From the IMG/VR virus record IMGVR_UViG_3300035698_001704, positions 1 through 30,833 of that record: DNA of 30,833 nucleotides; one strand, 5' to 3'. The DNA is from a virus. Within the stretch, counting starts at the first letter, position 1; each line of letters starts with the position of its first letter. This document shows, piece after piece, positions 1 through 30,833 of this stretch. The notes beneath the pieces are model-generated. The model saw only the letters and a program-made list of their open reading frames with translations, was not told the DNA's origin and searched no databases. A program made the translations under genes and the position numbers.

Positions 1-1
1 G

Positions 2-145
2 GCCCGTCTGGCCGTAGCTGCGGATGACACCGACATCTTCATCCCGCCGGGATTCTCCCAATACAACCTGACCGAGTTCAAGAAGCAGGCTGTCATCCTT
101 GCCGAGCAGTCGGGATGCACACTCACCCTGGAAACCAATGACTAA
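2..145 (+). CDS. 3' end of an unknown upstream gene (partial)
   Basis: An open frame enters from the left edge and ends at TAA 143-145, giving 47 residues that finish in CTLTLETND. The next gene starts at ATG 138 and overlaps this one by 8 bases, the tight packing seen through the whole window, which supports it being real coding sequence. Nothing in the fragment identifies the protein. It lies directly upstream of recombination genes and is probably part of the same early operon. Confidence 0.5.
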   Translation, partial: ARLAVAADDTDIFIPPGFSQYNLTEFKKQAVILAEQSGCTLTLETND

Positions 146-1130
146 AAAGAGATGCCACATCAACGCATCTGAGCTAGGCGCCGTGATGGGGGTTGATCCA
201 TGGCGTGACCCCATTGACGTCTACATAGACAAGAAGGAACCACCAAAACGACAACCTAAGTCCGAGCAGCAGCAGTGGGGCGACGCCCTGAAATGCGTGA
301 TCATGGCCAAATGGGGCGGCGACTCAATGAGTTGGCTTCCCGGCGAGATCATCCAGCGCGTAAACGGCCGATTGAGAATGAAGTGCGACTACATCGCCTA
401 CTCGGAAGGCTCGTCCCGGACCGCGCGCGCGGCAACCAACCCAGAAGACCCTGGACCGCGAGTCATCGAGGTGAAGAACGTCTCTGAGCGGCAGCTAGAT
501 TCGTGGGAGAAGGACGGCATCCCGTTGCGATACCAGTATCAGGGACAGGCTTACATGCTCGGTGAGCGCCTGACGCTCTGCACCTTCCTTGTCCTGTTCG
601 GTGGGAACACCCTCCGTAAGTTCCATATGGTCCAGGATCACAAGATGACGAGAGAGATGATCGTAGCCGTAGACGAGTTTTGCAGGTCATTTATTGACGG
701 CATGTCACCCCCGACCCCCGAGACCCACAGGAACTTCATCCGCGTCGTGACAGCGTCCGAAGACCTTGACCTTGAAGACTTGCCGATGCTCAATGCCCTT
801 ATCTTCAACCGCTCTCAAAGGAAGAAGCTAGACGAAGAAGCCAAGCGATTGACCGACTGCCTAAGGTCTGTTGTCGGTGACAAGATGAGCCTCAAGCTCG
901 GTGGCAAGGTGATCGCAACCTGGAGCGATCGGCTTCGGAAGGAGTCTGTCCAGAAGGCTAAGTCGTGGCGCCAGTTTGACGTGAAGCCCAACTCAGTGCT
1001 CCACCGAGCCGTGGCCGATTTCACGATCAAGAAAGGGCATGACGCCCAACGAGAGGCCGAGCCGGAATCGTCCACCGACAGCACTGCCAAGAAGGTTGAA
1101 AGCGTCCCTTTAGACTCAGCCATCGGTTAG
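138..1130 (+). CDS. YqaJ-type viral recombinase / phage exonuclease
   Basis: Likely a lambda-exonuclease-fold nuclease that resects double-stranded ends to give 3' single strands for phage recombination. Visible family features in the 330-residue product: N-terminal SELGAVMGVDPWRDPIDVY (residues 11-29), typical of YqaJ proteins; a DYIAY segment (D84) and EVKNVS (E111, K113), matching the D...ExK catalytic pattern; then YQYQGQAYM (132-140), matching the conserved glutamine-rich helix. A start at 99 in the same frame is possible, but ATG 138 gives the canonical N-terminus and overlaps the upstream stop. The next gene encodes an ERF-type annealing protein, the usual exonuclease partner. The C-terminal ~100 residues are charged and poorly conserved. 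Confidence 0.85.
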   Translation: MTKKRCHINASELGAVMGVDPWRDPIDVYIDKKEPPKRQPKSEQQQWGDALKCVIMAKWGGDSMSWLPGEIIQRVNGRLRMKCDYIAYSEGSSRTARAATNPEDPGPRVIEVKNVSERQLDSWEKDGIPLRYQYQGQAYMLGERLTLCTFLVLFGGNTLRKFHMVQDHKMTREMIVAVDEFCRSFIDGMSPPTPETHRNFIRVVTASEDLDLEDLPMLNALIFNRSQRKKLDEEAKRLTDCLRSVVGDKMSLKLGGKVIATWSDRLRKESVQKAKSWRQFDVKPNSVLHRAVADFTIKKGHDAQREAEPESSTDSTAKKVESVPLDSAIG

Positions 1131-1222
1131 TTCCTTGAGGTAGTTAGGGCTTTCCCGATGGGCAAGTTTGAAGACAGATCCAACCGTCTCTTTAACCCCT
1201 AGCTACTCGCGCACCGACAAGG

Positions 1223-1230
1223 TAAGTATT
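1223..1230 (+). promoter_or_regulatory. possible -10 element before the ERF gene
   Basis: TAAGTATT ends 6 bases before ATG 1237, the same geometry as other leaderless-looking starts in this window. No good -35 hexamer is visible. The 106-base gap 1131-1236 holds nothing else I can support. Confidence 0.3.
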
Positions 1231-1236
1231 AGACAC

Positions 1237-2046
1237 ATGGAAGACACCAAAACGAACGAGCCGACCACCTCACCGCCCGAGCGGCTGGGTGAGCTATACC
1301 AATCCCTCGCCAAGTTTCAGCGGGAGGTTCGGACCATCTTCGCTAACGAGAGCGCCCAGTATGGCAAATATGCGGACTTGTCAGAGGTTTTGAGCGCGGT
1401 GACCCCAGCGCTCAATTCAAACGGTCTAGTGATGTTCCAGACCTTCACTCATACCCCTGACATGCGGCAGGTGCTCGTCACCACCTTGGCGCACAAGAAC
1501 GGCGCATTCGTGAAGTCGTCTGCTCCACTGATCCTTGACGGCGGGCGAGGTAACGCTCTGCACGCATGGGGCGGCGCGACAACCTATCAGCGGCGCTACG
1601 CATGCCTCGCGATCCTGGGGCTTTCAGTGGGAATCCCCGACGACGACGGTCAGCACGCCACCCCCACCCAGAACACCCCCCGCAAACAGGCGGCAAAGCC
1701 ATCGAACAGACCGTCCACATCTCTGGACACTGTTTTGAGGCTGATTGATGACTGCACCACCGAGATCCAGTTGCGGACCATCGGGAAAGCGGCGAAACAG
1801 CTTCCGGAAGCCGATCAAGACATCGTCCGCGAGGCCTACAGAGAGCGCCGAGACTTCATCTGCGACAGCCAGGACTCCCGATGCACTCAGGTGCTGGCGG
1901 CGCTGGCCGAGCCTGAAACCAACCAACCAGCACTGGACTTCCTTGGCACCATCGGCGTATCCATCACCGCCGCCGAAGACGTGAGGTCCATGACCCCCGA
2001 CGAGCTGACTCAATTCATCCAATGGCAAGCAAAGAAATCCCAGTAG
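1237..2046 (+). CDS. erf: ERF-family single-strand annealing protein
   Basis: Recombination-mediating protein that anneals complementary single strands, here probably working with the adjacent exonuclease. ERF motifs in the 269-residue product: YADLSEV (46-52), GLVMFQ (63-68), TTLAHKNG (82-89), GGATTYQRRY (112-121) and DDDG (135-138). The C-terminal half is a variable linker plus helical tail. The frame extends to TTG 1168, but ATG 1237 begins just before the conserved region and has a -10-like TAAGTATT 6 bases upstream, suggesting a leaderless start. The 3' end overlaps the next gene by 25 bases. Confidence 0.88.
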   Translation: MEDTKTNEPTTSPPERLGELYQSLAKFQREVRTIFANESAQYGKYADLSEVLSAVTPALNSNGLVMFQTFTHTPDMRQVLVTTLAHKNGAFVKSSAPLILDGGRGNALHAWGGATTYQRRYACLAILGLSVGIPDDDGQHATPTQNTPRKQAAKPSNRPSTSLDTVLRLIDDCTTEIQLRTIGKAAKQLPEADQDIVREAYRERRDFICDSQDSRCTQVLAALAEPETNQPALDFLGTIGVSITAAEDVRSMTPDELTQFIQWQAKKSQ

Positions 2047-2345
2047 GGCCCAACCCACCGTTCGCAACGGTGACAGAGGTCAATTCCGATGGTAGCGAGA
2101 AGCTTCTTGAAGGCCGCAGTCCCTATGCCCTGATGGTCGCCCGTCTGCGTCGCCTATCCCCTGGCAACTCGCTAAAGGTCACCAGGAGCACCAAGACGCC
2201 GATCGAGACGGTCCGGGGGTCGCTATGGCGTCATCTAGTCCGAGAGAAGGTTTCTGACCACTTCCGGTCGTTCATCCTGGACCGCGAGAGCTTCATGGTG
2301 ACCCGCCTGGACTATACCGAGGGGGAGATGTTCCATGGCGCCTGA
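2022..2345 (+). CDS. unknown 107-residue protein in the recombination cluster
   Basis: Not recognised. ATG 2022 lies inside the end of the ERF gene and the stop overlaps the resolvase start by 11 bases, so it is translationally coupled on both sides. The product is basic in its middle (RLRRLSPGNSLKVTRSTKTP, about residues 41-60), with SLWRHLVREKV near 70. That looks like a small nucleic-acid-binding domain, but no family can be named. Position suggests an accessory recombination or replication role. Confidence 0.65.
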   Translation: MASKEIPVGPNPPFATVTEVNSDGSEKLLEGRSPYALMVARLRRLSPGNSLKVTRSTKTPIETVRGSLWRHLVREKVSDHFRSFILDRESFMVTRLDYTEGEMFHGA

Positions 2346-2730
2346 GCCAACCTGTCTCAAGGTGGAGTTGCCCTGGCCATCCGCCAAGCTTTCACCGAAC
2401 GCCCGGCTCCACTGGGGCCAGCGCAGCACAATGGTGAGGAACCATCGCGCGGTGGCCAAGCTACTAGCCTTCGAGGCAGGGGCAAGCAGGATGACCAAGT
2501 GGGTAGCCAAGAAGGTCAGCGCCGACCTGAGGATCAATGTCCAGGTTGAGTTCGTCCCGCCCGCGAAATACCGCTACGACGAAGACGGCCTGATGTCCCG
2601 GATGAAGGCCTACCTGGACGGCATCGCCGACGCCCTCAACGTTGACGACTACAGGTTTCAGAACAATCGACCCATCGTGAACCTGGACGCGGCCAAGAGG
2701 CCCGGCATGGTTCGAGTCACCCTGTCATGA
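2335..2730 (+). CDS. rusA: RusA-like Holliday junction resolvase
   Basis: Small endonuclease (131 residues) expected to cut Holliday junctions made by the exonuclease/ERF pair. Family features: LSPNARLHW (19-27), matching the RusA N-terminal motif, and YDEDGLMSRMKAYLDGIADA (81-100) followed by NVDD (102-105). D82, D84, D95 and D104/D105 are candidates for the acidic metal-binding cluster. The usual DxDN motif reads DEDG here, with Gly in place of Asn. Length fits the family (about 120-140). It overlaps the upstream unknown gene by 11 bases. Confidence 0.8.
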   Translation: MAPEPTCLKVELPWPSAKLSPNARLHWGQRSTMVRNHRAVAKLLAFEAGASRMTKWVAKKVSADLRINVQVEFVPPAKYRYDEDGLMSRMKAYLDGIADALNVDDYRFQNNRPIVNLDAAKRPGMVRVTLS

Positions 2731-2748
2731 GTGCACGGAATGCAAACA

Positions 2749-3048
2749 ATGAAAAGCCGCTGCAAGAACGGACATGATCTGAGCATCCTCGGCAGGTTTG
2801 CCAACGGCAACTGCAAGGCCTGCGACAAAGGCGCGAAGAAGCGCCTTCGCGAACGCAAGAACGGTGGACTGCTGAAGCCACCCCGCCCGCTCCCAGGCCC
2901 GCCGAAGTGGGCTATACCCTACATCCTAGAACTAGGTGATCGGATGGACATAGCCCACGGTCAAGAACTCCAGCGACTCAAGGATGAGGCCACCCGCCTC
3001 AGCGTTCTCCCCGCAGACTGCCCACCCCCACCCGTCAAGGTCAGATGA
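2749..3048 (+). CDS. small zinc-finger-like basic protein
   Basis: 99 residues. CKNGHD near the N-terminus and NCKACDKG about 18 residues later make a plausible Cys/His zinc-binding knuckle like those in phage HNH-endonuclease zinc fingers, but no HNH core follows, so nuclease function cannot be claimed. A basic stretch (KKRLRERK) and a proline-rich linker come next. Start uncertain: GTG 2731 and ATG 2740 are in frame upstream; ATG 2749 is preferred because GGAA lies about 9 bases upstream. The stop overlaps the next ATG (ATGA). Confidence 0.6.
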   Translation: MKSRCKNGHDLSILGRFANGNCKACDKGAKKRLRERKNGGLLKPPRPLPGPPKWAIPYILELGDRMDIAHGQELQRLKDEATRLSVLPADCPPPPVKVR

Positions 3049-4877
3049 ATCTAGCTCAAGTCCCAGCCCGAATGTTCAACGGTTCCACCCACCACTTCGA
3101 TGGGTTCATTCCTGTGACGGTGGAGCCTGATGGCCATTGCCATCATAAAAGCAGGGTCATCGGGAGCACCACCGGCGGCTACCGCCGGACGCTCGTCCGA
3201 GCATCCATCCCCCCGCTAACGGGGTCGCGGTCCGTCCAGTCCAGCTCAACCCCAACCGAGCCGGTCATCATGCCGCCCAACCTCAGGAAGATGCTCGGCA
3301 CCCTTGAAGTGAACGGGAGCCCGATGAGCCCCACAGACCTTGATTTGGACGGAGCGTTCATCCACGCGCACTTTCAGCACCGGCTGGGAGCGTTCATGGT
3401 CGATGTCTTCCTTAGTTGGTCGCCCATTCAAGGCTACGTGGCTCTCGGCGAGGCAATGATCACCTTGTCTGATGCATCAGGGTCCTTGGCCGTGACCACA
3501 ACCCCGGACATCAAGATCACCTTCGGCGATGCGGCGCTGCACTCATTGGGCCATGGATGGGGGTCGAAATGCTGGCCGATATCAAGGCGGACCATCAACA
3601 ACGGTCAAGCCATCGCGGCACCCATTGGATTCTTCTGGACGAAGTATCAGGGCATGGACACTCAGAAGGCCATTAACGCCACGTTGCTCTGCGAACGTCT
3701 TGTTGGCGGCTTCGGGATCGTGACCCTGGCCACCGGGAAGCCTACAGACGGCACCGACAAGACAGCGGTCTTCGCGTCCGCCATAGCTGTTCAGGGCGCG
3801 CGCCGCACAGGAACATGGGAACCGCCGGTCATCGGCCCGACAGCGGACAGTTCAGTGACTGGGGATCAGGAGGACCAAGTCTTTGTCCGCGGCGAGATGT
3901 TCACCGAGCCATCCGCCGTTTTGGGCACCTACCTCGCTGGCCTGAAAATGTCCAACCGCCCTTGCCATCACCGAGAAAACGACGGGAAGCAGGTTACATG
4001 GTGGGCCAACCTCGACTGCATCCTGTGGTCCGGCATCCCCCACTTCGATACGAACGTCTCACCGAACCAACTCGGCGTCCCGGCGCGAGCCTACCCAGCA
4101 GGCCAGGGCGGCTGGAGCGGCCCTGACCGTGAGCACAATCTATACGGCACGTTTTGCGCCGCCCTCAAGGCCACCGGCAGCCTATGCCTGGACTTCCTGC
4201 TGAACCATCAGGCGAACAACTTCCTGATGTCCGAGACCGTCCCAAGCTCCCATGGCAACACTTCAACCAACCAGATGGACGCGGCGCGCTCGGTTGGATG
4301 GATGGCCATCATGGCCGTTGACATATACCATCTGCTTCGCAACAGGGCGCTCGCGATGGATGTTGAGGCCAGATGGAAAGCTCGTTGGACAGAGGTCTAC
4401 AAGCCCACGATCGCTGGCCTTGAGCATCACGGTTTCATCTGGGACGTGAGGCTCAACGATCCCAGGCTCGGCGATGGGCTATGGTGGATGCCCTGGCAGC
4501 AATCCATAGGCGCTTACGGCTTGTGGTTGGCCGGAAATACCTTCCTTGTTCCGGAGGCCGTTAGAGAGGCTCTCAGGGCCGCTAAGCAGGTCGTTGATTG
4601 CGACTACGTGAAGCTTCCTGGTGAGACTTGGCGCAACGTGGGGAATCAAAAGCTCCACCCAACCCACCCCGGTGAACCATGGCCGGTAGAGACGTGGATG
4701 GACCCAAGCTATCAGTTTGGACCGACGTGGTTCTTTGCCACCTGGAACGTCCCAGCCCTAGCCATCACCAACGCTAACTCTGAGCCTGGATCAAAGGCCC
4801 GGATCATCTGGGACTCCTCGCACAGCACCCATGACCCTTCCTGGACGCCTCCTATCACCGTCCATCCGCTCGTATGA
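3045..4877 (+). CDS. unknown 610-residue protein, possibly carbohydrate-active or virion-associated
   Basis: Not recognised with confidence. The first ~290 residues look beta-rich. The second half is rich in Trp, His and helical segments, with blocks such as CHHRENDGKQVTWWANLDC, SGPDREHNLYGTF, NHQANNFLM and GLWWMPWQQSIGAYGLWLAG. That resembles the alpha/alpha-toroid domains of polysaccharide lyases and glycoside hydrolases, but this is an impression only. No signal peptide or membrane segment is visible. It is coupled by ATGA overlaps to the zinc-finger gene before and the HxD...H gene after. Its place among early genes, far from the tail module, is unusual for a receptor-binding or depolymerase protein. 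Confidence 0.7.
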   Translation: MNLAQVPARMFNGSTHHFDGFIPVTVEPDGHCHHKSRVIGSTTGGYRRTLVRASIPPLTGSRSVQSSSTPTEPVIMPPNLRKMLGTLEVNGSPMSPTDLDLDGAFIHAHFQHRLGAFMVDVFLSWSPIQGYVALGEAMITLSDASGSLAVTTTPDIKITFGDAALHSLGHGWGSKCWPISRRTINNGQAIAAPIGFFWTKYQGMDTQKAINATLLCERLVGGFGIVTLATGKPTDGTDKTAVFASAIAVQGARRTGTWEPPVIGPTADSSVTGDQEDQVFVRGEMFTEPSAVLGTYLAGLKMSNRPCHHRENDGKQVTWWANLDCILWSGIPHFDTNVSPNQLGVPARAYPAGQGGWSGPDREHNLYGTFCAALKATGSLCLDFLLNHQANNFLMSETVPSSHGNTSTNQMDAARSVGWMAIMAVDIYHLLRNRALAMDVEARWKARWTEVYKPTIAGLEHHGFIWDVRLNDPRLGDGLWWMPWQQSIGAYGLWLAGNTFLVPEAVREALRAAKQVVDCDYVKLPGETWRNVGNQKLHPTHPGEPWPVETWMDPSYQFGPTWFFATWNVPALAITNANSEPGSKARIIWDSSHSTHDPSWTPPITVHPLV

Positions 4878-5425
4878 TCTGGGAAAGCTTTGAATCAGTG
4901 GACCTCGACCAGTTTGGGTCGCGCGCCATCATGGAGTCTGTTAGCCGAGTAGCCCTGCCAGACGGTGCCCGGTGCCCGGATGACGAGACGCTCTGGCAAG
5001 CCCTTGTTGAAGGTGGCGAGGAGAACAACGGGTTGCGTCTGTGGGGTCACGAGGGAGATGTCCCCGACCCCAACGAACCGCGCCCGTTGAACCGGTGTCA
5101 TTGGATCGTGGTTAGGGCATCGACCTGCATCCACAACGATCCGACCTATGGACACTACTGCCATCACCTCAAATTGAGATGCGACCCAGGGACATCGGTT
5201 CGTGGCGTTGAAGACCGCATCCAGATGCATCGCGGGCTCTACTACGTCCTCGACGCCCATGCCCCGCATGAGGTCCAGTCACCGTCAAAGGGTTGGAACT
5301 TCGGCGTATGCCTGGACGCTGACGAGATCCTCCCGCTATCGGATGCCCTTCCCCGGATGATTGAGTTCGCGATGACCGCGCCGATACTTGCTGGCGATTG
5401 TCGAATAAATTGGACAAGGGCTTGA
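4874..5425 (+). CDS. HxD...H double-stranded beta-helix protein, copy A (putative 2OG-Fe(II) oxygenase/cupin-like)
   Basis: 183 residues. The core HWIVVRAST..H87-N-D89..HHLKLR..RGLYYVLDAHAPHEV matches, block by block, the protein at 9144-9647. H87, D89 and a distal His (H129 or H132) have the order and spacing of the Fe(II) facial triad of 2-oxoglutarate dioxygenases and cupins. No clear Arg for 2-oxoglutarate is seen after the distal His, so a cupin or other metal enzyme remains possible. It overlaps the 610-residue gene (ATGA). Compared with copy B it has a different N-terminus and an extra C-terminal tail. Substrate unknown. Confidence 0.65.
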   Translation: MIWESFESVDLDQFGSRAIMESVSRVALPDGARCPDDETLWQALVEGGEENNGLRLWGHEGDVPDPNEPRPLNRCHWIVVRASTCIHNDPTYGHYCHHLKLRCDPGTSVRGVEDRIQMHRGLYYVLDAHAPHEVQSPSKGWNFGVCLDADEILPLSDALPRMIEFAMTAPILAGDCRINWTRA

Positions 5426-5451
5426 CCCGGACAGGGTGAACGTGCGATACT
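5422..5451 (+). promoter_or_regulatory. sigma70-like promoter for a leaderless start
   Basis: TTGACC (5422-5427), an 18-base spacer, then GATACT (5446-5451) preceded by TGC. ATG 5458 follows after 6 bases, so transcription would start at or beside the start codon. A near copy occurs at 14820-14849, including the identical stretch AACGTGCGATACT. Confidence 0.65.
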
Positions 5452-5457
5452 CCTTGC

Positions 5458-5682
5458 ATGACCAATGAAGCCGCAGCCGTCCGCCCCACCCAAGTCCAAG
5501 TAAGCACCAGCGCCTACGAGTTCGCTCATGGCCGCTCCCCCAAGGGCCGGGGCGCATGGGCGTTCGAGGGCGACAATCCCGCCGAACTTTTCTGGCACAA
5601 CGGTCTATACGCTGACGCCCGCCGGGCCGCGAAGAAGCATTTTGCAGCGATGGGCGAGACCCACATTAGTGCGGCTAGCTAG
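5458..5682 (+). CDS. unknown 74-residue protein with probable leaderless start
   Basis: Not recognised. Starts MTNEAAAV; the ATG sits 6 bases after the -10 element, so the mRNA is probably leaderless and there is no room for a Shine-Dalgarno. Aromatic residues and RRAAKKH in the second half suggest a small folded domain (GRGAWAFEG, AELFWHNGLY), perhaps binding nucleic acid. It heads an operon of small genes running to about 7.4 kb. Its first 13 bases (ATGACCAATGAAG) are shared with the gene at 14855. Confidence 0.65.
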   Translation: MTNEAAAVRPTQVQVSTSAYEFAHGRSPKGRGAWAFEGDNPAELFWHNGLYADARRAAKKHFAAMGETHISAAS

Positions 5683-5707
5683 CCAGCACCCCAACCCGAG
5701 GAACGAC

Positions 5708-6046
5708 ATGACAGACAAAAAGAAGCCTGAGAGAGACAGCGACGAGCTGATATTGACCATGATTTCGGAGGCGCTGATTCAGCACAACCGGAACACCGCC
5801 CAAGCGTTCGCTGAGTGCAGCGAACACGGATCGATAGTGGCAGTGGGGGACGGCAACTCTAAAACCGGCAAGCGGTGGATGGTCTGCCTAGTGACCAATG
5901 ATGCCGCCTGCCACCTAGAAGATTGGGTGAAGCAGCAAGCCCTCATGCGTAAGGAAGCATCCGACTCCATCGGAGCCTACTCCACCACCAGGATCATCAC
6001 CCCCGGTAACCCATCGCCCAGCAACGCAGAGGAGTCGCGGAAGTGA
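5708..6046 (+). CDS. unknown 112-residue protein
   Basis: Not recognised. ATG 5708 is chosen because GAGGAA lies just upstream at 5698-5703; the longer frame from 5528 runs through the previous gene. The product has a charged N-terminus (MTDKKKPERDSDEL), a helix, then GSIVAVGDGNSKTGKRWMVCLVTN, which looks like beta strands, and a Ser/Pro-rich tail. Its TGA shares a base with the next ATG. Confidence 0.65.
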   Translation: MTDKKKPERDSDELILTMISEALIQHNRNTAQAFAECSEHGSIVAVGDGNSKTGKRWMVCLVTNDAACHLEDWVKQQALMRKEASDSIGAYSTTRIITPGNPSPSNAEESRK

Positions 6047-6342
6047 TGGATCCCGCAACGAGAGTGTTCGGGCCACTGAAGTGGGACGATGTCAGCTACG
6101 TCTACAGGGACACCCTCGGAGTCATCGCAACCTACGAAGACACCCAGGAGATCACCGTTCGGATTGGCGCCGAACAGCGCCGGGCCAACGTGTCGTCTAT
6201 CCGCAGAGTGGTGCAGGGGTCGAGAATCAGGCGCATGGAGACCAAATACGTGGTCGTGTTCAGGGCGGGCGAACACATGGAGCGTTCCACGATGCACTTG
6301 CCAATTGACTACCCCGGCTTGTTGATCGAGGGACCCGCATGA
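6046..6342 (+). CDS. unknown 98-residue beta-rich protein
   Basis: Not recognised. Alternating strands (YVYRDTLGVIATYED, EITVRIG, TKYVVVFRAGEH) suggest a small beta-barrel. ATG 6046 overlaps the previous stop (TGATG); GTG 6043 is also in frame. The stop overlaps the next small gene (ATGA). Confidence 0.6.
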   Translation: MDPATRVFGPLKWDDVSYVYRDTLGVIATYEDTQEITVRIGAEQRRANVSSIRRVVQGSRIRRMETKYVVVFRAGEHMERSTMHLPIDYPGLLIEGPA

Positions 6343-6482
6343 ACAGGAACGAACTGGCCAGACTGGCCAAGCTCCTAAGGAAAGGTTGCGGACTCCCCGC
6401 CGCCCGAACACTCGCCCTCAAGCTATGGTCGCGCCACCGTGGCGCCTGGAAGTGGAAAGCGAAGGAACTATGGACAACGTGA
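6339..6482 (+). CDS. 47-residue basic peptide, overlapping gene
   Basis: A complete frame (MNRNELARLAKLLRKG...KELWTT) opens with an ATGA overlap on the previous stop and ends 13 bases inside the next gene. It is very basic, with many Arg, Lys and Trp, and mostly helical by composition, so a small nucleic-acid- or protein-binding peptide is possible. The overlap style and lack of other coding sequence here support it being translated; function unknown. Confidence 0.5.
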   Translation: MNRNELARLAKLLRKGCGLPAARTLALKLWSRHRGAWKWKAKELWTT

Positions 6483-6775
6483 CGAAGGTGCTCATCGAAA
6501 GTCTCCGAGAGGAGCTCCGCGTATTGAAGGCCGATGAGAAAGAGAGGCTCGCCGCTGGCGCCTGTCTAGCGAAGGTTGCTCAACTTGCGGTGTCGATCAT
6601 CTACCTGCACTGCATGATTATGGACAAGTGGGCCATCGCCCCTGACGACCCAGAAAACGTGAAGCAGGTAAATGCGTCCATCGAAGACATGAGAGCCATG
6701 GGCAAGCACCTCCTGGTGCTAGACGACATGGTTAAGATGTTTTTACCGCCACCCCCAACCGAGGAAGCCAAATGA
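6470..6775 (+). CDS. unknown 101-residue helical protein
   Basis: Starts MDNVTKVLIESL at ATG 6470 with AAGGA a few bases upstream; the frame extends to TTG 6386 but that region is better explained by the 47-residue gene. N-terminal half is a charged amphipathic helix (SLREELRVLKADEKERL), the middle is hydrophobic (AQLAVSIIYLHCMIM), the end is PPPPTEEAK. The charged helix plus short hydrophobic stretch suggests an oligomerising or membrane-peripheral protein. The stop overlaps the next ATG (ATGA). Confidence 0.6.
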   Translation: MDNVTKVLIESLREELRVLKADEKERLAAGACLAKVAQLAVSIIYLHCMIMDKWAIAPDDPENVKQVNASIEDMRAMGKHLLVLDDMVKMFLPPPPTEEAK

Positions 6776-7134
6776 CTCACCCTGACTTCGCCGAGTGCAA
6801 CGATGACACCCTGAACGGGATCATCAATTCCGTGAAGAAATACGGATGCATCACCCTATACGGCGATGCCGGCAAAGTGACCATCGCGGAGGTCCCTGGC
6901 CCGCCTACCAAGCATGCGGCGCCCCATCTCTCAGAGCCATCGGACGGGTCCATGACCATGGGGGATCAGGTGCTAATGGAGATCCACGAGGAGATCGACA
7001 AGATGGACAGGGAAGCCAAGCTCTGCCAAGAGTCCTCACCGAAGATTCCCTCGACCCCGTTACCGCTGCTTCTCTTCATTCTCATTCTCACCGCTACCTC
7101 TCTGGTCGCGTCCGTTGTCGCTGCTTGGAAGTAG
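6772..7134 (+). CDS. tail-anchored membrane protein of unknown function
   Basis: 120 residues with a soluble, acidic N-terminal domain and one hydrophobic C-terminal segment (about residues 97-118: PLPLLLFILILTATSLVASV) ending AAWK. This is the layout of a single-pass protein anchored by its C-terminus, with the bulk in the cytoplasm. Could be a lysis regulator, exclusion protein or envelope-modifying factor; no family is recognised. Coupled to the previous gene by ATGA. Confidence 0.6.
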   Translation: MTHPDFAECNDDTLNGIINSVKKYGCITLYGDAGKVTIAEVPGPPTKHAAPHLSEPSDGSMTMGDQVLMEIHEEIDKMDREAKLCQESSPKIPSTPLPLLLFILILTATSLVASVVAAWK

Positions 7135-7138
7135 ACCA

Positions 7139-7399
7139 ATGCCCAACCCGCTCCTCGAAATCAAAGTCATCTCTGGCGACGCCGTCGCCGAAGTCCTCCA
7201 GACCATCTCAGTCCATGGCTACGCCAGCCTGGACACTGGCCCCAAGTCACCACCTGTTCAGGTGGTATCCATGGAGGTTCACTTAGCAGCCATGGCGATC
7301 AAGGATCAACAGATCAAGAAGCTGATGCAGAAGCTTCACCCGCCAAAGGTGCCGACACCGCCAAAGGCCGCGATCCCAAAGAAGGGCAAGGGCAAGTAG
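7139..7399 (+). CDS. unknown 86-residue protein with Lys/Pro-rich tail
   Basis: Starts MPNPLLEIKVISG at ATG 7139, five bases after the previous stop. The N-terminal ~50 residues look like a small alpha/beta domain; the C-terminus is basic and proline-rich (PPKVPTPPKAAIPKKGKGK), likely disordered and perhaps DNA-binding. Last gene before the tRNA-like sequence and terminator, so probably the end of this operon. Confidence 0.6.
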   Translation: MPNPLLEIKVISGDAVAEVLQTISVHGYASLDTGPKSPPVQVVSMEVHLAAMAIKDQQIKKLMQKLHPPKVPTPPKAAIPKKGKGK

Positions 7400-7408
7400 C
7401 TCTACCGC

Positions 7409-7490
7409 GGGTCGCGTCCGGTGCGGCCGCTCGGTAAATCTGCCAGCCAGACCCGAGTGGGCCAGGGTTCGAGTCCCTGGCGATCCACCA
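7409..7490 (+). tRNA. tRNA-like sequence with encoded CCA (degenerate tRNA gene or att core)
   Basis: The 3' part is unmistakable: T-arm CAGGG-TTCGAGT-CCCTG, then GCGATCC, A and CCA. The 5' heptamer GGGTCGC (7409-7415) pairs fully with GCGATCC with one G.T. CTCGG (7430-7434) pairs with CCGAG (7453-7457), but encloses an 18-base loop instead of 7, and the D-arm is also atypical. No canonical anticodon can be read. Options: a diverged phage tRNA, a tRNA-like structure with another role, or an attP carrying the 3' half of a host tRNA gene. GTAAATCTGCC (7434-7444) resembles the anticodon-loop/stem side of tRNA-Tyr, and the loop-to-CCA span is the classic att core. Confidence 0.45.
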
Positions 7491-7518
7491 ATCAAGAGAA
7501 CGTGTTGGCCTTCTGTGT

Positions 7519-7558
7519 GGCTCCCCTTCGTGACTGCGGTGGGGGGCCTCTTTCATTT
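7519..7558 (+). terminator. probable intrinsic terminator after the tRNA-like sequence
   Basis: GGCTCCCC (7519-7526) pairs with GGGGGGCC (7541-7548) over 8 bases with one T.G, loop 14, followed by TCTTTCATTT. It would end the 5.4-7.4 kb operon (and the tRNA-like transcript) before the modification-type operon begins. Confidence 0.5.
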
Positions 7559-7573
7559 AGCCGCGCGCGCCGA

Positions 7574-7603
7574 TAGGGTGAGGGGACGAGTGGCGATTGC
7601 CAC
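7574..7603 (+). promoter_or_regulatory. possible -10 element and 5' hairpin of the 7.6-12.0 kb operon
   Basis: TAGGGT at 7574-7579 could be a -10; no convincing -35 is seen. Downstream, GTGGC-GATT-GCCAC (7590-7603) is a perfect 5-base-pair hairpin in what would be the leader of the ParB-like gene and could be an operator or mRNA structure. Confidence 0.25.
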
Positions 7604-7625
7604 ATCACCACCCGAGAGACCAAGG

Positions 7626-8279
7626 ATGGCAAAAGCAAAGATCGCGGCGCAACTCAAGCCGCTGGCAGTCCAGTTGGACAGCCTGAACCCAGACCCCAAG
7701 AACCCGCGGCTTCACACCGCGCGCAACCTGGAAGCCATCGCCGGGAGCTTGAAGAAGTTCGGGCAGGTGAAACCAATCATCGTCCAGAAGAAGGGCATGA
7801 TCGTTCGCGCGGGCAATGGCACCGTGGACGCGGCCAAGTCCCTCGGCTGGAAAGAGCTAGCAGCGGTCATCGTGGACATGACGGACGAGAAGGCGCAGCA
7901 ACTTGCCGTCGCAGACAACCGCACCGCGGAGCTTGCCGATTGGAACCACGAAAACCTCGTGGAACTCATGACCAGTTGGGACGACCTGGACATTCCGGGG
8001 TTCAGCGAAGCAGAGATCAGTGGATTGATGTCATCCATGGATGCTGAGATGGACAACATCACCGGAAGCTCCATGTCCAGCACCCTAGACATCACAGGAG
8101 GCACCGGCACCGTCGCTGGCTACGCTCCGTCGGTTGAGCCGTCAACCCAGGCAGCAGCCACCACCGAGGAGGACGTTGACCGCGCCGCGGCCAAGCTACT
8201 GGAGATGGGCAACAGCAATCAAAGCTCGGTCCCCGTCGTCTGCCCTGAGTGCGCTCACGAGTTCAGGATCCAAGGATGA
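7626..8279 (+). CDS. ParB/sulfiredoxin-fold protein with C-terminal zinc knuckle
   Basis: 217 residues. The N-terminal ParB-like domain shows KNPRLHTARNLEAIAGSLKK (26-45), GQVKPIIVQ (46-54), VRAGNGTVDAAKSLGW (60-75) and the trailing VADNRTAELADW (95-106), the arrangement found in phage ParB-like domains often linked to DNA methyltransferases. No methyltransferase is fused; instead there is a Ser/Thr-rich linker and CPECAHEF at the extreme C-terminus, half of a zinc ribbon. ATG 7626 is used; the frame continues to 7515 but crosses the terminator. First gene of the coupled operon, overlapping the next start by ATGA. Likely role: DNA recognition, nicking or nucleotide-dependent regulation. Confidence 0.75.
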   Translation: MAKAKIAAQLKPLAVQLDSLNPDPKNPRLHTARNLEAIAGSLKKFGQVKPIIVQKKGMIVRAGNGTVDAAKSLGWKELAAVIVDMTDEKAQQLAVADNRTAELADWNHENLVELMTSWDDLDIPGFSEAEISGLMSSMDAEMDNITGSSMSSTLDITGGTGTVAGYAPSVEPSTQAAATTEEDVDRAAAKLLEMGNSNQSSVPVVCPECAHEFRIQG

Positions 8280-8581
8280 GTCCGTCAGGCAAAGAGGTAG
8301 CAAGCCACCTGTCAGACGCTCGGTGGCAGTTCGCGAAGTCCATGGCCTCAATCCCCCATGAGTGGACTCGCCGCAACAGATGGGCAGACAACGACGCCTT
8401 CACGGCAGCAGTCGTCTACGTGCTGGACCCCGCCAACCTGACCAAAGGCTTGTTCAGGGGTCGTCCCTGCGATTACTTCATCCCCGGCGACGGATACCAA
8501 TACTGGTGCTGCATGAAGCCCGGCGACGATCCAGCCCTAGAGTGCATCATCAACCGATCCCTGGTTGGAGCTAGCGCCTAG
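8276..8581 (+). CDS. unknown 101-residue partner of the glycosyltransferase
   Basis: Not firmly recognised. Features: WQFAKSMASIPHEWTRRNRW, then FRGRPCDYFIPGDGYQYWCC and IINRS near the end. The pattern (helical basic N-terminus, then GRP..Y...DG..YW....INR) resembles small phage proteins I associate with glycosyltransferase neighbours, but I cannot name a family. ATGA overlap with the ParB-like gene and TAGTG overlap with the glycosyltransferase imply co-translation and a shared pathway. Confidence 0.65.
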   Translation: MSPSGKEVASHLSDARWQFAKSMASIPHEWTRRNRWADNDAFTAAVVYVLDPANLTKGLFRGRPCDYFIPGDGYQYWCCMKPGDDPALECIINRSLVGASA

Positions 8582-9144
8582 TGGTCCGCTTTATTGTCCA
8601 GGCGATGCCGCAGCGAACGTCCACCGTAGACTACCTGAAAAGGCACATCCCGACGCTCGAAGTCTGTTGGGACCGCCGGAAGTGGGCCTTCGGGACCTTC
8701 ATGGACGCGCTCCGTTTGGCGGACGGTGATCCCTGCGTTCACCTGGAAGATGACATCATCTTGACCGTGGACTTTGTCAGAGAGATCGAGGAGGTCATCG
8801 CCGCGCGGCCGAACGCGCTGATCCAGTTCTTCTCAATGCGTCAGGCGGACTTGACGCAGGGATCAAGGTGGGACCGCAAGTTCGCGATGAACCAATGCTG
8901 GTATTGCCCAGCCGGCTACGGGCCCCGCTTCCTGGCCTATGCGGCGCGATGGATGGCAGACAACCCCGAAGACAAGCAGGGTGGCTACGACACCATGATG
9001 AACGCAGCCCTCAAGGACTGGAAGACGCCCTACTGGCTTCACGTCCCCAGCTTGGTTCAGCACCGCGTAGGCAAGAGCCTCATAGGTCCACGGTCATCCA
9101 AGCGCCAGAGCGCCACATTCATGGCTCCAACGAAGGATTCCTGA
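8581..9144 (+). CDS. GT-A-type phage glycosyltransferase (TET-associated-GT-like)
   Basis: 187 residues, starting at GTG 8581 which shares a base with the previous stop. Begins with a strand (MVRFIVQAMPQR); HLEDDIILT (54-62) carries the acidic EDD that in GT-A enzymes binds the metal/nucleotide-sugar; FFSMR, QCWYCPAGYG and C-terminal PSLVQHRVGKSLIG with RSSKRQSATF follow. This set fits the small glycosyltransferases of phage base-hypermodification clusters better than GT25 or cell-wall enzymes. Expected reaction: sugar transfer from an NDP-sugar to a hydroxylated acceptor; modified DNA base is the obvious candidate given the neighbouring HxD...H protein. Acceptor and sugar are inference. Confidence 0.7.
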   Translation: MVRFIVQAMPQRTSTVDYLKRHIPTLEVCWDRRKWAFGTFMDALRLADGDPCVHLEDDIILTVDFVREIEEVIAARPNALIQFFSMRQADLTQGSRWDRKFAMNQCWYCPAGYGPRFLAYAARWMADNPEDKQGGYDTMMNAALKDWKTPYWLHVPSLVQHRVGKSLIGPRSSKRQSATFMAPTKDS

Positions 9145-9647
9145 TGGACCTGAAGTGGGACGCTGTCATGAAGCCTGAATGGGCGTCGAACCCAGTGGTC
9201 CACCATCAATACGTGGATCTTCCGGACAGTATTCAGACACCATCCACCGAAGACCTACTGAAGACATTCAAGACAGGGGCCTACAAGCTCCAGACCTGGA
9301 AGCGGTCAAAAGACATCACCGGCAAGACGATTCTGGAGAACGACCCGCACTGGATCGCAGTTCGTGGATCGACCCCGCTGCACATAGACCCGCGCTACCC
9401 GCGCTACAGCCATCACCTGAAGCTTCGGGTGGACGAAGGCATCTTGGTCCGTGGTCGCGACAAGGTGGAGCTACAGCTTGTCAGAGGCTTGTTCTACATC
9501 CTGGACACCCACAGCCCTCATCAGGTGCTCGCCCATGACGGTGGCTGGAATGTCGCCGTATCAGTGGACAGCAAGACGATCCTTCCGGCACGCGAGACCA
9601 TCGCTAAGTGTATTCTGTTCGCAGCATCTGAGACGGTGACCCCATGA
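9144..9647 (+). CDS. HxD...H double-stranded beta-helix protein, copy B (putative 2OG-Fe(II) oxygenase/cupin-like)
   Basis: 167 residues, paralogue of the product at 4874-5425. Shared core: HWIAVRGSTPLH80-I-D82, SHHLKLR (89-95), RGLFYILDTHSPHQV (114-128), GWNVAVSVD (134-142). H80/D82 with H123 or H126 form a plausible Fe(II) triad. The N-terminal 65 residues differ from copy A. Start ATG 9144 overlaps the glycosyltransferase stop (TGATG) and its own stop overlaps the IbrA-like gene (ATGA), so it is made together with both. Placed between a glycosyltransferase and a PAPS-reductase-fold enzyme, it could generate the hydroxyl or other group that is then modified; this is inference. Confidence 0.65.
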   Translation: MDLKWDAVMKPEWASNPVVHHQYVDLPDSIQTPSTEDLLKTFKTGAYKLQTWKRSKDITGKTILENDPHWIAVRGSTPLHIDPRYPRYSHHLKLRVDEGILVRGRDKVELQLVRGLFYILDTHSPHQVLAHDGGWNVAVSVDSKTILPARETIAKCILFAASETVTP

Positions 9648-10840
9648 CAAAGCTACTCATGGGCATCAATGTCCTGGAAGCCGCAAGAGACCGCATCCGA
9701 TGGCTGTTCGACCAGTATCCTGAAGAGAGCCCTGTGGTGTCCTTCAGCGGCGGCAAGGACTCGACCGTCTGCCTGAACCTGGTATGCGAGATCGCTAAGG
9801 AGCGCGGCACCGGGCCCGTTGACGTGGCCTTCATGGACCAAGAGACCGAGTGGAGCAACGTCGTCGCCTACATGCGTCGCGTCGCAGCCCGCCCGGACGT
9901 GAACCTGCACTGGTTCCAGGCACCCTTCACGCTGACCAACAACGCCAGTTCAGAAGCCGAGAGCTTCACTGCATGGGGAGACGGTGAACCGCACATGCGC
10001 GCGCGCGAGCCAAGCGCCATCACCAACCTCGGCATGGACACCAAGGAAGTCAGATTTCACGACCTGTTCGAGATCATGCTGAGGCACATCCGCGGCGACA
10101 AGCCCGCGGCCTTCGTTGGTGGCATGCGCGCGGAGGAAAGCCCTGTTCGCATGATGACGCTCACCAGAGACGGGGGGTATCGGGGTGTCACCTGGGTCAA
10201 GAGGCTCACGAAGAAGCGCGAGCATCACACGTTCCATCCGATCTACGACTGGACGTATCGCGATGTTTGGAAGGCCATTCACGATGGAGGCTGGGACTAC
10301 TGCCGCATCTACGACCTGATGTTCAAGCATGGTGTTCAGATCCCCCGCATGCGGGTCAGCAACCTGAACCACGAGACCAGCCTGGACAGCCTTCGCTACC
10401 TGCAAGAGCTTGAGCCAGCAACATGGGACGCGCTTGTAGCGAGACTGCCGGGCATTCATGCAGGTGGCACCATGGCAGCCAAGTTCTTTCCGACAGAGCT
10501 TCCAGAGATGTTCCCTACGTGGCGCGCGTATCGCGACCACCTGCTTGAGAACCTGATCCAACCCCACATGAAGCCCCGCTTCCTGAAGGAGTTCGACAGA
10601 CTGGACAGCAAGTATCGCGACAAGGGCATGCAGTCATTCGACGCCGTCTGTTGTCGCGTCCAGTGCCAAGCCATAGCCGTCAACGACTTCAGCTTCACGA
10701 AGATCCAAGGGTGGGAGTTCACCAAGGCAGTGGACGCTTTCCGCAGGTGGCTCAAGGGTCACCGCGGTGAGAAGCAGATGGTGAAGAACAAGTACATCCC
10801 GATAGATCCAGGGATTGCATCCGTCCAGGCAAAGCTCTAG
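9644..10840 (+). CDS. ibrA: IbrA-like PAPS-reductase-fold protein (DUF3440-type)
   Basis: 398 residues. INVLEAARDRIRWLF (8-22) and the PP-loop SFSGGKDS (33-40) mark an adenine-nucleotide alpha-hydrolase/PAPS-reductase fold that adenylates a substrate. VGGMRAEES, HPIYDWTYRDVWKAI, YCRIYDLMFKHGV and LEPATW follow the order of E. coli IbrA. C336, C337 and C341 (AVCCRVQC) near the C-terminus could carry sulfur or bind metal. The IbrB partner lies two genes downstream. IbrA/IbrB are known as regulators of eib genes in E. coli with phage-type origin; the biochemical reaction is not established. Together with the other operon genes a sulfur- or nucleotide-dependent DNA modification is plausible. Confidence 0.85.
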   Translation: MTKLLMGINVLEAARDRIRWLFDQYPEESPVVSFSGGKDSTVCLNLVCEIAKERGTGPVDVAFMDQETEWSNVVAYMRRVAARPDVNLHWFQAPFTLTNNASSEAESFTAWGDGEPHMRAREPSAITNLGMDTKEVRFHDLFEIMLRHIRGDKPAAFVGGMRAEESPVRMMTLTRDGGYRGVTWVKRLTKKREHHTFHPIYDWTYRDVWKAIHDGGWDYCRIYDLMFKHGVQIPRMRVSNLNHETSLDSLRYLQELEPATWDALVARLPGIHAGGTMAAKFFPTELPEMFPTWRAYRDHLLENLIQPHMKPRFLKEFDRLDSKYRDKGMQSFDAVCCRVQCQAIAVNDFSFTKIQGWEFTKAVDAFRRWLKGHRGEKQMVKNKYIPIDPGIASVQAKL

Positions 10841-10851
10841 AGGTTGGACGC

Positions 10852-11472
10852 ATGGAAGACAAAAAGAAGACGACCGACACCGCCTCGCAGGGGCTTATCG
10901 ACCGGGCCGCGGTGCTGTCTGCGAGGACCTACCAAGGCTCGCTGAACTGGAGGGTCGAGGCATCGCTGCTCCTAGAAGAACTAGCCGACGCCAAGCCGCT
11001 AGTGGCACCCGTGGATCTGGAGGGACGACTCGACGCAGTGTTGGCGGTCGTCCGAGCGGCATTCAGACCTATGGTGTTTGTTGGCGACACGAACATCGTG
11101 AGTCTTATTGAGCAGATCGTCGAGATGCGTGACGCTGCTCGCAACAAGATCGCCGACCTCGAGAAGCAGTTGGCCGAGGCGATCACCCGCGCCGAGAAAG
11201 CCGAAGCCGCCGTCGGCAACGCGGGTCTGCGCAAGCTGCGGGATCTATACGCACGGGAGGTCCATGGAAACGGGGATTACTATGCAGGTTGCCAAGCGCA
11301 GAGGGAGTCATTCGTAGGAGACATCGACCGCATCCTCGAAGCCGAGCCGCAACCCGAGCGCGACGATGCGCCGCTGACCGACTGGCTGGAATACATCAAG
11401 GACTACGAGGGATGCGAACCTAAGTATATGAAGGCCATCGCCGAACTAGTCCGCCGCTCACTCGCAAGATGA
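10852..11472 (+). CDS. coiled-coil protein between the IbrA- and IbrB-like genes
   Basis: 206 residues, family not recognised. A long heptad-like stretch (about residues 88-125: EQIVEMRDAARNKIADLEKQ and AITRAEKAEAAV) predicts a coiled coil, flanked by helical ends; the C-terminus is acidic (LEAEPQPERDDAPLTDWLEY). GAGG about 8 bases before ATG 10852 serves as ribosome site; the stop overlaps the IbrB-like start (ATGA). IbrA and IbrB genes are usually adjacent, so this inserted gene may encode a scaffold for the pair or be cargo. Confidence 0.7.
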   Translation: MEDKKKTTDTASQGLIDRAAVLSARTYQGSLNWRVEASLLLEELADAKPLVAPVDLEGRLDAVLAVVRAAFRPMVFVGDTNIVSLIEQIVEMRDAARNKIADLEKQLAEAITRAEKAEAAVGNAGLRKLRDLYAREVHGNGDYYAGCQAQRESFVGDIDRILEAEPQPERDDAPLTDWLEYIKDYEGCEPKYMKAIAELVRRSLAR

Positions 11473-12023
11473 TTAAAGACCAACCAGTAGCAAACGTTCA
11501 ATGGGTCCCGATCGACGATGTCTGCCCCAACGACTACAACCCCAACAGCGTCGCGAAGGTGGAAATGAAGCTGCTCTACACGTCCATTAAGCATGACGGC
11601 TACACGCAGCCCATCGTCACGATCAAGGACGAGGAGACCGGCAAGTTCGTCATTGTGGACGGCTTCCACCGCTACTTCGTGGCCAAGACGAACCCCGACA
11701 TCCTGGAGCGCAGCGAGGGCAAGCTACCAATCGTGGTCATCGACAAGGACATCAACGACCGGATGGCCAGCACGGTCCGGCACAACCGCGCGCGCGGCAA
11801 GCATTCCATCAAGGGCATGTCGTCCATGGTATTCTCGATGCTCAAGCGCGGATGGAAGGATGACCGCATCTGCAACGAGCTTGGCATGGAGCCGGAGGAG
11901 TTGCTCCGTCTCAAGCACATGACGGGGTTCAGCGAGCTGTTCAAGCGCGCCAAGCACTCAGAGGCATGGCAGACGCATAATCAGGTGAAGACTCAGCACA
12001 AGGCCGCACAGGAGCCTCAGTAG
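11469..12023 (+). CDS. ibrB: IbrB-like ParB/sulfiredoxin-fold protein with HTH
   Basis: 184 residues that follow the IbrB pattern throughout: ANDYNPN-type segment CPNDYNPNSVAKVEMKLLY (19-37), DGYTQPIV (43-50), VDGFHRY (63-69), RMASTVRHNRARGKHS (98-113), GMSSMVFSML (116-125), then an HTH-like CNELGMEPEELLRLKHMTGF (135-154). DGFHR is the ParB-fold nucleotide-binding/catalytic loop. Encoded downstream of its IbrA-like partner with ATGA coupling to the coiled-coil gene. Distinct from the ParB-like protein at 7626, which has AGNGT where this has DGFHR. Expected to act with IbrA; whether as regulator or enzyme is unknown. Confidence 0.87.
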   Translation: MIKDQPVANVQWVPIDDVCPNDYNPNSVAKVEMKLLYTSIKHDGYTQPIVTIKDEETGKFVIVDGFHRYFVAKTNPDILERSEGKLPIVVIDKDINDRMASTVRHNRARGKHSIKGMSSMVFSMLKRGWKDDRICNELGMEPEELLRLKHMTGFSELFKRAKHSEAWQTHNQVKTQHKAAQEPQ

Positions 12024-12376
12024 TGGTCACCGGAGACGATGGCCATATGCGTCGAAGCCTCACGGAATACCAACCGATGGACTGGCCCAACGACCCTGGT
12101 GGCGACTACCTCTGCCAGTGCTGTGATTGCGGCCAAGTGTTCGTTGGGAGCCGGGACCGCGTTGAATGCCGCATCTGCGCCAAGGTCGATTCAACGTCCA
12201 TCCCCGTCATCGCGTCCACCCCAACTGAGTGCCCATCATGCGAGACCTTGCGTCGTGAGGTTATGCATCTACAGGCACAGCTTCGCACGCGGCACCCCTA
12301 CGCAGTGTTCGACGTGAACCAGCAGGTGGAGCGAGAGAGGCACACTAGGAACGGTGGAAAAGACCATGTCAGATGA
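12023..12376 (+). CDS. zinc-ribbon protein upstream of terminase
   Basis: 117 residues. YLCQCCDCGQVF with CRIC some 20 residues later is a classic CxxC...CxxC zinc ribbon; a further CPSC precedes a helical segment (LRREVMHLQAQL). Start GTG 12023 shares a base with the IbrB-like stop; ATG 12047 is an in-frame alternative. The 3' end overlaps the terminase small subunit start by 11 bases. Position fits an accessory DNA-binding or HNH-cofactor-like protein, but no catalytic motif is seen. Confidence 0.6.
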   Translation: MVTGDDGHMRRSLTEYQPMDWPNDPGGDYLCQCCDCGQVFVGSRDRVECRICAKVDSTSIPVIASTPTECPSCETLRREVMHLQAQLRTRHPYAVFDVNQQVERERHTRNGGKDHVR

Positions 12377-12884
12377 GGCGCCCGTCAAGAAGCCGATGGG
12401 CAGACCGCGGCTTATCACCGACGAGCTAAGGGACAAGATCGTCCTCACGATCCAGCTTGGCTTCCCTCCAGCGCGCGCCGCACAGGCTCATGGGATCAGC
12501 AAGCAGACGCTTCACGAGCATGGCAAAGCGAACCCAGAGTTTTTGGACCGTATGAAGACAGCGGAGGCCGCTGCTGAGTTAAACGTCTACTCACGAGTGA
12601 TTAAGCACAGCGCGACTCAGTGGACAGCGGCAGCGTGGATACTGGAGCGCCGTTGGCCTGAGACCTATGCCAAGCGTGACGACAAGATCATCGTGAACAA
12701 CAACAACGAAGCCAACGCAGTGGCTGTCGTCCAGGGACCAGCAGCACCGCTCGGCCTGGAGCAACTCACCCGCGAACTGCGCCGGACCGCAGAGATCACG
12801 GGGGAAGTGCTCAAGATCACCGTTGAACCAGTCGTGGAGGAACCGAGTGGCAAGCAAGACGTTGACCCCAGCGGAGCGGAATGA
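12366..12884 (+). CDS. terS: terminase small subunit
   Basis: 172 residues. After GRPRLITDELRDKI, an N-terminal helix-turn-helix (about residues 34-52, PPARAAQAHGISKQTLHEH) and a helical oligomerisation region (MKTAEAAAELNVYSRVIKH) lead to WILERRWPETYAKRD, a pattern common in phage TerS proteins. It recognises the packaging site and regulates the large subunit encoded immediately downstream with a 38-base overlap. ATG 12366 is preferred over GTG 12354. The acidic C-terminus probably contacts TerL. Confidence 0.8.
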   Translation: MSDEAPVKKPMGRPRLITDELRDKIVLTIQLGFPPARAAQAHGISKQTLHEHGKANPEFLDRMKTAEAAAELNVYSRVIKHSATQWTAAAWILERRWPETYAKRDDKIIVNNNNEANAVAVVQGPAAPLGLEQLTRELRRTAEITGEVLKITVEPVVEEPSGKQDVDPSGAE

Positions 12885-14448
12885 TGAGGGCAGGCGGGTG
12901 GTGCTCGCAGCATTCGAGCGCATCTGCCCGCGCGTCATAGGCAACCCGTTCATCCCTCACTGGCCACTGCCTGCTCAGGCGTCCTTCATGGGCCTGCATC
13001 AAGCGTCCACAGGCCGCGTGTTCCAAGCGCTCTACGGTGGCGCCGCAGGTGGCGGCAAGTCTGACGCCCTGCTCATGGCCGCGGCTCAATACGCATGGGG
13101 CAACCCTGAGTATGCTGGCATCTGCTTCCGGAAGACGTTCACAGACCTCACCCAGCCAGGCGCCCTACTTGACCGCGCGAAGGAGTGGTGGATCCCCGCC
13201 GGCGCTCATTGGGATGGCAAGATGTTCACGTTCCCAGGCGGCGGCAAGGTCGTGTTCGCCTACCTCTACAAGCCAAACGACCACCTTCGCTATCAGGGCG
13301 CCGAGTATCACTTCACGGCATGGGACGAGCTGACCCAGTGGCCAGAGGCAGCGCCCTACGAATACGTAGGCATCTCAAGAGTCAGGCGGAAGAAGGGCAG
13401 CAAGATCCCCCTTCGCACCATGGCCGCGTCGAACCCTGGTGGCCCTGGACACTCATGGGTGTTGCGCAAGTTCATCGGCGCCGTTGACCCCAACACCGGC
13501 AAGTATGTCGAGCCAGAGCACCCCTACTGCCCTGCTCGCATCCGAGACAATCCCTACCTGGACCAGGAAGCCTACATCGCTGGCCTGATGCACCTGCACC
13601 CAACGGTCAGGGCCCAGCTACTTGATGGGGACTGGCGCGCGCGTGAGCCAGGCGACTACTTCAGGGCTGAATGGTTTGGTCCACTGCTCAACCCCGAGGT
13701 GGACACTTGGCCTAGCTCTGATTGTCTCCGTATCAGGTGGTGGGACTTGGCCGCCAGCGAGAAGGTCAGCGCCGCGCGAACGTCTGGTGTCCGGATGGCG
13801 CGTCACCGCAACGGGTCCAGAGCCATCGAGCACTGTCGCAGCTTCAGGGCAACCCCCGGCAAGCGCGACGACCTGATCTGTCAGACCGCACAAGGGGACG
13901 GCTTTGGCGTGACAGTGGGCCTGGAGATCGAAGGCGGCAGCGGTGGACCGGCTCAGTTTCTGGCCCTAGAGAAGCGCCTCAAAGGACTGGGGTTCAGGGT
14001 AGTGGGCGCCCGCCCGCGCTCGGAACTGAGAGGGCAGGAGGGCAAGCTGCTCATCCGCGGGAGCGTCGGCATGGGCGGCAAGGAAGCGCGCGCTGACCCA
14101 GTGGCCTCATGTCTTGAGCGCGGCTATCAGCGCCGTGGCGAAGGGGCAGATTCTGGAGCCCCATGGTATAACGAAGACCGAGATCGCCAGCCAGCGGACC
14201 AGCGGGACGGTCTGCGACTGTTCTCGGGCCCGTGGACGCAAGACTACCTAGACATCGTTGAGGGTTTCCCGGAAGCCGCGACCTGTGATGAGGTGGACGC
14301 GACCAGTGGCGCCTGGGCGTATCTGGAGGCTCACCCGTTCGGTGACAGGATTCCGATGCAGGCTCACGAGCAGCACAGGGTGGCTGAGCAGCAGAACCTG
14401 CATCCGGAAGACAGGTTCGAGGAAGCTCCCCGCTTCTGGAGACCCTAA
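12847..14448 (+). CDS. terL: terminase large subunit
   Basis: DNA-packaging ATPase/nuclease, 533 residues from GTG 12847, which has GGAGG 6 bases upstream. ATPase: Walker A GGAAGGGKS (64-72), Walker B FTAWDE (D160, E161), motif III AASNPGG. RNase-H-fold nuclease: WWDLA (D300), EIEGGSGG (about 360-367) and CDEVDATSGAW (D481). The region between ARADPVAS and GLRLFSGPW carries an extra ~30 residue Arg/Asp/Glu-rich segment not seen in a typical TerL. The frame stays open through it, so I keep it as one gene. The stop converges with and overlaps the minus-strand gene by 4 bases. Confidence 0.9.
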   Translation: MASKTLTPAERNDEGRRVVLAAFERICPRVIGNPFIPHWPLPAQASFMGLHQASTGRVFQALYGGAAGGGKSDALLMAAAQYAWGNPEYAGICFRKTFTDLTQPGALLDRAKEWWIPAGAHWDGKMFTFPGGGKVVFAYLYKPNDHLRYQGAEYHFTAWDELTQWPEAAPYEYVGISRVRRKKGSKIPLRTMAASNPGGPGHSWVLRKFIGAVDPNTGKYVEPEHPYCPARIRDNPYLDQEAYIAGLMHLHPTVRAQLLDGDWRAREPGDYFRAEWFGPLLNPEVDTWPSSDCLRIRWWDLAASEKVSAARTSGVRMARHRNGSRAIEHCRSFRATPGKRDDLICQTAQGDGFGVTVGLEIEGGSGGPAQFLALEKRLKGLGFRVVGARPRSELRGQEGKLLIRGSVGMGGKEARADPVASCLERGYQRRGEGADSGAPWYNEDRDRQPADQRDGLRLFSGPWTQDYLDIVEGFPEAATCDEVDATSGAWAYLEAHPFGDRIPMQAHEQHRVAEQQNLHPEDRFEEAPRFWRP

Positions 14449-14780
14449 CCCGGCAGCGTGCCCTCGAACGTTTCATGCTGAGGGCCGTCTAGCTCCACAT
14501 CGGCGTTGACTTGCCCGCGGCTGCACGCCATCCGGAGCCCTATGTTATTCCCTGGCCCTAGTTGGTTCACCAGCCACCCCACGCAAGGGAGCTTGTCGTC
14601 CGGTGTAGACTCATGGCACGACATCAAGCGCAACTCACCCAGGTTAAGCACCCCCTCGGTGACAATGGTCCCCTTCAGGGCGCGGTGCTTACTTACAGAG
14701 TAGCCGTCGGGAATATCATGAGGGTTGGTTGCCTGCTTCCACGGACACTTGGCGCACTGCTTTCGGGCTTCGTTGGTCAT
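14445..14780 (-). CDS. DUF6283-like cysteine protein, minus strand
   Basis: 111 residues: MTNEARKQCAKCPWK near the N-terminus, MSCHEST (about 64-70), LPCVGWLVNQ and GLRMA. The CxxCPW...CH...CxGW order fits the DUF6283 family (actinobacterial and phage proteins of unknown function); the Cys/His set suggests metal binding. It is antisense to the neighbouring structural genes, ends inside the TerL stop, and has its own promoter (TTGTCT, 17, TATACT) with the ATG 6 bases after the -10, so its mRNA is probably leaderless. A typical moron arrangement. Confidence 0.75.
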   Translation of the reverse strand: MTNEARKQCAKCPWKQATNPHDIPDGYSVSKHRALKGTIVTEGVLNLGELRLMSCHESTPDDKLPCVGWLVNQLGPGNNIGLRMACSRGQVNADVELDGPQHETFEGTLPG

Positions 14781-14786
14781 ACCCTC

Positions 14787-14815
14787 AGTATAGCACGCGG
14801 AAAAACATTAGACAA
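14787..14815 (-). promoter_or_regulatory. sigma70-like promoter of the minus-strand DUF6283-like gene
   Basis: Reading the minus strand: TTGTCT (14815-14810), 17-base spacer, TATACT (14792-14787), then GAGGGT and ATG at 14780. Leaderless geometry. Back-to-back with the plus-strand promoter at 14820. Confidence 0.65.
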
Positions 14816-14819
14816 TGGC

Positions 14820-14849
14820 TTGACGCGGGAGGGGCAAACGTGCGATACT
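14820..14849 (+). promoter_or_regulatory. sigma70-like promoter for a leaderless start
   Basis: TTGACG (14820-14825), 18-base spacer, GATACT (14844-14849) preceded by TGC; ATG 14855 follows after 5 bases. Near-identical to the promoter at 5422-5451, with AACGTGCGATACT and the first 13 coding bases conserved. Confidence 0.65.
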
Positions 14850-14854
14850 AGGGC

Positions 14855-15049
14855 ATGACCAATGAAGACAAGATCCGCAAGCTAGTTGCCCAAGCCTTGG
14901 CCCTCCTGGAAAAGGCCGACGAAGCCGTTGCGATTGCCGCCGACGACCAAGAATGGGCAGACGGTGACGGATGCGAGTTTGTGTCCGCCCAAGGAGACTT
15001 GTCCGAGGCCATTAACGCCTGCAACAGCTTTGCCAGCGCAATTGAGTAA
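14855..15049 (+). CDS. unknown 64-residue acidic protein with probable leaderless start
   Basis: MTNEDKIRKLVAQALALLEK begins an amphipathic helix; the rest is acidic (ADDQEWADGDGCEF) with a final helix. Small acidic phage proteins include DNA mimics and inhibitors, but nothing specific shows that here. ATG lies 5 bases after the -10 element. First gene of the accessory operon between terminase and portal. Confidence 0.65.
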   Translation: MTNEDKIRKLVAQALALLEKADEAVAIAADDQEWADGDGCEFVSAQGDLSEAINACNSFASAIE

Positions 15050-15059
15050 GGAACGAACG

Positions 15060-15212
15060 ATGACTGCACGTGAAACCAAAACCGAAGGACGACGCGCCAC
15101 CTGCACCCCATGGTGCGGTGGCAACGGGTTCAAGCTGCATAGCACTGAGCGCCGCCAAGCAAACAAAGTCACCCGCCGCCGAGCGCGGCAAGCACTGAGG
15201 AGCGAACAATGA
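15060..15212 (+). CDS. 50-residue basic protein
   Basis: ATG 15060 with AAGGA about 9 bases upstream. Product starts MTARETKTEGRRATCTPWCG and ends in an Arg-rich helix (RRRARQALRSEQ). Two Cys flank TPW. Stop overlaps the next ATG (ATGA). Too short to assign; probably binds nucleic acid. Confidence 0.5.
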   Translation: MTARETKTEGRRATCTPWCGGNGFKLHSTERRQANKVTRRRARQALRSEQ

Positions 15213-15511
15213 GAAACCTACCTGAAGAACTGACCTTGATGGCCCTGGCTGAAGCCCACGGCGTCGTGCTATCCCCCACCCTGGCGAGGAATATACTGAC
15301 CCACCACCAAAGCGCCGTCGACGCCCTTGATGCGCTCATGGACATGAAGCCAAGGGCAGAAGCCGAGATCCAAGCGCTACGCGAGGAGATGGCTATGGAC
15401 GATGACTGGGATCACCGAGACACAGTGGCCTTCCTGGACGCGCTCGCCGTAGACATTGATGGCGACGCCCTGCGCGCAGTGGTCCGGTCAGTGATTGCGG
15501 TGGCAAGATGA
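15209..15511 (+). CDS. unknown 100-residue helical protein
   Basis: MRNLPEELTLMALAEAHGVV opens a mostly helical product with an acidic middle (EEMAMDDDWDHRD). Coupled on both sides by ATGA overlaps within the accessory operon. No family recognised. Confidence 0.6.
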   Translation: MRNLPEELTLMALAEAHGVVLSPTLARNILTHHQSAVDALDALMDMKPRAEAEIQALREEMAMDDDWDHRDTVAFLDALAVDIDGDALRAVVRSVIAVAR

Positions 15512-15747
15512 GGGACTTCAACAAGGAGGCGAGGTCTATGTCTGTCGCAGCGTCCAAGACACTCTGTCGGAAACTGATCCTTAAAGCGTCCATCGAGCAG
15601 CCGGATGCGTTCAAGAACGTCATCGACCACCTGCAACAGTGGCACGGCGCTACGGACGGAAGCCATGAGTCACCGCTCTACTCCGCCCTCATTGTGATGA
15701 TGGTGGACATCATGAGGGAAGCGATCGAGACGGGGGAGCTTGAATGA
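15508..15747 (+). CDS. unknown 79-residue protein
   Basis: Begins MRDFNKEARSMSVAASKTLC; helical throughout, ending MVDIMREAIETGELE. ATGA overlaps at both ends. An internal ATG (MSVAASKT, residue 11) preceded by GGAGG is an alternative start: GAGGCGAGG lies just before it. No family recognised. Confidence 0.6.
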   Translation: MRDFNKEARSMSVAASKTLCRKLILKASIEQPDAFKNVIDHLQQWHGATDGSHESPLYSALIVMMVDIMREAIETGELE

Positions 15748-16091
15748 TTAGCGTCCAGATGATGGTAGTGGTTCGCTACCGCATCCTCAGTGGCGGTCCT
15801 GGGGTCGAGTTTGAGGCCCTATCACCCTGTTGCGCGTCCTTCATGGCGAAGGGCTCTCTTCATGTCCGTCCGATGGAAGGTGACCACATCGCCTGTGGCG
15901 GCAACGACCAGCTCATTGTCAGCCGCCCCATCCACGACCTAGACCTCAACGTCTTCTGCTTTGAGGTGGCAGCAGGGATCACCAACAATGCCCATGAAGC
16001 CAACGAGCTGCTCAAAGAGCTAGCCGAGAGCTTTGACGCCAAGCTCTGGACAGTTGAAGAAATCGAACTGGCCCCATGGGAGAAGCCGTGA
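15744..16091 (+). CDS. unknown 115-residue alpha/beta protein
   Basis: MISVQMMVVVRYRIL forms an N-terminal strand, CCASFM holds a Cys pair, NVFCFEVAAGI a further strand, and HEANELLKELAESFDAK a helix. Looks like a compact globular domain; family unknown. ATGA-coupled to the gene before it. Confidence 0.6.
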   Translation: MISVQMMVVVRYRILSGGPGVEFEALSPCCASFMAKGSLHVRPMEGDHIACGGNDQLIVSRPIHDLDLNVFCFEVAAGITNNAHEANELLKELAESFDAKLWTVEEIELAPWEKP

Positions 16092-16114
16092 CCCCCCGAG
16101 TAAGGAACGAACCG

Positions 16115-16252
16115 ATGCCCAACCCTATGGACGATATCTGCATTTTTGACGCTCCACCCGTCTGCACTGCTTACTGGACCGAGGCCGACTGGAGGACATG
16201 GATCGAGGGCCAACCGGCCCGGAACCTTTTGAAGCTAGGAACGAAGACATGA
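16115..16252 (+). CDS. 45-residue small protein
   Basis: ATG 16115 has AAGGA 8 bases upstream (in TAAGGAACGAACCG). Product MPNPMDDICIFDAPPVCTAY then a Trp-rich segment (YWTEADWRTWIEG). Its TGA overlaps the next ATG (ATGA). The site and coupling support translation; function unknown. Confidence 0.5.
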   Translation: MPNPMDDICIFDAPPVCTAYWTEADWRTWIEGQPARNLLKLGTKT

Positions 16253-16686
16253 ACAACAATCCGATACAGCGTATTGCCGAACTTGAACGCCAAGTCCAAC
16301 GCTTGAACGTAGCCGTGGACGGCATGGCCAAGCCGGCCACCACTGCCGCGGCGCCGCGGCGAATCCACCACAGGAAGCAGCAGCTAGTGATGCCGCTCAG
16401 TGACCGCAACCGCGAGCTGGCTCTGTTCGCGTGGGCCTGCCTGATTGGTGACGGCCCCGGACCGGAGCCATCCACCTATACGCAATCCCAATGGGTCGAG
16501 GTCATCGCGAGCATGGACACTGACGACATGTTTCCGAGCCATTGCCGCCACCTGGGCGCGACCCTGAGGGCTACCCTGGCCGAGAGCCATGGGATGAAGG
16601 TGAGGTGGTCAGCGACGCCCCTGCTAGGCCAGAACGAGCCTGGAAGCCGCCGGTCAAAGGGCAAGGCAAGCGAGGGATCCGAATGA
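16249..16686 (+). CDS. unknown 145-residue protein with N-terminal coiled coil
   Basis: Start ATG 16249 (AGGA about 9 bases upstream) rather than the in-frame 16198. MNNNPIQRIAELERQVQRLN is a short heptad-like coiled coil, followed by a basic linker (PRRIHHRKQQ) and a Trp-containing globular part (ELALFAWACLIGDGPG). Stop overlaps the next small gene. No family recognised. Confidence 0.6.
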   Translation: MNNNPIQRIAELERQVQRLNVAVDGMAKPATTAAAPRRIHHRKQQLVMPLSDRNRELALFAWACLIGDGPGPEPSTYTQSQWVEVIASMDTDDMFPSHCRHLGATLRATLAESHGMKVRWSATPLLGQNEPGSRRSKGKASEGSE

Positions 16687-16769
16687 GCCCCCGCACCCGC
16701 CTGATTGTTGAGCGCATGGGCGCCCTCGCCTTGATTGTGCTCTGCATGGCCGTGGCGTTGATGGCTTGA
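16683..16769 (+). CDS. 28-residue single-span membrane peptide
   Basis: MSPRTRLIVERMG then a hydrophobic run ALALIVLCMAVALMA: a basic N-terminus plus one membrane span, inserted by an ATGA overlap on the previous stop. Could be a holin-like, exclusion or regulatory micropeptide. Its small size keeps confidence modest; the coupling is the main support. Confidence 0.45.
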   Translation: MSPRTRLIVERMGALALIVLCMAVALMA

Positions 16770-16773
16770 TACC
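16768..16773 (+). promoter_or_regulatory. possible -10 element before the secreted-protein gene
   Basis: GATACC lies 8 bases before ATG 16782; no -35 is evident. Same kind of geometry as the other leaderless-type starts but the weakest of them. Confidence 0.25.
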
Positions 16774-16781
16774 CTGGGCGG

Positions 16782-17381
16782 ATGAGACATCTACTAGCTC
16801 TCGCGTTCCTATGCGCGACCCTGTCCGCCCAATTCCCGCCCCCATCCTCCCCGCCGCTATATTTCACGCAGCAGATCGGGGTAAGTCCCTCGCCTACCTC
16901 AAGCCTGTGCGTCAAGAATCAGGTGGGCACCGGCTCCCCAACGATGCAGGATCTCGCTGCATGGCTGAGTAACCCGTCCCTCTTTGAATCGACCCACATA
17001 TTCGGCTTAAACACCAGCCTAGTGACCTACGAGACTCGGACCAACAGCACGACGGCACCCTACCCGTGCTTGTTCATCTTGAAGTTCAGCAGCTACGGCG
17101 GACCCCCTTGCTCCAGCCTCCTGACCACCCTGTCAGTTCCGGGGGCAGCCCCTAACCACGACTTGACATGGTTCGACCCGCTGCTCGGCCCCCCATCCTA
17201 CATCGCCTACAACCCCACTCACGAGATTCCAACCCCCGGTGTCAATACCCCTCACCGATACTTCTTCTGGGCTTCCCCCGCGCCGCTCTGGTATAGCGTG
17301 GACGTGCAATCTCTCAGGATTGATCCAGGCAACGGGATGATCTACCTGTCACGACTGATTGGCACACGGTCACACCCTTAG
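16782..17381 (+). CDS. secreted accessory protein with signal peptide
   Basis: 199 residues. MRHLLALAFLCATLSA is a good Sec signal peptide, likely cut before QFPPPS. The mature part is Pro/Thr/Ser-rich with beta-type segments (CLFILKFSSYGGPPC, PLWYSVDVQSLRIDPG) and a few Cys, more like a host envelope or extracellular protein than a virion component. It sits between terminase and portal and converges on the minus-strand secreted gene. No family recognised. Might alter the cell surface of a lysogen or infected cell. Confidence 0.65.
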   Translation: MRHLLALAFLCATLSAQFPPPSSPPLYFTQQIGVSPSPTSSLCVKNQVGTGSPTMQDLAAWLSNPSLFESTHIFGLNTSLVTYETRTNSTTAPYPCLFILKFSSYGGPPCSSLLTTLSVPGAAPNHDLTWFDPLLGPPSYIAYNPTHEIPTPGVNTPHRYFFWASPAPLWYSVDVQSLRIDPGNGMIYLSRLIGTRSHP

Positions 17382-17396
17382 GCGGACAGCACGTCG

Positions 17397-17852
17397 CTAG
17401 GCAATCGTGAAGCCCCAGGCATAGCTCAGCGTCCAGTTTCCTGTTGTAGACCGTAGCTGGACACGCTGAGCATGAAGCTCAGTCCCGACTAGCGCCGGGT
17501 CAGCGGGCACCCAAAGATCGACGGCCACCATGCCTGGAAACGTCGGGATCGTCCCTGGAGCCAGAACCAGCAGCCCCGCAGGTTCAAGCAGGAGGTCTCC
17601 GACGTATCCATTGAGTGGGATTGGCACCCCGTAGAGCGACGTAGCCACCGCAAACAGGGTCGGCGCCGCACCGGTGAGCAGCGATCCAGTGGCGTGGAAG
17701 GTGGCAAACGAGCCGGCAAGGCCGTTGCCAGTCGCGAAGACGGCGTTATTCGCGCAGGGGGATGCAAGGGACCCCGCAGTGCAAGAGCCCAACAGGGACT
17801 GACCACGGGCACCTGAGAGCACGCATAGAATCCCGATAGTTGCTTTGAACAT
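17397..17852 (-). CDS. secreted planctomycete-type beta protein, minus strand
   Basis: 151 residues: signal peptide MFKATIGILCVLSGARG, then a mature part with GSCTAGSLASPC, GNGLAGSFATFHATGS, NGYVGDLLLEPAGLLVLAPG, VPADPALVGTELHAQRVQL and a terminal WTLSYAWGFTIA. The ADPALVGTELHAQ block followed by strands is a style I associate with the C-terminal modules of abundant planctomycete secreted proteins; recalled resemblance only. Start ATG (minus strand) at 17852; GTG 17855 also in frame. Antisense to the head operon, 15 bases from the convergent gene. Confidence 0.65.
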   Translation of the reverse strand: MFKATIGILCVLSGARGQSLLGSCTAGSLASPCANNAVFATGNGLAGSFATFHATGSLLTGAAPTLFAVATSLYGVPIPLNGYVGDLLLEPAGLLVLAPGTIPTFPGMVAVDLWVPADPALVGTELHAQRVQLRSTTGNWTLSYAWGFTIA

Positions 17853-17858
17853 CACATC

Positions 17859-17864
17859 ACCCTA
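17859..17864 (-). promoter_or_regulatory. possible -10 for the minus-strand secreted gene
   Basis: On the minus strand TAGGGT lies 6 bases before ATG 17852. No -35 seen. Shares a 42-base divergent intergenic region (17853-17894) with the portal promoter. Confidence 0.3.
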
Positions 17865-17881
17865 CCGCGCGATACTGGTGA

Positions 17882-17887
17882 TAGTAT
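17882..17887 (+). promoter_or_regulatory. possible -10 for the portal/head operon
   Basis: TAGTAT ends 7 bases before ATG 17895. A GCGATACT like that of the two strong promoters lies just upstream (17869-17876), with TTGAAC at 17845-17850 (20-base spacer). Either arrangement gives a very short or absent leader; there is no Shine-Dalgarno in front of the portal ATG. Confidence 0.4.
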
Positions 17888-17894
17888 TCTCGTC

Positions 17895-19262
17895 ATGAGC
17901 TACGAGCTACGGACCCGCAACCAGTCGCAGCAGCTTTACACCCGCGCACTGTCGCAGGTATATCGCAACAATATTCAGACGCACGATCCCAGCGTCTGGC
18001 TCCTTCGTGATCCTGAGATCGAGGAGAAGATGCTGCGCGATGCGGACATCGCTCACGCGGTGGGCTACAGGCGCCACCTGATCGCTGGCCGTGATTGGCA
18101 GGTCGTGGCGTCCAGGCCTGGGCACCCTCGCGCGGAAATCGCACAGATGGTCGGCACAGAAATGCTGGGCTTCATCAAGCACTTCACGCAGGCCCGGCTC
18201 AATCTGGCGCGCGCGTTCTTCAGCGGTTCTCGATATGGACGCATCCACGGCGCAATGCGGAAACTGACCATCGGCGATGGGAAGCCCCGTCAATGGTGGT
18301 GCCCAATCCGGATCGAGGACGTTGACAAGCGGATCTACAGGCAGGTGCCGAAGAACGAATACGTCAATGGTGAAACCGTCTTGTCTGCCACCTGGGAGCG
18401 CTGGAACATCGCGCAAAGTAAATGGGAAGCAGAGACGATCCGGGACAGCATCAACACCATCAGGCACGTCTACCAAGACGACCAAGCCACCCTTGGCTAC
18501 GGTCGCGCGCTTCGCGAGGCTCTGGGATGGTGGTGGTATGCGAAGACGCATGTATTCGAGGAGTCACTGCAATCGGTTGAGCGTTTCTCCCAGGGGATGC
18601 TCACCGCGAAGATTGACGGTCTTCGCGACTCAGCCACTGGGCTCCCCAATGAGGAGCTTGCGGCACAGTGGATCGCCCTGCTTGAGCAGATGCGTTCCAA
18701 GCATGTCATGGTGTTCGACAACCGGGACGAGGTCACTCACGTGGAGATGACCGGCACCGGCTGGGAACTCCAGAAGACGATGCGCGAGGAACTGAAGAAC
18801 AGCATCTTCACCCTAGTCCTGGGCGCCAACCTGACCACGTCGGCGAGCGAAGGCGGCAGCTATGCGCTGGCGGAGGTCCAGGAAAACTCGACGGAGGCCT
18901 TGATCCAGTTTGACAGGCAGTCGCTAGAGGAAACCATGACGGACGACCTGATGGGTTGCATCTGGTTCCACAATCACGCCAACCTGACCGAACTTGGCAT
19001 CCAGGACCAGAAGCCCCGCTTCTCGGTGACCCAGGAGAAGAAGTCAGACCCGAAGGAGCGCGCGGATGTCGCAGCAGTCCTGAACGGCATGGGTGTCTCA
19101 CTGTCCCTTGAAGAACTGCTTGAGCAGACCGGCTTCAAGAGCCCTGACCCCGACGAAGAGGTCATCGCTGGCTCTACAGCGCCCGCCATGGACCTGATGA
19201 GCGGCATGGGCAGTTTCCCGCAACCATCGCAACCACAAGCAACCCCGCAGGCAGCTCAGTGA
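17895..19262 (+). CDS. portal protein (DUF935/Mu gp29-like)
   Basis: 455 residues forming the dodecameric channel at the capsid vertex through which TerL pumps DNA. Diagnostic blocks: LRDPEIEEKMLRDADIAHAV (38-57), AGRDWQV with DAT-type hydrophobic wing, KTHVFEESLQSVERFSQGML, and KNSIFTLVLGANLTTSASEG (DUF935 signature near 300). C-terminal ~40 residues are Pro/Gln-rich and variable. Start has no ribosome site but a -10-like TAGTAT just upstream. GTG 19259 of the next small gene overlaps its stop. Confidence 0.87.
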   Translation: MSYELRTRNQSQQLYTRALSQVYRNNIQTHDPSVWLLRDPEIEEKMLRDADIAHAVGYRRHLIAGRDWQVVASRPGHPRAEIAQMVGTEMLGFIKHFTQARLNLARAFFSGSRYGRIHGAMRKLTIGDGKPRQWWCPIRIEDVDKRIYRQVPKNEYVNGETVLSATWERWNIAQSKWEAETIRDSINTIRHVYQDDQATLGYGRALREALGWWWYAKTHVFEESLQSVERFSQGMLTAKIDGLRDSATGLPNEELAAQWIALLEQMRSKHVMVFDNRDEVTHVEMTGTGWELQKTMREELKNSIFTLVLGANLTTSASEGGSYALAEVQENSTEALIQFDRQSLEETMTDDLMGCIWFHNHANLTELGIQDQKPRFSVTQEKKSDPKERADVAAVLNGMGVSLSLEELLEQTGFKSPDPDEEVIAGSTAPAMDLMSGMGSFPQPSQPQATPQAAQ

Positions 19263-19411
19263 TCCTCCCGAACAAGCAACCCCGTCCAGTCCGTCCACCA
19301 GCCTTCGCCACCGACTTAGCGCAAGAGCATGAGGCCGCAGGTAGCTCTAAGGGCGGTCAGTTCGCGCCAGCAGGTGGCGGCGGCGGCGCCGGCGGGGGGC
19401 GGACGAAGTGA
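19259..19411 (+). CDS. 50-residue Gly-rich linker protein between portal and gpF-like genes
   Basis: From GTG 19259 (GTGA overlap on the portal stop) the frame encodes ILPNKQPRPVRPPAFATD, LAQEHEAAGSSKGGQFAPAG and a Gly tract ending RTK; its own GTGA overlaps the next start. SKGGQFAPAGGGGG-type tails are common in phage head proteins as flexible ends. The double overlap and clean frame support it as a gene rather than spacer; it may be a minor head component. Confidence 0.5.
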   Translation: MILPNKQPRPVRPPAFATDLAQEHEAAGSSKGGQFAPAGGGGGAGGGRTK

Positions 19412-20346
19412 AAGTAGACGCAGCCCGCTTCCTGGAAGACACCACCGGCCGCTTCGCCGCCCACTACAGGCGCGCGATGGGGGAGATGGTCCGGGCAGTG
19501 GCTTCCGGCGACAAGGGCCAGCTCATGGCCGCGCGCGCGCAGCTAGCCACAGCCATGTCGGACACCATGGCGATGGGGGAAGCGTTCGGCGCGATGCAGA
19601 TCCTTCGCGCGGCCGCAACCGAGATGGTGGATATGCACTTCGCTGGAGACACACGCGAGCTATTGTCATTTGCCGCCGAGACCCCCATCACCAGCCTCAC
19701 CCTAGTGGAAGCTCTAGCAGACATGGTTGAGCGCGCCCCGCGCACCCTACGCAAGTCAGCAGAGCGCACCGCTCAGAACATCGCCAAGCTCTACAGCGAG
19801 GACCGCGTCACCGCATTCGTCCGGTCTGCCGAAAAGGCAGTCACCGCGCAGGTGCAAGACGTGTTCCTCCAGGCGATGAAGGACGGCACCCACGAGAACC
19901 GCATTGGCCCAATGGTCCGCGAGGCCGTCGAGAAGGTGTCCACGAAGATGGCAGCCTGGACGGATGGCTATTCCAGGATGGCTTTCCGCACCAATATGAG
20001 CACCAGCGTCACCGCTGGACGCTTCAGGCAGGTTTCAGATCCGGCGGTAGCAGCAGTGATTCCCGCATTCAGGTTTGATGCCATGGGGGACAGCGACACC
20101 CGCCACAACCACATGATGCTTGACGGTCGCATTTTCAAGGCGAGCAACCCCGTCTGGAACAAGATCGCACCACCAATCGACTACAACTGCCGATGCCAAG
20201 TGTCGCTGGTGTCAAAGCCTCAACTGGAGCGCATGGGGCGATTGCTAGACGGCGACACCGTCGAGTCATCATTCCCCAGCGCCTACCGACCATCACCAAC
20301 CTTCCGTCACAGTGGGCGGCCTGACCTGTTCATGGTGGCTCAATGA
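19408..20346 (+). CDS. head morphogenesis protein (Mu gpF-like)
   Basis: 312 residues starting at GTG 19408. The C-terminal domain contains DAMGDSDTRHNHMMLDGRIF (224-243) and PPIDYNCRCQVSLVS (255-269 approx.), the PF04233-type signature found in Mu gpF and SPP1 gp7. The N-terminal two-thirds is helical. These proteins enter the procapsid in few copies with the portal and affect DNA ejection or head assembly. Position after the portal is canonical. Stop overlaps the next gene (ATGA). Confidence 0.87.
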   Translation: MKVDAARFLEDTTGRFAAHYRRAMGEMVRAVASGDKGQLMAARAQLATAMSDTMAMGEAFGAMQILRAAATEMVDMHFAGDTRELLSFAAETPITSLTLVEALADMVERAPRTLRKSAERTAQNIAKLYSEDRVTAFVRSAEKAVTAQVQDVFLQAMKDGTHENRIGPMVREAVEKVSTKMAAWTDGYSRMAFRTNMSTSVTAGRFRQVSDPAVAAVIPAFRFDAMGDSDTRHNHMMLDGRIFKASNPVWNKIAPPIDYNCRCQVSLVSKPQLERMGRLLDGDTVESSFPSAYRPSPTFRHSGRPDLFMVAQ

Positions 20347-20549
20347 CCATCTGGAGCGAGCTACGCCCGGACTTCAAGCGCATGGTGGCCCGCGATGGTG
20401 CTCACCGGACCGCAGAGCGTATGATGGTGAACAAGAAGACCGTCTATCGCCTGATCACGCAGGAGACGGAGGACCCCCGCCCGCTGACCGTAGACGCGGC
20501 TCGGCGGCTAATCGAGAAACGACAGACGGAGAATACCAATGAGCAGTAA
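20343..20549 (+). CDS. small HTH-like protein in the head module
   Basis: 68 residues: FKRMVARDGAHRTAERMMVN then KKTVYRLITQETEDPRPLTV and DAARRLIEKRQ. The pattern TAERMMVNKKTVYRLI reads like an HTH recognition unit of Cro/MerR type. ATGA overlap upstream and an 11-base overlap with the protease start. A DNA-binding regulator here would be unusual; it may be an assembly-time regulator of late genes or a displaced control gene. Confidence 0.6.
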   Translation: MTIWSELRPDFKRMVARDGAHRTAERMMVNKKTVYRLITQETEDPRPLTVDAARRLIEKRQTENTNEQ

Positions 20550-21915
20550 CGGTTACGAATGGGTCCAGGAGGGCAACAAGCTCATCATCCGCAATGTCCC
20601 GATCTTCGTTGAATGCGATCGCGGCGAGATGAGCTTCAATGCCACTTGGATCAAGAAGGCCATGGACAAGGCCAAGGTCAGGCAGCGCGAAGGATACTTC
20701 CCGCCGATCCATGTCAGGCACCATGAGCGCGTCAAGGCGCAAGAGAACGTCCAGGCGGCTGGCTACTTCAAGGTCACCGGGACCAAGCAGATCACCTTCA
20801 AGGGTGAGCGCCGGGAAGCGATCTTGGCCGACCTCATCATCACTGACCCGTTCATCGCGGATCAGGTGAAGAACTCCCGTCTTCCTTACCGCAGCGTCGA
20901 GATCCACTCACCGGAAGGCGAGAACCCCGGCCTGGACTCCCTAGCCCTGCTTGATCACGATGTTCCGTTCCTGGAGCTACCCATGCTCGAACTGGCTCAA
21001 AGCGACTCAGCGGTGGCGAATGCCACTTTCTGCTACGAAGGACAAGGTGATACTCGGGCGATGGTAGCATTCCGGCGCAACGACACGGCGCACCTACTGT
21101 TTTGCGAGGACGACATGGACACTGACGAAGAAAAGAAGATGAAGGCGGAGAATGACGCAGCGAGCAGGCCAACCGATGTCGGTTTGTCCGCAGCGCCGCC
21201 GGAAGGCACCCCGCCCGCTGACCCGGAAGGCACCCCGCCCGCCGAGCCACCGAAGGATGCCGTCCCGCTTGAGGTCGCGCCAATCTGCGCTGCAATCCGC
21301 AGCGGCGCAATTAGCGTCGCAGGCATGGATGAGATCGTTGAAGCAATCAAAGCCCGCACAGGCGTAGACCCTGAAGCAGCGGCAGCAATTCAACCCGACT
21401 TGAAACTGGACAACCCGGCCCCCGCCGCGGTCCCTGGAGCCGAAAGCATGGCAGCAAACACCGAAAACGTGGCGCGGTTCGCCGCACTCGCAGGCGAAAA
21501 CAGGGCTCTCAAGGGTCGTTTGGACGCCATGGAAGCAGACCGCGCGCGCGAACGCGACGTATCTGAAGCCTATTCCCGTCTCAAGGACCGCCCACTCGGC
21601 GCGGATCTCGAAGGCGAACTGATCAAGTTCCATACGGATCACGGTGGCGTCGCGTTTGCGGCCTACGTCGGTGCACTGCACAAGAACGTAGGCCCGACCC
21701 CGGAAGGCCGCAGTGCCTCGGTGGAATCGCCCACAGACACCAGCGGCGAGGCAGAGAAGTATCTCGACCTTGGCGCTGACGCCGTTGACAAGGCCGCGCA
21801 GTTCTCCTCTGAGTGGCGTGAGCTGTCTGCTTACGGCCACATCACGAAGAAGGAAGATCGTTACGTCGCCGTCGCGATGGCGCGCGCTGGCTTCCACCTC
21901 ACGGAGAACAAGTAA
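20539..21915 (+). CDS. prohead protease with C-terminal scaffold domain (Mu gpI-like)
   Basis: 458 residues. Protease domain about 1-160: HVRHHE (H58/H61/H62) and PYRSVEIHSP (S119) provide a candidate His/Ser pair of the assemblin-like fold, followed by LALLDHDVPF. The rest (about 190-458) is acidic, Pro/Ala-rich then coiled (ENRALKGRLDAMEADRARER), typical of scaffold. The protease matures the capsid and degrades the scaffold. A nested start at 21115 may give the scaffold alone. The 3' end contributes ACGGAGAACAAGTAATGG, which was copied during the downstream tandem duplication. Confidence 0.8.
   Translation: MSSNGYEWVQEGNKLIIRNVPIFVECDRGEMSFNATWIKKAMDKAKVRQREGYFPPIHVRHHERVKAQENVQAAGYFKVTGTKQITFKGERREAILADLIITDPFIADQVKNSRLPYRSVEIHSPEGENPGLDSLALLDHDVPFLELPMLELAQSDSAVANATFCYEGQGDTRAMVAFRRNDTAHLLFCEDDMDTDEEKKMKAENDAASRPTDVGLSAAPPEGTPPADPEGTPPAEPPKDAVPLEVAPICAAIRSGAISVAGMDEIVEAIKARTGVDPEAAAAIQPDLKLDNPAPAAVPGAESMAANTENVARFAALAGENRALKGRLDAMEADRARERDVSEAYSRLKDRPLGADLEGELIKFHTDHGGVAFAAYVGALHKNVGPTPEGRSASVESPTDTSGEAEKYLDLGADAVDKAAQFSSEWRELSAYGHITKKEDRYVAVAMARAGFHLTENK
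21115..21915 (+). CDS. possible nested in-frame scaffold protein
   Basis: ATG 21115 (MDTDEEKKMKAEND, residue 193 of the protease-scaffold) is preceded by GAGGA at 21106-21110 and lies exactly at the protease/scaffold boundary. It would make a 266-residue scaffold, as in lambda C/Nu3 and Mu I/Z. The alternative is no internal initiation. Confidence 0.4.
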   Translation: MDTDEEKKMKAENDAASRPTDVGLSAAPPEGTPPADPEGTPPAEPPKDAVPLEVAPICAAIRSGAISVAGMDEIVEAIKARTGVDPEAAAAIQPDLKLDNPAPAAVPGAESMAANTENVARFAALAGENRALKGRLDAMEADRARERDVSEAYSRLKDRPLGADLEGELIKFHTDHGGVAFAAYVGALHKNVGPTPEGRSASVESPTDTSGEAEKYLDLGADAVDKAAQFSSEWRELSAYGHITKKEDRYVAVAMARAGFHLTENK

Positions 21916-22330
21916 TGGCTAACCCCGTGCTGAACGTCGTCCACAAGACGAACCCCGCTGGCGGCCGAGCCAGCTTCCCGGTCAAGTCTGGTGTCACCCT
22001 CGGCGATGGCGCCCTTGTGATGTTGAAGGATGGCTTCCTAGACCACTGGGATGACACCAAGGACTTCCCCGGCCTCGTGGTGGGCGGAGACTTCAATTCC
22101 GCCACCGGCCTGCTAACGGAGAACAAGTAATGGCTAACCTCGTACTTAACGTCGTCCACAAGACGAACCCCGCTGGCGGCCGAGCCAGCTTCCCGATCAA
22201 GTCTGGTGTCACCCTCGGCGTTGGCGCTCTTGTGATGCTAAAGGCTGGCTTCCTAGACCACTGGGATGACACCGCGGACTTCTACGGCCTCGTGGTAGGC
22301 GGAGACTTCAATTCCGCCACCGGCCTGCTA
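21901..22330 (+). repeat. direct tandem duplication, two 215-base units
   Basis: Units 21901-22115 and 22116-22330 differ at about 14 positions by my hand alignment (about 93% identity). Each begins ACGGAGAACAAGTAATGG, i.e. the end of the protease gene plus the start of the decoration-like gene. The unit ends GGCCTGCTA before ACGG, so the join probably used the ACGG shared between the protease 3' end and the interior of the decoration gene. Confidence 0.9.
21915..22130 (+). CDS. truncated duplicate of the decoration-like protein (71 residues)
   Basis: MANPVLNVVHKTNPAGGRAS through GGDFNSATGLLTENK. Same as the first ~67 residues of the next gene with a few substitutions, then a stop supplied by the duplicated protease-gene end (TENK). 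Keeps its own GGAG-type ribosome site. The substitutions keep the frame open, suggesting that it is translated. It may make a half-size decoration subunit, be a relic, or simply allow coupling to the full-length copy, whose ATG shares a base with this stop. Confidence 0.6.
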   Translation: MANPVLNVVHKTNPAGGRASFPVKSGVTLGDGALVMLKDGFLDHWDDTKDFPGLVVGGDFNSATGLLTENK

Positions 22331-22594
22331 ACGGGCACCTCAGCACTGGAAGAAGCCACCGTTGACACGTCTGGCGTGACCTTGATGCACTTGAGCATTG
22401 GGGGCACGGCGACGGCAGCCAAGCGCGGCGATCTTGTCTACTGCGCTGACAGCAACCCAGCGTCGATGACCCTCACGGACACTACCAACGCCCCCGTTGG
22501 CTACATGAACCGGTGGCGATCCGCCACGGACGTTGACGTCACCCTGTTCACCCCTGGCGAGCATCTCGCTGGCATGGCCGCGGCTACTTGGTAG
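22130..22594 (+). CDS. head decoration/cement-like protein (154 residues)
   Basis: Full-length version of the duplicated gene: MANLVLNVVHKTNPAGG, a beta-rich body (GVTLGVGALVMLKAGFLDHW, GLVVGGDFN), then a unique part (TSGVTLMHLSIGGTATAAKR, DVDVTLFTPGEHLAGMAAATW). Size, beta content and placement between protease-scaffold and capsid genes fit a small protein bound to the capsid exterior. The assignment comes from context, not from a recognised motif. Confidence 0.6.
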   Translation: MANLVLNVVHKTNPAGGRASFPIKSGVTLGVGALVMLKAGFLDHWDDTADFYGLVVGGDFNSATGLLTGTSALEEATVDTSGVTLMHLSIGGTATAAKRGDLVYCADSNPASMTLTDTTNAPVGYMNRWRSATDVDVTLFTPGEHLAGMAAATW

Positions 22595-22622
22595 TCGGCA
22601 GCAACCCCGATAAAGGAATCAA

Positions 22623-23624
22623 ATGAGCAACGTCATCGCTGCCAACGTCCTGGCCAACGGACTCCGAAACGAGTTCGCGGATACCTACATGGCTATCCGC
22701 AATCGACAAGCCGATTCTCGGCTGGGTTCCATCATGGATTTGTCCATCGGTGCAACCAACCGGAAGCATGAGTTCGCCTACTTTGAGGCAGCTCCCCATA
22801 TGGAATACTGGCGCCGCGGCGACACTATTCCCACTGATGGCATGGACTCAGTCCAGTTCCAGGTGGAAGTCTACGAGTGGGCTCGTCGCGTCCCGTGGTC
22901 CAAGTGGGACCGCAAGGACGACCAGACGCAGTCCCTGATGGACGTTGCTCGCATGGCTGGCGAGTCGGCAGCACTGCTCCCGGAGCGGTTCTTCTTCGAC
23001 ATCCTCAACGGCGCCACGGCGGCCCTTCCCAAGATCCCCAACGCACCCGATGGCGTTGACATCTTCAGCGCTACGGATGGCGATGGCGGCAACCGCTTCG
23101 GTATCTCTGGCGGCAACATCGTCGCTGGCGGCGCTGGCGTTGGCTCTGGCACCGCGATCCAGTCGGACTTCTATGAGGCCATTGAGCGCTTCAAGGGGTT
23201 CCAGGATGGCAAGGGCCAGCCGCTCCTGAGCGATGAGACCATCGACAGCGGCTTCATCATTGTCCACCCAGCGGAGCACACGGAAGCGTTTGAGAGCGCC
23301 TTCCTGCAAACCCGCCGGGGCGACACGGTGGGCACGGGAACAGCGCTCGGCGCAGCGACCAACCTGGTTCAGGAAGCCAACCGCAACGTGACCCTCTGGG
23401 GCACTCAGCGGATGACTGGCAACGACTACGCGATCTTCCTGCGGAACCCGCCGAAGAAGGCGACGTTCCTGTTGGACCGCGAAGGCGTCCAGGAGTTCAC
23501 GAGCCTGGAAGGCGACAACAACAGCGACCACACGCGGAACACTGGCGAGGAATACGTCCAGTGGGAAGTGCGTCAAGGCGCTGGCGTAGCACTGCCGTTC
23601 GCGGCGATGCAAGTCGCTCCGTAG
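22623..23624 (+). CDS. major capsid protein (Mu gpT-like, HK97 fold)
   Basis: 333 residues, with AAAGGAATCAA before ATG 22623. Mu gpT-style organisation: N-terminal helix (LANGLRNEFADTYMAI), FAYFEAAPHMEYWRRGDTIP resembling the gpT region after its first strand, VYEWARRVPWSKWDR, then GESAALLPERFFFDILNGAT and IIVHPAEHTEAFESAF. Position after scaffold and decoration genes supports the call, and a strong terminator follows directly. Main structural subunit of the icosahedral head. Confidence 0.85.
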   Translation: MSNVIAANVLANGLRNEFADTYMAIRNRQADSRLGSIMDLSIGATNRKHEFAYFEAAPHMEYWRRGDTIPTDGMDSVQFQVEVYEWARRVPWSKWDRKDDQTQSLMDVARMAGESAALLPERFFFDILNGATAALPKIPNAPDGVDIFSATDGDGGNRFGISGGNIVAGGAGVGSGTAIQSDFYEAIERFKGFQDGKGQPLLSDETIDSGFIIVHPAEHTEAFESAFLQTRRGDTVGTGTALGAATNLVQEANRNVTLWGTQRMTGNDYAIFLRNPPKKATFLLDREGVQEFTSLEGDNNSDHTRNTGEEYVQWEVRQGAGVALPFAAMQVAP

Positions 23625-23662
23625 GCTCACGGAAAGACTGGAAGACTGACTAAGAGTTAATT

Positions 23663-23701
23663 GGGTCGTTGCTCCGAGAGGGGGGCGGCGACCCGTTTTT
23701 T
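23663..23701 (+). terminator. strong intrinsic terminator after the capsid gene
   Basis: GGGTCG (23663-23668) pairs with CGACCC (23689-23694), extended inward by TTGCTCC against GGGGCGG with three G.T pairs, small GA-rich loop, then G and six T (23696-23701). It separates the head genes from the connector/tail genes and would tune the high capsid expression. Confidence 0.85.
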
Positions 23702-23732
23702 GTTAAACCCCTCTACTGGAAGAACCCAGATC

Positions 23733-24479
23733 ATGACTACCTCAATCGTTCCCCCAACCGAGCCGACCCCCGAATCAACGGTGGATCAGCCCGTCGCGTC
23801 TGCATCGTCTGTGATGCCGGCGTCCAATGTCTTGCCCCCGAAGGTGAAGCGGTCGAGCGCACCCCGCACCAAGCGCGGTCCGCACGCCAAGACTGGCGTT
23901 TCGACCCAGCCCGTAATGGTCGAGGGAAGCAAGCTGATCCCCGATCTCAACGACCACAAGGAGGCGATGAGTGAAGAGGTCTTCTTCTGGATCGGCCTGA
24001 CGATGGACGCGCCGATCGAAAACATCACCCTTGCAGGCATCCGTGTCAGCAAGACGCAAGAGCGTGTTGTCCGCAGCAAGACGGACCCGAAGAAGCACGA
24101 CCGTTTCCCTGTCTACGGCGGCATCGCCCGCATGACCCGACAGCGCTTTGACCAGTTCTGCGAAGTCATGTCTCGGACGGTTTTCCGCTTCCATTCGACT
24201 GACCCCGTAGTGGAGGAAGCTGGCACCGGTCAGAACATGGGCGACGTCCATGTTAAAGCCCGCCGCGGCTACCCGATCCAGATCCCCAGCGCCAAGCTCA
24301 TCGCTGATCGCAAGGCCAACGGCAAGAGCATCCGGCCCTACCGAGCGTCCGGTCTGGACGAAGCAGCGGCCTACTACATCTACGCGCGTGAGTGCCGGGA
24401 CCAGAAACGACCGCAACGCGAGCAGGACCAACCGGGAACGCTCGACAAAACTGGTATCGTTTGGCCTGGCAGCAACTAA
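23733..24479 (+). CDS. unknown structural-region protein (248 residues)
   Basis: Start ATG 23733 with GGAAGA 9 bases upstream; the frame upstream of it runs through the terminator. N-terminal ~65 residues are Pro/Ser/Thr-rich and basic (RSSAPRTKRGPHAKTG), likely disordered; then a folded part (EEVFFWIGLTMDAPIENITL, PVYGGIARMTRQRFDQFCEV) ending in charged residues. First gene after the terminator. Could be a minor head or head-tail protein; no motif recognised. Confidence 0.65.
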   Translation: MTTSIVPPTEPTPESTVDQPVASASSVMPASNVLPPKVKRSSAPRTKRGPHAKTGVSTQPVMVEGSKLIPDLNDHKEAMSEEVFFWIGLTMDAPIENITLAGIRVSKTQERVVRSKTDPKKHDRFPVYGGIARMTRQRFDQFCEVMSRTVFRFHSTDPVVEEAGTGQNMGDVHVKARRGYPIQIPSAKLIADRKANGKSIRPYRASGLDEAAAYYIYARECRDQKRPQREQDQPGTLDKTGIVWPGSN

Positions 24480-24497
24480 CCCCGCAGGAATGAAACC

Positions 24498-25853
24498 ATG
24501 AGTGGATCACCAACCGAAGTTCAGATCAGAGCCCAGTGGACGGCAGCAATCGCGATTCTGGAGTCTATCCGGAACCTCGCCGACGGGACCGTAGCTGGAG
24601 ACGGCGGCCTTCTGGATGATCTGGTGGTCAGCCTCAAGGGTGAATACACCCCCTCGCTCACGACTGTAACGTCGCGGATGAGGGCAGGCCTTAGCTCGAT
24701 GGTTTCGCCGCAACAGGCGCAACAGGCGTTCGGTCCGATCCTGATGGAATACGGCCACCGCATCAGCAAGGGCGGCGGCTACGCGGAACTACTACTTCTA
24801 ATGGGCGCCCTCTACGATCACTTCGTAGACAACAGCCTCTACGTGCTGACTCGCGGCATTGGCTACGACCTGACCGCGACCCTCGGGGCGGACAACGTCG
24901 GTAACGGAGCTATTGGCAGGCTCACCGTTGACCACCGCGGCTTCGACTTGGAAGCCTGTCACGTGGAGACCAAGCGGTTCGTTTGCGTCGGTGACCAGAA
25001 TCAGGGTGTCAAGAAGGGAGCAGAGGTCTTCGAGTTCCTCGGTGAGTCCGCCAGCCCTGATAACCTGCTTGTGGGCGCGACATACGACACTGGCAAGCTG
25101 TTCGGGTCCGGGCAGTCTCAATCTGCCCGTCTACGCTCCTATCACGCTGGGGGCGGTCCTGGTGGCTCCTCGCTGAACAACAGTTCATGGAGCACCTACA
25201 ACCCTTCTCAGACCCCGAAGTTTGCGGGATGGGATGAGACAACCAACCCGACCAAGGTCACCCAGAACACTGCCGTCACCTATAGGTCCTTTCCCAACTC
25301 GACGGTTGATGGCTCGCTACAGCTCACTGGAGACGGCGGAACCGTCTTGATCACGCAGACGCTGGCCAGCATGCGGATCACCCGGTTCGAGGACCGGCCC
25401 TATGGTCTGCGGGTCATGGCGCGCGCGGACACCGGCACAGCAACCGGCGGCAACCTGATCGTCACCCTCGGATCGTCGTCCCAAAGCTTCGCTGTTGACG
25501 ACATCCGCACCACTGGCGGCTGGGTCGAGATCATATTGGACTTCGATGCTGATAGCTGGTTCCAGAACTTCGGCGAAGCCGACATGGCCGTCACCATCTC
25601 GTGGGACAGCCCGACCAGCGGCTACCTGCTTCTCGATGACGCCATCCTCATGGCTATGGATTCCATTGACGGCACCTACTGGTGGATTCGTCAGAACGCA
25701 GCGACCCCCATCAACTGGCTCGTGGAAGACGAGTTGGCCTTCACTGACACTGGCGGAGCCCCCGGCACGGGCAAGCTTCAATGGTGGCTTTGGCGCGCAG
25801 GTTACGGCTACCTGCCCAACAGCGGATCGACTCAGATCCCGGAGCCTAGCTAG
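24498..25853 (+). CDS. virion-associated protein with jelly-roll-like domain
   Basis: 451 residues, AGGAA 9 bases before ATG 24498. The first ~130 residues are helical (IRAQWTAAIAILESIRN); the middle has GGGPGGSSLNNSSW; about 250-390 is beta-rich with SFPNSTVDGSLQLTGD, YGLRVMARADTGTATGGNLI, GWVEIILDFDADSWFQNF and GYLLLDDAILM, the alternating pattern of carbohydrate-binding-module jelly rolls. Likely a capsid-surface or head-fibre protein that binds glycans or particles; adsorption role is inferred. The stop shares a base with the next GTG. Confidence 0.6.
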   Translation: MSGSPTEVQIRAQWTAAIAILESIRNLADGTVAGDGGLLDDLVVSLKGEYTPSLTTVTSRMRAGLSSMVSPQQAQQAFGPILMEYGHRISKGGGYAELLLLMGALYDHFVDNSLYVLTRGIGYDLTATLGADNVGNGAIGRLTVDHRGFDLEACHVETKRFVCVGDQNQGVKKGAEVFEFLGESASPDNLLVGATYDTGKLFGSGQSQSARLRSYHAGGGPGGSSLNNSSWSTYNPSQTPKFAGWDETTNPTKVTQNTAVTYRSFPNSTVDGSLQLTGDGGTVLITQTLASMRITRFEDRPYGLRVMARADTGTATGGNLIVTLGSSSQSFAVDDIRTTGGWVEIILDFDADSWFQNFGEADMAVTISWDSPTSGYLLLDDAILMAMDSIDGTYWWIRQNAATPINWLVEDELAFTDTGGAPGTGKLQWWLWRAGYGYLPNSGSTQIPEPS

Positions 25854-26329
25854 TGGCGATCCAGGATGATCTATGGATCGCAGCGGTGGCGGCTTACCCG
25901 ACCAGGGTGATGCTGTCGCTGACCCGCCCGGAAGACACTACCGCGACCACGGTCGATACGGCATGGGGCACTGCCGCAGCACTCGCGACCATCGAGATGT
26001 GGCCGATCTACGCGCAGACGGACTACGACGCAACCAACCCCGCGCACGTCCAGGTCGGTATCAGAGGCACCGTCGCGTTCCTCTTTGAGCGTGGTGGCAC
26101 GTCCACAGAGATCGCGAAGATCAAATGGGAGGACGTGTTCAGCGATGAAGGCATGCTGTCTAAGATCAAGGTCACTGGACCGCGGTCTAGACCGCCCCCG
26201 CGATCCAACAGTCAGACGGCGGCGCCAAGCTCTGAGTTGTTGTCGGATGGCTCGCGCCCGCTAGGGTGGTCAGACGGCGGTAATCTCCCCGGTGGCATTC
26301 TGCCATCACGGCGGTCGTCCACCCAGTAA
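25853..26329 (+). CDS. head-tail connector/adaptor-like protein
   Basis: 158 residues from GTG 25853 (TAGTG overlap). LTRPEDTTATTVDT, AAALATIEMWPIYAQTDYDA and HVQVGIRGTVAFLFERGG with ISKIKWEDVF-like end resemble the small helical adaptor proteins that cap the portal. The C-terminus is Pro/Arg/Ser-rich and disordered. Assigned by pattern and by position before the gpG-like gene. Confidence 0.55.
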   Translation: MAIQDDLWIAAVAAYPTRVMLSLTRPEDTTATTVDTAWGTAAALATIEMWPIYAQTDYDATNPAHVQVGIRGTVAFLFERGGTSTEIAKIKWEDVFSDEGMLSKIKVTGPRSRPPPRSNSQTAAPSSELLSDGSRPLGWSDGGNLPGGILPSRRSSTQ

Positions 26330-26342
26330 GCGAGAGGCTTCA

Positions 26343-26924
26343 ATGATCCGGAATGAGTTTGAGCAAGGCGGCAAGATTGATTGCTGGAAAGCCGCTCTCG
26401 AGAATCCTTCGGATGCTATGAAGGCGATTGGGGCCATCCTTGTGGCTGAGTCCCAACTCGCTTTTCGTGAGCAGAAGTTCGATGGCAAGCAGTGGCGTGA
26501 GCGGAGCGTCCCCAACGTCTACGGGATCATCGCAGACTTCGCGGCTGGCAAGCCGTCCCCACCCAGTAGGCGCTTCCAGAAGCGACCCGTCCTCAAGGAC
26601 ACCGGCAATCTGTTCAGGACCATCAACTTCAGAGTTGAAGGCGACCACTCCGTAATCGTTGGGTCACCGCTTCCATACGCTGGTGTCCTTCACCAGGGCG
26701 GCAAGATAGAGTCGGAGAAGGTCACTGTCGATGTCCAGACCCGCCTAGCCAAGTGGCTCAAGGGCAAGGGCAAGCAGTGGAAGACGAAGCTAGGCTTCCT
26801 GCTCTCAAAGAACATGGAGGGCAAGACGATCAAGGGTGAGGTGGAAGCCCGCCCATTCATGGGTGTCACGCCACAGGCTCGCGACGACATCCGGAAGGCT
26901 GTTGGCGCAGTCCTATTCAAGTAA
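26343..26924 (+). CDS. virion morphogenesis / tail completion protein (Mu gpG-like)
   Basis: 193 residues from ATG 26343 with GAGAGG upstream. FREQKFDGKQWRE, VLKDTGNLFRTINFRVEGD, SVIVGSPLPYAGVLHQGGKI and VEARPFMGV follow the PF05069-type pattern (F..Q..P..G..W, L..TG.L, YA..HQ.G, RPFLG). Such proteins complete or join the tail end to the head. It is displaced compared with Mu, where gpG follows gpF directly. Confidence 0.8.
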   Translation: MIRNEFEQGGKIDCWKAALENPSDAMKAIGAILVAESQLAFREQKFDGKQWRERSVPNVYGIIADFAAGKPSPPSRRFQKRPVLKDTGNLFRTINFRVEGDHSVIVGSPLPYAGVLHQGGKIESEKVTVDVQTRLAKWLKGKGKQWKTKLGFLLSKNMEGKTIKGEVEARPFMGVTPQARDDIRKAVGAVLFK

Positions 26925-26936
26925 GTAGCTCAGGGA

Positions 26937-26942
26937 TAGAAT
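26937..26942 (+). promoter_or_regulatory. possible -10 for the tail-tube-like gene
   Basis: TAGAAT (within GGATAGAAT) lies 6 bases before ATG 26949, in a 24-base gap. No -35 is evident. No Shine-Dalgarno fits before this ATG, so a leaderless start is likely. Confidence 0.4.
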
Positions 26943-26948
26943 CGTCTC

Positions 26949-27521
26949 ATGACCATCGGATCAGCCCCAAGAATCCTTCGCGCGCCTGGACGAGTCTGCC
27001 TCAATCCCACCGAGAGCTTCAGCGCCGAGAACGCGGAGTTCCCCTACGGAGGGACTGAGATCGGATTGGTCAAGAGCGCCGCGGTTTTCTCCCGCCGAAC
27101 CCTCTTGCCAGTCATGTGCGAAGGGCTAGGTGAACCCGGTGACTGGCTGGAAGGCGAGCCGATGTTCACGTTCTCCTGCTTCTTACGCGGATGGGATGAC
27201 GACGGTATTGCGAGCCTGATGAACTACGCCAGCGAGCAAGGCGCGGTGACCCAGCATCAGCTTTGGGCGGTCCCAGGCCCCCGCGCAGGGCGGTCAGCGC
27301 GGAGCAGGGCGGTCAAACTCCTCTACGAACCGGATGACAAGCTCAACGTCCCCGGCTGCATTGTCTACTTCGGCATCCCGGACCTGGACGAGGGAAGCGA
27401 GATCAGTTTCTCAAGAGACGCAGAACTAGGATTCCCCTTGACGCTGATCTGTCACCGAGCGTCCATCAGCAGTCTGATGATGGCGATCGGGCGAGTTCAG
27501 GACCTCAACGTCAACGGGTGA
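26949..27521 (+). CDS. tail-tube-like protein
   Basis: 190 residues: PRILRAPGRVCLNPTESF, PYGGTEIGLVKS, FTFSCFLRGWDDDGIASLMN, VKLLYEPDDK and GFPLTLICHRA. The order (PGRV.LNPT, GGT.LG.V, RGWD..., KLL+.P, .P+....RA) matches small tail-tube-type proteins of siphoviruses as I know them. Tail tube or tube-like role is therefore likely but not certain. ATG lies 6 bases after a -10-like hexamer. Leaderless expression of a high-copy structural protein would be notable. Confidence 0.5.
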   Translation: MTIGSAPRILRAPGRVCLNPTESFSAENAEFPYGGTEIGLVKSAAVFSRRTLLPVMCEGLGEPGDWLEGEPMFTFSCFLRGWDDDGIASLMNYASEQGAVTQHQLWAVPGPRAGRSARSRAVKLLYEPDDKLNVPGCIVYFGIPDLDEGSEISFSRDAELGFPLTLICHRASISSLMMAIGRVQDLNVNG

Positions 27522-27524
27522 TGA

Positions 27525-27530
27525 TAGACT
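27525..27530 (+). promoter_or_regulatory. possible -10 for the gene at 27538
   Basis: TAGACT (in GATGATAGACT) lies 7 bases before ATG 27538; the run of C in between holds no Shine-Dalgarno. No clear -35. Confidence 0.35.
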
Positions 27531-27537
27531 GGCCCCC

Positions 27538-27987
27538 ATGTGGCCATTCAATCGAACGCAGACCTTCAAAGTAAAGCTCACGAACCTCGCATACGGGAGG
27601 TGGCTTCGCGCCAACAAGCCCCCGATGGACTGGTTCCTCGCCATGACGGAGGACGAGCAGGAGCAGCTAGCGATCATCGGCGATGAGTTCACGCAGGATA
27701 TGTGCATCGCCATGGGCTACGCATGTAAGGACCCCCAGGCAGCCGAGGCCGGCATTGACGCGGCGAGCGGCGACCCAGGTGGGGAAGACAGCCTCCTCAA
27801 GATGATCAGCGAGAAGGCGATGCAGGCGGCGCAGGCTATGCAGGCCCCCGCTCGACCAACCCCCGGTCCGGAGGTCGCGCGGCCAAAATCGTTCGGTGAG
27901 TTCGGCGCCACTCGAGAGGAGCTTGCAGCACAGAAGCGCGGTCCGGTGAAGACGCCCCGAGTGTTCGGCGTGGAGATGAAAAAGTGA
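27538..27987 (+). CDS. unknown 149-residue tail-region protein (chaperone candidate)
   Basis: MWPFNRTQTFKVKLTNLAYG then helical segments (DWFLAMTEDEQEQLAIIGDE) and an Ala/Gln/Pro-rich, likely flexible C-terminus (KAMQAAQAMQAPARPTPGPE). Located between the tube-like gene and the tape-measure-like genes, the usual place of tail assembly chaperones; no frameshift site could be confirmed. GTGA overlap with the next start. Confidence 0.5.
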   Translation: MWPFNRTQTFKVKLTNLAYGRWLRANKPPMDWFLAMTEDEQEQLAIIGDEFTQDMCIAMGYACKDPQAAEAGIDAASGDPGGEDSLLKMISEKAMQAAQAMQAPARPTPGPEVARPKSFGEFGATREELAAQKRGPVKTPRVFGVEMKK

Positions 27988-28772
27988 ATGCCCGACAGTT
28001 CGCTCAGCAGATGAAGCATGAGCTTGAGAAGGTCGTCTGGCCAGCGGCTGGCGGCGCGCTCGTGTTCGGGGTCAATTCGCGAGTCCGCATCCTGGCCGGT
28101 GAGCCGTCCACCGAGGACGACCTACCCCGAGCATTCCCCTGGGCGATCATCGTCCTTGGAAACGGCACGATTGACGGCAACGCGGTCAACTTCTGCGAAC
28201 ACTCCTTCCAGGTGTTCACGGCGGCGCACGTCCTCGGCGACCACCTCGGCGAGATGGCGGTAGTCGGCGGCGCGGTTACCGATATGGCCACCAGTCCGAA
28301 CCGCGGCGCGAGCGAGCTAGTCGAGCGCGTCCATGCAGCAGTTGGCAGCTTGACCGGCATGGACGGCGCCCGAGTGCTCATGTCGGCAACATCGGTGGGA
28401 TCGCCAAAGTCCCTGGGGAATAACGCTCACTTGGTCATGGGTGAACTTGGCCTCACGGCGCTCTGCACTGTCCAGGCGAGCTACGCACCGCCGCAGATGC
28501 TCACTAGAACCACTGGGCTCTGGAAGTGGGACGGGAGTCAGTGCAAAGCCCGGTTCGACTTCCTGAGATTCAACCTCGTGAAGAAGGCTGGACTGATCCC
28601 GGCGGTGACCCCGGAGGACGGCACCAGCGTCTACACAGGGACGGAAGCTGAGAGCACAGCCACAGGAGCCGCTGGGAGCACCTACACGGTCTTCGCTCAA
28701 TACGACTCCCGTGGCAACGGTCTCGTAGAAGGAAGCTCTGACGTTGTCCTGGGGAGCTACAGGACCATCTAA
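27984..28772 (+). CDS. tail terminator/minor tail-like protein
   Basis: 262 residues from GTG 27984. N-terminal ~170 residues (KHELEKVVWPAAGGALVFGV, RAFPWAIIVLGNGTIDG, HSFQVFTAAHVLGD, GASELVERVHAAVGSLTGMD) resemble tail-terminator proteins, which have the HK97/lambda-U type alpha/beta core. The remaining ~90 residues are beta-rich and end VVLGSYRTI. Function is inferred from pattern and position. Its TAA shares a base with the next ATG. Confidence 0.5.
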   Translation: MNARQFAQQMKHELEKVVWPAAGGALVFGVNSRVRILAGEPSTEDDLPRAFPWAIIVLGNGTIDGNAVNFCEHSFQVFTAAHVLGDHLGEMAVVGGAVTDMATSPNRGASELVERVHAAVGSLTGMDGARVLMSATSVGSPKSLGNNAHLVMGELGLTALCTVQASYAPPQMLTRTTGLWKWDGSQCKARFDFLRFNLVKKAGLIPAVTPEDGTSVYTGTEAESTATGAAGSTYTVFAQYDSRGNGLVEGSSDVVLGSYRTI

Positions 28773-29560
28773 TGACTCGACAGTGCAAAGGCGGCATCGT
28801 CTGGCGTCCAAGAGTCTCGCACGGCGACCCCTCCCCCCAGAAGGCAGAGGCACGTCAGCGCCGCGGCATGGATGGGGTGTCGAGGAAGAAGGGCCCGATC
28901 AAGCGGTGGCTGAAGAAGGCGGCTGTCGCCGCCGAGATGCAGCGCCGCCGGATGGTTCGTAGTCGCGCGAAGAAGGCTAAGGCAGGAATGTCGGCGGGTC
29001 GCATGGCCGCGAGCGCAGGCATCCGCGGGTCGGCTGGCGCTGGAGTCCTTCGAGCATCCGCGGGCGCCGCAGCCAACCCGGTCGGCGCGGTGATTGCTGG
29101 CGTTGCCATGGCCGCGGTGGTCGCGACGCGCGTCCTGACTGGCCGCAGCTTCGAGAACATGGGGCAGGTGGTAAGGAAAGCGCTGCTCGGCGACATGCCG
29201 GAAGAGGCGATGGCTGACTCCCGCACCCGCAACGAGATGGCCTCACCAGAAGTCATGGCCGCATACTCGAACAACGGTGGGCACGGGTCTGGCGTCCACA
29301 AGCAGCTTCAGGGCATCTTCGAGATGGCGCGCCGCCGGAACCTTCACCTAGAGAAGGGCAGGCGCATGTTTGAGCGCTCGCAACAGTTCCAGGTAAACGC
29401 GATGAGCGACATTGTTGTGATGGAGCTGAAGAACCTCTACCTGAGCATGTGGACTTCCAAGGGCGGAGACGAGGAATGGCAGAGGACAGAGCGACTGATC
29501 AATAAAGCGAAGGAAACTGGCGGCAAACGAGCAGGTGGCACAGGGAGCGATTACCGATGA
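28772..29560 (+). CDS. tail-lumen-like basic protein with hydrophobic Ala/Gly segment
   Basis: 262 residues. The N-terminus is strongly basic (PIKRWLKKAAVAAEMQRRRM); next is a long Ala/Gly/Val stretch (SAGAGVLRASAGAAANPVGA then VIAGVAMAAVVATRVL, about 90-125) able to span or insert into a membrane; then helical, polar sequence (NLHLEKGRRMFERSQQFQVN). This composition is typical of tape-measure or injected proteins, but it is far shorter than a usual tape measure. ATGA overlap with the next, similar gene. Confidence 0.5.
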   Translation: MTRQCKGGIVWRPRVSHGDPSPQKAEARQRRGMDGVSRKKGPIKRWLKKAAVAAEMQRRRMVRSRAKKAKAGMSAGRMAASAGIRGSAGAGVLRASAGAAANPVGAVIAGVAMAAVVATRVLTGRSFENMGQVVRKALLGDMPEEAMADSRTRNEMASPEVMAAYSNNGGHGSGVHKQLQGIFEMARRRNLHLEKGRRMFERSQQFQVNAMSDIVVMELKNLYLSMWTSKGGDEEWQRTERLINKAKETGGKRAGGTGSDYR

Positions 29561-30138
29561 GTAAGCAAGGCAACATGAGGGCCGAGGTCGTGGTCGATCT
29601 ACAGACAGAGGAAGCCCGCCGGAAGCTCGGCGACCTTACCAAGTTCGCGGCCCGGCAAGCCAAGCGAGCAGGGAGCATTGTTCGACGGACCGTTGGCGCA
29701 GGCCTCAAGTCCGTGGGTCTCGGTGCTGGCGTTGGCGCTGGCATGGCCATCGTTAGAAGCCAGACATCCAGCGGCGTCGGTGACGTGTTCAGCGAGGTCT
29801 TCGGTGGGGTCTCTGCACGCCTAGAAGACAGCATCCTCGGTGACGCAGCGGTCAACGCGCGCGCAGACAAGAGCGCACGCGAAGACACCGTCGCAACCTT
29901 CGGGATGGTCGCAGGGATGCAGGGCAGCATCCCCGCCGGCGCCAAAACCTTCTTCGACGCTCGCCGCAAGTTCACCAAAGCGGAGCAGGATGGCAGGAAG
30001 CTCTTTGAGATGAGCGACGACTTCCGTTCCACCGATCCAATTGACACGATGAAGAAGGTTTTGGACAACGTCACCGACCTAGTAAAGGAAGCGTTCGCAG
30101 CGCTCGGCGACCGCATCTGGGCATCACTGTTCGGTTAG
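29557..30138 (+). CDS. short tape-measure-like protein
   Basis: 193 residues: MRAEVVVDLQTEEARRKLGD and LTKFAARQAKRAGSIV match the way phage tape-measure N-termini start; KSVGLGAGVGAGMAIVRSQT is a Gly/Ala segment; the C-terminus is helical (TMKKVLDNVTDLVKEAFAAL). It follows another Ala/Gly-rich protein, suggesting that a tape-measure function may be split over two short genes or that a longer one lies downstream. Confidence 0.5.
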   Translation: MSKQGNMRAEVVVDLQTEEARRKLGDLTKFAARQAKRAGSIVRRTVGAGLKSVGLGAGVGAGMAIVRSQTSSGVGDVFSEVFGGVSARLEDSILGDAAVNARADKSAREDTVATFGMVAGMQGSIPAGAKTFFDARRKFTKAEQDGRKLFEMSDDFRSTDPIDTMKKVLDNVTDLVKEAFAALGDRIWASLFG

Positions 30139-30142
30139 TAAT

Positions 30143-30833
30143 ATGGCACTCACAAACCCAATCAGCATCACCTGGGGGTCGCGAACAGTCGGTGGCTCGT
30201 CAAGCACCTACCAACTCAACGGACCCTACGTCGTAGACAAATCGTTCGGGCAACTGAGAGTTGTCGCCGAGGTGTTGGTGGTGTCTACCAGCATCAGCGG
30301 GCTCCAAGCGGCGAGCGAAGCCCTCGAAGACGACTTCAGGAAGCGTGATCAGGATCTGAAGATATCAATGTCTGGCGGGACATGGGACTACAAGTCCGGC
30401 GATTCCTTGCTGAACACAACGTCCAGCATCACCAAATCAGGCAATCAGGACTACGATCGCGGCCACTCGCGCGCCTACACAGTCATCGTTGAAGGGACGC
30501 TCCCGGCAGATGACGAAGACGGCCTCAGCGTCCTTGAGGTCACGTTTGATTACGAGCCATCCCGCCGCCGGACGGTGTCAATGCGGGGCGTCTACACAGC
30601 CATCGACAACATCGGGGCTGAACAGTCGTATCTCGACGACTTCGACTCGCGCGCAGACGCCATACTGGCAGCAGCAACCCCCGCAGGCACGTTCGAGTTG
30701 GTTGACGAAACTCACAGCCGCGACCGGAATGATGCTGAATGCTCGTTCACGAGGTCTTACGTGGAGATCCTGTTCAGTCAGGGCACCACCCTCGACGAAG
30801 CGTCTATCGTTGACCACCGCGTCACGTTCTCCA
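30143..30833 (+). CDS. tail protein, N-terminal 230 residues (runs off the window)
   Basis: ATG 30143 opens a frame that stays open to the right edge: MALTNPISITWGSRTVGGSS, then VVAEVLVVSTSISGLQAASE, ALEDDFRKRDQDLKI, YDRGHSRAYTVIVEGTLPAD and RGVYTAIDNIGAEQSYLDDF. Beta-rich with short helices; the sequence resembles baseplate or distal-tail hub proteins in general style, without a diagnostic motif. Nothing downstream is visible. Confidence 0.6.
   Translation, partial: MALTNPISITWGSRTVGGSSSTYQLNGPYVVDKSFGQLRVVAEVLVVSTSISGLQAASEALEDDFRKRDQDLKISMSGGTWDYKSGDSLLNTTSSITKSGNQDYDRGHSRAYTVIVEGTLPADDEDGLSVLEVTFDYEPSRRRTVSMRGVYTAIDNIGAEQSYLDDFDSRADAILAAATPAGTFELVDETHSRDRNDAECSFTRSYVEILFSQGTTLDEASIVDHRVTFS

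Follow-up and report, generated by a model that had tools for sequence, protein, structure and literature searches.

The tRNA-like element at positions 7409-7490 of the window, by which we mean the whole 30.8-kb virus record analysed here, is derived from a tRNA, and we think it probable that a small deletion, of about 9 nt, has inactivated what was a phage tRNA-Tyr gene. It is homologous over its full length to phage tRNA-Tyr, lacks one strand of the anticodon stem and has no canonical anticodon arm. We infer an origin by deletion within a gene that was once intact, a loss of function and the fold described below. Its letters read GGGTCGC GT CCGG TGCGGCCGC TCGG TAAA TCTG CCAGC CAGA CCC GAGT GGG C CAGGG TTCGAGT CCCTG GCGATCC A CCA, and the features are as follows.

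7409..7415, + strand: acceptor stem 5' strand GGGTCGC, positions 1-7; pairs 7/7 with 7480-7486 and aligns to phage tRNA-Tyr genes
7416..7417, + strand: positions 8-9, G8 and T9; G8 is common to the phage tRNA-Tyr group
7418..7434, + strand: D arm CCGG-TGCGGCCGC-TCGG, 4 bp; from the model alignment and the chance test on acceptor, D arm and GG in 45 nt
7427..7460, + strand: alternative long arm CCGCTCGG...CCGAGTGG, 8 bp, from D-arm and V-arm strands; predicted fold
7434..7444, + strand: GTAAATCTGCC, corresponding to the tRNA-Tyr anticodon GTA, positions 37-38 and the anticodon stem 3' strand; from the alignment to phage tRNA-Tyr
7439..7451, + strand: residual hairpin TCTG-CCAGC-CAGA, 4 bp with a 5-nt loop, where the anticodon arm belongs; predicted fold
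7452..7461, + strand: possible variable (V) arm CCC-GAGT-GGG of the class II tRNA type; from the sequence and from where it lies, after the anticodon region and before the T arm
7463..7479, + strand: T arm CAGGG-TTCGAGT-CCCTG; from the sequence, with a loop that follows TTCRANN
7480..7490, + strand: acceptor 3' strand GCGATCC (7480-7486, including U70 of G3.U70), discriminator A73 (7487) and CCA (7488-7490)
7524..7546, + strand: terminator-like stem-loop with a T-rich tail behind it; weak

The first-pass annotation had described a perfect T arm, discriminator A and CCA, an acceptor stem paired 7 of 7 with one G.T, and an abnormal anticodon arm whose only pairing encloses 18 bases. All of this is confirmed: the 7-bp acceptor stem, A73 and CCA are present, the sole G.U of the stem (G.T in DNA) lies at 3:70, and the 18 bases are enclosed by CTCGG (7430-7434) and CCGAG (7453-7457), with room for the 4-bp hairpin TCTG-CCAGC-CAGA inside that loop. 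The terminator-like hairpin reported behind the element fared less well: the stem at 7524-7546 exists, yet it is one of two such sites in the 1.6 kb scanned, and shuffled sequences give 1.4 +/- 1.3. The interpretation offered with these observations is only partly supported, as set out below.

A first-order Markov background predicts 0.006 occurrences per window, counting both strands, of a perfect T arm followed at the right distance by NCCA, and the same combination with a 7/7 acceptor stem in addition did not occur once in 30 Mb of such background. Because this combination is far too rare to arise by chance, the element is tRNA-derived. The tRNA finders are nevertheless silent: ARAGORN called 0 tRNA genes in the window and no Rfam family reached its gathering score for the element. 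The absent ARAGORN call is by itself weak evidence, since the program also misses several phage tRNA genes that our tRNA-Tyr model finds, including some with a good anticodon arm, such as L088 6319-6394 and L083 1350-1424.

For the assignment to tRNA-Tyr, viral contigs were scanned with patterns for the 3' end, allowing a relaxed T arm, and for the acceptor pair accompanied by a base other than U at position 8. Among the sequences found in this way, phage tRNA-Tyr(GUA) genes form a coherent group characterised by GGRTYGC-GAGCAGC..., G8, CTGTAAATC and a V arm. Ten of these class II, G8-type genes (L078, L094, L095, L096, L098, L099, L101, L102, L105 and L107) were aligned and used to build a covariance model, which matches 7409-7490 end to end (model positions 1-87) with 35.7 bits and an E value of 5.7e-7 over the window, while the rest of the window gave no other match up to E 10. 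When the search was begun at 7434, the T arm alone was recovered with 11.8 bits, so that the 5' half adds much of the model score, part of this gain being the restored acceptor pairing. In the joint alignment the window lacks nine columns, namely the anticodon stem 5' strand with C32 and U33, and continues with GTAAATCTG, which occurs once in the window, from anticodon position 34; the gap lies directly before GTAAATCTGCC. The first 8 nt of the element are identical to the L099 tRNA-Tyr, and its 5' half agrees with L078 at 16 of 25 positions. With the group it shares the acceptor GGRTYGC/GCRAYCC, G8, the place of the D arm, GTAAATC, the V arm, the T arm, A73 and CCA. It differs from the group in the missing strand with C32 and U33, in a longer V region and in having G3.U70 where the group has A3-U70 or G3-C70. 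A lone tRNA-Tyr of the same group is present on other phage contigs.

The resemblance to tRNA-Tyr noticed at first reading is borne out by both the alignment and the ten-gene model, and so is the suggestion of a degenerate tRNA, given the end-to-end match and the missing 5' strand. The isotype itself is not beyond doubt. The T arm and the acceptor 3' strand GCGATCC are also seen in tRNA-Lys genes, and the assignment therefore depends mainly on GTAAATCTG and the V arm. The acceptor pair GGGTCGC/GCGATCC recurs in tRNA-Ala(UGC) genes of the phage contigs L085 and L088, and the model matches other tRNA isotypes with similar scores. Among cultured phages, the DNA closest to the 3' part of the element belongs to tRNA-Lys genes (84-87% over about 36-46 nt), and none is similar to the 5400-9200 stretch; exact 3'-half patterns were not found in viral contigs.

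The ancestor would have been a phage-borne class II tRNA-Tyr(GUA) gene, and the loss of some 9 nt would have removed the 5' strand of the anticodon stem together with C32 and U33. What would remain recognisable are the acceptor stem, the D arm, the 3' half of the anticodon arm, the V arm, the T arm and CCA. Once that strand was gone, the D and V arms could pair with each other and form the long hairpin that the first-pass annotation had seen. Among the predicted folds, the long-arm form, in which D and V strands are paired, lies at -34.9 kcal/mol and dominates the ensemble, compared with -27.9 kcal/mol for a cloverleaf that keeps the D and V arms and the residual 4-bp hairpin. The minimum free energy of the whole element is only modestly better than that of shuffled sequences (z -1.4). 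The 5-bp anticodon stem and 7-nt loop with U33 of a functional tRNA are lacking; we found in the element neither an anticodon arm of at least 4 bp with a 7-nt loop and U33 nor, in its 5' half, a strand able to pair 5/5 with TCTGC. As no anticodon can be presented in a 7-nt loop after U33, the element should not decode. If it is indeed a relic, it is a small, well-resolved example of the breakdown of a tRNA gene in a phage, and it serves as a reminder that genes of this kind go unreported by tRNA finders.

Is the 5' half tRNA as well? We scored 6-7 of 7 acceptor pairs, D-stem pairing and a GG in the D loop within 45 nt, a score designed after the D arm had been seen and built from standard tRNA features only. 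Of 20000 random sequences, 8 scored at least as high as the element, and so did 9 of the 12196 overlapping 45-mers elsewhere in the window. A different origin is hinted at by the upstream coding stretch 7104-7128, which matches 7410-7434 at 20 of 25 positions and leaves some room for a 5' half that was never tRNA. Since 4 of 243 sampled 25-mers of the window have an equally good match within 3 kb, and TCGCGTCCG occurs three times on the strand of the element, this likeness is probably a coincidence. Two further points speak against a relic: the perfect acceptor and T arms exceed what an old one should keep, and the homology resumes at anticodon position 34, a plausible start of an attP core.

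On its left the element is flanked by a 94-aa ORF (7115-7399) that has no PHROGs match, on its right by a ParB-like gene whose ATG is at 7626. The record further encodes YqaJ/RecE-like, Erf-like, RusA-like and PAPS-reductase proteins, a terminase and a Mu-type portal. Relatives of the terminase are encoded at 70 loci, with up to about 76% identity in the best segment; a search with the 610-aa ORF gave no relatives. We examined 72 loci that contain terminase or ParB homologues, many of which do not span the syntenic place, and neither the element nor an intact version of it was found in any. The deletion is for this reason inferred from distant homologues, and with no examined relative carrying the element there is no evidence of selection. 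In the relatives L006, L011 and L025 the ParB-like gene directly follows the RusA-like gene. In the window these two genes are separated by about 4.7 kb of mostly unmatched ORFs (2731-7500), with the element at the right edge. The window also contains two paralogous small proteins (4874-5422 and 9135-9644; 39% identity over 147 aa) with a common H-x-DP...HHLKLR pattern and no Pfam family.

One alternative, which we regard as unlikely, is that the stretch is an attP core that took its 3' half (7434-7490) from a tRNA-Tyr gene of the host, so that integration would rebuild the host tRNA, the pairing of the 5' half being coincidental. The cores of attP sites typically contain the 3' half of a tRNA (PMC10865867). 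Here, too, tRNA-Tyr homology is at its clearest over the 57 bp that run from anticodon to CCA, as in the cores used by tyrosine integrases; its resumption at position 34 would be explained, and the 30.8-kb record may be a fragment. The element departs from such a core in that its 5' side, which would then not be tRNA-derived, is tRNA-like in both acceptor and D arm; the 7/7 acceptor with a 4-bp D arm and GG, found in only the 8 of 20000 random sequences given above, would be left to chance. Neither the record nor 13 related ones, all of which may be fragments, contain a Phage_integrase or Resolvase match, so the search for an integrase proposed at first reading came back empty. The immediate neighbours are the unmatched 94-aa ORF and the ParB-like gene. 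No left-hand copy of the tRNA 3' end, the mark of an integrated block, was seen. In the public bacterial and archaeal genomes scanned, among which the host may be unsampled, there was no convincing host tRNA match, and the exact 25-nt 3' end was present only in two CPR tRNA-Lys genes. The tRNA-like 5' half and the lack of a tyrosine or serine recombinase in the window or the 13 related records thus speak against the earlier suggestion of an attP core with only the 3' half of a tRNA.

In place of a broken tRNA-Tyr gene one may also imagine an RNA that is tRNA-like and functional but does not decode: its two ends would be processed, G3.U70 and A73 would let it be charged with alanine, and its targets would be AlaRS, EF-Tu or the enzymes of tRNA processing; we hold this to be improbable as well. 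G3.U70 is the main determinant of alanine identity, and when put into tRNA-Tyr it leads to alanine acceptance (PMC9976931). By sequence the element has this identity set, G3.U70 with A73, and its only G.U sits exactly at 3:70, so that its intact end could in principle still be charged with alanine. Its acceptor and T arms are perfect, and its acceptor pair is that of the tRNA-Ala(UGC) genes on L085 and L088. On the other hand, a single substitution from A3-U70 or G3-C70, both of which occur in the tRNA-Tyr group, suffices to create G3.U70. Relatives show no conservation, the folding z-score is only -1.4, and no sigma-70-type promoter match was detected in 6700-8300, a scan that does not cover phage or read-through transcription. 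The stronger version, a selected and expressed non-decoding tRNA mimic that receives its alanine from the host AlaRS and, in the infected cell, drains or redirects the functions of alanyl-tRNA (AlaRS, EF-Tu, processing enzymes), we consider highly improbable. Were the G3.U70 acceptor used, an anticodon-less alanylated phage RNA would be new.

Anticodon nucleases recognise and act on the anticodon arm, and as this target arm is absent, a decoy against tRNA-targeting defences, as first proposed, or a substitute for their targets is the least probable reading, with hardly any weight: phage tRNAs have been predicted to be insensitive to such nucleases through mutations in the anticodon loop (PMC10264068), which would favour the idea, but those tRNAs still decode, whereas the element lacks the arm that both nuclease and substitute need.

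Among known RNAs, Rfam with relaxed thresholds around the element returned mascRNA-menRNA as the best sub-threshold match (19.5 bits), and tRNA-Sec with 15.3 bits. Like the element, mascRNA-menRNA (RF01684) is a small tRNA-like RNA with no decoding role; membership in this family is ruled out by its gathering score of 42.5. A tmRNA was considered on account of L080, a contig from the pattern scans, and around the element Rfam gave no tmRNA family with an E value of 10 or less. L080 itself is a phage contig that carries a permuted tmRNA (RF04321, 75.5 bits) at 4435-4643 on the - strand, and, letter for letter, its acceptor strands GGGTCGC and GCGATCC are identical to those of the element.

tRNA-like genes that are sound in their acceptor and T halves but odd in between are found repeatedly in phages. 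On the - strand of L110 (11628-11718) and L115 (12730-12820), a tRNA-Tyr-like gene within a phage tRNA array is not called by ARAGORN; its D region is shortened and may pair with the long variable region. The related phage contigs L077 (10664-10735, + strand) and L092 (8521-8596, - strand) carry, next to and after the terminase gene, an atypical tRNA-Ala-like gene. Like the element, it is the only tRNA-like gene in its stretch, with a G3.U70 acceptor, a perfect T arm, CCA and a canonical anticodon arm that is poor or absent; unlike the element, it is of the tRNA-Ala(UGC) type. The two copies are distinguished by a single 4-nt repeat unit and a single base in the T loop, and the remaining intergenic stretch is nearly identical.

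Follow-up and report, generated by a model that had tools for sequence, protein, structure and literature searches.

Tandem gene duplication followed by divergence is known from tailed phages. It is described for the tail tube genes of Adele and its relatives, and more than 30 similar genes are arrayed in G and 121Q (PMC12846349, PMC5646251). Here we analyzed a duplication of an ordinary kind, located in the head module of a tailed phage, in a metagenome virus record of 30,833 bases. This whole stretch of DNA is referred to as the window, and all positions are given on it.

Results

Head module of the window

Genes for the terminase large subunit (12823-14448), then for a portal of Mu type (17895-19262) and for a protein that is Mu F-like (19408-20346), precede an intact gene on the plus strand (20539-21915) that occupies the position of a head maturation protease or scaffold. 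The major capsid protein gene lies further along the same strand (22623-23624; Phage_capsid_4, E 6.2e-09). The 20539-21915 gene, hereafter the upstream gene, had no match in Pfam or PHROG, and in related loci its homologues, at about 32-44% identity, likewise lie 5' of the capsid gene; from gene order alone we infer that it encodes the protease or scaffold. The linker of the upstream gene contains a second tandem repeat of 24 nt that stays in frame (PEGTPPAD; 21199-21256), and the related loci L023, L024 and L025 carry tandem repeats of 22 and 30 nt inside this same gene. Directly 3' of the capsid gene there is a terminator-like hairpin of 14 pairs followed by a T run (23662-23695). The window also encodes a RecE/YqaJ-like recombination exonuclease (99-1130) and, as an auxiliary gene 5' of the terminase, a phosphoadenosine phosphosulfate reductase-like gene with DUF3440 (9644-10840); no tRNA genes were found.

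When compared with annotated phages, the terminase gave matches that were all below 60% identity, the decoration and capsid proteins gave none by tblastn, and the 20539-23624 region gave none by blastn. When the capsid alignment was run against bacterial and archaeal genomes, 24 stretches fitted a pattern but none was confirmed, so this comparison yielded no evidence of a host or prophage.

The duplicated unit and its breakpoints

Two units of 215 nt lie head to tail on the plus strand, at 21901-22115 and 22116-22330. They are identical at 201 of 215 positions, with 14 mismatches and no indels (6.5% divergence), and the similarity at an offset of 215 drops to background level immediately outside the units on both flanks. 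A chance origin of the repeat was excluded, since the next-best 215-nt match in the window at offsets below 2 kb reached 101/215 and triplet-shuffled versions of the window gave best values of 90-92/215 in five of five trials. The tetranucleotide ACGG is present at 21901, 22116 and 22331; the copy at the far breakpoint (22331-22334, plus strand) matches 21901-21904 and 22116-22119. The microhomology between the inferred breakpoints (21901 and 22331) is thus exactly 4 nt, and at least 4 nt was reached by 2.0% of 200,000 random breakpoint pairs. The sequence speaks for a microhomology-guided join at ACGG without proving it. In concordance with these results, the initial annotation had reported a 215-base tandem duplication of about 93% identity with ACGG at the join, and its coordinates and frames were right. 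When viral contigs were searched for exact copies of two stretches of the repeat, one of 28 nt and one of 24 nt, neither gave a match.

The unit runs from the final codons of the upstream gene to a point at which codon 69 of the decoration gene is not quite complete, and carries those final codons, a ribosome-binding site, a TAATG and 68 decoration codons. A GGAG ribosome-binding motif with a TAATG stop/start overlap, read from the sequence, is therefore found on the plus strand both 5' of a short ORF (21903-21917) and, duplicated, 5' of a long one (22118-22132), and the start regions of the two ORFs are identical from ACGG through ATG. As this start region equals the ancestral one, the short ORF is probably translated; no sigma-70-type promoter was found 5' of either ORF within 20300-24600.

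The short ORF (21915-22130, plus strand) encodes 71 residues, namely 68 decoration codons followed by the last codons and the stop of the upstream gene. This comes about because the unit length of 215 nt equals 2 mod 3 and start and stop overlap by one base, which makes the frame of the first copy meet the duplicated upstream stop; the short ORF ends in ...LLTENK and the upstream ORF in ...HLTENK. The earlier proposal that the first copy ends after 71 residues through the duplicated end of a protease gene was therefore correct as to the stop, while the name protease has no Pfam or PHROG match behind it. The duplication left both the upstream gene and the long copy unbroken, and the latter continues, as had been annotated, to 154 residues in an intact decoration-protein gene (22130-22594, plus strand).

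The long copy is a predicted decoration protein

The long copy matched PHROG 1731 (virion structural protein, head and packaging) at E 7.2e-05 over residues 14-131, as did 18 of 20 aligned members of its family, whereas the short copy alone had no match in PHROG. In Pfam, none of the 20 members of the decoration family had a match, and a sequence-profile search of the PDB with the long copy returned none either. Its gene lies directly 5' of the capsid gene, a placement shared by the relatives.

The model of the long copy (pLDDT 80.0, pTM 0.71, 20 sequences) has strands within residues 18-58 and 75-139 that flank residue 68, and solved decoration proteins align over its residues 7-152. With VIA-align, Pam3 8hdt_G and HFTV1 8qsy_JJ each reached Z 8.8 over 121-135 residues, a score near the level for which the tool itself cautions that it may be middling, and the first 13 rows were phage or haloarchaeal virus capsid entries throughout. 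Chains from the capsid entries of phiCD508, T1, Pam3 and HFTV1 were the best matches to the model; we take the matched chains to be the decoration proteins of their entries, in part from their length. Several of the entry titles name the capsid only. The best rows of Foldseek had a probability of 1.00, yet no PDB match reached E 0.001; among predicted viral proteins 41 did, of which a few bear the names capsid fiber, DUF2190 family or minor capsid protein and many are unnamed or fibre-like. Congruently with the decoration-like gene of the initial annotation, the long copy is predicted to be a capsid decoration protein with a compact beta fold.

The short copy is cut within the predicted fold

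The decoration part of the short ORF stops at residue 68, in the middle of a fold that spans residues 7-152, and the 71-residue product does not hold a complete decoration fold. Its model reached a pLDDT of 60.7 and a pTM of 0.42 (21 sequences), with just two strands of at least 3 residues, although AlphaFold may give poor models of truncated proteins whether they fold or not. Because of the mid-fold cut and the poor prediction, the short ORF is unlikely to encode a complete decoration subunit. The claim that a truncated surface protein had been added to the capsid thus becomes doubtful (pLDDT 60.7 vs 80.0).

Related loci carry a single copy

Viral contigs were scanned with the capsid protein, which gave 31 loci, and with the capsid alignment, which gave 84 loci of which 80 were kept and which overlaps the former scan. 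The capsid alignment served as the query, the decoration alignment having no sufficiently conserved stretch. Loci with at least 700 nt 5' of the capsid gene were considered scorable, and nine of the 80 were too short. All 71 scorable loci contained exactly one decoration domain 5' of the capsid gene, compared with two in the window, and none of these domains was a fragment; the sole domain with fewer than 110 profile columns lies at a contig edge in L051, one of the nine too-short loci. The loci are not independent, as the 74 loci with a domain represent 58 distinct proteins of at least 120 residues. The comparison with single-copy relatives that the initial annotation had suggested supported the duplication: since 71 of 71 scorable relatives have one copy, the sequences indicate that a single copy is the ancestral state, and within the viral contig collections searched the duplication appears private to the virus of the window. 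This single-copy ancestor, the breakpoint identity and the head-to-tail copies fit a microhomology-mediated tandem duplication. The tandem units and the microhomology at the join likewise agree with the illegitimate recombination that had been proposed as the source of the truncated ORF.

Two further features were observed in the related loci. The Mu F-like gene of L001 (429-2240) encodes 603 residues and, judged by motif, contains an apparent intein, in a segment that starts with CFLPGTRI and ends with VTSN before CRC. In L023 (3450-3962), L024 (997-1509) and L001 (near 3932-4001) a longer decoration N-terminus with a hydrophobic stretch is possible (MLTLLLLLLAAAVFF..., MTTLLLILCALAALAVAF...), which may reflect either an alternative start or a segment that lies in the membrane.

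Divergence between the copies

Over the 68 codons the two units differ by eight nonsynonymous and six synonymous changes, and omega was estimated at 0.44 (NG86), 0.37 (LWL85), 0.38 (YN00) and 0.45 (separate count). When 14 random changes were simulated under neutrality (n = 4000), at least six were synonymous in 16% of the simulations (P = 0.16), a stop arose in 19% and the frame stayed open in about 81%, so that neither the open frame nor omega is evidence of selection. Family members compared in ten non-overlapping pairs, which diverge by 3.6-20%, showed about 63 nonsynonymous vs 103 synonymous differences, with a pair omega of 0-0.43; the nonsynonymous/synonymous ratio of the window pair is higher than in these pairs, but not significantly (Fisher P = 0.17). 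The 8/6 differences are compatible with neutrality as well as with a constraint like that in the family. The dN/dS comparison put forward in the initial annotation thus returned an omega below 1 without rejecting neutrality, and the suggestion that both copies are kept was not borne out (omega 0.37-0.45; neutral P = 0.16, family P = 0.17).

The shared 68 residues were scored against a profile of 21 relatives (24 minus three near-duplicates), and the short copy fitted it with 64.4 bits vs 68.5 bits for the long copy. The long copy agrees with the commonest residue of the 24 relatives at positions 4 and 39 (L in 12 and A in 11), where the short copy has a rare one (P in one and D in one). At position 23 the residues of both copies are common (I in 13, V in 7); at position 49 the A of the long copy occurs in one of the 24 and the K of the short copy in none, and at positions 31 and 52 the residue of either copy is absent from all 24. 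The profile scores of D31 and K49 in the short copy are slightly above those of the long-copy residues. We lean weakly toward relaxed constraint on the short copy from these sequence comparisons.

A divergence of 6.5% is comparable to that between separate related viral contigs and is not young in absolute terms; the duplication had been called recent, a term that is relative only and was not established. Either the duplication has persisted, or the units already differed when they were joined, through an exchange between variants. Long persistence would be unexpected for a tandem repeat of no use, since recombination can remove it.

Discussion

The locus is probably best explained by a microhomology-mediated tandem duplication that left a short ORF, which is probably translated yet a by-product, beside a long copy that does the work. 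Recombination or replication slippage would have connected position 22115, within the decoration gene, to position 21901, among the final codons of the gene upstream, through the ACGG that both share. Since the unit would bring along the ribosome-binding site and the TAATG start, the long gene would keep a complete start region and stay intact, and the first copy would become a 71-residue ORF closed by the duplicated upstream stop. The short product may then be translated without forming a working decoration subunit and do little harm, leaving the long copy alone to decorate the capsid. Two observations run counter to a by-product: the short frame has stayed open through 14 differences, with omega below 1 (0.37-0.45), which leaves room for some constraint on the short copy although about 81% of the neutral simulations have an open frame too, and survival to 6.5% divergence is unexpected without use.

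These same observations, together with the ribosome-binding site that the short frame has for itself, would suit a retained N-terminal decoration fragment that works by binding either to the capsid or to the long copy and, for example, reduces occupancy by competition. We regard such a fragment as unlikely, because its fold is cut midway and poorly modeled, it is found in none of the 71 scorable relatives, the selection tests are not significant, and it has proline at positions 4 and 52, which are mostly hydrophobic in the relatives. Hardly more credible, and if anything a little less so, is the more specific proposal that the duplication was kept because the 71-residue product, comprising the N-terminal arm and the first strands behind an identical start site, tunes decoration as a truncated partner or competitor, with the duplicated TAATG also coupling translation of the long gene to that of the short one.

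As to the origin of the by-product and its long neighbor, the units may have differed before they were joined, by unequal exchange between coinfecting variants, in which case the 14 differences would be uninformative on the age of the duplication and on later selection. This is a real but minority possibility. The 6.5% divergence resembles the 3.6-20% by which separate related contigs differ in the ten pairs, and the window encodes a RecE/YqaJ-like exonuclease, phages with such genes being prone to recombine; however, the viral contigs searched gave no close relative with either copy, and an event within one genome suffices. The least probable reading is an assembly or library artefact, in which a chimeric read or a strain mixture produced a false repeat. 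The sequence does come from a metagenome virus record, and no second record with the exact repeat was found among the viral contigs. Against this, the joined flanks share 4 nt only, so the junction should have been in the reads, the overlap that assemblers require being far above 4 nt, and each unit has its full length and an open frame, with no gap.

We therefore return to the microhomology-mediated duplication with a short by-product. It offers a clean snapshot of how 4 nt of microhomology can yield a new, closed, translatable ORF in a dense phage operon with its neighbors unbroken, because the duplicated stretch brings a ribosome-binding site and a stop/start overlap with it. Detection of the short product in virions would make this a case in which a truncated structural paralogue was born; as the evidence stands, the event is ordinary.

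The model of the long copy resembles in fold the decoration proteins of Pam3, HFTV1, T1, FCWL1 and phiCD508 (Z 8.1-8.8) and, more distantly, lambda gpD and P21 SHP (Z 5.3-5.6), at 10-23% identity in the parts aligned with solved decoration proteins; measured against these proteins, the short copy corresponds to the first half of the fold only. Our literature search found no comparable case, which does not exclude published cases elsewhere. In Adele and its relatives, G and 121Q, whole genes were copied, whereas in the window a partial copy was closed by the duplicated stop of its neighbor.
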